In this document: positions 1-64,000 of the stretch, one piece after another
Numbering within the stretch: the stretch's first letter is position 1
Layout of the letters: the number at the start of each line of letters is the position of its first letter
IMG/VR virus record: IMGVR_UViG_3300034198_017889
Coordinates: 39,845-103,844 of that record
DNA length: 64,000 bases
DNA from: a virus
Reading direction: 5' to 3' (one strand)
Made by a program: the position numbers and the translations under genes
The notes under the pieces: generated by a model
Databases searched by the model: none
Told to the model about the DNA's origin: nothing
The model's input: only the letters and a program-made list of their open reading frames with translations

Positions 1-1
1 G

Positions 2-301
2 CAGGAAATATTCAATTACGTTAACACCATCCCCTTCGGAGATGACCTGTATGCATCTAAAATTATAACAATTTGTCATAACTACAATATCTCTAGAGTT
101 GATCTACCTATAACTTTAAAAGGTAATATTTTATGCAATGACGGAACCTCTATAAACATCGTTGATAATGACTATTTAAAAATACCTACCAATATCCCGG
201 TAGGTGTTTCACCCAAGACTACTCAATTTTTTATAAACTACTACGACACCTCTATAGGTGGAACAAACGTACTAGATAATATAGGTCTTGAATTACGATA
301 A
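2..301 (+). CDS. 3' end of a virion structural gene (partial)
   Basis: An open frame runs from the window edge to a TAA at 299-301. It encodes about 99 C-terminal residues rich in N, D, I and T, as expected of a beta-rich virion protein. The stop overlaps the ATG of the next gene (TAATG), so the two are probably translationally coupled. A C-terminal fragment of a baseplate or tail protein fits the position just before a structural block, but no family-defining motif is visible. The frame is well supported; the function is inference from context. Confidence 0.6.
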   Translation, partial: QEIFNYVNTIPFGDDLYASKIITICHNYNISRVDLPITLKGNILCNDGTSINIVDNDYLKIPTNIPVGVSPKTTQFFINYYDTSIGGTNVLDNIGLELR

Positions 302-2094
302 TGGACTTTGGGTTTTTATCATCTCAATATCCCGCTAAAGACTATACCAGCGGAGATAGACTCCTTTTGTCATTAGGGTCGTTTTGGACCCAGATATTCC
401 AGGAGCAGGGTACATTACGTGGGTACACCCTAGGTATGGCTGAGGAACTAATCCAGAGCTACTATACATTAATAGAGACTCTGAATAGTTACTCTATTAA
501 AGATATCCCTGTACTCTCAAAAACCAAATGGCAGCCAATAATCATAAAGCGCTCTACATTTAACCAGACTCCTTTTAAGTTTAAGAGTAACGAGGCTGTA
601 TTCGGGTCCCAACCAGAAAGTGATAAGTTTTACAGGAACGAGACATTTAGATTCGGTAAACCCCAAAGCCCCACTGGAACTGTTTTTAGTTTTACTCCAG
701 ACTTCCAGCTCCGTAAGTTTTCAATCATAGCCGATAGAATAATTAATCCTACTTGTGTTTTCACGAACGGTGTAGACATCACGATGGATGAGTCAAATAA
801 TTTATATTTCAACGTAGACTTATTTAGTAATTTAACAATTCCTAGAGCTTCCCTAGTAGATTCGTCTGGAACTCCTGAAAAATATATACTTCCTGACGGA
901 ACAATAGGTAATGACGAATTCATAATTCTATGGTGCTATAACTCTGAGAGTGATACAGAATACGTATATTCTAATTTTGGTAAACTGTTCGACTTTAAAC
1001 TACCCTCTAGTGAGGTGTACAAAGGGATGCTCAAATCTATTTTCAATCTTTTTGTATCTGGCCCTACAGTTAACTCTATTAAGTCAATAATGGCGGCGTT
1101 TAACGGAATCACTCCAGTTATATCCCCAGTGGAGACAATAGAAGGAATACACAGTGACAATCTACTCAACTATGTAATTACTGATAAGCATGTTTATAAG
1201 TTCGAAACTCATCAAGAGTTAAGGTCAGAGATCAAAGTGGGAGATGTGGTTTATGGTGGCGATATTCTTGTTAACACAGTGGAATATTACGACAACATGA
1301 CCGACTACGAGTGGTGGAAGACAGCCATAGCCACCCCCAAACTAGGTATATCCTCTCATGTGTTTTTAGGTAACTATAAGCACCAGCTTTTCTTCTCTAC
1401 CTCTCCAGAGATGGCCACTCTTTCCGCTGATGACAAAGTAAACTTTCCTGTGCATGGTGAGATAGAGGATGTAGCGGAATTTCAAAAATATATAAACCTA
1501 CCTGCTAATAAGTCAGCGGTTAAAAAATCTCTAGGCCTCAAGAATCCTGGTAACGTAGCAATTATTACTCCCCTAAACTTCTTGTTTGATAACTTTTTTA
1601 AAAATAACACAGCACTACTAAAATTTAACTTTTATAGCCCGGAAGAACTTGCAGTTTTCTTTAGTTATTTTCCAATGATGAAGAACTATCTTCCATCACA
1701 CGTTTATATTCTATTGTACGTTAATCTTAATTTACCATCATTGGAATATGGTAGAATGAACTCCAGATATAGTTTACCTCAGTTCAATAACGCTAAGTTG
1801 AGCTTAGATGGCTCAGATAGCTCAGGTTTACGCCCAGAGTTATTGCCTGCCGATCCAGAGTACTACAAAAGCTACAAAGACAGATTGTTCTGTATAAGTG
1901 AGTCACCCCAGGCTATGGATCGCAATCCATTATTTCACCCCTCTAACTTGGAACGCGTTACATTAGCAAATAATGAAAGAATGGCTGGTATTACTAGGGC
2001 GATAGATGGTAAAGTTTTTACAGCTATTCCTAACACCGTACCTACCCCTACAAATAAAGAAATTCCTACAGTGTTATTAATCGACTTTTCTTAG
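301..2094 (+). CDS. Putative virion structural (baseplate/tail) protein
   Basis: This 597-residue soluble protein has no signal peptide or membrane segment. The N-terminal 75 residues are mostly helical (around GYTLGMAEELIQSYY), and the rest looks mixed alpha/beta with many aromatic and Asn residues. The ATG at 301 overlaps the upstream stop. It stands first in a same-strand row of structural genes, which is the only basis for suggesting a baseplate or tail role. I do not recognise the family. Confidence 0.6.
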   Translation: MDFGFLSSQYPAKDYTSGDRLLLSLGSFWTQIFQEQGTLRGYTLGMAEELIQSYYTLIETLNSYSIKDIPVLSKTKWQPIIIKRSTFNQTPFKFKSNEAVFGSQPESDKFYRNETFRFGKPQSPTGTVFSFTPDFQLRKFSIIADRIINPTCVFTNGVDITMDESNNLYFNVDLFSNLTIPRASLVDSSGTPEKYILPDGTIGNDEFIILWCYNSESDTEYVYSNFGKLFDFKLPSSEVYKGMLKSIFNLFVSGPTVNSIKSIMAAFNGITPVISPVETIEGIHSDNLLNYVITDKHVYKFETHQELRSEIKVGDVVYGGDILVNTVEYYDNMTDYEWWKTAIATPKLGISSHVFLGNYKHQLFFSTSPEMATLSADDKVNFPVHGEIEDVAEFQKYINLPANKSAVKKSLGLKNPGNVAIITPLNFLFDNFFKNNTALLKFNFYSPEELAVFFSYFPMMKNYLPSHVYILLYVNLNLPSLEYGRMNSRYSLPQFNNAKLSLDGSDSSGLRPELLPADPEYYKSYKDRLFCISESPQAMDRNPLFHPSNLERVTLANNERMAGITRAIDGKVFTAIPNTVPTPTNKEIPTVLLIDFS

Positions 2095-2102
2095 CCTTAA
2101 AG

Positions 2103-2108
2103 TATAAT
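2103..2108 (+). promoter_or_regulatory. Possible -10 element before 2119
   Basis: A perfect TATAAT lies in the 24-nt gap between two structural genes, 11 nt before the next ATG. No convincing -35 is seen at the right spacing. The same hexamer recurs in other intergenic gaps (17457, 21503, 22695, 35345), which raises its plausibility. Evidence is the hexamer and its position only. Confidence 0.3.
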
Positions 2109-2118
2109 TAAAGAAAAT

Positions 2119-2688
2119 ATGGGAACCCTAGAAAAAAGTAATTTAAACAAGTCAATCTCAGGTTTTGTGAAGATTTGGAAGTCCTGCCCTGTAACTGGAG
2201 CAGTGGAAGTTGTTGTAGATCAACCTAATATGATTCTTTATGGCGGTGCCAGGCTTATGGCTTATGCCCTTGGAGGTAAACCCAATACAGGAATTTGGGG
2301 TATGTATATCGGATATAATAATAACCAAACATTCAGCAGACCAACTATTGACACTGCTTACTCTCAAACATTCGCAGGTTTCGACGCTGCCCAGGGTTTT
2401 GGATATCTAAGAGAACCCCTTACATTTACCCCTAATTACCTGTCTGACGCCAGTTATCAAGACAACACGGTTTTGTTTAGCACAATGATAACATCCTCCA
2501 CCTCAGCTGGTGGTGCCTTATTCCAAGACGGTGTTAGTAATATTTACGAGGTTGCCTTGGTGGGCGCACAAGACCCATCGAATAGTAACAAGGATATTGT
2601 GTTTTCTAGAACAGGATTTAACACAATTAAATATGATTCCACGTTTAACTTTACCATAACCTGGGGAATTAAGTTCCTCGTAGATTAA
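2119..2688 (+). CDS. Putative virion protein, unknown family
   Basis: This 189-residue protein is rich in Gly, Ser, Thr, Asn and aromatic residues, with alternating short hydrophobic stretches typical of a beta-structured virion protein. There is no membrane segment or catalytic motif. The N-terminal half (ISGFVKIWKSCPVTGAVEVV) looks like a beta-hairpin, and the C-terminus ends in an alternating strand pattern (NFTITWGIKFLVD). It lies 6 nt before the next structural gene. Its function is not recognised; a small tail or baseplate decoration component is plausible from context. Confidence 0.6.
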   Translation: MGTLEKSNLNKSISGFVKIWKSCPVTGAVEVVVDQPNMILYGGARLMAYALGGKPNTGIWGMYIGYNNNQTFSRPTIDTAYSQTFAGFDAAQGFGYLREPLTFTPNYLSDASYQDNTVLFSTMITSSTSAGGALFQDGVSNIYEVALVGAQDPSNSNKDIVFSRTGFNTIKYDSTFNFTITWGIKFLVD

Positions 2689-2693
2689 TATTT

Positions 2694-4838
2694 ATGTCTG
2701 TAACACCCTGGGTACCTACGGTACAACTAATTCAAGATGGTCAGGACGTTTCACAAGCTGTAGTAAACGTTCCATTAGAGCAGCTCATTCAAAGAGACCA
2801 ACATCTCTACGACGAATTTGCTGAGCTTCAGGGTAAGTCTGTACTTATCAGCTTTGGTGACCCTGTATACCCGGGAGATACGCAGGGAAACAGCCCCATT
2901 TTGGACGGTGAGTTAAATGTAGTTTATTTTAGAGATGACCAAGGTGGTAAGGGGTTATCTAGGGCACAGACTGGGTTTTCGTCCTCTAATACATCAAGCA
3001 TGTTCTCTCCTAACAAGTCTAACTACGCTTTTGGTATTGTTAAATCAGTTAGCTCTGATAATTTGGTGGATTGCTTTATAGAGGGTGTGTGTGAGTTTAA
3101 TACTCCTATGGATGACCCTATAAATGGCATACTCGAAACTTCCAGGGACATAAATGGTAACCCTGTATCAGAGGTTTTTGAGACTGGTCCATACTATCTC
3201 TCAAGAAAGCTTCCAGGTAAACTCACTAAGAATCCTGACGGTGTGCCAGTGTATGTGGGCTATGCATTATCACCTACTAAGTTCTTACTACACCCGTCTG
3301 TTGATGAATTCTCTCAGTTCTTCATAAACTATAGGTATACCGTTTTAGACCGTCCGGTGTATCCTCCTGTTCTGAGTGAGGATGGAACAACTTGGACAAT
3401 ACCAACACCACCAGGCCAGCCAGCTAACCCAAACAGACTAGGCTGGATAGCTGCAAGCCAAGCTAATCTTCCTGGCTATACAATTCCTACAAGCCCTCTA
3501 GGTGTGCAGGCTAAGTTTTTCTATCACATACCTAATAACATAAAAGACCCGGCATCTCCTGACTTCATTCATTTAAATAATGACGAGAGAGTTGAGGCCG
3601 CTGAGCTAGGTAGTTTGCTTCCTCCGGTTCCTTCTAATTTTGTTGAGCTTATGTCTAATGGTGTGGATCAACGCTACTGTGATGTTTACTCCCCTGACGG
3701 CATTTACTCAGTTGATGACTATGGTATATGGTGGTTCACCGATCAGGCTGGTTTGCAACCCTGGGCGGACGATATTCTTTCACAAGGTAACTGGGATCCC
3801 ACAGACTGGGATACCTACAAGGGAAGCAACTTCAGAAGACCAAGATTATTCATATCTTTTGCTAAATTTAATCCCGCCCTTAGAACACAATTAGTAAGCT
3901 CTCTCAGACCATTTAATAATTTAGCAGATCAATCTATAGGCGTGGGGCAAACTCGCAATAATAGCTCAAACTTCATAACTTTTTACACAAAAGATAACCC
4001 TAGTGTTATTTCTCCTACTGGTGACTTACTTGTAAAGGTTAACCCTCAGTTCATCCCTGCTGGGTTATCCGCTAACTTAGCCTCAGTCCCGTCTAGTGTT
4101 GTTAATAATCAATATACTACATCTCCAGGGTATACCGCAGGAAGTGCTGTAGCTGATATCACTTTTGATCAAGTCCAAGGCAAGTTTATCAAGACCGTGA
4201 CTCCAGTTGTATCCAAGCTTTCAGGTGTTGGAGGAATTAATGTTTCCCCTGTTTCGGGTGAACCAGGAGCTTATAATGTATCTTATCTAACCAGGGGAAT
4301 ATATGGCCTTGTGGATTCTATCGAACCTGTTAACTCTAGGTTAGAATTCAGGGGATTAAACTCATATATCAGGCTACCATATTCAAAACCTGTGACTGTT
4401 CCTTACGGACTTATAGGCAAGGTGGTTCTCACAAAAGAAGCTATTAACAATGTACCATTAAACCTAACTATGCAGGTTTTTGGTAATTCTGGATATACCT
4501 CAGGTAACTCTAACACAACACTCACATTCACTTTTGAATATTCTGCAACAACAGCTCAAAATTCATCAGCCCCTAGTGGAACATTAGGTATTAATAACTT
4601 AGTAAGTTTGACCTCTGTTGGAACATCAACCATAACTTTAAATATGCCAACCTCTGGAGGGTATGTCGCTTACACACCTATCAATTTGGAGGGTGTATTA
4701 ACAATCCCAGCTCAGTACATAGCGGAGGACACAGTTGTTAATTTTAAAATTGTAAGAATCTTCTCCAGCACCGGAAACGATTATGCGAGTGATATAGGTA
4801 TTCTCGGCATATACTGGGGTATCACCAACGTTCAATAA
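2694..4838 (+). CDS. Large putative tail/baseplate structural protein
   Basis: This 714-residue protein has a short helical start (residues 20-45, containing LEQLIQRDQHLYDEFAELQG) followed by a long beta-rich body full of Pro, Gly, Ser and Asn. Near residue 505 a segment (KLSGVGGINVSPVSGEPG) resembles the Gly/Pro-rich joints of bacteriophage fibres. The C-terminal 200 residues look like a beta-sandwich. The last base of its TAA (4838) is the first base of the next ATG. It probably forms part of the same structure as the fibre family that follows, but no named family is recognised. Confidence 0.6.
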   Translation: MSVTPWVPTVQLIQDGQDVSQAVVNVPLEQLIQRDQHLYDEFAELQGKSVLISFGDPVYPGDTQGNSPILDGELNVVYFRDDQGGKGLSRAQTGFSSSNTSSMFSPNKSNYAFGIVKSVSSDNLVDCFIEGVCEFNTPMDDPINGILETSRDINGNPVSEVFETGPYYLSRKLPGKLTKNPDGVPVYVGYALSPTKFLLHPSVDEFSQFFINYRYTVLDRPVYPPVLSEDGTTWTIPTPPGQPANPNRLGWIAASQANLPGYTIPTSPLGVQAKFFYHIPNNIKDPASPDFIHLNNDERVEAAELGSLLPPVPSNFVELMSNGVDQRYCDVYSPDGIYSVDDYGIWWFTDQAGLQPWADDILSQGNWDPTDWDTYKGSNFRRPRLFISFAKFNPALRTQLVSSLRPFNNLADQSIGVGQTRNNSSNFITFYTKDNPSVISPTGDLLVKVNPQFIPAGLSANLASVPSSVVNNQYTTSPGYTAGSAVADITFDQVQGKFIKTVTPVVSKLSGVGGINVSPVSGEPGAYNVSYLTRGIYGLVDSIEPVNSRLEFRGLNSYIRLPYSKPVTVPYGLIGKVVLTKEAINNVPLNLTMQVFGNSGYTSGNSNTTLTFTFEYSATTAQNSSAPSGTLGINNLVSLTSVGTSTITLNMPTSGGYVAYTPINLEGVLTIPAQYIAEDTVVNFKIVRIFSSTGNDYASDIGILGIYWGITNVQ

Positions 4839-5728
4839 TGCCCTGGGTAGACTCACTAGACTATTTAGACTTAAACTCACTACGGCGCTACCCAATAAGG
4901 GAAAACACCTCTGTAGTGAGTCAGGATGGTGTATTTCAAATTCCTGACAACCTTATTGTTGATTTCTCGCTATCAGCGTCTAACGATATATCTAAAAGAT
5001 TCTACATTTCACGAATATTCAATAAACTGTTTTCGTGTACGATCGATATAGCTGACTATAGCAATTATTCTATTGTTGGTAGTTTTGAAATAGATTTTAA
5101 TAAACATAAACTTAACGATACCTATTATCTATCTGGTGTGGGTGACTATGTGGGGGCTAATGGTAAAATTACCATAGGTAGAGGGAATGATTTACAACTA
5201 CAACCTGCAGGTAATTTCACGTTCAACCCTGAGTCTACTGAGTTTGAGACCAGGACAATTATTCCTGGTTTGGCTGGAGTGTCTAGTATCAAGTATATAG
5301 ACTCCAAGGGTAGCAGTAGAACTCTCACAGGAGCCGTTACAATGCAGGCTAGATCAAACATGGCATTCTCATTTGACGCCCTTAGTAACACGGTAGCTAT
5401 GGATGTAGGTGATAACTTAGGGCTTAACAAGATTTGTACAACGAACAATTGCGTTAAAAGAATTAACGGTGTTGCTCCAGAGCCTACAACAGGTAATATC
5501 AGCTTTATCGGGATGGATTGTATGCAGGTATCCAGCAGCGCTGCCTACACTATTAAGTTTGAGGATACCTGCTGTACTCCCTGCTCAGGTTGCTCAGATC
5601 TATCAACACTCACAACCAGGCTCACAAGTCTGGAGAATAGTTTTATTGACTTAAAGAATTATTATTCTACCCTCAATGGACAGCTGACCAATTACTTAAC
5701 AACTGTTAATTCTAATTGTTCTTGCTGA
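4838..5728 (+). CDS. Fibre-family paralogue 1 (shared N-terminal YP domain)
   Basis: This 296-residue protein is the first of five in the window sharing an N-terminal motif, here LDLNSLRRYPIREN at about residues 10-23. A second shared element, INGVAPEPTTGNISF, lies at about residues 208-222. The C-terminal 45 residues form a Leu/Thr-rich coiled coil flanked by Cys clusters (CCTPCSGC and CSC). This suggests an oligomerising stalk, possibly trimeric and cross-linked or metal-bound. It is probably a virion fibre or adaptor protein; this role is inferred from family membership and gene order. The start is fixed by the TAATG overlap with the upstream gene. Confidence 0.65.
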   Translation: MPWVDSLDYLDLNSLRRYPIRENTSVVSQDGVFQIPDNLIVDFSLSASNDISKRFYISRIFNKLFSCTIDIADYSNYSIVGSFEIDFNKHKLNDTYYLSGVGDYVGANGKITIGRGNDLQLQPAGNFTFNPESTEFETRTIIPGLAGVSSIKYIDSKGSSRTLTGAVTMQARSNMAFSFDALSNTVAMDVGDNLGLNKICTTNNCVKRINGVAPEPTTGNISFIGMDCMQVSSSAAYTIKFEDTCCTPCSGCSDLSTLTTRLTSLENSFIDLKNYYSTLNGQLTNYLTTVNSNCSC

Positions 5729-5744
5729 TAATTAGACTAACAGT

Positions 5745-8700
5745 ATGCCTGCACTAGAGTATCTAAGTGGAAACAGTTTAATCTCTTACCCGTTCAAAGA
5801 TGGGAGAGCCGTTAATTCTTATCTACCTTTAGGAGATGATACATTTCTCGACGCTCTTTTCGTGATTAGTGGTGAAGTCGGAATTTCACGACCATATATA
5901 AGCCACATCTCAACAGCTCAGAGTGTTATAACCTTCGAGCTTAGTGACGTTGTTGGTGGTTTATTCGGTGTAGTTGAACTTCCAACTAGCTCAGCAGTAA
6001 ACCACCTTGATAGTGTGGGGGATAATTTTTTCCATGTAACCAACTCCACTTGGTCGGCTAAGTTTGTATTTGGTCCGGGAATTTTTGAACTACATACTCC
6101 AGGTATAAACATACAATTCACCCCGGACGAGACTGAGTTCTCGCCGTCTGTAGTAATTCACACTGTACCTATGGTGACTGCTCTTAATTTTGAATCATAC
6201 CATAATGACGGTACACTCGCAGCACAAACACCCGAGGCTGTTCATATATACTCACCCGGTGAAGAGGCCAAGATGACCAACGGGTCTAATAATGTTTTTA
6301 ATTTCTTGTCTCCTGAGACTATGTATCTAGATATACAGCGAGGAGCAGGAACAGGATTACATGACCCATGCGCCTCTGGAAATATCACCGATATTTACAG
6401 TATTAATAGAATCACTCCGGACAGCCAGGGTAGTATGTTTTTCTCTGCATCTGATTGCTACTCTATGGAGCTTCTTACGTATAATGACACTCAACTATAC
6501 AGCTTCATACCAGATATCGCTAGCCGATATGGAGACTTTGCAACACCTATACCCCAGATAGGAAATACCCCTGGATATACCCAGTATTTTAATGCTATTG
6601 CTCCTGAGATGGGTGGTCACGGCCTTGTGATGCAGAACCACTGCCAACCAAAATGTCCCCCGCAAAATTTAAACGCTTTTGCTGAATATCTTAACCGAGT
6701 TACTGATGGAGCAGCTGAATTATATAAGTTTGTAAGTAATTCATATGAAACATATGGAACAGGTACGTTATCAGGTGATATTTTCACGGTAGAAGTATTC
6801 TGCGGTACAACTCTTCCAGATAACTGGGTTTCAGGTGTATGTAGTGGATCTTTTACAAAATACTTCCACGAGGGCAAAACACTGCAAATTAGATATGACT
6901 CAACCACAATAAAGTCATACAAAATTTTGGATGTTCTTAGTAATAGTGCTGTAAGACTAAATCTTGAAGCTACAAACCCACCCACCATTAATGTTTCCGG
7001 ACCAGCACCATTTAAAATCTTAGAGCTTGGTATAAAAAATAAGCTAAATTCGGCCATTCTTACTAACAATGAAAAGCTTCTTACAAAAAATGTACCATCT
7101 ATAGATATTAACTACGGAACAGTTGAGGCATACAACGCAGTTAAGGATTACGGAACATTCATAACGGCTATTGTTGTTATTTATAACCCCACCCCAGCAC
7201 CACTTAACTTTTCAGTGAGCTGGGACACAAACAATATTACGAAAGTCGTGCCTAGCTCAATAAAAACTAAAACCAGTTCTGGTGTGATTAGTTATGGTGG
7301 CACCGTAGGAATTATAAATTGCAAAGACTACGCAACTTTTGAGGCAATCTTCTTCATACCATGCTCAACTTCCGAAAATAGTCCTAACGAGGGAAGCGTA
7401 ACTTTCAATGTACTGAATACCGCCGATAATCTAGACCTGGAGAATTCACCCAAATCAGTAATGGCAACCGCCGCGACATGCGTATCTGCGGACCAAGCTA
7501 TAATTTATGTAAAAGCTTTAGAGGGTGCACCTTTCTCATATTATCTACCAGTTGGTCCTGGTGTTACTTCCTTATCGTTTTCGGGAAATGCGCCCAATTG
7601 GCTAACCTTTGATAACTCAATCACACCAGGAGCAGGCAATCTACACGGAACTCCCACAGGAAGCGTAAGTGGGTCATACACGATAAGCGCAGGAATAAAC
7701 TCAGCTGGTGGATCAACAGCACAAACCATTGTGCTTACGTACGTGGCTAAACCTAGGATTGTGTACCCTGAGGATTCTTCTACCATACAGATCTACCCAC
7801 CAGACACAAATAGCAGAACATACACAGAGGGAGCCCCACTCACACCTATAGTGGCCACAAATTCACCGAGCGGTTACTCTATAGTGGGTGCGCCTCTAGG
7901 GCTAAGACAAGTAGGAAATGGGCTTATCGGTCAGATAACCCTAGGATCAAATCCCACCTTCCCAATTAACTATGTGCTCACCATGTCTGCCTCTAACGAG
8001 GCCGGTGAATCTCTACCGGTTACGGTTAATCTGGAATTAACCAATGTACCTATATCCACACCTGCGGCCACATATGGAACACAATTTTGCTATTCTATTA
8101 TATCCGGGCCAGAGGTGTTATCTCAGTCTGTTATCACGTCACTACCTAATTGGCTATCATTTAATCCGGCCGTAAACCTAGTCTCAAGTACCACTCCCCC
8201 AGTATGTTCCCTATCCGGGATGAATACATCATACTCAGGAAAACCAGAGATAGTTATAGTTAGACAAAATCTTAAAGGTGGAAGCTACAGATTAGTACAA
8301 TATATAATTCCATACTCATCAATTCCCAACATAACATACCCAACACCAGGGGCAATATTCAACGTATACCCACCTAACTTTGTTAATAGTGGCGACGGCG
8401 CTACCGTGTTCACCGCAGCATACCCGCTATTAAAGGTATACTCCACGAACACCACAACGTCATTTAACGCCACCGGATTACCCTTAGGGCTATCTATAGA
8501 TAACTCTGGTAATATAGTTGGAAAAATTACCTCAGGAGCGGGAATATACAGCACCACAATTACCGCCACAAATTCAGTTGGCACATCTCCTCCGGTTACT
8601 TTTAGTTTTGATCTTTTAGACCAAGTACCCACTATTAACGCATATCAAGGAAAAGCTTTCTGTTATAAATTTCCTATACTTAATAACGCCAGCTCCTTCT

Positions 8701-11700
8701 CTATCTCTGGGGATATTCCACCATGGCTGACTGTTTCATCAAGTGTTAACACATCATGCCATATCAGCTCGGCTAAATTGAGTCAACCGCAAAGTCAGAG
8801 TTACAATTTGCTAGTTAGTGCCGACATCAACAAAGCAAACATATCTCAAGCGCAGATCATTAATTATGTAGCTCTCCCGAAAATTTCTTATCCTACCTCA
8901 GGCCAAGTTATAAACCTAACAGCTGCAGATTACCAAAATATATTATTCACTACCGATTTCCCACTGGCAACAATCATAGCTTCTAACTCCCCAACCTCTT
9001 ACTCCGCCTCCGGCTTACCTACCGGACTATCAATTACGCCGAATGGGAAAATCATAGGAAAAACATCAGCAACAGCTGGTGATTATGATGTTGTATTAAC
9101 TGCCACCAATGGTGCAGGCAGCGAATCCATTTCTGTAACTTTTCATATATCCAGTTCCGGAATTAGGGATTTAGCTTTCCCGAATATGCCTTACTGCTAC
9201 AAGATCGCGGGATTTGGGGCGGTAGATCGTTACGAATATTCAGGAACCCTACCAGACTGGTTAACTTTTGATGGAAGCCCTACCGCACTGTGTAATTTAT
9301 ATGGAACAGGCACAGGTACCACCGGCGAGGTTTATGATTTAACGCTAACGGGCTACAATGGAACCAGCTCTACATCCCTGCCGTACACATTGAGTTATGC
9401 TATTACTCCCACCATAACATATCCCATTGCTGGGTCCATATTCACAATTACTCCACCAGACTACAACAGTAAGGTGTTCACATTGAATTCACCCCTCTTC
9501 AAGGTTACGGCGACTAATAACCCAACCACATTTAGAGCCACAGGTTTCCCATCTAATACATTCAGTATAGATCCAGCCACAGGGTCTATTATAGGTTCCA
9601 CCAGAACCGTGACCACCAACACACCAACACCCATAACAATAACCGCAGTCAATGCCGCTGGAACATCTGAGTCTATCACAGTTTATTTGGTTGTGAGTTC
9701 CACAAGTCAAACACTAGGCATAGACGGATCAACAGGTGAAGTTTGTTCATTATTAAGTTTAGCTGATAATCCAACCGGACTAACTTTGACAGGCTTACCG
9801 TCTTGGCTTACGTTCAGCTACCCCGCCGTTAATAATTGCAACATTTCTGGAACCATTCCCACCGGTCAGGTATCAACACAATCATTTACTGCACAGTTAA
9901 CGAGAATTTATGGAACTGGATCTACCGTCCAGAATTTATTAATTAGTATTACACGACCACCTGTAATTACTTCTCCAGATCAAAACATCTACGATATAGC
10001 TCCGCCTGATTTTAATAGCAGAATATACACCACGCTATTACCACTATTAACAGTTCAAGCCACTAACAACCCGACGAGCTTTAGCGCCACAGGGCTTCCT
10101 CCGGGATTAACTATAAATTCTTCAGGTAGAGTAATTGGTGGACCCGTTACAGTGGTAGGTGATTATGCTGTGAGTATAACAGCCACAAATTCGGTAGGCT
10201 CATCATCAACAGCCCTATGCACAATATCAGTTACTAACAGCATAAAAAACATCACGGTGGCAAGAGAAACAGCGATATGTGAAAAGATCATTACCGCCGA
10301 CGGTGCCACGGTTTACTCCACTGTCGGTAAGTTACCATCAGGAATATCCTTTAATGGCTCTCCAAATATTAACTGCAATTTTTCGGGGACTCCATTGGTA
10401 AGTAACCCTGTGGGTGTGTACCCGATTAATATAACTAGTAAATATCTTGGAGGATCTAGCACCAGCACTACGAATTTAAACCTAATAGCTGTACCTAAGA
10501 TAACTTACCCGATCAGCTCAGCCATATTTAAAATATACCCACCAGACTTCACCGCTGTATCTGGGGATTCAACAACATTCACTGCGGGATACCCACTACT
10601 TACTGTACTAGCCACGAACTCACCCATTTCCTTCTCAGCTACTGGATTACCATCAGGATTAACCATAGATAACTCCGGAAATATAGTTGGAAAAATTACC
10701 TCAGGGGTTGGAACATTCAATGTTTCAGTTATTGCAACAAACTCAGTAGGTACATCTTCAGCATTATCATTTAGTTTATCTCTAGTCAACACAGTTCCAA
10801 TTATCAGCGCATACCAGGGTAAGGATCTCTGCTATAAGTTTCCAATTCTAAGTAATGCTACCGCGTATTCATTATCTGGTGATGTTCCACCCTGGGTTAC
10901 GGTTAATACATCCGCCAGTGCAGCCTGCCACATTAGTGCAACAAATCCATCTTTAAACGCTAGCACCACTTATGAGCTTGTATTGAGCACTGTGATTGGT
11001 GGCGCAAATATCAAGCAAAGCCAAGTTATTAAATACACTGCATCGCCGAAGATAAGCTCACCACAGGCTAATTTGGTAGTTAGCGTATCTGACTTAATAA
11101 CTTTCACAGAAAACTATCCAGCTGTGGCTGTTTTTGCATCTAACTCCCCAACTTTATACTCCTGCACCCCAGGATTACCAGCAGGATTAAGTATCACAAA
11201 AACAGGCAAAGTTATAGGTAAAGTGGGTGCGACGGCAGGTAATCATAATGTAGCAATATCAGCTACTAATGCAGCCGGTAGTGACTCTGTTGTTGTAACT
11301 TTTAATGTTGTGCGAAGTTCAAATAACACGCTGTCTTCAGCTGCTATATTTGGAGAATCTTATTGTTTCAAGATTCAAGGTATGGGGACCGCAACTAGCT
11401 ACGGGTACTCAGGAACACTACCAGAGTGGTTAACATTTAATAGTGATGTTGGTGCAACCTGTAATTTATATGGAACAGCAACAGGGCTAACTAATGAAAT
11501 CTATAATATAACATTAATAGGCTACTATGGAGATTCATCGGTATCCTATAACTTCAGTTTGCAGTATTCAGCCAAGCCAACTATAACTTATCCAATTGCT
11601 GGATCTGTATTTACAATTACTCCCCCAGACTACAAAAGCAAGACATTCACGCTAACTGCACCACTATTTAAAGCAGCCGCAACTAATAATCCAACATCTT

Positions 11701-14700
11701 TTACAGCTACCGGATTTTCTGAAAATACACTTACAATTGATGCGTCTTCAGGAGCTATTATAGGATCCACCAGAACCGCGACCACTAGCTCACCCATACC
11801 TATAACAATAACTGCTATTAACGCAGCTGGATCATCTGCACCTGTTATAGTTTACTTGGTCGTGAAATCCACAACCCAAATACTGAATATTAATGGAAGT
11901 AATGCCACGATCTGCCAACTATTAGATAACACAGATAATCCAACCGGACTAACTTTGACGGGCTTACCATCTTGGCTTACATTCAACTACCCAGCCGTTA
12001 ATAATTGCAATATATCTGGGACTATTCCCACCGGTCAGGTATCAACACAATCATTTACTACTCAGTTAACAAGAATTTATGGAACTGGGTCCACAGTCCA
12101 GAATTTATTAATTAGTATTACACAACCACCTGTAATTACTTCTCCAAATCAAAACAAATACGACATAGCTCCACCTGATTTTAATAGCAGAGTATACACA
12201 ACCAGTTCACCATTACTCACAGTTCAAACCACGAACTCACCCATTTCCTTCTCAGCTACAGGTCTCCCACCAGGATTAACCGTGGATTCTCTAGGCAGAG
12301 TAATTGGTGGACCTGTTACAGTGGTAGGTGATTATGCTGTGAGTATAGCAGCCACAAATTCAGTTGGTTCCTCCGCACTAGCTTATTGCACAATAGCTGT
12401 TACTAGTAACTTAAAAAACATAACATTAACTAAAGAAACTCCCGTCTGTGAGAAAATTAATACTGAAGATGCTGCAACAATATACTCCATTTCAGGTAAG
12501 TTACCATCAGGAATATCCTTTAATGGCTCCCCAAGTATTAACTGCAATTTCTCGGGGACTCCCCTGGTAAGTAATACCGTGGGTGCATATCCAATTCTTA
12601 TAACTAGTAAATATCTTGGAGGATCTAGCACTAGCACTACGAATTTAAACCTAATAGATGTACCTAAGATAACTTATCCTGTTAGTGCAACTACATTTAA
12701 AATATACCCACCAGACTTTACTACTTCAGGGGCGGACACAACCACATTCACAGATGTATCCCCGCTCCTGACTGTACTAGCCACAAACTCACCCATATCT
12801 TTTGCGGCCACCGGGCTTCCATCCGGTTTATCCATCACCAACCAGGGAAATATAGTTGGAAAAATTACAGAGAGCAGCGGAACATTCAATGTTTCAGTTG
12901 TTGCAACAAATTCTGTAGGAGCGTCAGCTTCATTAGTATTCAATCTGTCTCTCTCCAATGTTTCCCCAACTATAAACGCTTATCAGGGTAAGGATCTATG
13001 CTATAAGTTTCCAATTCTAAGTAATGCTACCTCGTACTCATTATCTGGTGATGTTCCACCCTGGATAACAATAAACCCGTCCACAAAGGCAACCTGCCAC
13101 ATCAGCGCCACAAGCCAAACCATATCAGCTAACAACGTTTATAACTTTGTGCTAAACGCTGTGATTTCTGGCGCGAACATAAAGCAAAACCAAACCCTTA
13201 ATTACACAGCAATACCACAGATATCCTCACCTTCTACTAATTCTACCGTTGGTGTGGTTGATTTAGTGACTTTTACAGAGAATTATCCAGCAATTGCTAT
13301 TACAGCTAATAATAACCCAACAACATACACATGTAACCCTAGTTTGCCGGCAGGCCTTAGTCTATCAACATCTGGAAAAGTTATAGGGAAAGTATCAGCC
13401 GCTGCAGGTAATTATTCAGTTACATTAAGCGCTACTAACTCAGCCGGCAGCAGTTCAGTTGTTGTTAATTTTGTTGTGTCACGAACCACCAACAATACTT
13501 TATCGTCAGTCGCAACCGAGAATAACCAATACTGTTACAAGATCTCAGGTCTGGGGTTAGCAACAAGCTACGGATATTCAGGCACATTACCACCATGGCT
13601 AACTTTTGATGGGGGTGTGAGCGCAACCTGTAATTTATATGGAACCGGAGAGGGAGCTACTAACGAAACATATAATCTAACATTAATAGGCTACTATGGA
13701 AATTCATCTGTGTCTGTTAACTTTAGTTTGCGCTACTCAGCTAAGCCAACCATAACATATCCGATTGCTGGGTCTATATTCACAATTACACCACCAGACT
13801 ACAACAGTAAGGTGTTTACTCTGGCGTCCCCACTTTTTAAAGCTGCGGCAAGTAATAATCCGACTTCATTTGAGGCCACCGGATTTAATGCGAATACACT
13901 TAGAATTGACTCAGCTTCAGGGGCAATCATAGGGTCTACCGGCCCATTGGTGATCAACACCCCAGTACCTATATCAATCACAGCGATTAATTCAGCTGGA
14001 CGCTCACAGCCTGTCACAGTTTATTTGCAGGTGAATTCCACAAGCCAAACAATAAACATTGATGGGAGTAGTAACTCTGTTTGTTCACTATTAAACTTAT
14101 CGGATAACCCCACGGGTTTAACCATCACAGGTTTACCCAGCTGGCTTTATCTCAATTACCCAGCTATTAATAATTGCACTATCTCTGGGACTATTCCTTC
14201 GTTAATAACCACCAATCAGACATTCACAACCCAACTCACTAGAAGTTATGGGGTTGGAGCAACACTACAAAAGATAACATTTAATGTGGTGAGACCGCCC
14301 GTGATCACTTCCCCAAATCAAAACAAATACGACATAGCTCCACCTGATTTTAATAGCAGAGTATACACAACCAGTTCACCATTACTCACAATTCAAACCA
14401 CGAACACACCCACAACCATAACCGCTACAGGTCTCCCACCAGGATTAACCGTGGATTCTCTAGGCAGAGTAATTGGTGGACCTGTTACGGTTACGGGTAC
14501 TTATAACCCAGAATTCACAGCACATAACTTCGCAGGATCTTCCACAGCTAGCTGTGAGATATTAGCCACCAATATTACGGAAGTAATCAGCGCCTTGGAG
14601 GGTGTGGCTTTGTGCAAATCAATAATAACCCGTGATGGTGCAACAAGTTATTCACTCTCAGGAGCTTTACCAACAGGCTTGGTATTTGACGGTTCACCGG

Positions 14701-17393
14701 CTGCCCCATGCTCCTTCTCAGGAACTCCCACAGGTGCCAGCAATACTGGAGTATTTCCTGTGGATATATTAAGTACATATATAGGAGGATCCAGCAAAAC
14801 CACAGTTAATTTTAATTTCGTGGCTGTTCCCAAAATAACCACAACAACCGCCACATATAGGATTTTACCAAGTACTTATATTTCAGGATCACCCTATACA
14901 GACAGTCAACCAATCATAAGTATATCATCTTTAAACGACCCAACCGCATTCTCCGCAACGGGGCTTCCACCAGGATTAACCGTCACATGTTACGGTAACA
15001 TAGTTGGGTCACTGTCCGCACAGTCTGTGGGGCTATACTCTGTATCGGTAACCGCAGCAAATAGTGCGGGAACTTCAAAAATTTATAAATTCAGTTTAGA
15101 CTTAACTAAGAAAAAATCAATTATATCTTGGTCTAATCCTCAACCGATGGTTTACGGTACGGCTCTCAGTGAAACCCAATTAAACGCCGAAGCCAAAGAC
15201 TCAGCAAATATCGCTATACCTGGGATATTCACATATTCACCTTCTGCAGGTCAGGTGCTCTCAGCTGGAACAAAAACGCTGTCTGTTACGTTCACACCAA
15301 ATAACTCCGTAGATATAGACATAGCCACAAAGTCAGTAAGTATAAATATCTCAAAGATAACTCCTACTATAACTTGGGCTAACCCAAACCCGATAGATTT
15401 CGGCACCTTACTCGGAGACACACAACTTAACGCCACGGTTGATGGTGCTGTGGTGGGTGGTCAAAATATTTCTATAGCCGGAAAAATGGTTTATTCACCT
15501 GCTCCGTTATCCACGCCAAACGCCGGAACGGACACCCTCACGGCCACCTTTACCCCTACTGACACACTCAACTATAGCACTGCAAGAAAGACTGTGACTA
15601 TATTAGTTGAGAAGATACATCCATATGTGAGTTGGCCAACACCCTCAACCATTATATACGGAACAGCCCTAACCAATAGTCAGTTAAATGCTAAAGCTTA
15701 TTTATCTGAGTCGAATACCGCAACAACAGTATCCGGCACTTTTACGTATAGTCCGATATTAGGTTCAGTTCTTGATGCACCAGCTCAAACCTTAACTACT
15801 ACTTTTATACCTACCACGCCAAGTAATTACCTCCCTGATCCTGTTGTCAAAACTGTGCAAATTACCATAGAGAAAGCTACTCCAACAATTGTTTGGCCTT
15901 CACCAGCTAGTCTAACATATGGAGAATTTCTAAGTTCAACCCAACTCAACGCCTCAGAGAAAAACTCAGTACCTGGAGTTTTCTCTTACTCTCCAGCCTC
16001 TGGGGTAAAACTTAACTCAGGATCATCCCAAACACTATCAACTACATTCACACCCACAGCCTCAAATAACTATAAAACAGTTAGTACTACCACAAAAATT
16101 ACTGTAAATAAAGCCACTCCAACCATAAACTGGGACACACCTTCTCCTATATCCTACGGAACACCACTTAGCACAACTCAGCTGAATGCATCAGTTCAGG
16201 AAGCTGTTCCTGGGGTGTTTGAATATTTGCCAGCTATAGGAACCGTGCTTGCGGGTGGGTCTAAATCATTACAAGTTACTTTCACCCCTGAAGATCTTTT
16301 AAATTACAATAAGGTGACTAGAACTGTCTCAATACTTGTAAATCCAGCTACCCCGGTGATCACGTGGCCCGCAATCACTAGTATAACGTATGGAACATTG
16401 ATTGGTGTTACCCAGTTAAACGCTGAAGCCAGAAACCCTAATGGAGATAACTCGATTGCCCCTGGAACTTTAACATACTCGGTGAGCTCTGGTACAAAAT
16501 TAAATGCGGACACATACAGCCTAACCGTCTCCTTCACACCATCAGATATAAAAAACTTCAACTCAGTCACAGGTACAAACACATTAATTGTTAATAAAGT
16601 GATTCCTAGATTATTGTGGGGTAGCCTTAAAGATATTACATATCCTAAGGTTTTAACAACAGAACTCAACGCCACCGCCGTTGAGGGTACCTCCACAACC
16701 GTATCAGGTACTTTTGAATATACTGATAGCGGAAATAATATTTTAACCACAGGATCGCTACTCAACGCCGGATATAACACAATAACAGCAAAATTCTCAC
16801 CCACCGATACAGTTAATTACGCAATACCAGCTAATATAACAAACACTCTCCAAGTACTCAGGGGCTTTCCTTATGTTACTTGGGAGACTAGGTCCCCCTC
16901 TACCTTACCGTACTCAAGTAAATACCTGGGACTGGACCATATCCTAGGAGCTTATACTGCATCCACAGGAGCCGTCGCTGTTCCTGGTGTTTTTTCAAAA
17001 TCCCCAGAATCACTCACAAAAAATACAACCAGCATAACTCCACCAAACAACACCCTGCAAATCTCAGGAGGTTTCACACCAACAGATACCGCAAATTGGT
17101 ACTCTGTGAGTAAAGCACAAACAATATATTCTAGTATATGTTCTCCCACAGTTACATGGAGTACACCGGCTCCATTAAGTTTAGGAGGCAACACATCAGT
17201 AACTCTCACAAGCGCACAATTAAATGCAGTTGTGACTGACTGTGGTGGCGACCCCGCCTTGGGTACGATTGTGTATACACCACCAATAGGTTCAACTATT
17301 TCCGAAACAACAGTTGTTTATATGGAATTCACATCATCCAACGATAAAATCCTGAATGCTGTGGTGTATCGTACTGTTGCGGTTACCTCTTGA
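5745..17393 (+). CDS. Giant 3,882-residue Ig-repeat fibre protein (YP-domain paralogue 2)
   Basis: The protein starts with the shared domain (NSLISYPF at residues 10-17; INRITPDSQGSMFF near 218), which probably anchors it to the virion. From about residue 580 to 3,120 it consists of putative-Ig (He_PIG type) modules with the signature 'ATGLPxGLxIxxxGxIxGxxxxxGxYxVxxTATNxxG', alternating with Cys-containing modules (SGxLPxWLTF...C.ISG). These are ordered into three super-repeats of about 723 residues. From about residue 3,125 to the end are nine roughly 80-residue repeats of another bacterial Ig-like type (TPxIxWxxPxxIxYGTxLxxTQLNA). No enzyme domain or membrane anchor is visible. Such repeats are known in adhesins and phage fibres, so host-surface contact is the likely role. 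It is very long for a phage fibre. Confidence 0.8.
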   Translation: MPALEYLSGNSLISYPFKDGRAVNSYLPLGDDTFLDALFVISGEVGISRPYISHISTAQSVITFELSDVVGGLFGVVELPTSSAVNHLDSVGDNFFHVTNSTWSAKFVFGPGIFELHTPGINIQFTPDETEFSPSVVIHTVPMVTALNFESYHNDGTLAAQTPEAVHIYSPGEEAKMTNGSNNVFNFLSPETMYLDIQRGAGTGLHDPCASGNITDIYSINRITPDSQGSMFFSASDCYSMELLTYNDTQLYSFIPDIASRYGDFATPIPQIGNTPGYTQYFNAIAPEMGGHGLVMQNHCQPKCPPQNLNAFAEYLNRVTDGAAELYKFVSNSYETYGTGTLSGDIFTVEVFCGTTLPDNWVSGVCSGSFTKYFHEGKTLQIRYDSTTIKSYKILDVLSNSAVRLNLEATNPPTINVSGPAPFKILELGIKNKLNSAILTNNEKLLTKNVPSIDINYGTVEAYNAVKDYGTFITAIVVIYNPTPAPLNFSVSWDTNNITKVVPSSIKTKTSSGVISYGGTVGIINCKDYATFEAIFFIPCSTSENSPNEGSVTFNVLNTADNLDLENSPKSVMATAATCVSADQAIIYVKALEGAPFSYYLPVGPGVTSLSFSGNAPNWLTFDNSITPGAGNLHGTPTGSVSGSYTISAGINSAGGSTAQTIVLTYVAKPRIVYPEDSSTIQIYPPDTNSRTYTEGAPLTPIVATNSPSGYSIVGAPLGLRQVGNGLIGQITLGSNPTFPINYVLTMSASNEAGESLPVTVNLELTNVPISTPAATYGTQFCYSIISGPEVLSQSVITSLPNWLSFNPAVNLVSSTTPPVCSLSGMNTSYSGKPEIVIVRQNLKGGSYRLVQYIIPYSSIPNITYPTPGAIFNVYPPNFVNSGDGATVFTAAYPLLKVYSTNTTTSFNATGLPLGLSIDNSGNIVGKITSGAGIYSTTITATNSVGTSPPVTFSFDLLDQVPTINAYQGKAFCYKFPILNNASSFSISGDIPPWLTVSSSVNTSCHISSAKLSQPQSQSYNLLVSADINKANISQAQIINYVALPKISYPTSGQVINLTAADYQNILFTTDFPLATIIASNSPTSYSASGLPTGLSITPNGKIIGKTSATAGDYDVVLTATNGAGSESISVTFHISSSGIRDLAFPNMPYCYKIAGFGAVDRYEYSGTLPDWLTFDGSPTALCNLYGTGTGTTGEVYDLTLTGYNGTSSTSLPYTLSYAITPTITYPIAGSIFTITPPDYNSKVFTLNSPLFKVTATNNPTTFRATGFPSNTFSIDPATGSIIGSTRTVTTNTPTPITITAVNAAGTSESITVYLVVSSTSQTLGIDGSTGEVCSLLSLADNPTGLTLTGLPSWLTFSYPAVNNCNISGTIPTGQVSTQSFTAQLTRIYGTGSTVQNLLISITRPPVITSPDQNIYDIAPPDFNSRIYTTLLPLLTVQATNNPTSFSATGLPPGLTINSSGRVIGGPVTVVGDYAVSITATNSVGSSSTALCTISVTNSIKNITVARETAICEKIITADGATVYSTVGKLPSGISFNGSPNINCNFSGTPLVSNPVGVYPINITSKYLGGSSTSTTNLNLIAVPKITYPISSAIFKIYPPDFTAVSGDSTTFTAGYPLLTVLATNSPISFSATGLPSGLTIDNSGNIVGKITSGVGTFNVSVIATNSVGTSSALSFSLSLVNTVPIISAYQGKDLCYKFPILSNATAYSLSGDVPPWVTVNTSASAACHISATNPSLNASTTYELVLSTVIGGANIKQSQVIKYTASPKISSPQANLVVSVSDLITFTENYPAVAVFASNSPTLYSCTPGLPAGLSITKTGKVIGKVGATAGNHNVAISATNAAGSDSVVVTFNVVRSSNNTLSSAAIFGESYCFKIQGMGTATSYGYSGTLPEWLTFNSDVGATCNLYGTATGLTNEIYNITLIGYYGDSSVSYNFSLQYSAKPTITYPIAGSVFTITPPDYKSKTFTLTAPLFKAAATNNPTSFTATGFSENTLTIDASSGAIIGSTRTATTSSPIPITITAINAAGSSAPVIVYLVVKSTTQILNINGSNATICQLLDNTDNPTGLTLTGLPSWLTFNYPAVNNCNISGTIPTGQVSTQSFTTQLTRIYGTGSTVQNLLISITQPPVITSPNQNKYDIAPPDFNSRVYTTSSPLLTVQTTNSPISFSATGLPPGLTVDSLGRVIGGPVTVVGDYAVSIAATNSVGSSALAYCTIAVTSNLKNITLTKETPVCEKINTEDAATIYSISGKLPSGISFNGSPSINCNFSGTPLVSNTVGAYPILITSKYLGGSSTSTTNLNLIDVPKITYPVSATTFKIYPPDFTTSGADTTTFTDVSPLLTVLATNSPISFAATGLPSGLSITNQGNIVGKITESSGTFNVSVVATNSVGASASLVFNLSLSNVSPTINAYQGKDLCYKFPILSNATSYSLSGDVPPWITINPSTKATCHISATSQTISANNVYNFVLNAVISGANIKQNQTLNYTAIPQISSPSTNSTVGVVDLVTFTENYPAIAITANNNPTTYTCNPSLPAGLSLSTSGKVIGKVSAAAGNYSVTLSATNSAGSSSVVVNFVVSRTTNNTLSSVATENNQYCYKISGLGLATSYGYSGTLPPWLTFDGGVSATCNLYGTGEGATNETYNLTLIGYYGNSSVSVNFSLRYSAKPTITYPIAGSIFTITPPDYNSKVFTLASPLFKAAASNNPTSFEATGFNANTLRIDSASGAIIGSTGPLVINTPVPISITAINSAGRSQPVTVYLQVNSTSQTINIDGSSNSVCSLLNLSDNPTGLTITGLPSWLYLNYPAINNCTISGTIPSLITTNQTFTTQLTRSYGVGATLQKITFNVVRPPVITSPNQNKYDIAPPDFNSRVYTTSSPLLTIQTTNTPTTITATGLPPGLTVDSLGRVIGGPVTVTGTYNPEFTAHNFAGSSTASCEILATNITEVISALEGVALCKSIITRDGATSYSLSGALPTGLVFDGSPAAPCSFSGTPTGASNTGVFPVDILSTYIGGSSKTTVNFNFVAVPKITTTTATYRILPSTYISGSPYTDSQPIISISSLNDPTAFSATGLPPGLTVTCYGNIVGSLSAQSVGLYSVSVTAANSAGTSKIYKFSLDLTKKKSIISWSNPQPMVYGTALSETQLNAEAKDSANIAIPGIFTYSPSAGQVLSAGTKTLSVTFTPNNSVDIDIATKSVSINISKITPTITWANPNPIDFGTLLGDTQLNATVDGAVVGGQNISIAGKMVYSPAPLSTPNAGTDTLTATFTPTDTLNYSTARKTVTILVEKIHPYVSWPTPSTIIYGTALTNSQLNAKAYLSESNTATTVSGTFTYSPILGSVLDAPAQTLTTTFIPTTPSNYLPDPVVKTVQITIEKATPTIVWPSPASLTYGEFLSSTQLNASEKNSVPGVFSYSPASGVKLNSGSSQTLSTTFTPTASNNYKTVSTTTKITVNKATPTINWDTPSPISYGTPLSTTQLNASVQEAVPGVFEYLPAIGTVLAGGSKSLQVTFTPEDLLNYNKVTRTVSILVNPATPVITWPAITSITYGTLIGVTQLNAEARNPNGDNSIAPGTLTYSVSSGTKLNADTYSLTVSFTPSDIKNFNSVTGTNTLIVNKVIPRLLWGSLKDITYPKVLTTELNATAVEGTSTTVSGTFEYTDSGNNILTTGSLLNAGYNTITAKFSPTDTVNYAIPANITNTLQVLRGFPYVTWETRSPSTLPYSSKYLGLDHILGAYTASTGAVAVPGVFSKSPESLTKNTTSITPPNNTLQISGGFTPTDTANWYSVSKAQTIYSSICSPTVTWSTPAPLSLGGNTSVTLTSAQLNAVVTDCGGDPALGTIVYTPPIGSTISETTVVYMEFTSSNDKILNAVVYRTVAVTS
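8330..14830 (+). repeat. Three tandem ~2.17-kb super-repeats inside the giant fibre gene
   Basis: Equivalent positions are the 'ITYP...FxxYPPxF' segments near 8330, 10498 and 12667, with a decayed fourth start near 14831. The spacing is about 2,168, 2,169 and 2,164 nt. Each unit carries the same ordered set of Ig-like modules. Divergence varies along the unit: some stretches are nearly identical in DNA (12141-12230 against 14309-14398), while others are recognisable only in protein. This indicates duplication of a whole multi-domain block followed by uneven divergence or gene conversion. Confidence 0.85.
15118..17390 (+). repeat. Nine ~80-residue Ig-like repeats at the giant protein's C-terminus
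   Basis: Units begin with 'x-I-x-W-x-x-P-x-x-I-x-Y-G-T-x-L-x-x-T-Q-L-N-A' and end with 'L-x-x-x-F-T-P-x-D-x-x-N-Y'. Nine can be counted. The first six are regular and the last three are diverged (WETRSPSTLPYSSK in the eighth and WSTPAPLSLGGN in the ninth lack the YGT). They resemble bacterial Ig-like/MBG-type surface repeats and probably extend the fibre. The order suggests decay towards the C-terminus. Confidence 0.8.
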
Positions 17394-17434
17394 GGTTAAT
17401 CAAAAAACACATATTAACTATAAAAAAATACAAT

Positions 17435-17462
17435 TTGATGTTGTGCTATGTGCGCGTATAAT
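17435..17462 (+). promoter_or_regulatory. Candidate sigma70-type promoter upstream of 17477
   Basis: The 83-nt gap after the giant gene contains TTGATG (17435-17440) and a perfect TATAAT (17457-17462) separated by 16 nt. The downstream ATG is 14 nt away, so the leader would be very short. This is the longest gap inside the structural block, consistent with re-initiation of transcription after a gene of nearly 12 kb. Confidence 0.45.
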
Positions 17463-17476
17463 CAATATTTAAGACC

Positions 17477-18802
17477 ATGGCAATTAACACTCTAAATTTT
17501 TTAAACAAGAACCAGTTTAGGAACTACCCCATCAAGGCGGAATCCGAGTTAATGGCTATTGATGGTAAGAAGATAACCACGGAACTTTTAGTGGGCTGCA
17601 GCATATCTACCACCAAGAACAGGCGTAATCTATTCATACACCAGGTCACTGTATCTTCTAATAACATATCTATTGTTGTTGCCGCACACTTAGATAACGG
17701 AGATTTTGAGAGTTTGGGTATTTTTTCTGGTCTGGTGGTTTCAGATTTCACAGAGTTACAATTGAGCGCTTTTTCTCCTTTCGTGAGTGGGAGTATAATA
17801 ATTGGCTCTGTTGAGGCTATGAGAGCCTTGAGTGGGGTGTATACTTTTCCTGAGGACGCTCTACCTCTAGAGGAATCAACTATTTTTTACTACACACCGC
17901 CCGCCGTAACCAGTGTTGTTAATAACCATTTGAGTCTCAGGGGTAATGTAAAATTTGGAGTATTGAACAATCTAGTAAAATCTAGGGATGGTAACAATAT
18001 TCTTTTTGGTGTTATTGATTCAGCGAGTGTAGCCAGCTTGGCAGATACACACTCATCGTTCAATAACTGTAGTACACCAGTTATTAGATATGTGAATGGT
18101 GCTGTGCCATTCTATGACAATTCTGAAAATTACGAAGATCTACAGGGAAATCTTTTTATGGTGGGTGTGTCGCCAATTGTTTTCTACGGCAAACAAGGTG
18201 AAAATACCACAAATGGTGAAAATTTACCTGTATTTAATGGTAGTATAGCCACAGGTACTGTAGCAATTTCTGGAGCCCCACTAACACTACAATCGCTATG
18301 CACCACACGTAATTCAGTTCTACCACCTATATCTCCAACGTATATCCACAATATGCCAAATGATATTAGTGACAACCCAACCTTCATAGGTAAGAAGAAT
18401 TATTATTCCAAGTCAGAATATACTCCGGTTAATTTCATTGACGCAGATATGCCTGAGTTTTCGTGGTGGCCTCAATTCTTAAAAGGAATAACTCCATTAA
18501 GGCCAGTAACTGCTAGTCAGCTATCATCAGCCACCATAGGTACAGCGCCAGTTCTCACAGATACCAAAAAAATTCTGGCTGTTACACTTATAAACACCGG
18601 TGAGGCCCAGATTTCTGTAACAATTAAAATGGACGGACTAGCCCTGCCGGATTACACAGAGATAATTTTAGAGCCTCATAGATCCACCACAATTAAAGGA
18701 AAACTAGAGACTCTGGTTGTATCAGGTAGTTTGTTTACTATATACTTCAATAGTGTGACTGGTGGGAATTCTTTCGTACAGCCATACGTATTCTATAGAT
18801 AA
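17477..18802 (+). CDS. Fibre-family paralogue 3 (YP domain)
   Basis: This 441-residue protein has the shared N-terminal motif LNFLNKNQFRNYPIK at residues 6-20 and a version of the second shared element, VNGAVPFYDNSENY...GNLFMVG, near residue 205. The remainder is beta-rich with many Ser, Thr and Asn residues and ends in a compact, probably jelly-roll-like region (from about residue 365, with IKMDGLALPDY and GKLETLVVSG). There is no membrane segment or enzyme motif. It is probably a virion fibre or decoration protein sharing an attachment mode with its paralogues. It lies 2 nt before the next paralogue. Confidence 0.65.
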   Translation: MAINTLNFLNKNQFRNYPIKAESELMAIDGKKITTELLVGCSISTTKNRRNLFIHQVTVSSNNISIVVAAHLDNGDFESLGIFSGLVVSDFTELQLSAFSPFVSGSIIIGSVEAMRALSGVYTFPEDALPLEESTIFYYTPPAVTSVVNNHLSLRGNVKFGVLNNLVKSRDGNNILFGVIDSASVASLADTHSSFNNCSTPVIRYVNGAVPFYDNSENYEDLQGNLFMVGVSPIVFYGKQGENTTNGENLPVFNGSIATGTVAISGAPLTLQSLCTTRNSVLPPISPTYIHNMPNDISDNPTFIGKKNYYSKSEYTPVNFIDADMPEFSWWPQFLKGITPLRPVTASQLSSATIGTAPVLTDTKKILAVTLINTGEAQISVTIKMDGLALPDYTEIILEPHRSTTIKGKLETLVVSGSLFTIYFNSVTGGNSFVQPYVFYR

Positions 18803-18804
18803 TC

Positions 18805-19572
18805 ATGGCAGACTACACCGTACTAGGTTGGCAAAACGAAAATGGGCTAAGTAATTACCCATTCATAGATCCTTTTGATATACAGGACCTATTCGTGGAT
18901 GCTGCGTTCATTCAATTTGATAATTTTACTCCTACACTCTCATCAGTACAGGTAGGAACAAATTATATAGATGTATCTATAATTTTTGATGATGGATTAG
19001 CTAAGAGCCGCTACACTTCCTCTGAAAATAATGCAGGAGTGCGAGAGTTAAGATTTTACAGTGAGATTGATGATAGATATTTAGGAGTGATTACTCTTGG
19101 TAGCGGTGTATCCACAGCCTGGAGTTATCACACAGGACAAAACCTACAAAAAAACCTAAAATTTATCTCTACCACTGTTAGAAGCATACCTTCTAATAGT
19201 GCAGTATATAAACTGGATGGTTCATATGGAGATATAACCCTAGGGGCAACCCAAGACTTGGCAGATGTATACACAGAGATTGGTGGTATAGTTTACCAGT
19301 CCTCAGCGGGAGGAAACACCGTATTTTATAATTTTGAATCTATTAAAAAAAATATAACATTCAACGCAGTTGCTAATCACAAGATACCAGCCAACAATGG
19401 TATCTACCCCCTTAAGAAGATTAATTTAGTTAATCCTATAAAAAATAATGTATATATTTCTAGCAACGATGTAATTAAGTTTAGTTCCATTAATAATCAA
19501 AACTTAAGCATATACCTGGTAGGTCAGAACATTAGTGGGTCAGCTATTCTACCCTCAACATTAGCTAATTAA
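18805..19572 (+). CDS. Fibre-family paralogue 4 (YP domain)
   Basis: This 255-residue protein has the N-terminal motif LGWQNENGLSNYPFID at residues 7-22. The next segment (FVDAAFIQFDNF) matches the 'FLDLQLVLD' strand of the paralogue at 19574. A reduced second element, INLVNPIKNNVYISSND, occurs near residue 212. The protein is almost only the shared domain with a short tail, so it may be the minimal adaptor form of the family. It is followed after 1 nt by the next paralogue. Confidence 0.65.
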   Translation: MADYTVLGWQNENGLSNYPFIDPFDIQDLFVDAAFIQFDNFTPTLSSVQVGTNYIDVSIIFDDGLAKSRYTSSENNAGVRELRFYSEIDDRYLGVITLGSGVSTAWSYHTGQNLQKNLKFISTTVRSIPSNSAVYKLDGSYGDITLGATQDLADVYTEIGGIVYQSSAGGNTVFYNFESIKKNITFNAVANHKIPANNGIYPLKKINLVNPIKNNVYISSNDVIKFSSINNQNLSIYLVGQNISGSAILPSTLAN

Positions 19573-19573
19573 T

Positions 19574-20458
19574 ATGGAAGTAATTGAATGGCTTAACGAG
19601 AATGAATTGAGAGCTTATCCTCTCGTGGAGGGTAGAACATACACGGCTGTGCCTGAAAATGCATTTTTGGACCTACAACTAGTTCTAGATTCTCAAACTT
19701 CCCCTATACTAGCCCGTTTACTCGATATCCTGGTAACATCTAGTGAAATCACAATACATTTTACTGGAAATGAGTTTAAATTAACCTATCAAGATATTGA
19801 GACACTCCAATTTCCTCAATACATAAGAAATAGCCAGGGAAGTTTGGTTGTTTTGGGGTCTGGTATAAAAAATATTCCTATGGGAGAAATTTTAAACTGT
19901 CCTGTGCCTGTGGAGCCGGCTACTGTGTATCAGTTTGGTGGAGCTTGGTTAGGTGTATCAAGTATCAATGGTAACCCTAAGTATTTAACCACCGTGGGTA
20001 CTATAGACCCAAAACTTCCTCTAGTTCCTGATTTATCATCAGAGGGATTAACAGGAGATGTAAATTTTTCGCCAGGATACAACTACAGAATAAACTTTAA
20101 CAATAACCTCATAAATATGGCTGTGGGTTTTGGATATGGGTTACAGATGAGCTGTAATACTAATTTTATAGATCCAACTCTACTGGATTGTGGTGATATT
20201 GTTTCGTATATTAATGGTGTACCACCCGACAGCTCAGGAGTGTTCAGGTTCACAGCAGGATCCAACATATACTTGTTTGATGGAAATTCTGTTGCTTCAC
20301 CAATATACGACGATAAGGTAACCCCAACGTTGACTACTTATACAGATCTATCCGGAAATTCCCACGACGGGCTCAACGCAAATACAATTTTTGTTGGGTT
20401 GACATTCCTTGAAACCGATTTATGCTCTCCTGTACAACTGTTACCCACAAATAACTAA
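19574..20458 (+). CDS. Fibre-family paralogue 5 (YP domain)
   Basis: This 294-residue protein starts IEWLNENELRAYPLVEG, the clearest version of the shared N-terminal motif. The second shared element, INGVPPDSSGVFRFTAGSN, is near residue 216, and a Cys pair (LDCGDIVSYINGV) precedes it as in paralogue 1. The last 60 residues are unrelated to the other paralogues. It is probably a virion fibre or adaptor protein. The stop at 20456-20458 is followed at once by the next ATG. Confidence 0.65.
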   Translation: MEVIEWLNENELRAYPLVEGRTYTAVPENAFLDLQLVLDSQTSPILARLLDILVTSSEITIHFTGNEFKLTYQDIETLQFPQYIRNSQGSLVVLGSGIKNIPMGEILNCPVPVEPATVYQFGGAWLGVSSINGNPKYLTTVGTIDPKLPLVPDLSSEGLTGDVNFSPGYNYRINFNNNLINMAVGFGYGLQMSCNTNFIDPTLLDCGDIVSYINGVPPDSSGVFRFTAGSNIYLFDGNSVASPIYDDKVTPTLTTYTDLSGNSHDGLNANTIFVGLTFLETDLCSPVQLLPTNN

Positions 20459-20459
20459 T

Positions 20460-20783
20460 ATGAATATACAACCAGGAAAAAAAAGGCTGGTACTCACCAG
20501 TGTTAACCAAATATTAACGTTAATAAGGGCAAACCCGGCGCTGCAGAGCCTACCTAGATTCAAGGGTCTCCAAGACAAAGAATTAAGCACAACACCTGTA
20601 AAAAGCTGCAATTGTGCTAAAAACATAAAAACACCAGACGTTAACAAGCAGATCCTAGAAAACACGCTCTCTTCGCTTAATACTCAGGACTTTCAAGCCG
20701 TGAAGAATGCACTTGGATTGGATGAGCTCTGTTATTACAACAGAGATGCATCTACTAAGAAATTAGAGATGATTTGTGTTTAA
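20460..20783 (+). CDS. Small putative virion protein
   Basis: This 107-residue protein has a basic N-terminus (MNIQPGKKRLVLTSVNQ), an internal CNCAKN, and two likely helices (residues 60-85). The ATG at 20460 was chosen over an in-frame ATG at 20409 because the latter would overlap the previous gene by 50 nt, and TAATATG junctions are the norm here. The family is not recognised; position suggests a minor structural component. Confidence 0.55.
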   Translation: MNIQPGKKRLVLTSVNQILTLIRANPALQSLPRFKGLQDKELSTTPVKSCNCAKNIKTPDVNKQILENTLSSLNTQDFQAVKNALGLDELCYYNRDASTKKLEMICV

Positions 20784-20803
20784 TTAGCTGATATACTCTG
20801 TAA

Positions 20804-21463
20804 ATGGAAGAAAATCAACAGCATCACGCATTTTACGTAACAGACATCGACGGAAAGGCTGTTCCTCTCCCTCTATTGGCGTCTGACGGGGTATTAGAGG
20901 CTATTTCAAGTAGAGTAGCTAGTAGAAAGCATACCACCCTTAAAGAGTATGTGTCACCACTAGGAACACACGGCTTTCCAGGTATCCCATTCGAGGGCGG
21001 TGAGCCTAATCCTACTGTTTATAAGCAGGGTGAGGATGTGATTTTGGATCTTTTTCTATATTACAGTGGCCGTGCCGTAAACCATAACAATTTTAAGATC
21101 AAGGCTGTGATGAAGTCTGATGTTCATGCTATTGAACCGGTGTGGGAGGGTGAATTGGATCACGGCATATACATAACCGACCGTGAGGGATTTTATGAGC
21201 TTTGGATACCTAAAGCAGTTACTTCCGACTTATTAGCCGGAACATATACAATAGGTATTGTGATTATTGAACCTGTGGGTACAGGTAGTGGCCCTGTGGA
21301 TAGAACTGTGTTTCTATTAGACTATTCATTGAGTATTGAATACGGTGTGGCTAGTCCTAACCCAGAAAGCGCCACACCTAATAGAAATTCCAACAAAAGG
21401 TCAACTGGTCCTAATACTTGGCCTAATTCACCAAACACCATAGGAACTAGCTTTCCTTTGTAG
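20804..21463 (+). CDS. Putative virion protein with Ig-like fold and disordered tail
   Basis: This 219-residue protein has residues 60-185 arranged as alternating strands (VYKQGEDVILDLFLYYSGR; GIYITDREGFYELWIP; GTYTIGIVIIEPVG), the pattern of a beta-sandwich of the kind found in accessory virion proteins. The last 35 residues are a Pro/Asn/Ser-rich low-complexity tail. It is the last gene of the structural block and is followed by a gap with a promoter-like sequence. The fold is inferred from the strand pattern only. Confidence 0.55.
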   Translation: MEENQQHHAFYVTDIDGKAVPLPLLASDGVLEAISSRVASRKHTTLKEYVSPLGTHGFPGIPFEGGEPNPTVYKQGEDVILDLFLYYSGRAVNHNNFKIKAVMKSDVHAIEPVWEGELDHGIYITDREGFYELWIPKAVTSDLLAGTYTIGIVIIEPVGTGSGPVDRTVFLLDYSLSIEYGVASPNPESATPNRNSNKRSTGPNTWPNSPNTIGTSFPL

Positions 21464-21480
21464 ATTTAATAACCCCCCCA

Positions 21481-21508
21481 TTGGGTTAGTGGGTTGTGTT
21501 GGTATAAT
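21481..21508 (+). promoter_or_regulatory. Candidate promoter with extended -10
   Basis: TTGGGT (21481-21486), a 16-nt spacer and TATAAT (21503-21508) are preceded by TG one base upstream (TGGTATAAT, an extended -10). It sits in the 95-nt gap separating the structural genes from the small-gene cluster. A weak TAACCC/GGGTTA hairpin (21470-21488) lies just before and overlaps the -35, but no U-run follows it. Confidence 0.5.
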
Positions 21509-21558
21509 ATATTAGATGGCGTACTTTCGCTGTTTATTTTTTAACCCATAACACCCAC

Positions 21559-21840
21559 ATGCATATAGCGAAGTTTATTAGAGTAATTGAAGATTGGAAG
21601 AGTGATGCGAAGTTGTATGCACTCTCGGTTCCGTTAGAGGAAAACTCCCACGTAGTTGTGGCATCATCAGCAGTTGAGCATATACCGGGAACTCCACCCA
21701 TCAGGGAGACGCTTATTTTTGGTTCAGATTCTGACGGTCATGTACTTACCTTTGATGAGTTACCAGGAAGCTACATCGGCGACCTAAATCATGAGGAGGC
21801 CCTGAGGAGAGCAGGGTACACAGTATTCTACACCCCATAA
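21559..21840 (+). CDS. Hypothetical 93-residue protein
   Basis: A small soluble acidic protein with alternating strands (AKLYALSVPL; HVVVASSAVEHI; ETLIFGSDSDGHVL) and a C-terminal helix (NHEEALRRAGYTVFY). There are no catalytic motifs. The ATG follows an A/C-rich leader (acccataacacccac). It heads a four-gene cluster ending at the 22666 terminator. Function not recognised. Confidence 0.55.
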   Translation: MHIAKFIRVIEDWKSDAKLYALSVPLEENSHVVVASSAVEHIPGTPPIRETLIFGSDSDGHVLTFDELPGSYIGDLNHEEALRRAGYTVFYTP

Positions 21841-21841
21841 A

Positions 21842-22042
21842 ATGAGAGATAAATATCAAGTAGACTGTATAACTAGAGATTCTGCATTATCTCTAGGATT
21901 CAAAGAATCGCCACACAGGAAGTGGCCACAAGAAGAAGTTTTCCTAACTGCAAAGTGTGGGGTTTTTTTAGACCTCATGTGGAAAAGAGAAATATCAGAT
22001 AAAACAGACTTAGTGTACTTAACAACAATTATTAATAAATGA
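21842..22042 (+). CDS. Hypothetical 66-residue protein
   Basis: A small basic protein (MRDKYQVDCITRDSALSLG...) starting 2 nt after the upstream stop and overlapping the next gene in an ATGA junction. The tight coupling on both sides supports it as real. It has no recognisable motif. Confidence 0.5.
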   Translation: MRDKYQVDCITRDSALSLGFKESPHRKWPQEEVFLTAKCGVFLDLMWKREISDKTDLVYLTTIINK

Positions 22043-22320
22043 CAACGATCACGAACAAAGATGAAATGCCAACGATAATTAACAAAGAGGTAGAAAGACC
22101 GCAAATGGAACTAGATGCATCATGTAACGCAGAAGAATTAAGACAGGTTAGAGCTGAAAATGCTAAGCTAAAAGAAAAAGTAGAATACTTAGAGAGTGAT
22201 GCTCCCAGATGGAAGACACATAGCGACCAAACATTTATATCTATTGATGACTTCTTCAATCTTAGAAGAGCTATGAAAAATAAGATAGATCACCTGGAGA
22301 AAATGCTAAATGGAAAATAA
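22039..22320 (+). CDS. Small coiled-coil protein
   Basis: This 93-residue, highly charged protein has a clear heptad pattern from about residue 30 to 55 (CNAEELRQVRAENAKLKEKV) and a second helix near the C-terminus (NLRRAMKNKIDHLEKML). It is probably a dimeric coiled coil. It overlaps both neighbours by a few bases. Function unknown. Confidence 0.55.
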   Translation: MTTITNKDEMPTIINKEVERPQMELDASCNAEELRQVRAENAKLKEKVEYLESDAPRWKTHSDQTFISIDDFFNLRRAMKNKIDHLEKMLNGK

Positions 22321-22660
22321 TACACTTAAGGAAATGAACAAAGAAGCAGTTGAAATAATTAGAGGTCTTATTGACGTACAAAAGCAGAATGGCAACTATA
22401 ACTCTAATGAGTATATGTATGGTATGCTCATTGGAATGGAGTGCGCTTACTATTGTTTGTTAGGAGAAGAGGCACAGTACACAGAGAGGCCAGAGAAGTG
22501 GTTGGAGGATAATAAAGCCTATAATGACTTTGTTGAAATGACTGAGGAAGAGAGGGAGTCTTTAGATGAGTTTACTTGGAATGAGTTAAAAGAAGCAAAG
22601 CTAGAGATAGCTGAGCTTAGAAAGCTTGTACCTGAGTATATTGTTCCTTCACGGCTATAA
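22310..22660 (+). CDS. Hypothetical acidic helical protein
   Basis: This 116-residue, strongly acidic and largely helical protein has a Gly/Met-rich turn (YMYGMLIGMECAYYCLLGEE) in the middle and a Glu-rich C-terminal helix. The ATG lies inside the end of the upstream gene (11-nt overlap). It is the last gene before a strong terminator. Small acidic phage proteins may bind host factors, but nothing specific is visible here. Confidence 0.55.
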   Translation: MENNTLKEMNKEAVEIIRGLIDVQKQNGNYNSNEYMYGMLIGMECAYYCLLGEEAQYTERPEKWLEDNKAYNDFVEMTEEERESLDEFTWNELKEAKLEIAELRKLVPEYIVPSRL

Positions 22661-22665
22661 CATAC

Positions 22666-22691
22666 CCCCCCAGTTATTGGGGGGATTTTTT
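22666..22691 (+). terminator. Strong intrinsic terminator
   Basis: Six C (22666-22671) pair with six G (22679-22684) around the 7-nt loop AGTTATT. After one A comes a run of six T (22686-22691). It closes the small-gene cluster and is immediately followed by a TATAAT. Confidence 0.85.
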
Positions 22692-22694
22692 AGG

Positions 22695-22700
22695 TATAAT
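22695..22700 (+). promoter_or_regulatory. -10 element for the RNA region
   Basis: A perfect TATAAT begins 4 nt after the terminator T-run. No good -35 is seen; TTATTG at 22674 overlaps the terminator with a 15-nt spacer. The terminator-promoter arrangement suggests that the following non-coding region is transcribed independently. Confidence 0.45.
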
Positions 22701-22701
22701 A

Positions 22702-23282
22702 GATTGATAACAGTAGAGATGTTTGGCTTCCTCGGAAGCTAACGTTTCATTTCAGTACTGATATCACCCAAAATAAAACAAAACAAATTACGAACCTTTT
22801 TATAGGTTACGTTACATTTATTAGCCCTTTGGTTTGGACTCGTCTATGCGAGTATAAATAGCCAATTAGGCATAGAGCGTCCTGGGCCTCGGTCCGGGGG
22901 ATTGGGCGCAGCAAGGATAGACTATCGATGTCTATTGAAAGGTAAGTGGTAAATAACCCCACAAGATGACAACCTCACTGGTGACTGCAAGAAGCCGTGA
23001 ACAAACCATCCGCCTCGCTTATGAGACTTGCAGGTATCATAGCAGGAACGCGCCCACCTTTTTAGGAGGTACCGAGACAGACCAATAATTAGTATATGTA
23101 TATTAAGATCTCGAGTACCTCCGAAATTTTAGAACTAGTGAGTAGAGCATGGAGAGATCCCATGACACAATGATAGTTTAATTTATAACAACTTTGCTGG
23201 TTGGAGTTAGACTATCGTTTGGTGATGATCACACGAGTTCGTTTTTAGTTGAAATAGTTACCCCTGAGGGTTATTATTTTTT
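22702..23282 (+). ncRNA. Large structured non-coding RNA 1 (~580 nt), ROOL-size
   Basis: The stretch has no convincing reading frame and many local inverted repeats, for example GGCTTCC/GGAAGC around 22724-22739 and GGACTCGTCTATGCGAGT near 22836. It is bounded by a TATAAT upstream and by a hairpin plus T-rich run (23260-23282) downstream. Its length and its neighbourhood (phage, tRNAs, tmRNA) resemble the large ornate phage RNAs ROOL and GOLLD. I cannot confirm a match to either by eye. It has no RNase P or group I intron signature that I can recognise. Confidence 0.5.
23260..23282 (+). terminator. Weak terminator-like hairpin before the tmRNA
   Basis: ACCC (23260-23263) pairs with GGGT (23268-23271) around the tetraloop CTGA, followed by TATTATTTTTTA. 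The stem is only four pairs plus one beyond a mismatch, so termination may be partial. The tmRNA begins 10 nt later. Confidence 0.35.
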
Positions 23283-23291
23283 AGTATTTAC

Positions 23292-23726
23292 GGGGGCGTA
23301 ACAGGCACTCGAGCTTACAAATAGATATCACACCCACATGCGGAGGACTCCAGTTGGCCTCCTTAATCACCTGGAACAAAAAATAAAAGCAAACTCTAAC
23401 GAGATGCTTGCTCCTAGCCTCGCCGAGGCAGACGCCATTCTTAATCAGTTTGGCTATGCTGACCGTGAGCTCCTCGCTGCCTAACCGCAGCGGAGAAATC
23501 CGCTAGTTGCAATAACGGTACAGGGACGCCCGATGCCCAGTACTTCAAACGGGTACCTCAATTATCTCGTGAGGGTATAATTTAGATACGCACCTATTGC
23601 GTTAAGTGGGAAATCTGAGTTACGCATTTACACATTATTGTAACTCTTATATTAAATGTGAAAAGCATGTAAACGGTTGGTTGAAATAAGTAAGTGACAG
23701 GGGTTCGATTCCCCTCGCCTCCACCA
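23292..23726 (+). ncRNA. ssrA: tmRNA (transfer-messenger RNA)
   Basis: The 5' GGGGGCG (23292-23298) pairs fully with CGCCTCC (23716-23722), followed by discriminator A and an encoded CCA. The third pair is G-U, the alanine identity element expected of tmRNA. A T-arm AGGGG/TTCGATT/CCCCT precedes the acceptor. CTTAC (23314-23318) can pair with GTAAG (23690-23694) to form the helix 2 base. A pseudoknot-like GGAGG...CCAG...CCTCC...CTGG (about 23342-23373) precedes an A-rich stretch and the resume codon GCA at 23389. The tag frame ends in LLAA and TAA. A GAAA-capped hairpin AGCGGA/TCCGCT (23489-23504) follows. Together these define a tmRNA that would rescue stalled ribosomes. At about 435 nt it is somewhat long. 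No SmpB gene is seen in the window. Confidence 0.92.
23389..23484 (+). other. tmRNA tag reading frame (31 codons plus stop)
   Basis: From the resume codon GCA the frame reads ANSNEMLAPSL at the start and ends YADRELLAA before TAA (23482-23484). The C-terminal LAA matches the degradation signal of known tags recognised by ClpXP-type proteases. Thirty-one residues is long compared with typical bacterial tags, which are often about 10-20. It is a translated part of the tmRNA, not an independent gene. Confidence 0.88.
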
Positions 23727-23730
23727 ATTT

Positions 23731-23812
23731 GATTATAGAAAAGATTCCGAGGTAATGCTCGGTCGTGGGTAACATCGTCTAAAGCCATGGACCTATAATC
23801 ATTATTTTTAAG
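23731..23812 (+). ncRNA. Small hairpin RNA directly downstream of the tmRNA
   Basis: GATTATAG (23731-23738) and CTATAATC (23793-23800) form a perfect 8-bp closing stem. Inside, CCGAG/CTCGG (23747-23762) forms a second hairpin. The closing stem is followed by a T-rich ATTATTTTTAA, so the element could end tmRNA transcription or be a small RNA itself. Confidence 0.5.
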
Positions 23813-24605
23813 ATGTCGAACCCCGTCGGCCCCTTGTCCAATACCATGGACTGGGGTCGACAACATTTTGACCTGCACAGGGGTTAACACCTGTACGCTA
23901 AAGCAGGATAGAGAACATAGCGTGACTTCTCTCGCTCCTCCTGGCGGCGTTATAACTGCCCAGGTTCATATTCTCGATGAGTGATGCGTTCTTTGTTTTC
24001 AGCCGCGTCGCTCTGGTTGGCCCATGAGGAGATGGTTTGAGAAAACTCCTATGACACTCGGGAAAGACCGGGACACTTTGACTAGGGCGCAGGTCTAATA
24101 TTGCAAAAAGACTCCCGCGACAGGCGATAGCGAAGCACTCGGCCGGGTGAACGTGTAGCCTGTAAGAAATACCGTTAAGGTATTCCTAGTCATCCCTTTG
24201 AAACCTTCGCGCTACATAATTCCCACATATGTAGCGCGAAGGCTACTTTATCCTGGTTCAGAAGAGGCCACCGCCTGACTAACCGATTTATGATATCGGA
24301 GGTCTATGCTCTCAGGAACAACGAGAACCTTCCCTTGCGCAGGGGTCTGTTCTGGTGCTGATAGACCGCAGAAGTCTATCTACAGAGCCCAGCCTGGGCG
24401 TATAAACTCAGGCTAGGGCTCAAATTTTAATCCGGGGAATCCCTTTGCGATAAGTTAACAGGAATATTAGAACCTAGTTAATGTGTCAGAAAAACCCGTA
24501 TCTCGAAGACGTTTAGGGCGAATAGAGAGCACTGATCCAGCAGTGGCTAACACAAACTGGAACACTCTAAGAAGAAACACTAACTATTTGTGGGTGCTTC
24601 TTTTT
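23813..24605 (+). ncRNA. Large structured non-coding RNA 2 (~800 nt), GOLLD-size
   Basis: Dense, strong helices and no reading frame. TGTCGA-CCCC pairs with GGGG-TCGACA (23814-23862). CCTGC/GCAGG encloses ACAGG/CCTGT (23870-23910). A perfect 15-bp hairpin lies at 24204-24242 (loop ATTCCCACA), a 7-bp GATAGAC/GTCTATC hairpin at 24360-24380, and a 12-bp hairpin with one mismatch at 24385-24421. A terminator-like hairpin ends it. Size and context recall GOLLD-type phage RNAs; this family assignment is inference. A covariance-model search would decide. Confidence 0.6.
24571..24605 (+). terminator. Terminator at the end of large RNA 2
   Basis: GAAG (24571-24574) pairs with CTTC (24597-24600) and CAC (24578-24580) with GTG (24590-24592), followed by TTTTT. 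It is a moderately strong intrinsic terminator and marks the probable 3' end of the RNA region. Confidence 0.55.
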
Positions 24606-24656
24606 AGCTAACAGAAACCACACTAAACAAAGCACAAACACAAACATACCTACCCC

Positions 24657-25427
24657 ATGAATAACAGAGGAGTACACACAGACTGGGCAATACGCAAAGA
24701 GAAGAGAGATAATGACGCCATTATAAATATCCGGCTAAAGCCGCTTTTAAATGAGAAAAAACAAGTATCCATGGTTAGTCTTCCTGGTCCTGAATGGATA
24801 TATGAGGAGCAACTGATCAGGAACAACCCGGATAACTATTTTGTAATCCTCGGAGTTGAGCGAAGCTCTGACAATAATCGGAGAGCACTCACCAGAGCGG
24901 ATGAGCTTATGAGTATGTATAGTAATTGCAAACTCACCGTAGCTCCTGAAAAACTTGACTTTAGATCAATTATTAACAGAGCTTATAATTGCAGCACTCC
25001 TGAATTCTCAAATAGAGCCGTATGGGATATTATTTATCCTGACTATATGGGCTTGTGGACAACTTCAGCAATGGACGATGTAAAAATCATCTTCAACTCC
25101 GCTGGTAATGTCTTGAGCAAACTTGGTGTATTTATTACAACATTTGGTTTTAGAGGAGTTGGTGGTGATGCTGGAGTTTGGGGAGACACCGTGAGATTCG
25201 GAGATATGTATGGTAAAAATATACAAATTGACGATGACAGACTTTACCGTAGACTACCTGGCTCGAAAAAACCAACTAGCAAGGTGCACAGCCTGGCAAA
25301 GGGAATAGCTGCATGCACAGCAAAGCTAGCTGAGGCAGCGGGATCCGACTTACATATATATGCACCGCACATATATTACAGACCGGACGGTAATCCGGAG
25401 GGAAGCTTTTGCTACTATAAAAAGTAA
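24657..25427 (+). CDS. Unknown 256-residue protein next to the RNA region
   Basis: A soluble mixed alpha/beta protein. It contains a strand-loop segment NYFVILGVERSSDNNRR (about residues 60-76), a Gly-rich stretch GFRGVGGDAGVWGDTVRFGD (about 163-182) and a helical segment near 215-235 with two Cys. The ATG follows a long A/C-rich leader (aaacacaaacatacctacccc) typical of this genome. I do not recognise the family. It is the only sizeable gene between the large RNAs and the tRNA cluster, so an RNA-related role is possible but unsupported. Confidence 0.6.
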   Translation: MNNRGVHTDWAIRKEKRDNDAIINIRLKPLLNEKKQVSMVSLPGPEWIYEEQLIRNNPDNYFVILGVERSSDNNRRALTRADELMSMYSNCKLTVAPEKLDFRSIINRAYNCSTPEFSNRAVWDIIYPDYMGLWTTSAMDDVKIIFNSAGNVLSKLGVFITTFGFRGVGGDAGVWGDTVRFGDMYGKNIQIDDDRLYRRLPGSKKPTSKVHSLAKGIAACTAKLAEAAGSDLHIYAPHIYYRPDGNPEGSFCYYKK

Positions 25428-25542
25428 GCAAGAGCCATACTGATACACAATCTGACACCTGCTCTGAGTTCTTTCTTTAGCTACTGGATTTTTTTAAAAA
25501 ACTAGGTTGACACGAAAGATACTCAGGGCTAGATTCAGTTTC

Positions 25543-25866
25543 ATGAAAAATAAAAACACACCACCCAAGCCAATTGATCCTGATAAAGAGAGTGTACTAG
25601 ACATTGCTAGACGTGTCACCAGTGGTGATCGTCGAAGAGATTATGACTCAGCCACTCCTAATCATGATAGAATTGCTGGGGGTTGGAACTGGTACTTAAA
25701 TGCCAGGAAAGATCCCACAGCCCCAATCTCTGCACTGGACGTTGCCTCTATGATGATATTATTGAAGCTGGCCAGGGCGGTATACACCCCAACAAAAGAC
25801 AGTTATGTTGACATCGCAGGTTATGCAAAATGCTGTTCGCAAATATCTGGATTTGAAGATCAGTAA
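25543..25866 (+). CDS. DUF6378-like phage protein
   Basis: This 107-residue protein contains the pattern GDRRRDYDSATPNHDRIAGG...W, then DVASMMILLKLARAV and DSYVDIAGYAKC. This matches a family widespread in phages (DUF6378) whose function is unknown. The family's conserved 'MMxLLKLAR' helix and 'DxxVDxAGYA' motif are both present. The ATG at 25543 was preferred to an upstream in-frame TTG at 25507 because the conserved region begins well downstream. Confidence 0.65.
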   Translation: MKNKNTPPKPIDPDKESVLDIARRVTSGDRRRDYDSATPNHDRIAGGWNWYLNARKDPTAPISALDVASMMILLKLARAVYTPTKDSYVDIAGYAKCCSQISGFEDQ

Positions 25867-25870
25867 TAAT

Positions 25871-25990
25871 ATGAAATTAAAAAACGCCGCCGCAATTATG
25901 TTCCTACTGAGTTTAATTTTAAGTCTCCTCTTTTGGGGTACTTTGATTTATTTCTCTTGCTGGACAATACATTATTTCTTCGCTAAGTAA
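25871..25990 (+). CDS. 39-residue single-pass membrane protein
   Basis: Starting at ATG 25871 the product is MKLKNAAAIMFLLSLI followed by a hydrophobic run to about residue 35: a short basic N-terminus and one transmembrane helix. It starts 4 nt after the upstream stop. Such miniproteins occur in phages as lysis or superinfection accessory factors, but nothing specific can be assigned. Confidence 0.5.
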   Translation: MKLKNAAAIMFLLSLILSLLFWGTLIYFSCWTIHYFFAK

Positions 25991-26007
25991 AAATTTGATC
26001 TGACAGT

Positions 26008-26115
26008 ATGGAAGAGAACATACAATTGTTACGCAGTAAGTTGTCTGCAGCAACCTTGTGCTTCTGGGAATCCCGGAGGCGAGCTTATAAGTCCAAGGAC
26101 ATCAAAACAGTGTAG
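26008..26115 (+). CDS. Possible 35-residue miniprotein
   Basis: ATG 26008 to TAG 26113-26115 encodes MEENIQLLRSKLSAATLC plus a basic tail (RRRAYKSKD), an amphipathic-helix-like peptide. The same DNA also has inverted repeats (GTAGG/CCTAC at 26112-26129 and a CTGGGA/CCCGGAG-type pair), so it could instead be part of a structured RNA. It fills an otherwise empty gap of about 180 nt. Confidence 0.3.
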   Translation: MEENIQLLRSKLSAATLCFWESRRRAYKSKDIKTV

Positions 26116-26169
26116 GGATAGCGACCTACCAGATCATTAGTTAAACAACCAACAAACAAACAAAATAAA

Positions 26170-26376
26170 ATGCACATCTGGCAAAGCAAAGCTGTTTTAA
26201 AAACAGGAAATGCATACAATAGTAGGGCCGTTAAGGCTAATCGCCCAAAAGGGATTAAAGATGAAGACTGGGCTGAGATCTTAAGTGAGTTAAGAATGAA
26301 CAAGCTCATCATACTCGACAAGGTGCCTAAGGCATCTAGGAAGGGTGATAGAGGAGCACAACAGGAGAAAGAATAA
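26170..26376 (+). CDS. Hypothetical basic 68-residue protein
   Basis: A small Lys/Arg-rich protein (MHIWQSKAVLKTGNAYNSRA...) with a central helix (DEDWAEILSELRMNKLIIL). It is preceded by the A-rich leader aaccaacaaacaaacaaaataaa, as is typical for real starts here. It is followed 1 nt later by the next ATG. No family recognised. Confidence 0.5.
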   Translation: MHIWQSKAVLKTGNAYNSRAVKANRPKGIKDEDWAEILSELRMNKLIILDKVPKASRKGDRGAQQEKE

Positions 26377-26377
26377 T

Positions 26378-27004
26378 ATGGGAATGTTCGATACAGTATA
26401 TATTCAAAAATCTATCCCTTTTCCTAAGGGAGTTAAGAATGTCTTCAAAGATAAGGATTGGTCTCTAGAGGACTTCCAGACAAAGGATCTAGGACAATCC
26501 ATGTCAGCATATTACATCAAAAAGAATGGATTTCTTTATGAGGAAGTAGTTCATGGTGACTATGTAGAGATCCCAGAAGAGGAAAGAAAGGCTAGAGCAA
26601 AGAAAAATCGATGGTGCTCAAACATACAATTCAATGAGACCGGCAGAGAACTTGTTAAGCAAACAAACACAGCCACAATAGAGGTTTACTCCTATGTACT
26701 GGATGATGCTGGAAACCGTTGGGATATTGAACTCGATATAATTCTAGGAATTGGGAAGGTTCAGAGTCTTAAGGTCAAAAAAGCAGTAATCAGTCAGACT
26801 GCTGAAGAAATAAAGAAGAGCGATGATGAATGGCAGGCCCGGTTGGATGCCATCCATAATCATCCTTGGAATAAAACCAAGAGAGTACTTAATAAAGTAA
26901 CCTTTAGGGGATGGGATTTCTTCTGGAGATCTACAGCAAGAGTAACTAGAAAAGTAGGCTCAAAGATTGACAACTTTGGTCTTTGGATATATAAGAATAT
27001 GTAA
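26378..27004 (+). CDS. Phage protein of the 'MGMFDTV' type
   Basis: This 208-residue protein begins MGMFDTVYIQKSIPFPKG, a start seen in a family of uncharacterised phage proteins. The first 140 residues are beta-rich, and the last 70 are helical and basic (NHPWNKTKRVLNKVTFRGW...). The ATG at 26378 was chosen over an upstream TTG at 26345 because the family starts with MGMFD and the junction AATAATATG is typical here. Function is unknown; the basic helical tail suggests nucleic-acid contact. Confidence 0.6.
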   Translation: MGMFDTVYIQKSIPFPKGVKNVFKDKDWSLEDFQTKDLGQSMSAYYIKKNGFLYEEVVHGDYVEIPEEERKARAKKNRWCSNIQFNETGRELVKQTNTATIEVYSYVLDDAGNRWDIELDIILGIGKVQSLKVKKAVISQTAEEIKKSDDEWQARLDAIHNHPWNKTKRVLNKVTFRGWDFFWRSTARVTRKVGSKIDNFGLWIYKNM

Positions 27005-27283
27005 CAATTTTAACGGCAGCATCATAAATACGGCCAGACCCTCCCTTCCTTTAGCGCCCCTCACAAAGGGGATTGTTAAATAGGTAGACTGGCGTGGTCG
27101 GGTAGAAGATCTCTTCTGTTTGGCACACTATAAAGTGCTGAGTAACTTCTTTAACCATGGTAACCCGGATGCTGAAAAGGTTCTGCAGGATCGTTCCGTT
27201 AATCAAATGTGTTGGGTCGCACCCAACTGAAGGGCAAATGCGAGTAAAGGCCAATGAGATAAAAACAAAACTCGCACAATTTA
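27005..27283 (+). other. Non-coding leader of the tRNA cluster
   Basis: No supported gene in this 279-nt stretch. A CCCC-TCACAAA-GGGG hairpin lies near 27056-27070, a TGGGT-CGC-ACCCA hairpin near 27213-27225, and TGCGAGT/ACTCGCA (about 27239-27277) encloses 25 nt. It is probably the 5' part of a tRNA precursor transcript. No T-arm consensus (GTTCGA) occurs, so no further tRNA is called. Confidence 0.45.
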
Positions 27284-27368
27284 GGAAGGGTGGTAGAGTG
27301 GTCTATTGCACCGCACTTGAAATGCGGAGAACTGTGAAGTTCCGTGGGTTCGAATCCCACCCCTTCTT
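27284..27368 (+). tRNA. tRNA-Ser (UGA)
   Basis: A cloverleaf of 85 nt with acceptor GGAAGGG/CCCTTCT (terminal G-U), anticodon stem and loop CGCACTTGAAATGCG giving anticodon TGA, the long variable arm expected of class II tRNAs, and T-arm GTGGG/TTCGAAT/CCCAC. No CCA is encoded. Confidence 0.9.
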
Positions 27369-27380
27369 TATTAATCTAAT

Positions 27381-27455
27381 GCACGGGTAGCTCAGCGGTA
27401 GAGCGGCGCACTTACACTGCGTTGGTCGGGGGTTCGATCCCCTCCTCGTGTACCA
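27381..27455 (+). tRNA. tRNA-Val (UAC), CCA encoded
   Basis: Acceptor GCACGGG pairs with CTCGTGT (two G-U). The D-arm is GCTCAGCGGTAGAGC. The anticodon loop CTTACAC is closed by GCGCA/TGCGT, giving anticodon TAC. The T-arm is GGGGG/TTCGATC/CCCTC. Discriminator A and a genomically encoded CCA end at 27455. Confidence 0.92.
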
Positions 27456-27464
27456 ATTTGCTAG

Positions 27465-27552
27465 ACTAGGGGACAAGGGGCTCCATGCCCCGTTCTGTAA
27501 GCTGTACAATAAATGGCGGTGTATCCGCTACAGCGACAAAGACTACCCTAGT
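27465..27552 (+). ncRNA. 88-nt structured RNA closed by a 7-bp stem
   Basis: ACTAGGG (27465-27471) and CCCTAGT (27546-27552) pair perfectly. Inside are GGGG-CTCCATG-CCCC (27477-27491) and GCTGTA/TACAGC (27501 to about 27533) enclosing a GGCGG/CCGC hairpin. It is tRNA-sized and lies between two tRNA-like genes but has no T-arm consensus. The CTCCATG loop would read as anticodon CCA, yet no D-arm is possible in the 5 nt available. It could be a degenerate tRNA or a small RNA. Confidence 0.45.
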
Positions 27553-27566
27553 TTGGCAACTCATTC

Positions 27567-27639
27567 TGTAGGTTCGACTAATAATTAAGTCACTTCTACC
27601 ATAATTGAAGCGATGTGGGTTAGATCCCCACACCTACAT
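27567..27639 (+). tRNA. tRNA-like gene with abnormal anticodon loop
   Basis: The acceptor TGTAGGT/ACCTACA, D-stem GACT/AGTC and T-arm GTGGG/TTAGATC/CCCAC are all perfect. The anticodon arm is CTTC/GAAG followed by a T-T mismatch and an 8-nt loop ACCATAAT (a 10-nt loop if the mismatch is counted), so no standard anticodon with U33 can be assigned. It may be a decayed tRNA, a frameshifting tRNA or a tRNA mimic. Confidence 0.6.
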
Positions 27640-27658
27640 TACATTTAACCCACACAAT

Positions 27659-27889
27659 ATGACTAAAACAAAAGAAACAAAGGTAGACCACTACAAGGCT
27701 ACGGAGAACATGACTGAGAGCGAGTGCTTGAAGTACTGTAAGAATAAAGCTAAAGAAGATTTGGAGTTATTCTCAAATCTATCGTTCGATAAGGATAAGC
27801 TTATCAAAGGATACATGAGTATGTATTATCAACCCAAGAAATCAGCTAAAAATGAAAGTAAAGTATTACAAAAGTCTGAGGTTGATTAG
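27659..27889 (+). CDS. Hypothetical 76-residue Lys-rich protein
   Basis: A highly charged helical protein (MTKTKETKVDHYKATENM...; CLKYCKNKAKEDLELFSNL). The ATG at 27659 is preferred over 27605 because the longer version would run through the tRNA-like gene, and 27659 has the A/C-rich leader aacccacacaat. Function unknown. Confidence 0.55.
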   Translation: MTKTKETKVDHYKATENMTESECLKYCKNKAKEDLELFSNLSFDKDKLIKGYMSMYYQPKKSAKNESKVLQKSEVD

Positions 27890-28041
27890 GGTAGGCAACG
27901 TATTGCTATCCTTGGAGGAGTCTCGCTACCTTATAAGGAATGCCAACGCCTCAGCCAGGTTAGGCTGTAGGCCCACAAATGAAACATTGCTAGGTGCAGT
28001 ATGCCTAGCAACAACTGAAGACTAATAAACACACAAACATT
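27890..28041 (+). other. Short intergenic region with hairpins
   Basis: No gene is seen. Inverted repeats include GCTAGG-TGCAGTATG-CCTAGC (about 27989-28009) and a GCCTCAGCCAGG...CTGTAGGC pair. It ends with an A/C-rich leader (taataaacacacaaacatt) before the next ATG. It may be a processed RNA segment of the tRNA transcript. Confidence 0.35.
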
Positions 28042-28416
28042 ATGGGATTAGATATGTACGCCAGAAGTTACAGGGTAGTAGACTCCCTTGGCCCTGTAAA
28101 ATTAAAAAAAGAAAGTGAGGGTAGCGAGATACATTACTGGAGAAAGCATCATGACCTTCACGGTTGGATGCATAAGTTGTATCTTGAAAAGGGTGGAAAA
28201 GAGGAGTTCAATTGTGAATATGTGAACTTAGATATGGAAGATCTAGACCGTCTTGAAAAAGACTTAAAGTCTTCTCAACTCCCAGAAACCACAGGGTTCT
28301 TCTTTGGGAATAACCCACCAGATCAAGATAGTGTAGATAATGATATGCTGTTCATATCCAAAGCCCGGGATGAAATTAAACAGGGAAGACTTGTTTATTA
28401 TTCATCCTGGTGGTGA
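28042..28416 (+). CDS. Conserved phage protein, 'MGLDMY' family
   Basis: This 124-residue protein begins MGLDMYARSYRVVD and has HYWRKHHDLHGWMHKLY, then an acidic helix, LPETTGFFFGNN, and ends YYSSWW. These landmarks define a widespread small phage protein family of unknown function. All are present and the length is normal for the family. It is the last + gene before a hairpin and a convergent - strand gene. Confidence 0.65.
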   Translation: MGLDMYARSYRVVDSLGPVKLKKESEGSEIHYWRKHHDLHGWMHKLYLEKGGKEEFNCEYVNLDMEDLDRLEKDLKSSQLPETTGFFFGNNPPDQDSVDNDMLFISKARDEIKQGRLVYYSSWW

Positions 28417-28502
28417 AACGCTTCTGTCCCTGCACTTGAGAAGCTGACTAAATATATAACTGTACCAGGTTAGTTTATTGGTCGAGTGATGAGGATCAGG
28501 CT

Positions 28503-28527
28503 CCCTCCCCTATTGCTAAGGGGAGGG
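28503..28527. terminator. Hairpin between convergent genes
   Basis: CCCTCCCC (28503-28510) pairs with GGGGAGGG (28520-28527) around a 9-nt loop. It sits between a + gene ending at 28416 and a - gene ending at 28535, the position of a bidirectional terminator. No U-run follows on either strand, so termination strength is uncertain. Confidence 0.55.
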
Positions 28528-28534
28528 AATGCCT

Positions 28535-29818
28535 CTACTCAGAAACTATAGGTACTTGAGAGGAGGTTAGTTGAATCATACTCAATAGTTGGCGAACATA
28601 CTTTTCATTTATGAAAGGTATGCCCATACCCAGAGTCATGAACTGATTACGAATGCCTTTGGCGAAGAGGTGGCAGCTGCTAAAGAACTTGTCGTTCATC
28701 TCAAATGGCACCACGCTGTTTCCGTGATGAATTAATCCACACCAGTAGAATACCTCTTCGTCATCCTCTTTTCTTTTAGATATACTGCTTATCTCTAGTG
28801 AGAAATTTGTAAGCTGCTCTTCTTCATCTTTCTTTACAACAAAGTATGATGTACCTCGCCGCACAAACGTTTTACCCTGTACTGTGAATTGTTGTTCTTT
28901 TGAGGATAACCACGGAGTAACCAGGTCTTCACCACTCTTTAATTGTAGTTCCTGTACCTGGGAATACGAAAGACTAGCCACGTGGTGTCTTAGATTATCG
29001 GTTCCCTCTTTTCTAATTAGTAAATCCATAGGATCAGTCTCAAACAAAGAGTGCCTAGAATCGCTCCATATCTGGATTAATTGGGATGGATCTATCTTAT
29101 CAGAAAGAGTTAATCCTCTCCTACCCCAGTGGTCTGCTTTGTAGTTCCACGTAAATCCTGTTTTTACTTTAAGCTCGTTAAAATCCGCTAAAATTTCGCC
29201 ACCAAGCTTTCCATACCAACCCATCTCACCATTCATATATAGTTTCTCTCGATCGTTAGGAGTTTGAAATTTAGCTAGCTCAAAGGAGCATATATGCTTG
29301 GGTGATACAAATGATGGAACCACCAGTACTTTTTTGTATTTGTGTTTGGCTCCAAGGTTAAGCTTAGGAAAAGCTTTAACCACGTTCTCAGTAAGGTAAC
29401 CTATCTCATTCTCTAGAAAGTTAGGCATACCTGCAGATATCAAGATATCCTTAAAATACATCACCTGGTCCCCATGACGGGCCCTGTGATTCTTGACTTC
29501 CTCCTTAGATAGTAACCAGGCACTCTGATACTGCATATGAAGATATAAGTTGCTCCATAACTTCTTCTGGGCGTATTCTGACCTAGGTAGCTTGAAGTCT
29601 AAACAGTCCTCAAAGTTATCCAGGATGGTAGTATATAACGTGGGCCAGTCCTTAGGCTCAAAAAAATCGTACAGGTTTCCTACAAAATCACTTGTTTTAG
29701 ACCTTGCGAACCACCCAAATATTGGTATTCTTACAAAATCAAATTCATTAGTATTTAATCCTAGCTTGGCCAACAGTCTTGGGAGGTTAATTTTACTATT
29801 GAGATCGTTAGTATTCAT
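28535..29818 (-). CDS. Unknown 427-residue protein on the minus strand
   Basis: A soluble alpha/beta protein. The N-terminus reads MNTNDLNSKINLPRLLAKLG; the C-terminal 130 residues (NFSLEISSISKRKEDDEEVF, then YWCGLIHHGN) vaguely resemble accessory domains of phage primase/helicase proteins. No Walker motif is visible. The start at 29818 was chosen because an upstream in-frame ATG at 29869 would run into the divergent gene at 29841. Only 22 A/T-rich nt separate the two divergent starts. It is one of two - strand genes in the window, the other being the terminase. Confidence 0.6.
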   Translation of the reverse strand: MNTNDLNSKINLPRLLAKLGLNTNEFDFVRIPIFGWFARSKTSDFVGNLYDFFEPKDWPTLYTTILDNFEDCLDFKLPRSEYAQKKLWSNLYLHMQYQSAWLLSKEEVKNHRARHGDQVMYFKDILISAGMPNFLENEIGYLTENVVKAFPKLNLGAKHKYKKVLVVPSFVSPKHICSFELAKFQTPNDREKLYMNGEMGWYGKLGGEILADFNELKVKTGFTWNYKADHWGRRGLTLSDKIDPSQLIQIWSDSRHSLFETDPMDLLIRKEGTDNLRHHVASLSYSQVQELQLKSGEDLVTPWLSSKEQQFTVQGKTFVRRGTSYFVVKKDEEEQLTNFSLEISSISKRKEDDEEVFYWCGLIHHGNSVVPFEMNDKFFSSCHLFAKGIRNQFMTLGMGIPFINEKYVRQLLSMIQLTSSQVPIVSE

Positions 29819-29840
29819 GTTAAAATAAAGTATAAAAATT

Positions 29841-30893
29841 ATGAGTTCATTCAACCTAGACCAAAGCACAGACTATTCCAACAAGGAACTTTATACACTT
29901 CTAAGAGGTGTGGATATTCCTGAGTACGTAAAGACTGCAGAAGTAGATGATTACGACGCACTTGCAGGCCTCCCGAAAGAGGCATTCGCTGATGAGAATC
30001 GTAGAATTTATCCATTGAATAGTCCTGCTCGTACATATGTTTCAAATGCTTACTTCAGTAGCAAAAAGGCTGATATACAGAAGCTATATGGTGAGAGCTA
30101 TACTAGTCAACTAGAAAAAAAGATTAAGGAGGCTGCTGAGATCTTCAACATTGAGGGAGACCTAGAAAGTTTCTCAACTGGTCACGAGAAGAAAGCTAGC
30201 GAGGATTACACTGAAACGCATCTGGGCACATTCCAGATGGAAGGTTTGGGTGATCTTAACCTTTACCCAGTAAAGACAGCCCACGACCTCACAGAGAGCG
30301 CAGATCACTTTGTGGCTAACCTACAGAACTATCCTTTTGCCTGGCGCCAGAAGATTGCATCAAACATCGTTAAGGTGGCCGCTGATTTAGAGGTTGATGA
30401 GATTCCTGATATGGTTCTCAAATATGCTGGTTATTTCTACCCAGACTTCGCTGGTCTTAAGACAGAAGTATGGAGAAGAGGAACAAAACTTAAAGAGGCC
30501 TCCCACAAGGAGATCTATGAGAAGCTTGCAGCAGACATTGAAAATATAGGCTCTGTAGAAGAGGTTATGAAGTTAGCAGAGACTCTTTCTAACATTGAAA
30601 ACATGGAAGGTCTCTATGACAACGTTAAGATTGCTGGTATCCTGGGTGATCCTGTGGATAAAATCTTCACAAAGAACATCACCAAAGTAGCCGAAGACCT
30701 TAGTTTGGTAGAGGCCCATGGAGATATGTACAAGATCTCTGATCTACAGAAAGTTGGAAAGGATAAGTATGAGGAAGCATTCGGCTTTGATCTGGATCCA
30801 TCTGATTCAACAAAGCTAGCTGAAATCTTCCCCACAATGCCGAGATCAGACATCAAACTATTCGAGGAGATCTCGGGAGTTCGCCCTGTCTGA
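29841..30893 (+). CDS. Putative structural or abundant phage protein
   Basis: This 350-residue, acidic, mainly helical protein has many Ala/Glu/Lys and Tyr/Phe residues (SNAYFSSKKADIQKLYGES; ENIGSVEEVMKLAETLSNIE). There is no catalytic motif or membrane segment. It stands alone as a unit, divergent from 28535-29818 and followed by a strong terminator, which suggests separate and possibly high expression. I do not recognise the family. Confidence 0.6.
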   Translation: MSSFNLDQSTDYSNKELYTLLRGVDIPEYVKTAEVDDYDALAGLPKEAFADENRRIYPLNSPARTYVSNAYFSSKKADIQKLYGESYTSQLEKKIKEAAEIFNIEGDLESFSTGHEKKASEDYTETHLGTFQMEGLGDLNLYPVKTAHDLTESADHFVANLQNYPFAWRQKIASNIVKVAADLEVDEIPDMVLKYAGYFYPDFAGLKTEVWRRGTKLKEASHKEIYEKLAADIENIGSVEEVMKLAETLSNIENMEGLYDNVKIAGILGDPVDKIFTKNITKVAEDLSLVEAHGDMYKISDLQKVGKDKYEEAFGFDLDPSDSTKLAEIFPTMPRSDIKLFEEISGVRPV

Positions 30894-30917
30894 TATAACT
30901 AAAATATAAATCATTAG

Positions 30918-30949
30918 CCCCACGTCTTTAATTAGGCGTGGGGTTTTTT
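30918..30949 (+). terminator. Strong intrinsic terminator
   Basis: CCCCACG (30918-30924) pairs with CGTGGGG (30937-30943) around a 12-nt loop, followed by TTTTTT (30944-30949). It lies 25 nt after the stop of the 350-residue gene. Confidence 0.85.
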
Positions 30950-30963
30950 ATTACCCATGATAA

Positions 30964-31155
30964 ATGAAATACGAAGTAAAAATCAAAGAGGTGTATCAGA
31001 CTACTGTGATAGTAGACGCAGATGCCCCCTGGGATGCTAAGGATAAGGCTAAGGAGCTAATAATGACTGGAATGTATCCAGATGGAACACCACTTCCAGA
31101 AGCAACATACGACCACACAATGGATCCCGTGGATTGGGGATTCTGGGAAGCCTAA
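30964..31155 (+). CDS. Small DpnD/PcfM-like protein
   Basis: This 63-residue protein has the pattern MKYEVKIKEVYQTTVIVDAD followed by a helix (APWDAKDKAKELI), a strand-strand-helix arrangement like that of small DpnD/PcfM-type proteins of phages and plasmids. The C-terminus is acidic and Trp-rich. The similarity is weak and by pattern only. Confidence 0.5.
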   Translation: MKYEVKIKEVYQTTVIVDADAPWDAKDKAKELIMTGMYPDGTPLPEATYDHTMDPVDWGFWEA

Positions 31156-31168
31156 ACAAAATTAATAA

Positions 31169-31624
31169 ATGCAACCTAACACAAAAGTATATTGGGTGAA
31201 TAATCGTAACGTAAAGAGACACAACATGCCGGTTAATGTTATTGAACTCCGGGAACTCCATTCTAGTGATATACTGCGCGAATGTAGAACTCAAGGAATC
31301 AACACAGTTGTGTTCATAAATCCACTTCTGATGTACAAGTCGTACTACGAGGGCAGTTGCGATGTTTTTACGTTGAAAGATAGACCAGTAAACCCTGAAG
31401 ATTATGAACACAGAAATTGGGAACTTACTTGGAGTAAAATGAAGTTTAAGAACAAGCAAGCGATCAATGCATTAGGTGATTGTAAATCATTTGTCAGCTT
31501 CTACAGGGGTAGTATTGTGAGCCTTGATGGTAATCACCTAGAGCGCGTTATGCTGGGGTTAAGACAAGCCTTTGACGAGGGTAAGGATTACTTAGTCACC
31601 GACTATCCACCTCCAGAGGTATAA
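31169..31624 (+). CDS. Hypothetical 151-residue protein
   Basis: A mixed alpha/beta soluble protein with strands such as TQGINTVVFINPLLMYKSYY and a basic middle section (ELTWSKMKFKNKQAI). The ATG lies 13 nt after the previous stop and follows an A-rich leader. No recognisable motif; upstream of the tRNA-Met gene. Confidence 0.5.
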   Translation: MQPNTKVYWVNNRNVKRHNMPVNVIELRELHSSDILRECRTQGINTVVFINPLLMYKSYYEGSCDVFTLKDRPVNPEDYEHRNWELTWSKMKFKNKQAINALGDCKSFVSFYRGSIVSLDGNHLERVMLGLRQAFDEGKDYLVTDYPPPEV

Positions 31625-31710
31625 CACCTAAAATAAATTAAGATTAAAGCTAACCACCAAACCGATTTAGCTGGAAATCCCTCTAAATATGGTGGATAGT
31701 TTAAACATTA

Positions 31711-31782
31711 CGCAGGATCGTCTAATGGTTAGGACACTGGGCTCATAACCCGGAAATCTGGGTTCGATTCCCAGTCCCGCCA
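31711..31782 (+). tRNA. tRNA with CAU anticodon (Met, or Ile2 if modified)
   Basis: D-stem GTCT/GGAC, anticodon arm CTGGG-CTCATAA-CCCGG (anticodon CAT) and T-arm CTGGG/TTCGATT/CCCAG are all good. The acceptor CGCAGGA/TCCCGCC has mismatches at pair 1 (C-C) and pair 4 (A-C). The unpaired 1-72 position and three G-C pairs in the anticodon stem recall initiator tRNA, but the D-stem pair 11-24 (T-A) is of elongator type. A CAU tRNA could also be lysidine-modified to read AUA. No CCA is encoded. Preceding hairpin CCACCA/TGGTGG (31654-31695) may belong to the precursor. Confidence 0.85.
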
Positions 31783-31801
31783 ATCTTATAGAACTACTTA
31801 A

Positions 31802-32356
31802 ATGAAATTCAGCAGAGAAATATTAAAAGACCAAACAGCTCCATTAATGGCGTTAGCCTTTGTGGTTGTGGATAGTTTTGGGGTAGAAGCATTTCAGTGG
31901 GAACCTCAGTTATTAAGAAACGAGTTGGAAACTAAATTTGAATTAGATATTTCAGATCTTCAGTCAGATAAGATACAGGCAGTTATCACTGTATTGACTA
32001 CTGACATGTATGAGTCTGATATTAGAACATTCGAGGTATGTACCAGCTTGATAAATCATAACCTACAGCACTTCGAAGATTTTGAACCACTAGAAGCTGA
32101 AGAGCTGATAGTAGGTATGACTGAGGTAATGCTTTTGAAGATGGAGAAGCTTGAATACAGCCCATCTGTTAGAGCTTATGCCGGTCGTGTATTTCATGAG
32201 TATGGTTTCTGTAATGCTCCCGAGCTATTCCCCGAGGCACTAATGCCTGAGGGATATCCTGTTGAAGGAGATGATATAGATAAGAACAAGTCATTAGAAG
32301 AAATATTCAACATGAAGGTAGATAAAGTCACACAATACATGAGTAAATTAAATTAA
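31802..32356 (+). CDS. Hypothetical acidic 184-residue protein
   Basis: A strongly acidic, mainly helical protein (LRNELETKFELDISDLQSDK; EELIVGMTEVMLLKMEKLEY). No motif is recognised. It is separated from the AAA ATPase that follows by only 2 nt, so the two are probably co-translated and could be functional partners, for example regulator or substrate adaptor and ATPase. That link is inferred from position. Confidence 0.55.
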   Translation: MKFSREILKDQTAPLMALAFVVVDSFGVEAFQWEPQLLRNELETKFELDISDLQSDKIQAVITVLTTDMYESDIRTFEVCTSLINHNLQHFEDFEPLEAEELIVGMTEVMLLKMEKLEYSPSVRAYAGRVFHEYGFCNAPELFPEALMPEGYPVEGDDIDKNKSLEEIFNMKVDKVTQYMSKLN

Positions 32357-32358
32357 AC

Positions 32359-33486
32359 ATGATACAACAAAACACGCAAATATTTGGAAAACCAGATTCA
32401 CTAAGTCAGATTAGGGTAGAGTTCATATATAATTTAAAATACGGAACCGTACCGTCCAAGCTAGTTATCGGAGAGGACTTACTTGCTGAACCTGTACTGG
32501 ATTATATTTCCAAGTACTTCAGTAAGGAGTCCACAGAATTCTCCTACAAGAATGGAGTAATGAGTGAATCCAGTTTCTGGTTATCCACCGGAGATAAGTA
32601 TGGAGATATGATATTAGAAACAAGCGAGTCCGGGGGTGGGGCACATTACTCAGGATCAATAGATGACCCAATAATTTACAAACCCAAGCGCGGGAATGGA
32701 GATTCTCCTGAGTTGTGTGTAGTCACGGCGGTTTGCGGAAGTAACGATAAGCTAATAGCTATCTGTGATGCGCTTAAAGATTATAAGTATGTCTCTAAGT
32801 CTAAGATCTATCTCCTGGCTAACCAGTATGGCGAGATAAGCTTAAAGCCTCTGGATATACCGGAGTCTAAGTCTGATCTTAAGCTGAATTACGGAAAAAA
32901 GTTTAGTGCACTGCATGAGGAAATCATTTCCTCTCTGAATAATAAATCTTCAGGACTTTACTTGTTTTACGGTGAGCCTGGAACAGGGAAGTCGTCATAT
33001 ATCAAACATCTCCTATCCTCAATAACAGAGAGAAAGATTGTTTATATTCCGATTAACCTGATTGATCACCTAGTATCTCCTGACTTTATCCCACTCCTTA
33101 TGAGTAACAGGAATATGATTCTTGTTATCGAGGACGCTGAGAAAGCCCTGATATCCAGAGAAGAGAACACCGGTAATGCTTCTATCGTTTCAGCAATATT
33201 GAACCTCACAGACAGCTTTATCAGCAGTACCTTGAACGTGACTATTATTGCCACATTCAATACTAGAAAAGATAAACTAGATAAAGCCCTACTCCGAAAG
33301 GGTAGACTTAAGATCAGTCATGAATTTGATAAGCTTGATGTGAAAGATGCCCAGAACTTGGTAGATTCTTTGGGGTTAGACCACAAGGTCACAGAAGCAA
33401 TGACTATTGCGGATATTTATTATCTGAACGAAGACAATCACTTGGCAGAGGAAAAACCTCAACCAATAATTGGATTCGGTAGTTAA
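32359..33486 (+). CDS. BCS1-like AAA+ ATPase
   Basis: This 375-residue protein has Walker A GEPGTGKSS (about residues 205-213), Walker B ILVIEDAEKA (about 255-264), a sensor-like IIATFNTRKDKLD and an arginine-containing LLRKGRLKISHEF (about 311-323). This is the order seen in BCS1/ClpX-like AAA+ proteins. The N-terminal 190 residues are a separate beta-rich domain without a transmembrane segment, unlike mitochondrial BCS1. It probably remodels a protein or protein-DNA complex. It follows a small acidic gene and its 3' end overlaps the 3' end of the convergent terminase gene by 4 nt. Confidence 0.8.
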   Translation: MIQQNTQIFGKPDSLSQIRVEFIYNLKYGTVPSKLVIGEDLLAEPVLDYISKYFSKESTEFSYKNGVMSESSFWLSTGDKYGDMILETSESGGGAHYSGSIDDPIIYKPKRGNGDSPELCVVTAVCGSNDKLIAICDALKDYKYVSKSKIYLLANQYGEISLKPLDIPESKSDLKLNYGKKFSALHEEIISSLNNKSSGLYLFYGEPGTGKSSYIKHLLSSITERKIVYIPINLIDHLVSPDFIPLLMSNRNMILVIEDAEKALISREENTGNASIVSAILNLTDSFISSTLNVTIIATFNTRKDKLDKALLRKGRLKISHEFDKLDVKDAQNLVDSLGLDHKVTEAMTIADIYYLNEDNHLAEEKPQPIIGFGS

Positions 33487-35186
33487 TAAGTATCTCTAGA
33501 GCTACTACTTGAGCCCTGGAGACACACATCTCCAGCGGCCATGTAGCCGGAGCAAACAGCAAACAAAAGGCTGTGCATGGCATCGTCAGGTTGGTTAGGG
33601 TTGTGATTATAGAACATCTCTTGACCGTACATACCATCCTTAACCTCAACATAGATGTTAAGAAGATCTTGCATATAGTCAGACACATCCTCCCAGTTAG
33701 GAAATAAGATCTTACCAGCTTTAATCTGGCGGATCACAAGAGAAATAACATCAGAACGGTGGAGAATCCATCGGTTCTGTCTCCAGTCATAGTCTCCGTT
33801 ATCGAAGTACTGAATTACCTTACTCCTCCTGTAAGCAGCTAACTGTGAACGAGTAGGACTAGTTAATTCACATAGTTTGATGCCCCTAATGGGGTCAGGA
33901 CCAGAGTCAGCCACACAATAGGCGTTGTAGTCATTAGCCAGATCAGCAATATTTCTGATGTGTGCCTCATGATCAAAACCTCTATATATCTTAGTAAAGA
34001 AAACCTCATAAACACCATCATTACGCATGGCTCCTATAGTGCATACTGTGCGACTTTGGACCATAGAAACACCCCAATCAACACCTAAAGTATAAATACT
34101 ATATCTTCCCTTATTCTTTTCTTGGATTAGTTTCTTTCCTGTGGAATCAGTCATACGCCCTAGGACACAAACTTTACGAAGCTCTTCCTCTGTGATTGGC
34201 TTGGTTCCAAGATCGAAAGTAAGGCCAAACACCTCGTTCATTATCTTTTTCTGATCATATTTACCGCTGGTGCATTTCTCAAAAACCTCCTTCCACTCTT
34301 TCTCAGTCTCGTTAAAGAAAGGAAGAATTGGCTGAGCTAGATGATAGCCAGTCATTAGGAAGTTTGTGGGATTACCAGCAGCCCATTCACCCTCTCTGGC
34401 ATTTAAACGCTTAGAGCATTTAGAGCAACTTAAACCATGAGCCATAATCATCTTCATGGGGTCATTCCCCTCGGTAAGACTATTCCAGTGACTACAACCA
34501 CACCTCATCATCCACTCAAGCTGATTCGTGGTCTTCCATAGACTGTGAATTGTGTTAGTGGTGTCTAGTGGTGTTCCCGCGAATATCTCTCTCTTGTAGG
34601 GCGAAAGAGCCATAGTTTCCTGAATAATAGGAATCTGATCATACACCATGTCCTGAACCTCATCATAAACAATACAATCAACAGCAGGACCACGAACACG
34701 GGTTGCGTCGTCTTTAACGTATCTAAATAAGATGCTACTGCGGGTATCTCCCATAATCTTTTCAAACACATCATTCTTATCCCAACCTTTCACCAACATT
34801 TTCTTAATCTTAGGACTATCAAACCTGGGTGGAAGGTAATTACTAGAAAAATATTTAACTGTTAATTCTTGAGGCCCAATATAAAGCATCTTGTAGTAGT
34901 TCCATCTCAACATATTCAAACATACGAAGTTACTCAATAGCGTGCTCTTTAAAGTCTTACGACTGCACTTTAAAAGTAACTTCTGCGGCATATTGTCATA
35001 GATATGCTTAAGCATCGGGAAGTCAGTTAAATCCTGAAGCCGCCCCTCATTATCGAACAAATAGTTCTCGACAAAGTGAGAGGGAGGAAGTACCGAGAAA
35101 ATTAATTGTCGAGCTCGAAAGATTGACTCTTTGCTACCAACAGAGAGCAGTTTTTCTATAGTATCTTTGATATCAGTATGGGACAT
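33483..35186 (-). CDS. terL: Terminase large subunit
   Basis: This 567-residue protein is the DNA-packaging motor ATPase and nuclease. Near residue 72-80 is a Walker A-like CSRKTLKST, in which the usual Gly before Lys is Leu. Walker B VYDEVQD is near 170. The RNase H-like nuclease domain has LGVDWGVS (about 371), the acidic segment VADSGPD (about 434) and a C-terminal PDDAMHSLLF (about 534). A Zn-binding-like CGCSHW...CSKCSKR lies between. It translocates DNA into the prohead. It lies on the - strand, opposed to nearly all other genes, and far from the structural block. Head genes and a small terminase subunit are not in the window. Confidence 0.9.
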   Translation of the reverse strand: MSHTDIKDTIEKLLSVGSKESIFRARQLIFSVLPPSHFVENYLFDNEGRLQDLTDFPMLKHIYDNMPQKLLLKCSRKTLKSTLLSNFVCLNMLRWNYYKMLYIGPQELTVKYFSSNYLPPRFDSPKIKKMLVKGWDKNDVFEKIMGDTRSSILFRYVKDDATRVRGPAVDCIVYDEVQDMVYDQIPIIQETMALSPYKREIFAGTPLDTTNTIHSLWKTTNQLEWMMRCGCSHWNSLTEGNDPMKMIMAHGLSCSKCSKRLNAREGEWAAGNPTNFLMTGYHLAQPILPFFNETEKEWKEVFEKCTSGKYDQKKIMNEVFGLTFDLGTKPITEEELRKVCVLGRMTDSTGKKLIQEKNKGRYSIYTLGVDWGVSMVQSRTVCTIGAMRNDGVYEVFFTKIYRGFDHEAHIRNIADLANDYNAYCVADSGPDPIRGIKLCELTSPTRSQLAAYRRSKVIQYFDNGDYDWRQNRWILHRSDVISLVIRQIKAGKILFPNWEDVSDYMQDLLNIYVEVKDGMYGQEMFYNHNPNQPDDAMHSLLFAVCSGYMAAGDVCLQGSSSSSRDTY

Positions 35187-35342
35187 AGTTCAAACAAGAA
35201 AGTAAGCAAGAAACAACAGCAAAGCAACAACTTTGTTGATTTATATCAATTCGCCTATGAAGCTCTAGCATCGTTAGTATCTCCAGCTAAAACCAAATCA
35301 GGTAAGCGGAGAAAATGTTATCCAGTTTATAGAAACAAGTAG
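35178..35342 (+). CDS. 54-residue basic protein divergent from terL
   Basis: ATG 35178 to TAG 35340-35342 encodes MGHSSNKKVSKKQQQSNN, then a hydrophobic/aromatic helix (VDLYQFAYEALASLV) and a basic end. Its start overlaps the terL start head-to-head by 9 nt, so the two may share control. It could be a small DNA-binding or packaging accessory protein, but there is no family evidence. Confidence 0.45.
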   Translation: MGHSSNKKVSKKQQQSNNFVDLYQFAYEALASLVSPAKTKSGKRRKCYPVYRNK

Positions 35343-35344
35343 TG

Positions 35345-35350
35345 TATAAT
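35345..35350 (+). promoter_or_regulatory. Possible -10 element before 35357
   Basis: TATAAT in GTGTATAATAATAATATG, 7 nt before an ATG. No clear -35 is seen. It is the same hexamer as at other gene-cluster boundaries. If used, the transcript would be nearly leaderless for the first small gene. Confidence 0.35.
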
Positions 35351-35356
35351 AATAAT

Positions 35357-35506
35357 ATGAGTAAAACAGCTAAACATTATAATATCCGTGAAAGAATCTG
35401 CAGGTACAAGCAGAAGATAGTACAAAAGCTAGTAGGTAAGTATTATACTGCTAGTAGTAAGTCCCAGCAACGCAAAGATTTGTCAGGAAATAAACCAGAA
35501 CAATAA
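35357..35506 (+). CDS. 49-residue very basic protein
   Basis: ATG 35357 to TAA 35504-35506 encodes MSKTAKHYNIRERICRYKQK and continues with many Lys/Arg/Gln (ASSKSQQRKDLSGNKPEQ). The high positive charge and position before an AT-hook gene suggest nucleic-acid binding. No family is recognised. Confidence 0.45.
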   Translation: MSKTAKHYNIRERICRYKQKIVQKLVGKYYTASSKSQQRKDLSGNKPEQ

Positions 35507-35527
35507 CCTCTCAAACACACACACACA

Positions 35528-36022
35528 TTGAAAAGAGGAAGACCAAAAAAAGCAGATAATAAAAAGAAAGAAGCTAAGTTAATTGAAGTTCCTAAAGGGG
35601 GGAGAGGTAGACCACCAAAGGTAAAACCTAAGGTTAAAGCCACTCCCACTCCGGAACCAGTTAAACGAAAGAGGGGTAGGCCACCAAAGCTGAAGACTCC
35701 GCTTCCAGCGCCGGTAGCAAAGAAAGACAAGCTAGCTGCGTTTAGAAAACCAGTTAAGGTTGAGAGAAAAGCAAAAAAAGTCAAGGAGCAGTCCTTGAAC
35801 TTATCTCCAGACGACCAGAAAATAGCAGACCATCCACTATACCTAGCGGTTAAATGGCTCATGGTTAATATGCCATCCTGTGAGGATGAGTATATCAAGA
35901 AGATGGCTAGAAAAGCAGGAACAACTCCCCTGAACATGACCATGGAGCATCTCCTGGGTTATTTCCAGATCAAAGGGAGTGACATTGGACAAACACTAAA
36001 AACACAACACAAACCAGTATAA
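35528..36022 (+). CDS. AT-hook DNA-binding protein (TTG start)
   Basis: Three AT-hook motifs are visible: KRGRPKK (residues 2-8), GRGRPPK (about 25-31) and KRGRPPK (about 49-55), separated by Lys/Pro-rich linkers. The C-terminal 70 residues form a compact helical domain (DHPLYLAVKWLMVNMPSCED...). AT-hooks bind the minor groove of A/T-rich DNA. The start codon is TTG preceded by the leader cctcaaacacacacaca; the first hook begins at residue 2, so no later start is possible without losing it. It ends 2 nt before the AAA ATPase gene, suggesting that it targets that module or organises phage DNA. Confidence 0.75.
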   Translation: MKRGRPKKADNKKKEAKLIEVPKGGRGRPPKVKPKVKATPTPEPVKRKRGRPPKLKTPLPAPVAKKDKLAAFRKPVKVERKAKKVKEQSLNLSPDDQKIADHPLYLAVKWLMVNMPSCEDEYIKKMARKAGTTPLNMTMEHLLGYFQIKGSDIGQTLKTQHKPV

Positions 36023-36024
36023 CG

Positions 36025-37590
36025 ATGGACTTTATAACTAAATTCAAAAACTACTATGCCAGTGGCTATCCCAGCCTATTCATAATGACTCATGAGGAAC
36101 AGCGTGTCGTTAAAGACATCTTGAACCTTGTAGAGAACAACGAGGGAGTTACCGTTAATGAGTGGGATACTCAGAATGGCCTGATCAGGTCAAAGGATAA
36201 GTCATCACATGGAGACACCCTAGGAAATAGCACAGAGCTTCTCAAGTATCTTCAAACATACCGAGAGGAGGGAAATATTTTCATCTTGAAAGATTTCCAC
36301 CTTCACTTCGACAAAGTGATTAACATACGTCTACTCCGTAACCTTTGGAATATTCTTAAGAGAAAGGGAAACATGATTGTGTTGGTTGGTCATAAGTTTG
36401 CAATTCCTCCTGAGATGGAGAAAGAGGTGCAGCTTATTGATTACGATCTCCCAGGTGCAGAAAGCATCCAGGAGAGACTAGACTATATCATGGGCTCTGC
36501 TAATAAGGTTCGTGAAGAGAAGAAGATGGAACCCCTTAAAATATCTCCAGAAACCCTTGAGGCTTCTGTTGAGGCCGCAAAGGGAATGACATACGGTGAG
36601 ATTGAGAATGCCTTTGCTATGGCTTTTACCACTAGTAAGCAGTTCGATCAGGCGTTCGTAGCCACTGTATTCGATGAGAAGATTCAGCAACTCAAGAAAA
36701 ACGGACTGCTAACCTACATCCCATCCGACATTTCTTTTGATAATGTTGGAGGACTAAATGGTTTGAAGCGTTGGATTCGTTCACGTAAGAAAGCATACGG
36801 TCAAGATGCGAGAGACTACAAGCTACCTCTCCCAAAGGGTATCTTGCTTGCCTCTGTACCTGGTGTTGGAAAGACCCTGGTGAGTAAGTCTATCGCTAAC
36901 GAGTTCGATTGCCCTTTGTTCCAGTTTGATATGGGTTCCATATTTGACTCACACGTCGGCAATAGTGAGCGTAACATGCGCGAGGCTATCAAGGTAATTG
37001 AGAGCATTGGAAAGTGCGTTATTCTTATAGATGAGATTGAGAAGAGTCTCAGTAAGGACGCAGTATCCGGTAAAGGAGACACAGGTGTTTCTTCTCGTAT
37101 ATTTGGTACATTCCTAGGCTGGCTCAATGATCGTACTAATCCTGCGTTCATTGTGGCAACATCGAACGATCACACAATACTTCCCACGCCTCTTATTCGT
37201 AAGGGTAGGTTTGACCAGTTATTCTGGATTGACCTTCCCTCTGATGATGAGCGTCGTGAGATCTTTAATGTGGTTCTTCGTAAGTATGGAAGAGATGCAG
37301 CAAATTTCAATATTAAGAAGTTTGTAACTGAATCAGATGAGCTCACAGGTGCGGAGATTGAGGATGTCATCAAGTCATCCTTGTTCCGTGCATTTGAGCA
37401 AGGTAGAGAGATATCTGATAAAGATGTCCTGGAAGAACTCACGGAGTTTATTCCTTTTGCGCATTCGCATGAGGAAGATCTCCAAACAATGCGTAAACAG
37501 GCCCGTGGAAAACTGGTCATGTTAGACGATAAAGGCGGAACACAAACAATAGAAAGCGCTATGCGTAAGCTTAGCATAGACTTAGCATAA
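36025..37590 (+). CDS. Ycf46-like AAA+ ATPase
   Basis: This 521-residue protein has an N-terminal domain (residues 1-230) followed by a classic AAA+ core: Walker A SVPGVGKTL (about 274-282), Walker B CVILIDEIEKS (about 331-341), a sensor AFIVATSND (about 373-381) and RKGRFDQLFWIDLPS (about 391-405). The spacing and the phrase 'FGTFLGWLND' closely resemble Ycf46-type ATPases of cyanobacteria and plastids. It is probably an oligomeric remodelling ATPase. It heads a tight operon with DUF3150, DUF1257 and DUF2997 proteins. DUF3150 proteins are often encoded beside MoxR-like AAA+ ATPases. Confidence 0.85.
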   Translation: MDFITKFKNYYASGYPSLFIMTHEEQRVVKDILNLVENNEGVTVNEWDTQNGLIRSKDKSSHGDTLGNSTELLKYLQTYREEGNIFILKDFHLHFDKVINIRLLRNLWNILKRKGNMIVLVGHKFAIPPEMEKEVQLIDYDLPGAESIQERLDYIMGSANKVREEKKMEPLKISPETLEASVEAAKGMTYGEIENAFAMAFTTSKQFDQAFVATVFDEKIQQLKKNGLLTYIPSDISFDNVGGLNGLKRWIRSRKKAYGQDARDYKLPLPKGILLASVPGVGKTLVSKSIANEFDCPLFQFDMGSIFDSHVGNSERNMREAIKVIESIGKCVILIDEIEKSLSKDAVSGKGDTGVSSRIFGTFLGWLNDRTNPAFIVATSNDHTILPTPLIRKGRFDQLFWIDLPSDDERREIFNVVLRKYGRDAANFNIKKFVTESDELTGAEIEDVIKSSLFRAFEQGREISDKDVLEELTEFIPFAHSHEEDLQTMRKQARGKLVMLDDKGGTQTIESAMRKLSIDLA

Positions 37591-37594
37591 ACAT

Positions 37595-38593
37595 ATGGAC
37601 TACAAAATAACAGACACACTACAGAAGTATTACGACAAAGTTTTCCAGGATGGTAAACTGGTTAACATGCGCATCTCTATGTGGGGCATGAGTTACAGCC
37701 TCACAGAGGATGATATCAAGATTGATAACAAGCTACCTGAGATGATTCAGTTAGGTAAGAAAATGCTTATCAAACCGGCGGTATATAACATCTTCAAGAG
37801 ACTAGAAGGAAAGGCACGTAATTATTTATACGCCAACTCCTTCCAGTTCCCTCTTGTTCCACAGGCTCACTTTGTTCCAAAGAGCAAGTACCTGGAAGTT
37901 TACGAGAAGATGAACGAGTTCAAGACTGAGTTCAACAGACTCAAGGAGGAGTTCGTTGAGAAATATCCAACCTACAAGGAGGAGGCTATTGCTTATTATG
38001 CTGAATTCGCAGATCAGCTCAATGTGGAAAGCCTGGACGCACTCTATCCGAATATTGAGGTTGTTAAGGATAAGTTCTCATTCGAGATCGTATCTTTCGA
38101 GATCAAGCTTCCCACAGAGTTCGCTGACATAGATGTTCATACTGAGGTGGCTCGTGAGCAGGCAGTTGACGAAGCTAAGGTAAAGGCTGCGGCCCAGTAC
38201 AAAACAGAGTACAAGAGCCAACTAGACACTCATATGGGTAAAATCAATGAGTTCGTAGGTGAGGTCATTGATACTCTGCGTACTAAGGTTGTGGAGCACT
38301 GCTCGGTAGTATTGAGCAAGATCAGTAAGAAGGAAGTGGTGAGTGAGAGCAGCATTAAAACGCTAATGAAGCACATCAATGAATTCCGTGATCTTAACTT
38401 TGTGGAGGATAAGACCATCGAAGCTGAGCTTGCCAAGGTTGAAAAACTTCTCAATGGTGGGAATGACTTCAAAGGTAACAAGGACGCCGTGAAAGAACTT
38501 CAGGGTGTGCTATCTAACGTAATTACAGAAGCCAAGAATATGACCGATGTGGCCAATATTTCTGGTGAGTATTTCCGTAAGCTAGAGGTATAA
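37595..38593 (+). CDS. DUF3150-like AAA-partner protein
   Basis: This 332-residue protein starts with a conserved-looking region (GKLVNMRISMWGMSYSLTED, 'LPEMIQLGKKMLIKP', 'FKRLEGKARNYLYANSFQF'), then long helices (residues 100-330) with heptad-like patterns. This layout matches DUF3150, a family usually found next to AAA+ ATPases in phages and bacteria and thought to be their partner. It starts 4 nt after the ATPase stop, in line with a joint complex. Biochemical function is unknown. Confidence 0.7.
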   Translation: MDYKITDTLQKYYDKVFQDGKLVNMRISMWGMSYSLTEDDIKIDNKLPEMIQLGKKMLIKPAVYNIFKRLEGKARNYLYANSFQFPLVPQAHFVPKSKYLEVYEKMNEFKTEFNRLKEEFVEKYPTYKEEAIAYYAEFADQLNVESLDALYPNIEVVKDKFSFEIVSFEIKLPTEFADIDVHTEVAREQAVDEAKVKAAAQYKTEYKSQLDTHMGKINEFVGEVIDTLRTKVVEHCSVVLSKISKKEVVSESSIKTLMKHINEFRDLNFVEDKTIEAELAKVEKLLNGGNDFKGNKDAVKELQGVLSNVITEAKNMTDVANISGEYFRKLEV

Positions 38594-38594
38594 A

Positions 38595-38927
38595 ATGAGA
38601 AAAGAAGAAGACACAATGATGAGCCTTCCTTCTTTCGATATGCTCTGGATCTCCTACTCAGGGGATCCAGAGGGTACCTTCAGTTTGATTATCCCATACT
38701 GCGAGGTAACCACGGGTGAAATCGTCAAAATCGATTCCAAAGGAATATCTATAAGTTACAATGACGGTGGTTGCGCCAATGTATCACACGTAGAGTTCAA
38801 GGGAGTAATTGAGGAAATACTAAACGAATGCGACGCCGATCAAGGATTCAAACGCAAGAAGATACGTAGACTCAGTGTACAACCAAAGAACACAGCTGAT
38901 GTAATCCAACTAATAATAACACAATGA
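38595..38927 (+). CDS. Hypothetical 110-residue protein in the AAA module
   Basis: A beta-rich protein (LIIPYCEVTTGEIVKIDSKG; ISISYNDGGCANVSHVEFKG) resembling a small SH3-like barrel, with a basic segment (FKRKKIRRLSV) near the C-terminus. ATG 38595 follows the DUF3150 stop by 2 nt and the gene overlaps the DUF1257 gene by 4 nt, so it belongs to the module. Fold guess only. Confidence 0.5.
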   Translation: MRKEEDTMMSLPSFDMLWISYSGDPEGTFSLIIPYCEVTTGEIVKIDSKGISISYNDGGCANVSHVEFKGVIEEILNECDADQGFKRKKIRRLSVQPKNTADVIQLIITQ

Positions 38928-39313
38928 GCCATTCAGTAAGTATAAAAACAAAGTTTAAGAATAAAAAGCTCCTATTGGAGACTTTTGAGAAATTAGATTG
39001 GAAGATAGTGGAAAACCAAAAGTGCACCACATATCCTAGCGATCCCAGCAGAAATGTAGTACATCAATATGTTGCGTTAAACCCAATCCCCCGTGGGTAT
39101 GACGTAGGTATTGATATCAATAGTGATGGAGAGGCCACATTCACATGTGACTTCTTTGACTCATCTATTGCTAAGCAGCTAGGTCAGAACCTAAAGAATG
39201 TTAAACAGAACTATTCATTATCAGAACTGAAGCAGTTCATGAATGAGGAAGACCTGAACTATGAGGTGGAAACGCTCAAGTCAGGAGAATTGAAAGTAAT
39301 CGCTAGTAAGTAA
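38924..39313 (+). CDS. DUF1257 (Ycf35-like) protein
   Basis: This 129-residue protein begins MSHSVSIKTKFKNKKLLLET, matching the 'MSHFSxIKTKIxDxxxLxxAL' start of DUF1257/Ycf35, followed by the family's strand-rich middle (GYDVGIDINSDGEATFTCDF) and C-terminal 'YSLSELKQFMNEEDLNYEVE'. Ycf35 is a conserved cyanobacterial and plastid protein of unknown function. The ATG overlaps the upstream gene (ATGA). The association with a DUF2997 gene 290 nt downstream reproduces a pairing known from cyanobacterial genomes. Confidence 0.7.
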   Translation: MSHSVSIKTKFKNKKLLLETFEKLDWKIVENQKCTTYPSDPSRNVVHQYVALNPIPRGYDVGIDINSDGEATFTCDFFDSSIAKQLGQNLKNVKQNYSLSELKQFMNEEDLNYEVETLKSGELKVIASK

Positions 39314-39341
39314 CAAACCAATCAAAGAATACACAAAATAT

Positions 39342-39611
39342 ATGACGACATTTGCTAAAGACTTCGGTGCAATCAAATCCCGTGTGGTTAAGTCTCTGTA
39401 TGAGACACTACATCGGGACTGTAACCCACCACCAGACGACCTTATCATATTCTCAGATTCGGTTAAGGCTGATAAAGATAAGGACGGTTGGGCGACGGCG
39501 CAGGTCATCTACGTTATGTATATGCCTAGCAAGAAGACCCACTCAGTAAACATTCGCTTCCAATACGATAATTTTGGTAGGTTCATCCTTAGCTCCATGG
39601 AGTATGTCTAA
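39342..39611 (+). CDS. Hypothetical 89-residue protein
   Basis: A soluble protein with a helical start (MTTFAKDFGAIKSRVVKSLY), a Pro-rich turn and a beta-hairpin (WATAQVIYVMYMPS; HSVNIRFQYDNFG). The leader aatacacaaaatat is A/C-rich. Its end overlaps the start of the DUF2997 gene by 8 nt, which places it in the same operon. Family not recognised. Confidence 0.5.
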   Translation: MTTFAKDFGAIKSRVVKSLYETLHRDCNPPPDDLIIFSDSVKADKDKDGWATAQVIYVMYMPSKKTHSVNIRFQYDNFGRFILSSMEYV

Positions 39612-39801
39612 GAACATAACATTCATAATTGATAAAGACGGTAATGTAAAGGTGGATAAGGTTGAGGGATATGGATCCGGATGCCTTGAGGCTACAAAGC
39701 TTATAGAGGAACGCCTAGGTGGGGCGGAGGAATCTACCCGTAATCTCACTGAAGAATATAACGAGCCCATCGAGAATGGTGGGAACGAGATAGAGATCTA
39801 G
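39604..39801 (+). CDS. DUF2997 protein
   Basis: This 65-residue protein begins MSKNITFIIDKDGNVKVDK, followed by GYGSGCLEATKLIEERLGG and an acidic tail containing NLTEEYNEP. This fits DUF2997: a strand 'I.xxGxVxxxxxGxxGxxCxxxT', a helix 'LExxLG' and a late 'T.EYY'-like motif. The conserved Cys is present. The ATG at 39604 was chosen because the family starts there; an in-frame ATG 30 nt upstream would lengthen the overlap. DUF2997 is commonly adjacent to Ycf35/DUF1257 genes, as here. Confidence 0.7.
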   Translation: MSKNITFIIDKDGNVKVDKVEGYGSGCLEATKLIEERLGGAEESTRNLTEEYNEPIENGGNEIEI

Positions 39802-39805
39802 AGAT

Positions 39806-40078
39806 ATGCACAGCGTTATCTATATAGACTCTGAGGGTAACATCTCAGGTCTATCAGACAACCTATTTGACAAGCTGGCTGCCCTCGGAGAGAGGGCAGT
39901 TCAGCGGGTGTCGAATATAGAATTCAACCACGAACTTCAGTTGTGGGAAGCCGTTGACCTGGAAGGAAATATAATAGGTACAGACAAATCCAGGTCTAAA
40001 CTAATAGAAATCGAGAGGGAGTACCTCAACAACAAAATTGAAAAGGGTTATGCAGAGAATAAAAACCTGCTTTATTAA
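39806..40078 (+). CDS. Hypothetical 90-residue protein in the DUF2997 module
   Basis: The sequence MHSVIYIDSEGNISGLSDNL...RVSNIEFNHELQLWEAVDLEGN has two strand-turn units and an amphipathic C-terminal helix (SKLIEIEREYLNNKIEKGY). It follows DUF2997 by 4 nt. I recall similar small proteins in other large phages but cannot name the family. Confidence 0.5.
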   Translation: MHSVIYIDSEGNISGLSDNLFDKLAALGERAVQRVSNIEFNHELQLWEAVDLEGNIIGTDKSRSKLIEIEREYLNNKIEKGYAENKNLLY

Positions 40079-40115
40079 AAAGGAAGAGATATTCAAGGGT
40101 AACGTGACAAAAGTA

Positions 40116-40439
40116 ATGGCTATTGAGTTGGTTAGGAATAACCATGACATGTACTATGTATTTGAAAATTTAGTAGATCATTTGACTAAAAAATACAGCA
40201 AATCAGAAGTAGCCAAGGTATGGATGGACTACGAAATGGCTATTACTATGTATGATATATCTGTAGATAGCTGTGCCACTTTTGGTTGGGAGCTAGCTAA
40301 AGACGGAGAACAAATCACAGGGCTGTCTCATCTGCTTGACTATACTGAGGAGTATGTTGATAGTCAGGTTGTGGGAGAATCCAAGCCAAATCCGGCGGGA
40401 TACATATTCACAGAACAATACAGGAGAATGGAAGTATGA
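40116..40439 (+). CDS. Hypothetical 107-residue acidic protein
   Basis: A mostly helical acidic protein (MAIELVRNNHDMYYVFENLV; SEVAKVWMDYEMAITMYDI). The frame is open from 40038; ATG 40116 avoids a 40-nt overlap with the upstream gene, but the true start is uncertain (GTG 40104 is another choice). Its last codons overlap the exonuclease gene by 4 nt (ATGA). Confidence 0.5.
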   Translation: MAIELVRNNHDMYYVFENLVDHLTKKYSKSEVAKVWMDYEMAITMYDISVDSCATFGWELAKDGEQITGLSHLLDYTEEYVDSQVVGESKPNPAGYIFTEQYRRMEV

Positions 40440-41530
40440 AATTTATCGCAATATCAGACCAGCACCTAGGGAGTAAACTCTACAACTTTCCTGAACTGGA
40501 GAATGACTGTAGGGAGTTATTAGCTATGGCTGTTGATAAAGCCATAGAGCTGGGAGTTGATTATTTGGTTAGCGTGGGTGACTTGTTTGATAACAACAAA
40601 CCAACATCCGAGACAATCGACTTCGTGGCAAGTCAGTTAAGGAAGCTAAGGGCAGCTGGTGTATCCCCCGTAGCGATCGCAGGAGATCACAGCAAGCCTC
40701 TTGATGGTGTAACTTGGGAAAAGATAGCAGGATTCGATCCAATCAACGTAGAGGGCGAATTTGTGGGGGTTGACTATAATGATAATCCTCAGCATGTTAT
40801 TGAAACATTAAATGCAGAACTAAATTGCAGACCAAATAACTCAGTTAAGTTTATATTCTTACACCAGCAAATCCCTGAGCTGTGGCCATTCTGTGACGAG
40901 AAGAAGAAAGTATCCATCAAAGATATAGACTTTTCTAATCATTGTAATTCGCTTCAGGGTATTTTCTTAGGGGATATTCACAAGAGGATGGAATTATGGT
41001 ACCACGACCCCGTTTGTAACCGTAAGATATTCATAGGCTACTGTGGAAGTCTCGGCGTTACAGCTGCAGATGAAACAAACAAGCCCGGGATGTACTACTG
41101 GAACAATGAGGAATTGGCCACAATACCTTATAAGCTACCTAGAGAGTTCGTAACTATTGATCTGGACAAGAGTAATATAGACACAATATCCCCAACGGAC
41201 TACGAGAAGTACAAGGAATCACAGAAGCGCACGGTATTTCTTTGTAAGTACTCAACAGAAGTATCAGGGGAGTTAAACAAGCTAGACTTCCTCTACCAGT
41301 GTGGAATAGTTAAGTTCACCAGAGTAAAACTGGATAAAGATAGTAGGGAAGAACATGTAAATATCAGATCGGAGCTTAAAACCGCCGATAGAATATCCGC
41401 AGTTCTTCATAGTATGATTAACGGTAAGGAGGACTCAGAGGTGATATATAATGCAGCCTCAAAGTTACTTACCGAGGAAGACATCACGAAAGTATTAGAC
41501 GACCTCAAAACTAGTGTCTATGGTTCATAG
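40436..41530 (+). CDS. SbcD/Mre11-like nuclease (T4 gp47-like)
   Basis: This 364-residue protein has the metallophosphoesterase motifs SDQHLG (residues 7-12), GDLFDNNKP (about 48-56), AGDHS (about 82-86, in place of the usual GNHD), FLHQQIPE (about 142) and LGDIHKRM (about 179). With the SbcC/gp46-like protein encoded at 42425 it would form the dsDNA end-processing nuclease used in recombination-dependent replication. The 42425 gene follows after two small intervening genes, as is common in phages with this pair. Confidence 0.85.
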   Translation: MKFIAISDQHLGSKLYNFPELENDCRELLAMAVDKAIELGVDYLVSVGDLFDNNKPTSETIDFVASQLRKLRAAGVSPVAIAGDHSKPLDGVTWEKIAGFDPINVEGEFVGVDYNDNPQHVIETLNAELNCRPNNSVKFIFLHQQIPELWPFCDEKKKVSIKDIDFSNHCNSLQGIFLGDIHKRMELWYHDPVCNRKIFIGYCGSLGVTAADETNKPGMYYWNNEELATIPYKLPREFVTIDLDKSNIDTISPTDYEKYKESQKRTVFLCKYSTEVSGELNKLDFLYQCGIVKFTRVKLDKDSREEHVNIRSELKTADRISAVLHSMINGKEDSEVIYNAASKLLTEEDITKVLDDLKTSVYGS

Positions 41531-41550
41531 GCACACAACAAAAACAAAAA

Positions 41551-41898
41551 ATGAAAAGCATATATAAAACCGTAGAACCAACTAACGAAGTATGTATCAA
41601 GTTCTCTGATGATGAAATGGCTGAACTGGGTTGGGAGCCCGGACAAAAACTGTCTTGGACTCCTATGGACGATGGCTCTTTTAAGTTGGAGAAGTTTGTG
41701 GAACTTGAACTGGACTTGGAGGAGTTCCCATTAGAATTAATCTACGACCTGATTAAAACCTCCTGCGAAACTGATAAGAGTGTTAATACCCTTCTGATAG
41801 AGCGCTTGGAGACTAGTGTTGCCTACCTTGAGGCTAAGGAAATGCAGGAAGCTAATCAAAAGGTAGCCACCGCTAAAAAAGTTAAAACCAAAAAATGA
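41551..41898 (+). CDS. Hypothetical 115-residue protein, AbrB-like start
   Basis: Residues 10-50 (CIKFSDDEMAELGWEPGQKL, then SWTPMDDGSFKLEK) look like an AbrB/SpoVT-type beta strand-turn unit. The rest is helical and acidic with a Lys-rich end (AKKVKTKK). It lies between the gp47- and gp46-like genes. Small proteins of this kind recur in phages; its function is unknown. Confidence 0.5.
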   Translation: MKSIYKTVEPTNEVCIKFSDDEMAELGWEPGQKLSWTPMDDGSFKLEKFVELELDLEEFPLELIYDLIKTSCETDKSVNTLLIERLETSVAYLEAKEMQEANQKVATAKKVKTKK

Positions 41899-42425
41899 GA
41901 GAGGAACTAGAACTCAAGTTAGTAGAAAACTATCCTGATTTCTTCAGAGGTAGGAACGAACCACTCACCCAAAACCTCATGGCCTTTGGCTGTGAGTGTG
42001 GTGATGGGTGGTACGATCTAGTGGATACGTTCTGTAAGCTTGCGAAAAACAAGTTGAACCGTCCCAGGTATATAACACTTAAAGACGAGCTCCAATCCGA
42101 TGATGTAAAATGTGAGCCATATATCGCTCCAGACTTAAAGTTTGTACAAATAAAGGAGAAGTTTGGAACTATCAGACTATATTTTGATCTCACTCAACCT
42201 GACGGAGAAAACAAAGATAGACTTGTTGAGGCAGACATAGATAAGAGATTTGATGAAATATGGACCACTATACACGCCTATGAAAATTACACAGACTATC
42301 TATCCGGTAGAACCTGTGAAACGTGTGGTAAAGCTGGAAAGATGTACACAGGTGGGTGGTATGTAACCCTGTGCACTGATCACGCTAAAGAACGAGGCAG
42401 ATTAGACGACACAGAACTAACATAA
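41895..42425 (+). CDS. Conserved phage protein with C-terminal zinc ribbon
   Basis: This 176-residue protein has CECGDGWYDLVDTFCKLA (about residues 33-50), KFVQIKEKFGTIRLYF (about 83-98) and a C-terminal CETCGKAGKMYTGGWYVTLC followed by TDH, four Cys/His ligands for one zinc. This pattern is common in phage proteins of unknown function. It overlaps both neighbours by 1-4 nt, between the two subunits of the gp46/gp47-like nuclease. Confidence 0.6.
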   Translation: MREELELKLVENYPDFFRGRNEPLTQNLMAFGCECGDGWYDLVDTFCKLAKNKLNRPRYITLKDELQSDDVKCEPYIAPDLKFVQIKEKFGTIRLYFDLTQPDGENKDRLVEADIDKRFDEIWTTIHAYENYTDYLSGRTCETCGKAGKMYTGGWYVTLCTDHAKERGRLDDTELT

Positions 42426-44482
42426 TGGAGTTAATTAAACTAAATCTAAAAAACTTTAGAACACATCGTAAGCTAGAGCTAAACTTCCAGGATGGGATTA
42501 CTGGTATCGTTGGAGACAACGGTACTGGTAAGTCTAGCATCGTGGAGGCTATTATATTCTTATTCACCGGCGAGGGGTACGGCCCAAAGGCTGATATGCT
42601 ATCTGTGGGTGAAGAGAGTGGATATGTTATAGGTAACCTGAAGGTGGATGGAAAGGAAGCTGTCTTGGAGCGTCACCTAGACACAAGCAAGGTAGCATTC
42701 AAATACGACGGAGTTACTTATAAGAAATCAGGCGAAGTAGCAGAGATCTGGGAAAAGTTATTTCAGATAGATAAGAATATCTTTAAAAATATCGTGGTAG
42801 CAAAGCAAGGAGACATTGCTCTGCTTTTCTCTGGAGACACCAGCACAAAGGAGAAGATATTTCAGAAGATATTCTTAGTCCCGAATACCACCAAAATTCG
42901 TGATGCCATCTGGAACAAATACATCAAGACTGCTCCTCCTGAGTATCCACCCCTGGATGAAGTTAAGATCAACCTGGATATTGCGGAAGGAAAGATAGCT
43001 ATAGAGGGTTTCAAGGCAGAGTTATCAGAACTCCCAACAGGATTATCTGATGACTACGCTAAACTACTCTCTCGCATGAACTATCTGGATGGCTGCAAAA
43101 AATCAGCCCTACAGAGAGAATCCATAAACCTGGCGGTATCATCTGCATTAGATAAGAAAAACAACTTAGAGGCGGAGATTGAAAAGATCACAACCAAACT
43201 AAGCTCTGTGAACATAGTTCAAATCAGTGAGTCGTTAGAGCAGCTGAAGGCTAATAAGCCACTCTATGACAAGAAGCAGAAGCTAGAAACTGAGCTGGTG
43301 GGTTTAGAGAATACAAAGCCTCAGGAATTAACTCCTGAAGATATCTCAGCATTAACCACCGCACAGGAGATTAAAGCCGAAGCAAAGGCTGAGCTTGATC
43401 TAGCGCAGAAGGAGCATGACGAAATAACCAAGACAATAGCTGACTACACAGAGAAAGGACTTGTTAAGGCTAGTAATTGTCCATACTGCGGGTCTCAACT
43501 TCAGGATATTAATAGTTATATATCTCACCTTGAATCTAAAATTCCAGCGTTAAAGCTGCTGGTTGAACAAGCCAAGGAGAAGCTGGGATCCTCTTGCCGG
43601 ATAGAGGATAGCCTGAATAGCCAGAAATCTAAGTATCAATTATGGGAACAGGGATTCCGTAGTGTATCCTCGGCCCTGGCTCCACTTGAGGAAGTAACCT
43701 TCGATCAGAGTGATTATGAAGTTTATACCGCTGTGGTAGCCCAGTACAAGGAACTAGAATTAGAAAAGGCGGGTTACTTGAAGGAAGTTGCTCTTATAGA
43801 TAATAACGTGATGAGCTCTAAGCTATCCCTGTCTACCCTACCTAATTATGATTTCGCTAAAATATCAATAGATACTGAGGTGGAGGAAATAACAAAAGGT
43901 ATCTCAGAAATACGAAGCAACGAGGAGAAACTCAGAAAACTGGAACTTAATATCTCCATGACTGAGAATATGCTAAAACTTCGTGATGAAGAGCTAAAAA
44001 GGGCGGAGGATGTCAAGGATCAGAACAAGCGAAGAAATAGATATGTTGGAGTTCTAACCGAGCTATACGACATACTGAGCACATCCCAGTTCCCTAGACG
44101 ACTGATTCAGACCTACAGTGCCACAGTATCAGAATACTTAACCGATAACCTTCGTCAATTCAACTTCCCGTACAGGGCAGAAGTAAACGATAACTTTGGG
44201 ATTGATGTATATGATATTCAGAACCGTAAGCTTCCATCAGTATCAGGAGGACAAGAGATTATGATAGGAATGGCCTTAAGACTTGCCCTACACAGCATGT
44301 TCGGAGAAGCTTTCCCTATGATGATTTTTGATGAGGGATCAGTTCACTTATCACAAGAATCGAAAAAGAGTTATTTCGAGATAATCAGAAACATGAAAAC
44401 AATCAGTAAATTCAAACAGGTGATTATTATTGATCACGATGAGGACTTAACTGGCGTAGTAGACAACACAATAAAACTATGA
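42425..44482 (+). CDS. SbcC/Rad50-like ATPase (T4 gp46-like)
   Basis: This 685-residue SMC-like protein has Walker A VGDNGTGKSS (about residues 29-38), long coiled coils, a zinc-hook CPYCGS (about 354-359), the ABC signature SVSGGQE (about 605-611) and Walker B MMIFDEGSVH (about 636-645). It is the ATPase partner of the SbcD/gp47-like protein at 40436. Together they process DNA ends for recombination and possibly degrade host DNA. Its 3' end overlaps the next gene by 4 nt. Confidence 0.9.
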   Translation: MELIKLNLKNFRTHRKLELNFQDGITGIVGDNGTGKSSIVEAIIFLFTGEGYGPKADMLSVGEESGYVIGNLKVDGKEAVLERHLDTSKVAFKYDGVTYKKSGEVAEIWEKLFQIDKNIFKNIVVAKQGDIALLFSGDTSTKEKIFQKIFLVPNTTKIRDAIWNKYIKTAPPEYPPLDEVKINLDIAEGKIAIEGFKAELSELPTGLSDDYAKLLSRMNYLDGCKKSALQRESINLAVSSALDKKNNLEAEIEKITTKLSSVNIVQISESLEQLKANKPLYDKKQKLETELVGLENTKPQELTPEDISALTTAQEIKAEAKAELDLAQKEHDEITKTIADYTEKGLVKASNCPYCGSQLQDINSYISHLESKIPALKLLVEQAKEKLGSSCRIEDSLNSQKSKYQLWEQGFRSVSSALAPLEEVTFDQSDYEVYTAVVAQYKELELEKAGYLKEVALIDNNVMSSKLSLSTLPNYDFAKISIDTEVEEITKGISEIRSNEEKLRKLELNISMTENMLKLRDEELKRAEDVKDQNKRRNRYVGVLTELYDILSTSQFPRRLIQTYSATVSEYLTDNLRQFNFPYRAEVNDNFGIDVYDIQNRKLPSVSGGQEIMIGMALRLALHSMFGEAFPMMIFDEGSVHLSQESKKSYFEIIRNMKTISKFKQVIIIDHDEDLTGVVDNTIKL

Positions 44483-44721
44483 ACGACACACAAAACGCAT
44501 TTATAAAAAACGTAGCAAAGCTAATCATGACCTCGGCAAGTATTGCCTCAGCATGGTATGACAAAGACCGTGATGTACTATTGAATGACATCACCAAGGA
44601 TACCACCACAAGAGCATTAGGCTCCAAGACAGCAACATCTAGCAACGCTAGCCGTAACAGAAACCGTAACAGAAACCGTAATCGTGCACGAAAAGGAACT
44701 ACGAATACTCAGGGGGTATAG
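44479..44721 (+). CDS. Small protein with Arg-Asn repeat tail
   Basis: This 80-residue protein has a helical N-terminal half (NAFIKNVAKLIMTSASIASA) and a C-terminal tail with RNRNRNRNRNRAR, encoded by a 12-nt repeat (cgtaacagaaac and variants, 44651-44687). The tail is strongly basic and presumably disordered and nucleic-acid binding. It overlaps gp46 by 4 nt and the next gene by 38 nt in another frame. Repeat-length variation between relatives is likely. Confidence 0.55.
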   Translation: MNDTQNAFIKNVAKLIMTSASIASAWYDKDRDVLLNDITKDTTTRALGSKTATSSNASRNRNRNRNRNRARKGTTNTQGV

Positions 44722-44878
44722 TCTATCTCCATTGTGGAGACTAGTTATGACTCTGGCTATCTTCTTTTCGATAGCCTCGGGTCCTCCGTGGAGTAACTTT
44801 GTATTAGGGGCATTAGGAGGATTACTCCTGTATCCTGTTGTAGAGCATTTAGTCAGATTACTTCTAGAGGAAGAATAA
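44684..44878 (+). CDS. Small two-helix membrane protein (GTG start)
   Basis: This 64-residue protein starts at GTG 44684 and has two hydrophobic helices (LWRLVMTLAIFFSIASG and NFVLGALGGLLLYPVVEHLV) joined by a Pro/Trp turn, and an acidic tail. It overlaps the Arg-Asn-tail gene in a different frame. Size and topology would allow a holin- or spanin-like role, but it is surrounded by replication genes, so this is only a possibility. The start is uncertain. Confidence 0.5.
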   Translation: MHEKELRILRGYSLSPLWRLVMTLAIFFSIASGPPWSNFVLGALGGLLLYPVVEHLVRLLLEEE

Positions 44879-44880
44879 AT

Positions 44881-46350
44881 ATGCATATAGAAATCACTAG
44901 ATTCGATGGCGGACTCAGATTCAAACCAGTACCTCCATACTTAACCAAGTATCTCAAGTATCATCACAGAGAGATGCAAACGGTGCAGTATAGGAGGGAG
45001 TGTGTGTTTGTTGAGAAACTACTCTATTCTCTTGATTCTGATGGATATGCGTTCACCCTTCCAGGGTTCTTTAATCATTTGACTATGTTGGTTCACAAGA
45101 ACCACGATACATATAATGTTGAAGATCTCCGTACACCCCTACCACCCATAGACTGGGATAGGATAAAGCAATTTAACCTAAGGGACTATCAGATACCACT
45201 CGTAGCAGACCTAATATTAAAGGGAGTGGCTGATAGTGGTGTTATTAACGCAGCTGGTGGAATTGGTAAAACACACATAGCTGCAGTTACTTACGCGGCA
45301 TGGAATAACTTGAATACAATTCTGGCTATTCCATTAAAGGAGGTTGTATCGCAGACCTACAGAAAGTTCAAAGAGTTCTTTCCTGAGAAGCACATAGGAC
45401 TCATGGGTGACGGGTCACACGACATTAGTAATGATATCACGATAACCACATTCAAAAGCTTGAAGAACTGTTCACTTGAAAAGTGTCAGCTTCTACTTGT
45501 TGATGAAATGCAATCCGCCGGAAGCCCCACCTTTCAGAACTGCATGAATCAGCTTCGTCCTATAAGGATGTTTGGATTCAGCGCAACTACTGATGGGTTG
45601 TTTAATAACAGTGATAAGCTTCTTGTTGGGTTGTTTGGTGAGGACTTGATATACTTCCCATATACTGATGCCGAGGAATCCGGAGCTGTGGTACCTGGAG
45701 TTGTTTATATGATAAACATGCCCAAGGACTTCAAAATGAAAGATTACGGATCAATAGAGAGTAAGTTTAAGTATGGTATTAAGTCATGCGAAACTAGACA
45801 CGAATTAATAGGAGAAGTATGCCGCAACATCCCTGAGGATTGGCAAACCATCCTATTCGTGGACCATGTTAAAGATCATCTTATACCACTGTATAAATAT
45901 CTTCCTCCAGGAGCTAAATACCTTCACAGGGAATCCAGTAAAAAATCTGTTGGAACGTTTGCATTAACAAACAAACAACAGAAAAATACAGCGGCTGAAT
46001 TCGCTAATAACGAGTTTAAGACGCTCATAGCTACTGATGCCTTTCGTGCTGGTGTTGATATCCCGAATTGTAGGGTGGTTATACAGGGAGCAGGCGGTTC
46101 ATCCAAGGTTGAAGTTCTCCAAGAAGCATTACGAGGTAGTAGAATATTACCGGATGAACAGCGAGAGAAGTTTGGACTCACGGAAAAGACACACTTCATT
46201 CTAGTAGACTTCATGGATAACCATGACGAGGTTCTTATGAACATGGCCAAGAAAAGAATTGGCTACTACCAGGAACAGGGTTGGGAGGTACACACCGTGG
46301 ATCTAGTGGAGCATATAGACTGGCACCAAACAAATAAGAAGAAACTATGA
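44881..46350 (+). CDS. UvsW-like SF2 helicase
   Basis: This 489-residue protein has motif Q/I region LRDYQIPLVADLI, Walker A NAAGGIGKTHIA (about residues 120-131), motif II VDEMQ (about 206-210, in place of DEAH/DECH), motif III FGFSATTD (about 234-241) and motif VI-like QEALRGSRILP (about 415-425). It resembles T4 UvsW, which unwinds branched DNA and R-loops and helps the switch to recombination-dependent replication. It lies between recombination and primase genes. Confidence 0.85.
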   Translation: MHIEITRFDGGLRFKPVPPYLTKYLKYHHREMQTVQYRRECVFVEKLLYSLDSDGYAFTLPGFFNHLTMLVHKNHDTYNVEDLRTPLPPIDWDRIKQFNLRDYQIPLVADLILKGVADSGVINAAGGIGKTHIAAVTYAAWNNLNTILAIPLKEVVSQTYRKFKEFFPEKHIGLMGDGSHDISNDITITTFKSLKNCSLEKCQLLLVDEMQSAGSPTFQNCMNQLRPIRMFGFSATTDGLFNNSDKLLVGLFGEDLIYFPYTDAEESGAVVPGVVYMINMPKDFKMKDYGSIESKFKYGIKSCETRHELIGEVCRNIPEDWQTILFVDHVKDHLIPLYKYLPPGAKYLHRESSKKSVGTFALTNKQQKNTAAEFANNEFKTLIATDAFRAGVDIPNCRVVIQGAGGSSKVEVLQEALRGSRILPDEQREKFGLTEKTHFILVDFMDNHDEVLMNMAKKRIGYYQEQGWEVHTVDLVEHIDWHQTNKKKL

Positions 46351-46419
46351 AATAGTATTTGACGAGTTGGGTGTGGTGGCGTAATTTCCATCACACCCAC
46401 CACTCAAACCACACACCTG

Positions 46420-47337
46420 ATGGCAAACAACAAAGTATTAAAAATATTAAGAGACAAATTCGGTAAGGCAAAAGCAGCAAGTGGAGGAAACTACAGAGTC
46501 AGTTGTCCCACTTGTGAAGCCAAAGACAGTAAAAAGATGAAGCGCTACATATCGCCTGATTGGCCTATGAGCAACTGCTTCATATGTGGAAAGCTCCTTA
46601 AAGTAAACGAGATACTATCCACAAGCAATTTTGAATTTCAGTCAGCTGTGAGTGACGGTCCCACAAACGAAGATGAATATCCTCATGCTAAGATTCCACC
46701 TTTCAAGAAGATTGAGATGCTTCAGAACTTACCTGAGCCACATCCAGCTATACAGTTCCTAAAGAAGGATTATTTGGAAAATTTTGATTACTACTCCTCC
46801 CTGGATGTGGGATTTATTCCATTGGACGGAGGCAGTAACATATCATTCGATTCAGGCTTTACTATAAACACAGGAGACAGCTTATACTTCCCTGTGCATC
46901 ATGGTGGAGAGCTTGTGGGTTGGCAGCTCAGGTTCGTTCCTGGGACTGTTAATGGAGATCGACTACAGTACATGAGATATCTTCACTTATTTCCAAAAGG
47001 TAACTACTTGTTCAACTATGACATGGCCAAGAAATATGGTCATGTGATTGTGGTAGAGGGGGCAAAGAAAGCCCTCAAATCCGTGAACTCTGTAGCCACA
47101 CTAGGTAAGGGAATATCCTCCACACAGAAGCAGCTAATCCAGGAATGGAAGAAGATCACACTGATTCTAGACGGAGAAGATAACACACAGGAACAAGCTA
47201 GAGAGCTAGCTGAAGAATTCAACTTTAATGGTAGGCATTGCATAAACATAGACCCCAGAGAATACGGCTTCCAATCCCCTGATGAAGCCACATCTGAACA
47301 ACTAAAAAATATCGTAACAAAGCTATGGACGAGATAA
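46420..47337 (+). CDS. DnaG-type primase with zinc finger and Toprim domain
   Basis: This 305-residue protein has a zinc-binding N-terminus (CPTCEAKDSKK near residue 29 and CFICGKLL near 56), a middle RNA-polymerase region and a Toprim domain with VIVVEGAKKALK (about 208-219) and LILDGEDNTQEQ (about 247-258). It is compact, as in T4 gp61 and other phage primases. It makes RNA primers for lagging-strand synthesis. It is encoded two genes before the DnaB-like helicase, its expected partner. Confidence 0.8.
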   Translation: MANNKVLKILRDKFGKAKAASGGNYRVSCPTCEAKDSKKMKRYISPDWPMSNCFICGKLLKVNEILSTSNFEFQSAVSDGPTNEDEYPHAKIPPFKKIEMLQNLPEPHPAIQFLKKDYLENFDYYSSLDVGFIPLDGGSNISFDSGFTINTGDSLYFPVHHGGELVGWQLRFVPGTVNGDRLQYMRYLHLFPKGNYLFNYDMAKKYGHVIVVEGAKKALKSVNSVATLGKGISSTQKQLIQEWKKITLILDGEDNTQEQARELAEEFNFNGRHCINIDPREYGFQSPDEATSEQLKNIVTKLWTR

Positions 47338-47852
47338 CCGACATCAAAGAAAGACTAATAGAGCAATACACCCACTATCGTAGCGTGGTGCAGCCAAACT
47401 ATAATTATCATACATCTATTGCCTTTGAGAAGGCATTCACAAAAGCAGCTCAGTTTTGCATGGAGAAAGGAATATCGCCGGAGCAATACACGGTGGCTAT
47501 ATGGGAGGGGCTTGGAGATAGGAAGGATAACTTCTACCCTAGCTTCTATGGTTCTGCTAATGGAAACAATTTAGCAGAGGCATACAAGGCACAAGCCACC
47601 ATATCACCTGAAATTCAACTAGACTATCAGAAGCAAATATTGAGGAGACACGTAATGGAACTAAAGAAAGATCCTGCTGAGGTACTTATGAACCCAAGGA
47701 TCAAGTTTTACGCCTGGTTCAGGATTTTGGCTACCAAGCTACCTAATCAGGAAATCATAAGAACTTATATTAAACCGGCCAAGGCTGAGATGACTAGGGA
47801 GTTAGCTCAGTTCCTCAAAACTAACGGCCTAGATGTGGATAGAATATTATGA
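47325..47852 (+). CDS. Unknown protein between primase and helicase
   Basis: This 175-residue, soluble and mainly helical protein (AFEKAFTKAAQFCMEKGISP; EIQLDYQKQILRRHVMELKK) overlaps the primase gene by 13 nt and the helicase gene by 4 nt. Wedged between these two, it could be a helicase loader or primase-helicase adaptor. No sequence motif of a known loader is visible, so this is inferred from position. Confidence 0.55.
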   Translation: MDEITDIKERLIEQYTHYRSVVQPNYNYHTSIAFEKAFTKAAQFCMEKGISPEQYTVAIWEGLGDRKDNFYPSFYGSANGNNLAEAYKAQATISPEIQLDYQKQILRRHVMELKKDPAEVLMNPRIKFYAWFRILATKLPNQEIIRTYIKPAKAEMTRELAQFLKTNGLDVDRIL

Positions 47853-49297
47853 AAAATAGTTTATACGAAGATTCGGATTTTATTGAGTTAGCTATCAAGT
47901 ATATCGTGAGGGATCCTCAGGTATTCAAGATGGCCAAGAACTTGAAGATGACACCTGATGATGTAGGAGGTGTTGATATCTATAGGGCTTTCATTACGAT
48001 TGTCTTTGATATCGGCGCATCCCCCATCGATCAGAAGTTGTTCCTTATGAAGATCAAGCAGGGCTATGATTCAGGTTTACTGAGTCGTGGTCAAGAGAGT
48101 CAGATCATTGAGTTCTTCTCATGGATTTATGATGAAGAATTATCAAACAAAGAATATATCCTTGAGCATCTACCCAAGATGTTAAAGCACCGCAGATTCG
48201 GGGCTATTCTCAGAGTAGATGAGAAGGATGTGGATAGTATAACAGCGGCCCTAAATTCTCTGGCATTTGAATTTAAAGATGATGCCACAGAACAAAAAGA
48301 GTCTACTGCGTCACCATTCGCGGCTCCTGTTTTTAAGGAGCAAAGAGAGGTGTTTGGAACCGGTTTCCCTGCTATCGACGAGATCATAGGAGGAATAGGT
48401 ATACAGGAGTATGGTATGATTCTTGGATATTCTGGCTCTGGTAAAACCGCAATGGCTTGCCATTCAGCACTTCAAAACGTAATCACAGGAGGATGGCCTG
48501 TACTCTATCTTACCCTTGAGGAATCTAGAGCAGATATCATCAACCGTTTCTATGCTAATTATTTCTCATTGAGCTATTCAGGACTTCACAGAGGTCTTCC
48601 ATTAGCCAAATCAGAGTTAAAGAGTGCTTTTAGTAATATGACTGCGGAAGACATCAATACCTTAAAGAACCTTAGAGTTCAAAGCTTGAGTCATCTCCGT
48701 ACTGTTGATGGTGGAATAACAAAAGAAACAGTTATCCAGTATCTAGAGGAACTAGCGGCCGGTATAAATGGAGAAGCGCCATTCATTCCTAAGCTGGTGT
48801 ATATTGACCAGCTAGACTATATGAGAACTGAGAAGGAAGCTGATTCAGCCTGGGAGAACTACTCTAACCGTTCATTCAGCGTGGACGAGTTATCAGAGTA
48901 TTTAATCAAGGGAGAGCATAAATTCTCTGTGTGGCTACTCCATCAAGCTGGTGGAAAGATGAAGCGCAATTTCTCTAATGCTGATGTCACAGGATTCAAG
49001 GGAGTAATCAAGCCCTGCGATCTTGTTATAGGTATAGGTAAGGAGAACCCCTCTGACAGTGAGGTAACCATATTCTCCCTCAAGTCTAGACACACCAAGA
49101 ACTTCTCGGTGGATCATAGAACTGACCTGGAGTTTATGCGCTTTGATACATTGGATAAAGGCGGAATTGCTAGAATTGAAACTGAAAAACACTTGATCCC
49201 TCAGGAAGGTATCAGAGTAAAGACTAAGTATAATAACATCCCTAACAAACAACCACTACAAGATATGCTACCATCTGCGGGCGGTAAATTTATATAA
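47849..49297 (+). CDS. DnaB-like replicative helicase
   Basis: This 482-residue protein has an N-terminal helical domain (residues 1-150) and a RecA-fold C-terminal domain with Walker A GYSGSGKTA (about residues 191-199), a following acidic EES motif (VLYLTLEESRADI) and Walker B LVYIDQLDYM (about 317-326). These fit the DnaB/T4 gp41 family, ring helicases that unwind DNA ahead of the fork. It overlaps the putative adaptor gene upstream by 4 nt. Confidence 0.85.
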   Translation: MKNSLYEDSDFIELAIKYIVRDPQVFKMAKNLKMTPDDVGGVDIYRAFITIVFDIGASPIDQKLFLMKIKQGYDSGLLSRGQESQIIEFFSWIYDEELSNKEYILEHLPKMLKHRRFGAILRVDEKDVDSITAALNSLAFEFKDDATEQKESTASPFAAPVFKEQREVFGTGFPAIDEIIGGIGIQEYGMILGYSGSGKTAMACHSALQNVITGGWPVLYLTLEESRADIINRFYANYFSLSYSGLHRGLPLAKSELKSAFSNMTAEDINTLKNLRVQSLSHLRTVDGGITKETVIQYLEELAAGINGEAPFIPKLVYIDQLDYMRTEKEADSAWENYSNRSFSVDELSEYLIKGEHKFSVWLLHQAGGKMKRNFSNADVTGFKGVIKPCDLVIGIGKENPSDSEVTIFSLKSRHTKNFSVDHRTDLEFMRFDTLDKGGIARIETEKHLIPQEGIRVKTKYNNIPNKQPLQDMLPSAGGKFI

Positions 49298-49301
49298 TAA
49301 T

Positions 49302-49856
49302 ATGAAAACAACAGTACAGGACAGTGTATTCTTTTGTCTAGGTAAAACAACAGACTCAAAGGACTACGCTGTCCTGGGGCTGTTGAATATCGACATATGT
49401 GAAGATGCTATAACCTATCCATTCAAACTAAGGTATGACCTAGGGTCACATAAAATATTATCAAGAAGCTATGATCGTGTATATATGATACCGGCCTGGC
49501 TGGATAAGAAATATGGTATGGACTATATAACAATAGATACTGAACTCTCAAGGGATGATTTCTATTCACTATTAGCCATGCCTGAAGAAGATAGGCCTGG
49601 GGTTATACTTAACAATGAGAAAGAAAGCATGATTATTCAGTACCCTATGAAATTCAAGGCTGAGGCAGAGCCTGATATAGTGATGATGATTAGCGATGGT
49701 AAGGTATACGAACGTTCCGATATACCTACGAACAACTGGAGTGAGACGGAATTAGACCCATCAAATTCTGTATCACAATTTATAAACCATATGATTAGTT
49801 CAATGGGTTTAACACCAATCGAAATACAAAACCTAATTAACGAAGATGAACAATAA
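49302..49856 (+). CDS. Hypothetical 184-residue protein
   Basis: A soluble acidic alpha/beta protein with strands early (SVFFCLGKTTDSKDYAVLGL) and a helix at the C-terminus (QFINHMISSMGLTPIEIQNL). There are no catalytic motifs. It is co-directional and tightly packed between helicase and polymerase genes. Not recognised. Confidence 0.5.
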   Translation: MKTTVQDSVFFCLGKTTDSKDYAVLGLLNIDICEDAITYPFKLRYDLGSHKILSRSYDRVYMIPAWLDKKYGMDYITIDTELSRDDFYSLLAMPEEDRPGVILNNEKESMIIQYPMKFKAEAEPDIVMMISDGKVYERSDIPTNNWSETELDPSNSVSQFINHMISSMGLTPIEIQNLINEDEQ

Positions 49857-50076
49857 AGAAAAAAAACAACATATATTTGCATTAAATACGCATGATTTTG
49901 CTAAAACATCAGCTACTTACAGTGTGGAACTGGAGAGTCAGTGTACACTTGATGATTGCATAGAAGCGTTCAGTAACTTCCTAACATCAGTAGGTTACGT
50001 GTTCCCGACCGGAGCAACCCTTGGTTTTGAGTACGAGGAAGAGCTTGTAGAGACCACGGAGGATCCACATGAGTGA
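49846..50076 (+). CDS. Hypothetical 76-residue acidic protein
   Basis: A small protein (MNNKEKKQHIFALNTHDFAK...) with a helix (TLDDCIEAFSNFLTSVGYVF) and an acidic tail (EYEEELVETTEDPHE). It overlaps the previous gene by 11 nt and the polymerase gene by 8 nt. Function unknown. Confidence 0.5.
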   Translation: MNNKEKKQHIFALNTHDFAKTSATYSVELESQCTLDDCIEAFSNFLTSVGYVFPTGATLGFEYEEELVETTEDPHE

Positions 50077-52753
50077 AAATAAAGTAGAGGTAAAACCAAG
50101 AGGTGGTGTGGGAGCTAAATACATGATTGTGTTTAGCCACCCAACCAAGGATGACTTACAGGTAGCCCATTTCGGAAGAAGTGGTGGTTCTGCTATGGAG
50201 GTTATGGATGCCCTACATGCTGCCGGAATAGCTGAGGAAGAATGCTTCTTTACCGGCATGATCAGAAACGGAATAGGTAGCAAGTCAAAGCCAGGAGCAG
50301 AGGATATTGAATTCTGGGCAACCAAGCTTGATGAAGAGATTGAAGCTATCAAGCCTCAACTAATTATTAGCTTGGGTGCAGAGGTATTCAAGAGGTTGAT
50401 GAAAACCAACATGAAGGTAGGAGACTACCTTGGTGAGATCATCGACTCTCCGTATGGAAAACTACTAGCAAATTATTCTGCTGGTATGGTCACTGTGCAG
50501 GATCCCACAAAGCGTCCAGAGTTCCAGGACATATTCCATCTAGCCAAGAGAGCAGTTGATAATGACCTGAAATATGACAAGTTTATATACAGGATTGTTG
50601 ACGACCCAGAAGAGAACATAGCCATACTTAATAAATATATAGAGAAGGGCATGTTCTCGGTAGGGTATGACGCTGAGTGGTTTGGCTCTAAATTTACTGA
50701 TGACGAAGTTATGTATGAGTTTCAATATAGCTGCGAGAAGGATATCGCTATCATATTGAACATCTCAAAAGACGGAATCACAGAGAATAAGGAGCTATTA
50801 GACACAATGAAAATACTCCTGGAACATCCTAAAGCTGATCGTCTAGGTTGGAACATAAGAGCTGACGACCTGAGACTTACATACAGAGGTTTCAAATTAG
50901 AGGACTCTACACTAGGGTTTGATGGTATGAAGGCTGTTGCTTTCTTTGATTCCAGAATGAGTAAAGGACTGGATACAGGCATCAAGAAGTTTACAAACTA
51001 TGAGCCATATTACGTACCTTTCTACAGGAAACTAAAAGAGCACAAACTAGCCAAGAATGAACTAGCAAAACTCAAGTTCTTTGAACCTGAGGTATACTAC
51101 AATTATTGTGCTGGTGATGCCGTGAGTCATAGAGAGGCCTGCCTTAACATGCGTAGGGATTTCCCAAAAGATGTTTGGGGGTACTATAGTACAGTATATC
51201 TCCCTCTCACGAATTACTTCTTGGATATGGAGCTCACAGGCATACCTATCGACATGGATGTATTGAATGAGATCACTGAGAAATACATGAATAAGTATAA
51301 CGAACTCAGAGGCGAACTAACCCAGTTCATGGCTGAGAAGTTCGACATACAGGAGTTCAATCCAAATTCTTCTCTACAGAAGAAGGAATTCTTGTTCGAC
51401 GTACTAAATTTACCTCCAGCGTTCTATACAAAGGCAGGTAAATCTCCAAAGCCTAAGTCTTGGTATGATCGTCAAAAGCCTCAGACCCAGAAGTTATTCT
51501 CTCCTTCAACAAATGGTAAGTCACTTTCCACGATGAAGTTTGAGCTCGAAGAGGTTATGCAAAATCACGACAACGAAGATCTTAAAACAAAACATCGTGC
51601 GGTAGAGCTTCTTCTGAACATATCCAAGATTGGTGTGTTCGCTACAAAGTTCTTATCTAAGAAAGGTGTGGTATCAGATGAAATTGAGGTAGAGGAGGGT
51701 GAAGAGGAAGAGCCATTAAAGCAGAGTTATTGGGCAGCGATTGCGAAAGATGGAAGAGTTCATGCTAGCTTCTTTGAGCTACTTAAAAACTTCAGATCGT
51801 CCAGCTCACCTAATGTACAGAATCCTGCGTCAAAAGTGTTGGCACATATTCCTAATATCTTCGTTCCTGGGTATAACACCATGAGTAAAGATGATCAGGC
51901 GTTGCACAGTTCAAAGCTTCCGGCAAACATAAGAAACATCTTCTATGCAGGTGACCCTGATTACAACTGGGTAGAGCTTGATATTGCTGGTGCAGACTTG
52001 GCTATTATGGCGTTCCTTAGTGGAGATCCTCTCTTTATCAAAGATATTAGAGCAGGTAATTTCCATCAAACTAAGATGCGTGAATACTTCCAGGATCCTT
52101 CACTCACAAAGAAAGAAGTTTCAAAATATGTTATTGCTAAGAGTATTACATTCCGTGTTTCATACACTGCAGGTTTAGATCATGCGGCAGAACCAATCCA
52201 GGCTGAGATTTATGCTGAGAATGGATTGAGTGTTCCTATTAATCTAATCCAGTATGCGTTGAATACTTGGAAGCGATATGAAACATATATGGACTATAGG
52301 GCCCAGTGTAATGCTGAGGTAGAAGAGCATGAGAGAATATCTTGTGCTCGTGGAATGCGTTTGAGCTATGAGAAGACTGACAACTTTGGTATCAAGGCAG
52401 GCTGGTTAAACGAAAGTTTGGCTTTTCCTGTTGCTACAGAGTTGGCATGTATGATGTGGGAAGCATCTGTTAATGTTAGAAAGCTGCTCAAGTCAGAAGG
52501 ATTGTGGATGAAATATATTTACCCTGTAAATGTAGTCCATGATGCTAATTATTGGGTAGCCCACAAGGATCTCATGAAAGGAAACTACTTACCTGAGTTA
52601 CTAAGATATGTGTTTTGTAAGCAAACCACAATCGCCACAGGTGACAATCTAGGTTGTGAACTCGTGGTTAGTGACCGTTGGAAGGGTAAGAAAGTCTTTG
52701 AAAAGGAGACAGTATGGAATAACACCACTAATGAGTGGGAATGGGCTAAATAA
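50069..52753 (+). CDS. Family A DNA polymerase with N-terminal uracil-glycosylase-like domain
   Basis: This 894-residue protein has residues 1-170 resembling a family 4/5 uracil-DNA glycosylase fold (HFGRSGGSAMEVMDAL; IKPQLIISLGAEVF). Then comes a 3'-5' exonuclease with DAE (YDAEWFG, about 198-204), GWNIRADDL and YCAGDA, followed by the polymerase. Motif A is ELDIAGADLAIMAFLSGD (about 634-651), where Asp replaces the usual Glu of 'SQIELR'. Motif B is AKSITFRVSYTAG. Motif C is VVHDANYW, with Ala in place of Glu in HDE. It is the replicative polymerase. Glycosylase activity of the N-terminus is not assured. Confidence 0.88.
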   Translation: MSENKVEVKPRGGVGAKYMIVFSHPTKDDLQVAHFGRSGGSAMEVMDALHAAGIAEEECFFTGMIRNGIGSKSKPGAEDIEFWATKLDEEIEAIKPQLIISLGAEVFKRLMKTNMKVGDYLGEIIDSPYGKLLANYSAGMVTVQDPTKRPEFQDIFHLAKRAVDNDLKYDKFIYRIVDDPEENIAILNKYIEKGMFSVGYDAEWFGSKFTDDEVMYEFQYSCEKDIAIILNISKDGITENKELLDTMKILLEHPKADRLGWNIRADDLRLTYRGFKLEDSTLGFDGMKAVAFFDSRMSKGLDTGIKKFTNYEPYYVPFYRKLKEHKLAKNELAKLKFFEPEVYYNYCAGDAVSHREACLNMRRDFPKDVWGYYSTVYLPLTNYFLDMELTGIPIDMDVLNEITEKYMNKYNELRGELTQFMAEKFDIQEFNPNSSLQKKEFLFDVLNLPPAFYTKAGKSPKPKSWYDRQKPQTQKLFSPSTNGKSLSTMKFELEEVMQNHDNEDLKTKHRAVELLLNISKIGVFATKFLSKKGVVSDEIEVEEGEEEEPLKQSYWAAIAKDGRVHASFFELLKNFRSSSSPNVQNPASKVLAHIPNIFVPGYNTMSKDDQALHSSKLPANIRNIFYAGDPDYNWVELDIAGADLAIMAFLSGDPLFIKDIRAGNFHQTKMREYFQDPSLTKKEVSKYVIAKSITFRVSYTAGLDHAAEPIQAEIYAENGLSVPINLIQYALNTWKRYETYMDYRAQCNAEVEEHERISCARGMRLSYEKTDNFGIKAGWLNESLAFPVATELACMMWEASVNVRKLLKSEGLWMKYIYPVNVVHDANYWVAHKDLMKGNYLPELLRYVFCKQTTIATGDNLGCELVVSDRWKGKKVFEKETVWNNTTNEWEWAK

Positions 52754-52755
52754 AA

Positions 52756-52962
52756 TTGAATACACAAAAGGTAACAAAACATACATCGTTAACCCTAGAC
52801 ACATGCCCTTGCTGCGGAAGCAACAATGTATGCGTCTGGGAGACTGAGAATGAGAGTCACACACACAAGGTCAAGGTTGCCACCTGCGAAAGCTGTAAAT
52901 TTGAAAGCTCAACCAGCCAAAAATTGAAAAGTGGCTACGCCGGACAATACAACTACCTATAA
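52756..52962 (+). CDS. Small zinc-ribbon protein (TTG start)
   Basis: This 68-residue protein carries CPCCGSNN and, 25 residues later, CESCKFES, a typical two-CxxC zinc ribbon. The TTG start lies 3 nt after the polymerase stop. Its stop shares a base with the ATG of the next gene (TAATG), so it is translationally coupled to the Gp88-like protein. It could contact nucleic acid or protein partners; no specific role is visible. Confidence 0.6.
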   Translation: MNTQKVTKHTSLTLDTCPCCGSNNVCVWETENESHTHKVKVATCESCKFESSTSQKLKSGYAGQYNYL

Positions 52963-53696
52963 TGCAGAATAGACTGATTAGTTTAAAATTATCAGAAAAT
53001 AGAAAAACTAGGTTCCATAAGGAGCACAAGAATACATTCGGACTAAAAACAGGTAAACCTGAAGATGGTGGAACCTGTCCAGGAGCAACAGAGGGTGATG
53101 GTGGATGCCTAGGTATCTGCTACGCCTGTACCACTAGCAGGATATACAAGAACTACAAGAAGGTGGAGGACTACAATACCGACATCCTAATGAGAGCTGA
53201 CTACGATCTGAAGGTGGAGGTGATTAGAAATACAGTTATGAAGTTTCTTCTTAATGGAGGAAACAAGAAACAGTATTTCCGGTTACACATGGGTGGTGAC
53301 TTCTTTAACGAGGAGTACACCAGAGCATGGGCATATGTAATGAAGGAGTGGCCTAGCGTTAAATTCTGGGGATATACCAGATCAATGTTTGCCCTACCTA
53401 TCCTTGCGGAGGTCAAAAACATGTCTGTTTACCTGAGCTGTGATCCAGTCAATAAGGAAGAAGTATTAGAAGCTTATGAGCCTTATAAGGATTATCCGAA
53501 TGTGGGTATAGCCTGGATGGGGAATAATTTCCCTGAAGAGCTTATATCAGACAGAGAATACCTAGCATGCCCAGCAGTAAAGGGTCAGGTTAAGAGTACA
53601 AAAGATTACGGAGCCTGCAGTCGTTGCAGGGCTTGCATTGACCGCCCTCTCAAGAGCGGAATGATGCGGCATATACAATTTCCTATCCACAGATAG
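52962..53696 (+). CDS. Gp88-like conserved phage protein
   Basis: This 244-residue protein is Cys-rich (TCPGATEGDGGCLGICYACT near residues 38-57; CPAVKGQ and CSRCRACI near the end), with the central motif RLHMGGDFFNEEYTRAWAYV and WGYTRS. These are landmarks of the phage Gp88 family. The Cys arrangement suggests metal binding, possibly iron-sulfur. The family's function is unknown. It follows the zinc-ribbon gene directly. Confidence 0.75.
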   Translation: MQNRLISLKLSENRKTRFHKEHKNTFGLKTGKPEDGGTCPGATEGDGGCLGICYACTTSRIYKNYKKVEDYNTDILMRADYDLKVEVIRNTVMKFLLNGGNKKQYFRLHMGGDFFNEEYTRAWAYVMKEWPSVKFWGYTRSMFALPILAEVKNMSVYLSCDPVNKEEVLEAYEPYKDYPNVGIAWMGNNFPEELISDREYLACPAVKGQVKSTKDYGACSRCRACIDRPLKSGMMRHIQFPIHR

Positions 53697-53757
53697 GAGA
53701 AACAAAAGAAATAAAGTCCCCATCCACAGTGACCGGGACGCAACAACACACGTTAGT

Positions 53758-54276
53758 ATGAAAGTAAAAATCGACACAAACAAACTACGCAGCACAGTTA
53801 TCAATGGAGAAGTCGCCTATTTCATGGACGACCTAAATGTTGATCGCAAGAAGGTGGAAGTAGTATCCAAGGGTGGTTACTATGTGAAGCCTGTGTTCAC
53901 TACCGAGGGAGTACGTCAGAAGCTAGGCTCACCAGCTCAGGTTCTAAAGCGTGCGCTCAAGGAGCAGATCAAGAGCTTGGTAGAAAACTATGCCGAGGGG
54001 GAGATTGCTCGTAGAGGTCTCACACCAGAGCAGGTAAAAGCATCAGACCGTTTGGAGCATAGAAATGCCTACAAGGCGCTCTACAGTGAGTTTGATCGCC
54101 AGATGCGTATCGAGTTGGGAAATCAGGGTATTTCCCTGGAAGAGATTGGTCTAGGAATTGCCAAAAATACAACAGGCAAGTCCTATATCGAGCGTATATC
54201 AGCTGCGGGTCACCTGGAGAATCTCCAGATTGTGGCACGTGAGCTTTTTGGTAAGTCAGTAAACAACGTCGGTTAA
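53758..54276 (+). CDS. Hypothetical 172-residue basic protein
   Basis: A beta-rich N-terminus (MKVKIDTNKLRSTVINGEVA) followed by long helices (VLKRALKEQIKSLVENYAEG; EFDRQMRIELGNQGI). Lys/Arg-rich overall. The leader cgcaacaacacacgttagt is typical of this genome. No family recognised. Confidence 0.55.
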   Translation: MKVKIDTNKLRSTVINGEVAYFMDDLNVDRKKVEVVSKGGYYVKPVFTTEGVRQKLGSPAQVLKRALKEQIKSLVENYAEGEIARRGLTPEQVKASDRLEHRNAYKALYSEFDRQMRIELGNQGISLEEIGLGIAKNTTGKSYIERISAAGHLENLQIVARELFGKSVNNVG

Positions 54277-54303
54277 AAAACAACAACAAACACACATTAG
54301 TAT

Positions 54304-54567
54304 ATGGAAAAGAAATACACCATCAAGATCAGCGACAACACAGGCCACACCGAACTCATGGAGCAGTCCGTGGGTGAAGCAGTGAGCGCAATCACCGAGA
54401 AGGTGGCACAACACGCCCATTGGGTTTGGGTTGATGGCCAGCTCTTTGAGTTCGATAAGGGTGAGGCTACCTCCCCAGGTAACCAGCAGAAGCTACAGGC
54501 CCGCCTTGAGGCAGCTCAGGACCAGAACATCGTGCTTTCCGGTACGCTTGTTGGTGGTTCTAAATAA
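54304..54567 (+). CDS. Small protein, candidate ubiquitin-like fold with GG tail
   Basis: This 87-residue protein has predicted elements reading strand (KKYTIKISDN), strand (HTELMEQ), helix (SVGEAVSAITEKVAQHA), strand (HWVWVDGQLFEF), a helix (NQQKLQARLEAAQ) and a last strand ending LSGTLVGGSK. This order, and a Gly-Gly two residues before the end, would suit a beta-grasp protein trimmed by a peptidase. A JAB peptidase and an E1-like enzyme are encoded 3-4 kb downstream. No sequence family is recognised; the ubiquitin-like idea is inference. Strong A/C-rich leader (aaacaacaacaaacacacattagtat). Confidence 0.5.
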   Translation: MEKKYTIKISDNTGHTELMEQSVGEAVSAITEKVAQHAHWVWVDGQLFEFDKGEATSPGNQQKLQARLEAAQDQNIVLSGTLVGGSK

Positions 54568-54589
54568 GGTTTAAAAACCTACAAACTAT

Positions 54590-54615
54590 GGGGACGGAGT
54601 CCAATCCTCCTCCCC
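54590..54615 (+). promoter_or_regulatory. Hairpin in the leader of the 54648 gene
   Basis: GGGGA (54590-54594) and GGAG (54596-54599) pair with CTCC (54607-54610) and TCCCC (54611-54615), with one bulged C and a 7-nt loop. It is followed by GTAAAAAC. It lies just upstream of the preferred start at 54648 and could pause or attenuate transcription or protect the mRNA end. Confidence 0.5.
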
Positions 54616-54647
54616 GTAAAAACTACAAAATACAACCATACACATAC

Positions 54648-56714
54648 ATGGAAATCTCTGTTAAAAAATTCAAAACATTTGTTAATACATTTAATAAACT
54701 AAGTAAGTTCGTAAACCAAGGGACTGTTGATTTCCCCTCAGACTACTCAAAGGCTAGACATGACGGTAGTGATAACCCGTATGATAATGCTTTCTCGATG
54801 GTTATTAAAAATCTAAAGTTTAAGACTATTGCCGCAGCATTTAATTACACAAAAGTAGGTTCAATCACAGCAAATGGACTTGAAATAGCCCCACTACACA
54901 ACGACCGCAATAAAAGTGGTACTATAGGAAAGCGATTCTATGAATCTTGTACATACGGTAATGCAGGTAAGTTAGCAATAGCCAAACCGATTAATGAGGA
55001 TCCGGAGGTTATAGCTAAGAATTTTAAGAGCATGCGTTTTATCCCTAAGACAATTCCCAAGGATGTAAAGATGCCATATATTATTCAACACGCCCCATTC
55101 GAGGTAATGGAGGGAAATCATACATATAGAATCTTAAACACAGCCAAACACAATTCACATGTGCTAACAATTGGACGTGATGATGAGCCTATATATGACT
55201 ACCTGGATAAAGGATTCTTTATTCGTGGTGTTAAGGAGGTAACTCCTAGTGGAAAAGAAACACGGCACATGATGGTGACCAACGAACTTAATGTGCACTC
55301 TATGCATATCTTTGTGATGGTTACCATGCAGCCTAAGCTTTGCACTATGCTAAAGAATGGTTGCTTCGTTCATTCAGAAGATTCTCAGATGATGCGTCTC
55401 AAGATGGAGAAGAAACTACTTCCTAAACATAAGAAGAAGTATGATGAGGTACGTGCGTTTATCGAGAAAGACTACCAGAGCAATACATCCCTATTGGTGG
55501 TAAACAAAGTCAAAAATGGCGAAATTGAGAAAGCAGGTATCAATGATATCTCTATAGGCAAAGATTCAGCCCAATACGAGAACATCAGAGTAGAAGCACC
55601 AGACTTATTAGAAGTTCTCTATGACAAGCTGAACTTTGGTGGTGAGTTTGATATCTACTCTATTATTGAGACTTACACAGAAGCTTTCCAGAAGAAGGTA
55701 ACAGATTTATCTGTGGACGCTGGAACTTTCGAATTCCCTATAATCAAGATCAATGGTTTTGATATTGCGGTAACAAAGAACAGCTCTGGAGTACGCAAGG
55801 TTAACGGAAAGCGAATCAATAGCACGGAAATTAAAGATGTAATATATCGTGCAAGTTGCCATCATAATCTTGATGAATATAACTTATTCGTTCGCCGTAT
55901 CTCAAAGATGAGTCTACGTTGGCATGATGCTATTGCTAATGGTATACAAGTAAAGATCCACAGCAATATCACTCGCGAGGAATACAAGAGTGATACACCC
56001 AGCACTGATGCTCCAGCTATTAAGTTCTGGATCGACCCAGCTGCTAAGTGTATTAAGATACGCACAGAAGACACTGACGGAGGAAAGGTATCTCTAGGCA
56101 GACTTCTTGATAAGGTTGGGACCATCAACAAGAAAACCAATGAAGGCTGGTCTTATAAACTAGGAGAAACCCGTAATTATCGTTGGGCTCGTAAGGAGCT
56201 CGTCAGAGCAATTCGGGACTGCTGTACGTTCACAAAGACCACCACCAAGGAAGATGGTACAGCAGAAACCTCTACCTGGACCACCGTGACCAAGGAGGAC
56301 ATTGCTAAACTTATCGAGGTAGCTGATGAGGCTAAGAAGAAAGCCATTGAGAGAAGCAAAGCATTCCTGGATGGAGCAGTTAAGACCACAGGAGCAGAGT
56401 TAATTGAGTTCTTAGGTAAAAAGGCATACAAGGTGAAGGGTGGACTCAGGGAGTACGCCATCATTGTGGAGTCTGCTAAGGTATATGACTTCAACACCAA
56501 ACAATATCGTTGCATTGTTAACGATAACCACTTCCGTGGTGCTGGTTATGATGACATTGCTGCTCGCCTATATGTTCTCAAAAACGACTCTGTGATGCAG
56601 GACAAGATCGGTACACTCAAAGGTGCGGCACAGCCTCAGTATGAGAATCATCATAATGATTATCAGCCTGAACGCACCATCGAGGATATTATTGATCAGA
56701 TTGACCTAGCCTAA
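54648..56714 (+). CDS. Large unknown protein of the replication region
   Basis: This 688-residue soluble protein starts MEISVKKFKTFVNTFNKLSK. It has a central segment of mixed alpha/beta, a stretch rich in Thr/Glu/Lys (about residues 535-580) and an acidic C-terminus (PERTIEDIIDQIDLA) such as is often used to bind partners in SSB-like proteins. No Walker or nuclease motif is visible. The ATG at 54648 is preferred over 54588 because it has the A/C-rich leader (tacaaccatacacatac), while 54588 lies in a hairpin. I do not recognise it; its size and position among replication genes make it a notable orphan. Confidence 0.6.
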   Translation: MEISVKKFKTFVNTFNKLSKFVNQGTVDFPSDYSKARHDGSDNPYDNAFSMVIKNLKFKTIAAAFNYTKVGSITANGLEIAPLHNDRNKSGTIGKRFYESCTYGNAGKLAIAKPINEDPEVIAKNFKSMRFIPKTIPKDVKMPYIIQHAPFEVMEGNHTYRILNTAKHNSHVLTIGRDDEPIYDYLDKGFFIRGVKEVTPSGKETRHMMVTNELNVHSMHIFVMVTMQPKLCTMLKNGCFVHSEDSQMMRLKMEKKLLPKHKKKYDEVRAFIEKDYQSNTSLLVVNKVKNGEIEKAGINDISIGKDSAQYENIRVEAPDLLEVLYDKLNFGGEFDIYSIIETYTEAFQKKVTDLSVDAGTFEFPIIKINGFDIAVTKNSSGVRKVNGKRINSTEIKDVIYRASCHHNLDEYNLFVRRISKMSLRWHDAIANGIQVKIHSNITREEYKSDTPSTDAPAIKFWIDPAAKCIKIRTEDTDGGKVSLGRLLDKVGTINKKTNEGWSYKLGETRNYRWARKELVRAIRDCCTFTKTTTKEDGTAETSTWTTVTKEDIAKLIEVADEAKKKAIERSKAFLDGAVKTTGAELIEFLGKKAYKVKGGLREYAIIVESAKVYDFNTKQYRCIVNDNHFRGAGYDDIAARLYVLKNDSVMQDKIGTLKGAAQPQYENHHNDYQPERTIEDIIDQIDLA

Positions 56715-56717
56715 TAA

Positions 56718-56790
56718 TTTAGTGGGGTACAACCTTTTGCGGTCGGATTGTATTAAACGAGGATGGCCTGTATAGTCACGCCCCACTAAA
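56718..56790 (+). ncRNA. 73-nt structured RNA element
   Basis: TTTAGTGGGG (56718-56727) and CCCCACTAAA (56781-56790) form a perfect 10-bp closing stem. Inside, TACAACC pairs with GG-A-TTGTA (56728-56752). The element starts 3 nt after one stop codon and ends 14 nt before the next start. It could be a cis-regulatory structure, a terminator-like processing element or a small RNA; no U-run follows. Confidence 0.6.
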
Positions 56791-56804
56791 CATTAATAAT
56801 AACG

Positions 56805-57059
56805 ATGAAAAAGCTAAATAAATCGAAACAAAAAAGCAAATCAACTAAACTTGGATTTAAAATAAACCCGCTGGAATCGGTGCATGTTAAGTTAGGCGGA
56901 TCTTGGTTAACCCCTTTTATAAGGGTGGGGACCACGGGTCAGGATGAAATATACAAGCTACTTAAAATTGCAAGAAGTGCCCCGAATGATCGCAAGGTAG
57001 CCCAAAGAAAACGCACAAACTTCGCAAATAGTGATTATTACGGAGCTTACGAAGAATAA
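56805..57059 (+). CDS. Hypothetical basic 84-residue protein
   Basis: A Lys/Ser-rich N-terminus (MKKLNKSKQKSKSTKLGFK), a short beta segment (ESVHVKLGGSWLTPFIRVG) and a basic helix (KLLKIARSAPNDRKVAQRKR). It follows the 56718-56790 RNA structure, which may regulate it. Family not recognised. Confidence 0.5.
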   Translation: MKKLNKSKQKSKSTKLGFKINPLESVHVKLGGSWLTPFIRVGTTGQDEIYKLLKIARSAPNDRKVAQRKRTNFANSDYYGAYEE

Positions 57060-57077
57060 ACAACCAACACACACAAT

Positions 57078-57704
57078 ATGAAAACATATATCATAGATAT
57101 TGAAACCGAGCCCCTCAGCCGTGAGGAGCTCAAAGCATTCGTACCTGAATTCAAGGCAGATAGTCGCCTAAAGGATCCGGTTAAAATCGCAGAAGACCTA
57201 CTCTCAAAAGAGTCAGCGTTCTATACCAAAGCAACCCTGAACGCATTAACTTCTAAGGTTTGTGCAATCGGTATCTGGGATGTGAGCCAGCCTGAACCTC
57301 AGCTTCTTTGCGGTGGAGATGAGGAGAAGCTAATCAACACCTTTGGAGATCTACTAAAGGATAAGAGCAAGTTCATCACCTTTAATGGTGCTGGGTTTGA
57401 TATTCCATTCCTGTGTCGCCGTGGTCTTAAGTACGGTAAGGACTTCTTCTCGAAGTTCTTTCGTATTGATGGCGGTTTAAGCTATGATGCTCCTCTTATT
57501 GATCTTGCAGCTATGTGGGATTGTCGTAGGAAGGACTATACTAGTCTTAACGAGCTTGCGCTCCACCTGGGTGTGGGAAGCAAGGAGAAGGGTGAAGAAC
57601 TCTTCTACCAGACATGGAATAGAGATCAGGCAGAAGCAAAAGCCTATCTACGTAATGACCTGGATCTCACAAAGAAGATTGCCAAGAAGTGGGGAATCAT
57701 TTAA
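57078..57704 (+). CDS. DnaQ-like 3'-5' exonuclease
   Basis: This 208-residue protein has exonuclease motif I YIIDIETEP (residues 4-12, with DxE), motif II FNGAGFDIPFL (about 100-110) and a late acidic YLRNDLDLTKKI (about 191-202) as motif III. The intervening LIDLAAMWDCR is also typical of predicted PolB-like 3'-5' exonucleases. It could proofread or trim DNA ends. Its stop overlaps the ATG of the JAB peptidase gene (TAATG), making them translationally coupled. Confidence 0.8.
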   Translation: MKTYIIDIETEPLSREELKAFVPEFKADSRLKDPVKIAEDLLSKESAFYTKATLNALTSKVCAIGIWDVSQPEPQLLCGGDEEKLINTFGDLLKDKSKFITFNGAGFDIPFLCRRGLKYGKDFFSKFFRIDGGLSYDAPLIDLAAMWDCRRKDYTSLNELALHLGVGSKEKGEELFYQTWNRDQAEAKAYLRNDLDLTKKIAKKWGII

Positions 57705-58183
57705 TGGCCATAACGTACGATACATCAAACAATATGGGCCTTATTAAACAGATAAATAAAAGACTATCCCGTGTTATCACAGGTGCTGCTATGGAGTGTC
57801 GTCGGAACACGGAAGAAGAAGGTGGAATAGTCCTGACTCGAAAGGGTCAGGACTTCATCTTTGTTAAAGTTAAAAATCTCCACGAGGGTGAGCCAACGGC
57901 ATATGGATTATATGTTGCTGATCCCGAGGAGTTTGGACAAAAAGTGATACCTATGATTGGTGCGGGTTGGGAAATGTATGCGAGTTTTCACACTCACCCA
58001 CAGTTCTCACCTCTACCTAGTCAGTTGGACTACGATAAGTTGTTCCAGGGTTTCAAGTATAACTACATCTTCTCTAACCGAGATCGTGAGTTTTCATGCT
58101 CTGAGTGGTCAGCACAAAAAGACCTTCACACATTCACAATTAAACTAGAATCATTAATATACCTAACTAACTACAATGACTAA
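57704..58183 (+). CDS. JAB/JAMM metallopeptidase
   Basis: This 159-residue protein (from MAITYDTSNN) has a complete JAMM signature: a Glu in EEEGGIVLT (about residue 37) and FHTHPQFSPLPSQLDYD (about 93-109), which gives H-x-H-x7-S-x2-D. In eukaryotes such enzymes remove ubiquitin; in bacteria and phages they process tail proteins, peptides or ubiquitin-like proteins. It overlaps the E1-like gene by 8 nt, as in ubiquitin-like operons of prokaryotes. No NlpC/P60 domain is fused, unlike lambda gpK, which disfavours a tail-assembly role. The ATG at 57704 was chosen because of the TAATG coupling with the upstream exonuclease. Confidence 0.82.
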   Translation: MAITYDTSNNMGLIKQINKRLSRVITGAAMECRRNTEEEGGIVLTRKGQDFIFVKVKNLHEGEPTAYGLYVADPEEFGQKVIPMIGAGWEMYASFHTHPQFSPLPSQLDYDKLFQGFKYNYIFSNRDREFSCSEWSAQKDLHTFTIKLESLIYLTNYND

Positions 58184-58772
58184 GCTAAAGAAAATCGGTA
58201 TCGCGGGTGCGGGTGGAATTGGATCTAATCTCCTAGCCATCCTTTTTGACTACGGGTTCAATCGTAAACAGTTCGACTATTCGAGCGTTGACGTTGATAT
58301 CTATGATGATGACGTTATCGACACTAGTAACTTACTCCATCAGAACTACAAGATTGATGATGTGGGTAAGCCTAAGGTTGAGGTTATGGAGGATCGCTAT
58401 GTTGTAAAGGGCATTAATAAGTTCATGGAGGAGAAAGACTTCAAGAAATATGATGTTATTTTCAGCTGTGTGGACAGTATGGAGTTTCGTAGAACACTAT
58501 ATAATTGGGGATTCAGTAACCCGGGAAAAGCATTCTGGATTGATGGACGTTGCACTAGCCGCCAAGGTGGTTTGTTCAATTCTGATCTTCCTGAGGATGA
58601 GCTTAAGAAGTACATCACGGATGATAACATTCGTGGTGGTTGCTTGCTAAAGTATGAGAAGGAACAAAACATCAGCCACACACTTCCAACGGTTGTTGCA
58701 GGTATGATGGTTCAGGTGTTCTTGAACTTCCTACGCGGAGAAAAAACAGACAAGAAACTATTCATGATCTAA
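58176..58772 (+). CDS. E1/ThiF-like adenylyltransferase
   Basis: This 198-residue protein has the Rossmann motif IGIAGAGGIGSN (residues 7-18), DVDIYDDDVIDTSNLLHQN (about 39-57), VGKPKVEVMEDR (about 63-74) and VIFSCVDSMEFRR (about 90-102), the ATP-binding landmarks of ThiF/MoeB/E1 enzymes. Cys occurs in DGRCTSRQ (about 127) and GGCLLKYE. The zinc-binding CxxC pairs of MoeB are absent, so it is a short form. It would adenylate the C-terminus of a ubiquitin-like protein. It is coupled to the JAB gene. No E2 gene is seen. Confidence 0.82.
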   Translation: MTKLKKIGIAGAGGIGSNLLAILFDYGFNRKQFDYSSVDVDIYDDDVIDTSNLLHQNYKIDDVGKPKVEVMEDRYVVKGINKFMEEKDFKKYDVIFSCVDSMEFRRTLYNWGFSNPGKAFWIDGRCTSRQGGLFNSDLPEDELKKYITDDNIRGGCLLKYEKEQNISHTLPTVVAGMMVQVFLNFLRGEKTDKKLFMI

Positions 58773-58776
58773 AAAT

Positions 58777-59226
58777 ATGGGTTATACACAATACTGGAGA
58801 CAAACTAGAGATTTCACTGATACTGAGTGGCTTGACCTATGCGGTGAGGCCTTCAGAATTATTGATCTGGCTAAGGAGCTGGGTGTGGATGTGGCAGGTC
58901 CACATGGAGAAGATGAGCCAGAGATAAACATCAGTAAGATATGGCTCAATGGTAGAGCTCCAGACGGTAACTGTGAGACATTTGGATTAAACAAAAATAA
59001 GAGAGAGTTGGGAGAGTGGGAAACACCGGACCCTAAGGGTGTGTTTGATTTCTGTAAAACCAGAAGAAGACCCTACGACAAGGTGGTTGTATCCATACTA
59101 CACGCTGTTGAGAAGATTGCACCTGGTGTGATTATTCCTAGTAGTGATGGAGGACTGGAAGCCATTCGCCCAGCTATTGACGAGTTGAGTGCTGAATTGA
59201 AAAATGAACTACAGTCAGAACAATAA
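58777..59226 (+). CDS. Conserved phage protein, 'MGYTxYW' family
   Basis: This 149-residue protein starts MGYTQYWRQTRDFTDTEW and later has WLNGRAPDGNCETFGL and FCKTRRRPYDKVVVSILHAV. These landmarks identify a small phage protein family seen in many phages, function unknown. It follows the E1-like gene by 4 nt and may be co-expressed with it, but the family also occurs without JAB/E1. Confidence 0.65.
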   Translation: MGYTQYWRQTRDFTDTEWLDLCGEAFRIIDLAKELGVDVAGPHGEDEPEINISKIWLNGRAPDGNCETFGLNKNKRELGEWETPDPKGVFDFCKTRRRPYDKVVVSILHAVEKIAPGVIIPSSDGGLEAIRPAIDELSAELKNELQSEQ

Positions 59227-59512
59227 GCAGATTATTGAGAAAAAGCTTATGGGGTGCCTTGACAAGATATGCAGGGCGCTCCATATTCACATTGATGAGT
59301 GGGACGTTGACGAAAAACTTGCTGAAGCTATCTCTAATGAGTGGAATAAAATTTCACCTGAAAATGGAGATAGACTCGGAAAGCTTGTTGACAACTACGA
59401 TAACCTGCATAAGGTTGCAGGTGCATTGAAAACCGAACTTGAAGAAAAGTACTTCTTGTTCACAAACCTAAACGAACTAACCAACATAAACGACACATAT
59501 GGCAATCATTAA
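59204..59512 (+). CDS. Hypothetical 102-residue helical protein
   Basis: A helical acidic protein (QIIEKKLMGCLDKICRALHI; AGALKTELEEKYFLFTNLNE). It overlaps both neighbours (23 nt with the upstream gene, 14 nt with the candidate SSB gene). No recognisable motif. Confidence 0.5.
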   Translation: MNYSQNNKQIIEKKLMGCLDKICRALHIHIDEWDVDEKLAEAISNEWNKISPENGDRLGKLVDNYDNLHKVAGALKTELEEKYFLFTNLNELTNINDTYGNH

Positions 59513-60536
59513 AGCAAGTTTGAAATTCGAGGGAGCCGAAACAGGCCAAACCTCAAACGCAACCCCATACATCAAGGAGAATGTTCGGAAGATGTTGTTC
59601 AACAAGAGCAACAACCAACAGGGAGCATATCTCTACTTCTTGCCGGCTTATAAGGCTGACGCATTTGGTAATGGTGTGTGGTATAAAGCCTTTGAGATCC
59701 GAGACAACTTCGGAGACAAGTACAAGGAGAAGTATTTTGTGGCTAATCGTGAAGATGATCCAGCGGATTACTTTGCACGTAACTACAAGATGCTCTATAG
59801 TGAGGATCTACTCGCAGAGAGTGGAACGGTAAATAACAACGGCAAGCAGTTTAAGAAGTACCCTAACTTTGGTCGTGTAACCAAGCGTCAGATCTTCAAC
59901 GTGGCCTACGCTAACAACCTGGGTGTAGGTGTTCATGTTCTTGATATTCCTAGCTACAATGGAGCAAGTCAGCTTCATGAGTGGCAGAATGGAAAAGACA
60001 TCTCAGGAAGTCCTCGCGGTCTTATCACAGATCCAGAGCGTGCTCTTCCTGTGTTCGTACAGCTTAAGGATAACAGCGCAAACCCTTGGTATCTGAACGT
60101 TGAGGCAACTCAGCCAGTAATCCTACCAGAGGCGTTAGTTGACTCTGACAACCTCTATAATCTTGACGACATCCTCGTTATCAAGCCAAAGGAAGACATC
60201 ATTGCGAAGCTTCGTGATATGTACTCCTCTAGTGTGTTCGAGGATTGCATGAATGGTTATCCTGGTTTGCGTGGAAGCGTAAAGGTTCCAGGTATTGAGC
60301 GTATCTCGGGAGGTACACCTCAGCATCTCCAGCCAAAGCCAGCAATTCAGCCAGCCACTGTGGTTCAGAAAGCACAACCAGTGGGTGTTCCGATCAATAC
60401 GTCACTACCAGTAGCTAGACCAGCTGCGGAGGCAGTTGATGCGTTTATCGACCCTTCTGAGTTGCCACCTAACCCAATGGCACGTATGAGCGGTAGCATC
60501 TCCAAGGAAGAAGCCATGAACTTCTTAGCAAAATAA
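59499..60536 (+). CDS. Candidate single-stranded DNA-binding protein
   Basis: This 345-residue protein has a core (residues 30-230) containing YLYFLPAYKADAFGNGVWYK, NFGRVTKRQIFNVAYANN and a basic/aromatic pattern that recalls T4 gp32-like proteins. The C-terminal 90 residues are Pro/Gln/Ala-rich and end with an acidic/hydrophobic segment (AFIDPSELPPNP...). It lies immediately before uvsX, a common position for phage SSBs. The gp32 zinc ligands are not seen. The function is therefore inferred from context and general pattern. Confidence 0.55.
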   Translation: MAIIKASLKFEGAETGQTSNATPYIKENVRKMLFNKSNNQQGAYLYFLPAYKADAFGNGVWYKAFEIRDNFGDKYKEKYFVANREDDPADYFARNYKMLYSEDLLAESGTVNNNGKQFKKYPNFGRVTKRQIFNVAYANNLGVGVHVLDIPSYNGASQLHEWQNGKDISGSPRGLITDPERALPVFVQLKDNSANPWYLNVEATQPVILPEALVDSDNLYNLDDILVIKPKEDIIAKLRDMYSSSVFEDCMNGYPGLRGSVKVPGIERISGGTPQHLQPKPAIQPATVVQKAQPVGVPINTSLPVARPAAEAVDAFIDPSELPPNPMARMSGSISKEEAMNFLAK

Positions 60537-60539
60537 TCC

Positions 60540-61733
60540 ATGGATTTTAACGCTTACATAAACGGAGTAAAAAAAGACTTTAAGAAGTCTTTCAAGGAGG
60601 AGTCAGCAGACCTAGAACTGAATACAGTTGATAAGGAGCTGCCTCCTACCGGTATCGTATTAGATAATCCGCTTATGGAGTACATCTTCGACCGTAGGTT
60701 TGTAGCCTACGGTCGTTGCTACTTGCTATACGGAAATAAAGGCTGTGCAAAAACATCCTTCCTTTTCGAGCTAGCTAAAGTATTCCAAAAAGCTGGTGGT
60801 CACTTCATATGGGTTGAGACTGAGAATGCTCCAGACTTTTCATTCATGGAGCGTCAAGGTGTAGATCCAACAAAGGTAACCTACCATAATCCTAAGTCGC
60901 TAGAGGAAGCTCTTACACTGATTAAGACACTAATCGAGAACATTCCTAAGTTTGATCCTGATGGCGAGATGCCACTCATGATTGCCTTGGATTCTATCGC
61001 AGGTGCAGCTAGTGAATATGAGCGTGATCAGGACATCATTGGCCAGACCAAGGTGGGTGAACATGCAAAACTCATGAGCGGATTCTACCGTAACATCATT
61101 CCTTATCTAGAGAGTGAGAAAGCCGTCCTAGTGGTGACTAATCAGTTGAAAGAGCAGATTGGTGGTATGACTGGGTTCGGCATGGAGAAGCCAGAAGCAC
61201 TCATCGGTGGAACAGCTCAGCGTTTCAACTCAACATACCAATTCAAGGTTGCCCGTACAAAGGACATCCTGAATGAGGATCATATGGGAGTTAAGCGTAA
61301 AGCTGGATCAACACATTCACTCACGGTAAAACGCAATAAACTCGGGCGTGAAGGTAACAGCCAAAAGGTTGAGTTTGATCTATACATCAATGGAGGTATT
61401 GATTGGTATTCCCCTCTTGTTAAGAGACTTGGGGAGGAATACACCTCACTAGTAGGCAAAACAGGTGGTTGGTATACTTGGAAAACCCCAGGTGTGACTG
61501 CAACTGTTATTGTTGATGGTGAGTCACAAATTGTTGATATTGATACCGAAAAGAAATACCGTGATGTAGATCTTGGAGGATTAATCTGTAATAGCCCCGC
61601 AGCAAAGGAAATCATCCGGGAGGCATTCGGAATACCTGTAATGCCTGACGCTCAAACAACACAGGCAATCGAAGCGAAGAACAAAGTTCGTCGTAAGAAA
61701 AAGTCTGATTTGGCGCTAGACCTAGAAGAATAG
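60540..61733 (+). CDS. UvsX/RecA-like recombinase
   Basis: This 397-residue protein has Walker A YGNKGCAKTSF (about residues 66-76), the segment FIWVETENAPD with the catalytic Glu region, Walker B LMIALDSIAGA (about 146-156) and loop L2-like QIGGMTGFGMEKP...IGGTAQRF. These fit the RecA/UvsX family, which forms filaments on ssDNA for strand exchange. The A in GCAKT replaces the usual Gly. The C-terminal tail is Lys-rich then acidic. It sits 3 nt after the candidate SSB gene. Confidence 0.85.
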   Translation: MDFNAYINGVKKDFKKSFKEESADLELNTVDKELPPTGIVLDNPLMEYIFDRRFVAYGRCYLLYGNKGCAKTSFLFELAKVFQKAGGHFIWVETENAPDFSFMERQGVDPTKVTYHNPKSLEEALTLIKTLIENIPKFDPDGEMPLMIALDSIAGAASEYERDQDIIGQTKVGEHAKLMSGFYRNIIPYLESEKAVLVVTNQLKEQIGGMTGFGMEKPEALIGGTAQRFNSTYQFKVARTKDILNEDHMGVKRKAGSTHSLTVKRNKLGREGNSQKVEFDLYINGGIDWYSPLVKRLGEEYTSLVGKTGGWYTWKTPGVTATVIVDGESQIVDIDTEKKYRDVDLGGLICNSPAAKEIIREAFGIPVMPDAQTTQAIEAKNKVRRKKKSDLALDLEE

Positions 61734-61734
61734 A

Positions 61735-61920
61735 ATGACTGAGTATTTGGATAAACTGAATAAAGTGGCCGCGCTAATCAAGAAAATGGATTTGCCTGAC
61801 TACCGTAAATCAGTTAAACATAATGACGACCTACGTTGGCTAAAAAATAATCTAAGTGTAAAGAATGCTAAGCACAAGAATTACGCAGAGGTTATGAATA
61901 TAGTCAACGAGACAGTCTAA
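61735..61920 (+). CDS. Hypothetical basic 61-residue protein
   Basis: A small helical Lys-rich protein (MTEYLDKLNKVAALIKKMDL; KNAKHKNYAEVMNIVNETV). It starts 1 nt after the recombinase stop, in the same operon. No family recognised. Confidence 0.5.
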   Translation: MTEYLDKLNKVAALIKKMDLPDYRKSVKHNDDLRWLKNNLSVKNAKHKNYAEVMNIVNETV

Positions 61921-61930
61921 ATTACTAACG

Positions 61931-62437
61931 ATGATATACATAGGAATTGATAACGGAACCACCTCTAACGGAATAGGCGTTGTATCTACAACCGGTGAAA
62001 GCTGGCTGTATAAAACACCTGTTAAGAAAGAGCCGAGCTATACCAAGGTAGCAAAGAATATTTCACGAATAGACCACCCCAAGCTATTAGAAATATTCAC
62101 CGAAATCAGCAACAACGCAAAAAACAAAGGAGTAGGGATGCTTGCTGGTATGGAGAGACCTATGGTCAATCCAGGCAGATTCTTTGCTTCTATGAGTGCT
62201 ATGCGTGCTGTTGAAGCTACCTTGATAGCCCTGGAGGCGTTAGAGATACCCTATGTATATCTGGATAGTAAAGAGTGGCAGCATGTAATACTGCCCAAAG
62301 GGACAGAGAAAGAAGAACTAAAAAAAAGTAGCCTTGCGGTAGGAAAGCGGTTATTCCCTAAGCTCCCCTTAAAGGTGGACGCAGATGGAATGCTTATTGC
62401 TGAATACCTCAGAGTTAAAAACACACGTACACTATGA
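61931..62437 (+). CDS. RuvC-like Holliday junction resolvase
   Basis: This 168-residue RNase H-fold protein has the acidic residues expected of a RuvC-type enzyme: D7 in YIGIDNGTT, a Glu in GMERPMV (about residue 75) and an acidic cluster VDADGMLIAEYL (about 151-162). The intervening LDSKEWQHVILPKG matches the K-x-W region of phage RuvC-like proteins. It would cut recombination intermediates before packaging. It overlaps the next gene by 4 nt and follows uvsX closely. Confidence 0.75.
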   Translation: MIYIGIDNGTTSNGIGVVSTTGESWLYKTPVKKEPSYTKVAKNISRIDHPKLLEIFTEISNNAKNKGVGMLAGMERPMVNPGRFFASMSAMRAVEATLIALEALEIPYVYLDSKEWQHVILPKGTEKEELKKSSLAVGKRLFPKLPLKVDADGMLIAEYLRVKNTRTL

Positions 62438-62751
62438 AACTAAAAAACAAAAAAGCAGAGATCGGTAATGGTTGTAATTCAAGTCTCATGGGTATTCTCA
62501 TGGATATGGTTCACACAGGTGAGGTTGAGAAGACCCCCGCTGGTAAGTTCAAGCTTGCGGCAGGAGGTAAGAAGACCAAGAGCACAAAGCTAGCTCGTGT
62601 TGAGACTGCTAGTGAGCGAGGAAGCCGTATTGCCCGTCTGGCAGTTATGAGCCGTAAGCATAACAAGGCTCAGCGAGAGATCGAAAAGCTTAAGACTGAG
62701 TTAAAGGCCTCAAAGGACGCCTTTAACATCTTCAAGAAAGCAGCTAAGTAA
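62434..62751 (+). CDS. Small basic coiled-coil protein
   Basis: This 105-residue protein has a Lys-rich N-terminus (MKLKNKKAEIGNGCNSSLMG), a middle KLAAGGKKTKSTKLARVETA and a C-terminal coiled coil (SRKHNKAQREIEKLKTELKA). It probably binds nucleic acid. It is followed by a pseudoknot-forming intergenic sequence. Confidence 0.5.
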   Translation: MKLKNKKAEIGNGCNSSLMGILMDMVHTGEVEKTPAGKFKLAAGGKKTKSTKLARVETASERGSRIARLAVMSRKHNKAQREIEKLKTELKASKDAFNIFKKAAK

Positions 62752-62760
62752 TTAATATGT

Positions 62761-62809
62761 TAGCCCGGCTAGCTACATATAAAACAGTTGGCCGGGCTAT
62801 CTGCCAACT
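62761..62809 (+). promoter_or_regulatory. H-type pseudoknot just upstream of the 62815 start
   Basis: TAGCCCGGC (62761-62769) pairs with GCCGGGCTA (62791-62799). AGTTG in the loop (62786-62790) can pair with CAACT (62805-62809), forming an H-type pseudoknot. Alternatively, AGTTGGC and GCCAACT form a hairpin that excludes part of the first stem. The structure ends 5 nt before the ATG at 62815, so it could gate ribosome entry in the manner of a small translational riboswitch. No ligand family is recognised. Confidence 0.6.
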
Positions 62810-62814
62810 AAATA

Positions 62815-63567
62815 ATGAATCACACACAACTAAACTTCCTGGGAAATTATCTCGACAATAAAAACAACACACAACTAGAACTATTCACAAAAGAACTCGA
62901 ACCAGCAAGTATCTCAAGAAGACCTAAGTACGACACAGTAGAAAAATTCTTCTGCGGTGTGGAAAAAGGAACAGTAGAGAGGTACAGAGAATACTGGGCG
63001 AGTGTAGAGCCAAAAGACGAATCCTCAAGATTCCAACGTTGGCTCTTTGCATTTATGAGTGTTCACACTAGCTGGAAATCAAACTTAGCAGGGTATAACT
63101 CAATTAAAAACTGGTGGGATTGGTTCAAAGATCACGATAAGCTTGTGGGGCTCATACAGGGCTCTGGAGTAGGTTTACATAATAACCGCGCTAAGTTCAT
63201 ATCAAAGTTCACAAACGACTTCTGGAGCGATCCTGATGCGTTTGAGAAGGAAGAGGATGAGACTTGGGTAACCTTTCGTGACAGACTGGTAAAAAGAGTA
63301 CTAGGGCTGGGTCCTGCAAAAACAAGTTTCTCTCTAGAGATGTGCTTTCCTAACGAAGCATTTGTTACTTGCTTGGACACTCACCTCTTTCAGGTGTATG
63401 GATTGGATCAGTCAAAAGATCTACGCCAATACGGAAAGATTGAAGAGCACTGGTTAGACATGAGTCGTATGTGGAATATTCCTCCATACATCGCTAGGTG
63501 TATCTACTGGGATAGGAAGCAAGGAAAAGAAGACAGCCGTTATTGGAGCTATGTACTCGAAGCCTGA
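62815..63567 (+). CDS. HhH-type DNA glycosylase-like protein
   Basis: This 250-residue protein has RVLGLGPAKTSFSLEMCF (about residues 160-177), a helix-hairpin-helix with Lys, followed by VTCLDTHLFQVYG (about 184-196) with the Asp expected at the catalytic position of HhH-GPD glycosylases. The N-terminal 130 residues are helical and aromatic-rich (FQRWLFAFMSVHTSW; YNSIKNWWDWF). It probably excises a damaged or modified base. It lies behind a pseudoknot and overlaps the next gene by 17 nt. Confidence 0.65.
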   Translation: MNHTQLNFLGNYLDNKNNTQLELFTKELEPASISRRPKYDTVEKFFCGVEKGTVERYREYWASVEPKDESSRFQRWLFAFMSVHTSWKSNLAGYNSIKNWWDWFKDHDKLVGLIQGSGVGLHNNRAKFISKFTNDFWSDPDAFEKEEDETWVTFRDRLVKRVLGLGPAKTSFSLEMCFPNEAFVTCLDTHLFQVYGLDQSKDLRQYGKIEEHWLDMSRMWNIPPYIARCIYWDRKQGKEDSRYWSYVLEA

Positions 63568-63928
63568 ACAGATAAGAGTATATCGTAACCTTACGAAAAA
63601 GACATTCAGCTATCAGAAGAAAACCGCAAAAGGTTGGAGAGTAGCTGGTTGGAGTGATGAGATAGTATTAAAGAACGCAACCTTCCGCGTTAGCGAGGCA
63701 GGAAGAGCTCGAGTCATTCGCGAGAAAAGAAAGAATGTGCATGCCTACATCACAGGCGATCTAAATTACGTCCGTGGCTTGACGAAAAAAACGCCGCAAT
63801 TAAAGAATTTCAAAACACAACTTTACTATAATCCTTATAAAACAAAGACATTTATGAACACATTAACTAACAAAACTATACACAGTGCAGACTCCGTCAT
63901 GGTAAACCTAGAGGGAATCTGGATCTAA
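63551..63928 (+). CDS. Conserved phage protein of unknown function
   Basis: This 125-residue basic protein contains IRVYRNLTKKTFSYQKKTAK near the start, SEAGRARVIREKRKNVHAYI (about residues 48-67) and YYNPYKTKTFMNTLTNK (about 91-107). These landmarks are shared by small proteins in many marine and other T4-like phages. Function unknown. It overlaps the glycosylase gene by 17 nt and ends 8 nt before a tRNA gene. Confidence 0.65.
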   Translation: MYSKPEQIRVYRNLTKKTFSYQKKTAKGWRVAGWSDEIVLKNATFRVSEAGRARVIREKRKNVHAYITGDLNYVRGLTKKTPQLKNFKTQLYYNPYKTKTFMNTLTNKTIHSADSVMVNLEGIWI

Positions 63929-63936
63929 AGATCACC

Positions 63937-64000
63937 GGGTGGATAGCTCAATGGTAGAGCAGTACCCTTTTAAGGTATTGGTTCTGGGTTCGAGTCCCAG
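63937..64000 (+). tRNA. tRNA-Lys (UUU), truncated by the window end
   Basis: The 5' acceptor half GGGTGGA, D-arm GCTCAATGGTAGAGC, anticodon arm GTACC-CTTTTAA-GGTAT (anticodon TTT) and T-arm CTGGG/TTCGAGT/CCCAG are complete. The 3' acceptor strand (expected TCCACCC) lies outside the window. Confidence 0.9.

What the first reader, a model, noticed from the sequence alone, without database searches (positions are those of the whole stretch)
23292..23726. Phage-encoded tmRNA with an unusually long 31-residue tag
Seen: a perfect 7-bp acceptor with G3-U70, T-arm, encoded CCA, pseudoknot-like element, and a resume frame ending LLAA. Known: tmRNA with SmpB tags stalled proteins for proteolysis; phage tmRNAs are rare. 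Inferred: the phage rescues ribosomes during mRNA decay, perhaps with a tag that directs products differently from the host tag. The long tag (most are shorter) may carry extra binding sites, for example a second protease-adaptor site.
Basis: partly seen in the sequence, partly recalled or inferred. Interest (0 to 1): 0.82.

Follow-up and report, generated by a model that had tools for sequence, protein, structure and literature searches.

The report
Phage tmRNA with conserved long tag
This uncultivated bacterial virus carries its own copy of the ribosome-rescue RNA (tmRNA), and the peptide that RNA would add to unfinished proteins is about three times the usual length and has an inner segment conserved across unrelated viruses but found in no sampled bacterium, so viruses may use a protein tag of their own.

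Summary
In detail: 23292-23726 (+) is a complete one-piece tmRNA gene (ARAGORN; Rfam RF00023, 86.4 bits) encoding ANSNEMLAPSLAEADAILNQFGYADRELLAA, 31 residues. It lies in a 104-kb IMG/VR virus record with terminase, polymerase and helicase genes. Phage tmRNAs as such are known. The new part came from comparison. At least 48 viral contigs carry tmRNAs whose 30-35-residue tags share one inner core, [FLY]APS[VL]AEAD[AE]xLxxxGY, before the usual ...LAA end. The core is under peptide-level selection (pN/pS 0.31 against 0.90 for shuffled columns). It occurs in two 160-180 kb viruses that lack this virus's terminase family. It was not found in the 84,980 bacterial and archaeal species genomes, plasmids, or named phages searched. 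In a sample chosen by the T-arm, not the tag, viral tags are bimodal: 53 of 77 have 8-15 residues, 24 have 21-33, none 16-20. Acceptor, P2, PK1 and T-arm covary, with G3-U70 invariant. No SmpB was found, so host SmpB is probably used. Best reading: a functional tmRNA adding a two-part tag, a ClpX-type end plus a helical element for an unidentified partner. Tagging and partner are inferred. In three relatives a group-I-like intron interrupts the T-loop.

The parts
23292..23726 (+). one-piece tmRNA (ssrA) gene, mature 5' end to encoded CCA
   Evidence: ARAGORN; RF00023 86.4 bits, full model; covariation
23292..23298 (+). acceptor stem 5' strand GGGGGCG, G3 pairs with U70
   Evidence: G3-U70 in 27/27 relatives, other acceptor pairs covary
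23337..23341 (+). end of helix P2 5' strand CATGC (pairs with 23665-23669)
   Evidence: CATGC/GCATG, CAAGC/GCTTG, CACGT/ACGTG variants
23342..23375 (+). pseudoknot PK1: GGAGG 23342-23346 / CCTCC 23358-23362 and TCCAG 23349-23353 / CTGGA 23371-23375
23389..23484 (+). tag reading frame, resume codon GCA to stop TAA; 31 residues ANSNEMLAPSLAEADAILNQFGYADRELLAA
   Evidence: invariant A at -4 and resume G; peptide-level selection
23407..23454 (+). codons of the conserved inner tag core LAPSLAEADAILNQFG
   Evidence: conserved across at least 48 viral contigs
23665..23669 (+). helix P2 3' strand GCATG
23699..23715 (+). T-arm AGGGG-TTCGATT-CCCCT; the group-I-like intron of three relatives sits between the bases equivalent to 23709 and 23710
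23716..23726 (+). acceptor stem 3' strand CGCCTCC, then ACCA
23249..23277 (+). promoter-like TTGAAA-17-TATTAT just upstream of the gene (weak: 3 such sites found in the region, 3.7 expected)
   Evidence: inference

Best explanation
It is a working phage tmRNA gene. The RNA is charged with alanine by the host enzyme (G3-U70), binds host SmpB because none was found in the virus, enters ribosomes stalled on broken mRNAs, and adds a 31-residue tag before release at the tag stop codon. The tag is two-part. The ...LAA end is read by host ClpX or a similar AAA+ protease. The inner, helix-forming core APS-x-AEADA-x-L is a second recognition element for an adaptor or other partner, the same logic as the E. 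coli tag, where AANDENY binds SspB and ALAA binds ClpX. The virus would thereby rescue ribosomes during infection and control the fate of unfinished proteins with its own tag. Shown here: gene, structure, frame, and conservation of the peptide. Inferred: activity, degradation, partner.
For: Gene model and covariation. Invariant A(-4) and resume G, matching the frame rule for A86 in E. coli tmRNA (PMC2481249). Tag core pN 0.225, pS 0.717, ratio 0.31, against a column-shuffle mean of 0.90 and minimum 0.52, 0 of 200; third-position entropy 1.41 against 0.50 and 0.52; the conserved Ser is coded by both AGY and TCN. Tags end in AA in nearly all members. The core is shared by viruses without a detectable common terminase or polymerase. 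AlphaFold2 gives a helix at residues 11-20, mean pLDDT 73. Two-part precedent: PMC8512704. No SmpB in 30 records, control rings in 10 of 14.
Against: No expression or tagging data. No adaptor candidate was found; proteins shared between the distant long-tag viruses are mostly nucleotide-metabolism enzymes. The host is unknown. The distribution of bacterial tag lengths was not measured here. Records are fragments, so absence of SmpB is not final.
Confidence: 0.6

Rival explanations
1. Ordinary host-type tmRNA: the tag is a plain ClpXP degron and the extra length is only a spacer or solubility segment; no special partner.
For: The ...LAA end is kept; long tags of quite different sequence exist in other viral tmRNAs; in E. 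coli degron tests a longer sequence before ALAA raised efficiency (PMC8512704).
Against: A mere spacer would not keep APS-x-AEADA-x-L residue by residue while synonymous sites are saturated.
Confidence: 0.25
2. The long tag is copied from the host: the bacterial host has the same tag and the phage only matches it.
For: Many phage tmRNAs carry host-like tags (ANDENYALAA types).
Against: Two scans of 84,980 bacterial and archaeal species genomes gave 367 and 467 pattern matches, none confirmed as this tag. Confirmation needed tblastn E <= 1e-3, so weaker relatives could be missed.
Confidence: 0.1
3. Protective or diverting tag: the core binds or blocks a host or phage protein, so tagged products are diverted or host proteolysis is titrated rather than simply fed.
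For: Peptide-level selection and absence from sampled bacteria; a TLD-only phage tmRNA (DS6A) is reported to inhibit tmRNA when expressed in E. coli (PMC4131195, PMC11915505).
Against: The intact ...LAA end argues for delivery to a protease; no partner known.
Confidence: 0.2
4. The conservation reflects RNA structure, not peptide; the real tag is shorter.
For: tmRNA coding ends often lie in helices (general knowledge).
Against: Third positions vary most, entropy 1.41 against about 0.5; A(-4) and resume G are invariant at the predicted start.
Confidence: 0.04

Closest known systems
Canonical one-piece bacterial tmRNA (Rfam RF00023)
   Same: acceptor with G3-U70, T-arm, PK1, resume codon after A(-4), tag ending in AA, one-piece gene with encoded CCA
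   Different: 31-residue tag with a conserved inner core; the most frequent database tag length is 10 (PMC11915505)
Gordonia phage GodonK tmRNA (84631-85159 -, not annotated as tmRNA in the record; found here)
   Same: phage-encoded, long tag (read here as AEADVVVSDSDIAEIEAYANEAALV, 25 residues) with an acidic/alanine-rich inner part
   Different: no APSxAEADAxL core, ends ALV; only the T-arm and acceptor end is similar as DNA
Mycobacteriophage Bxz1-type tmRNAs (listed in PMC4131195)
   Same: phage one-piece tmRNAs; recalled from memory as having a 25-residue tag
   Different: tag not checked: records absent from the collection and the tblastn query found nothing
Phage Melnitz and pelagiphage permuted tmRNAs (PMC9004378)
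   Same: aquatic phage-encoded tmRNA
   Different: two-piece, permuted, related to SAR11 tmRNAs; this one is one-piece
E. coli ssrA tag AANDENYALAA with SspB and ClpX (PMC8512704)
   Same: proposed two-part logic: inner adaptor site plus ClpX end
   Different: no SspB-type motif recognised here; inner core unrelated in sequence

Membership tests
tmRNA (RF00023) | covariance-model score above gathering | tested here: met
   86.4 bits against 47
tmRNA (RF00023) | 7-bp acceptor with G3-U70 and T-arm | tested here: met
   G3-U70 in 27/27
tmRNA (RF00023) | PK1 upstream of the resume codon | tested here: met
   both PK1 stems found, with changes on both sides; stem b 85% paired
tmRNA (RF00023) | open tag frame with resume codon after A(-4), stop, AA end | tested here: met
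tmRNA (RF00023) | alanine charging, SmpB binding, trans-translation | not testable with these tools
   needs biochemistry
Permuted (two-piece) tmRNA | 3' piece precedes 5' piece in the gene | tested here: not met
   gene is colinear
Phage long-tag tmRNA group defined here | inner core [FLY]A[PM][ST][VL]xEA[DE]xxL in a 30-35 residue tag inside a tmRNA | tested here: met
   the one locus without a standard T-arm (L300) still scores 70.6 bits with RF00023
Two-part degron with adaptor site (SspB type) | inner tag segment binds an adaptor | not testable with these tools
   inferred from conservation only

The most novel reading that the evidence does not exclude
Several lineages of aquatic phages share a phage-specific class of trans-translation tag in which a conserved helical core hands unfinished proteins, or the protease itself, to a partner that host tags do not engage, so infection rewires ribosome-rescue proteolysis.
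Probability: 0.3. Interest if true: 0.8.

Novelty: new variant of a known kind. Interest (0 to 1): 0.6.

Why it matters
Why phages carry tmRNA at all is open. A tag core that viruses keep at the peptide level, and that sampled bacteria lack, gives a direct handle: it can be fused to reporters and used as bait. It also suggests that viral tmRNAs fall into short-tag and long-tag classes, which can be tested at scale. A new degron or adaptor pair would be a useful tool for controlled proteolysis.

Tried and rejected
The tag was compared with Pfam, PHROGs and PDB sequences: no significant match. Bacterial genomes, plasmids and named phages were searched for the tag: nothing credible. SmpB in the viral records: none. 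Named phages with a similar tmRNA body: only T-arm or acceptor-end pieces. A Bacteroidota-type promoter as a clue to the host: 2 sites on + and 4 on -, 1.9 expected per strand, not informative; ribosome-binding sites are scarce (5 of 53 starts, background 16%), which fits a Bacteroidota-like host but does not prove it. A shared adaptor gene in distant long-tag viruses: only common phage enzymes and a few unknown proteins. Reading the conservation as RNA structure was rejected by the codon-position test.

Full report
What is there. ARAGORN and Rfam agree on a one-piece tmRNA at 23292-23726 (+), 435 nt, with the tag ANSNEMLAPSLAEADAILNQFGYADRELLAA. The record is a 103,844-base IMG/VR virus contig. 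Elsewhere in the window lie a large terminase (33483-35186 -), a DnaB-like helicase, a DNA polymerase and a UvsX-like recombinase. The tmRNA sits in a gene-poor stretch of about 2 kb, 22661-24656.

Relatives. The terminase brings in 29 relatives, of which 16 have an RF00023 match, 14 above the gathering score. The two below it (38.7 and 35.1 bits) are intron-interrupted genes, as is one at 73.4 bits. Their tags are all 30-31 residues with a common core. Searching IMG/VR with the tag alignment gave 39 loci and then 44. With the window and three further members, at least 48 contigs carry it. Every one of the 44 loci lies in a tmRNA-like context (PK1 and T-arm around the tag), except that one fragment lacks the 5' part and L300 has an altered T-loop; L300 still scores 70.6 bits with RF00023. 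One member (L044) was found by its T-arm, not by its tag.

Is the long tag real? In 27 aligned tmRNAs the resume G and the A four bases upstream are invariant; that A is the frame-setting base in E. coli (PMC2481249). In the 19-codon core of 30 tmRNAs pN is 0.225 and pS 0.717; the ratio 0.31 lies below all 200 column shuffles. Third positions vary about three times as much as first and second. This is selection on the peptide. The sequences are related, so the 200 shuffles are a yardstick, not an exact probability.

Whose tag is it? Two scans of 84,980 species genomes found no bacterial or archaeal tmRNA with this tag. tblastn of a consensus tag against 50,697 named phages and 72,556 plasmids found nothing credible. 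Two large long-tag viruses (162 and 178 kb) lack the window's terminase, terminase family and DNA polymerase by these searches, and share mainly ligase, ribonucleotide reductase, PhoH, dCMP deaminase and a few other genes with the 182-kb relative and the window. So the tmRNA gene either moved between phage lineages or is old.

How unusual is the length? In 98 viral loci selected by T-arm and acceptor patterns, 77 unique tags split into 53 of 8-15 residues and 24 of 21-33, with none of 16-20. Some long calls may be ARAGORN errors, and ARAGORN also shortens some true long tags (compare). Other long viral tags differ in sequence, some in permuted tmRNAs, for example ANANTFDFSAMSFTGNTVRGAANESRFALAA. 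The tmRNA database gives 10 as the commonest length (PMC11915505). I did not measure the bacterial distribution here.

Function. No SmpB (PF01668) was found in 30 records, while the control rings in 10 of 14 genomes, so host SmpB is likely used. The E. coli tag is two-part: AANDENY binds SspB, ALAA binds ClpX (PMC8512704). By analogy the phage tag pairs a ...LAA end with a conserved core, which AlphaFold2 models as a helix at residues 11-20 with moderate confidence (pLDDT 73). The partner is unknown, and this step is inference.

Intron. In three relatives (L060-L062) the T-loop is interrupted by 653-654 nt. The boundaries follow the group I rules (U before, G at the end), and the site corresponds by my count to the main T-loop site, position 7, of PMC11915505. 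Rfam Intron_gpI scores 22.4 bits, below its cut-off (E 0.002). The antisense strand carries a LAGLIDADG-like frame, also just below the Pfam cut-off. The window copy is uninterrupted.

Verdict. Observation confirmed; interpretation partly supported; new variant of a known kind. The interest lies in the virus-shared, peptide-conserved tag core.

Noticed in passing
22838-22905 (+): Pistol self-cleaving ribozyme (RF02679, 61.3 bits) about 390 nt upstream of the tmRNA; also in five of 29 terminase relatives, four of them shown upstream of their tmRNA. Could trim the 5' leader of a longer transcript.
   Followed up: partly
L060, L061, L062; site equivalent to window 23709/23710: Group-I-like intron of 653-654 nt in the tmRNA T-loop with an antisense LAGLIDADG-like frame; close relatives differ in having it, so it is probably mobile.
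   Followed up: partly
22906-23062, 23727-23869, 24426-24525: Stretches without a called gene, partly conserved (72-90%) in relatives and without a credible Rfam match: candidate unknown structured RNAs around the tmRNA.
   Followed up: partly
L171, L193, L148, L151, L202, L224, L207, L046, L134, L243, L197, L236: Other long tags (24-33 residues) of unrelated sequence in viral tmRNAs, many permuted: several independent long-tag types.
   Followed up: partly
Gordonia phage GodonK MK620899 84631-85159 (-): tmRNA (90.3 bits) not annotated as such in the record, with a long tag frame; one annotated tRNA-His (85019-85080) lies inside it.
   Followed up: partly
58176-58772 (+): ThiF/E1-like protein (PF00899, E 4.6e-19), unexpected in a phage replication region.
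   Followed up: no
L300 1394-1813: tmRNA with the same tag core but an aberrant T-loop (GGGCGCGACTCCC in place of GGGTTCGACTCCC) among several tRNA-Ala genes.
   Followed up: no
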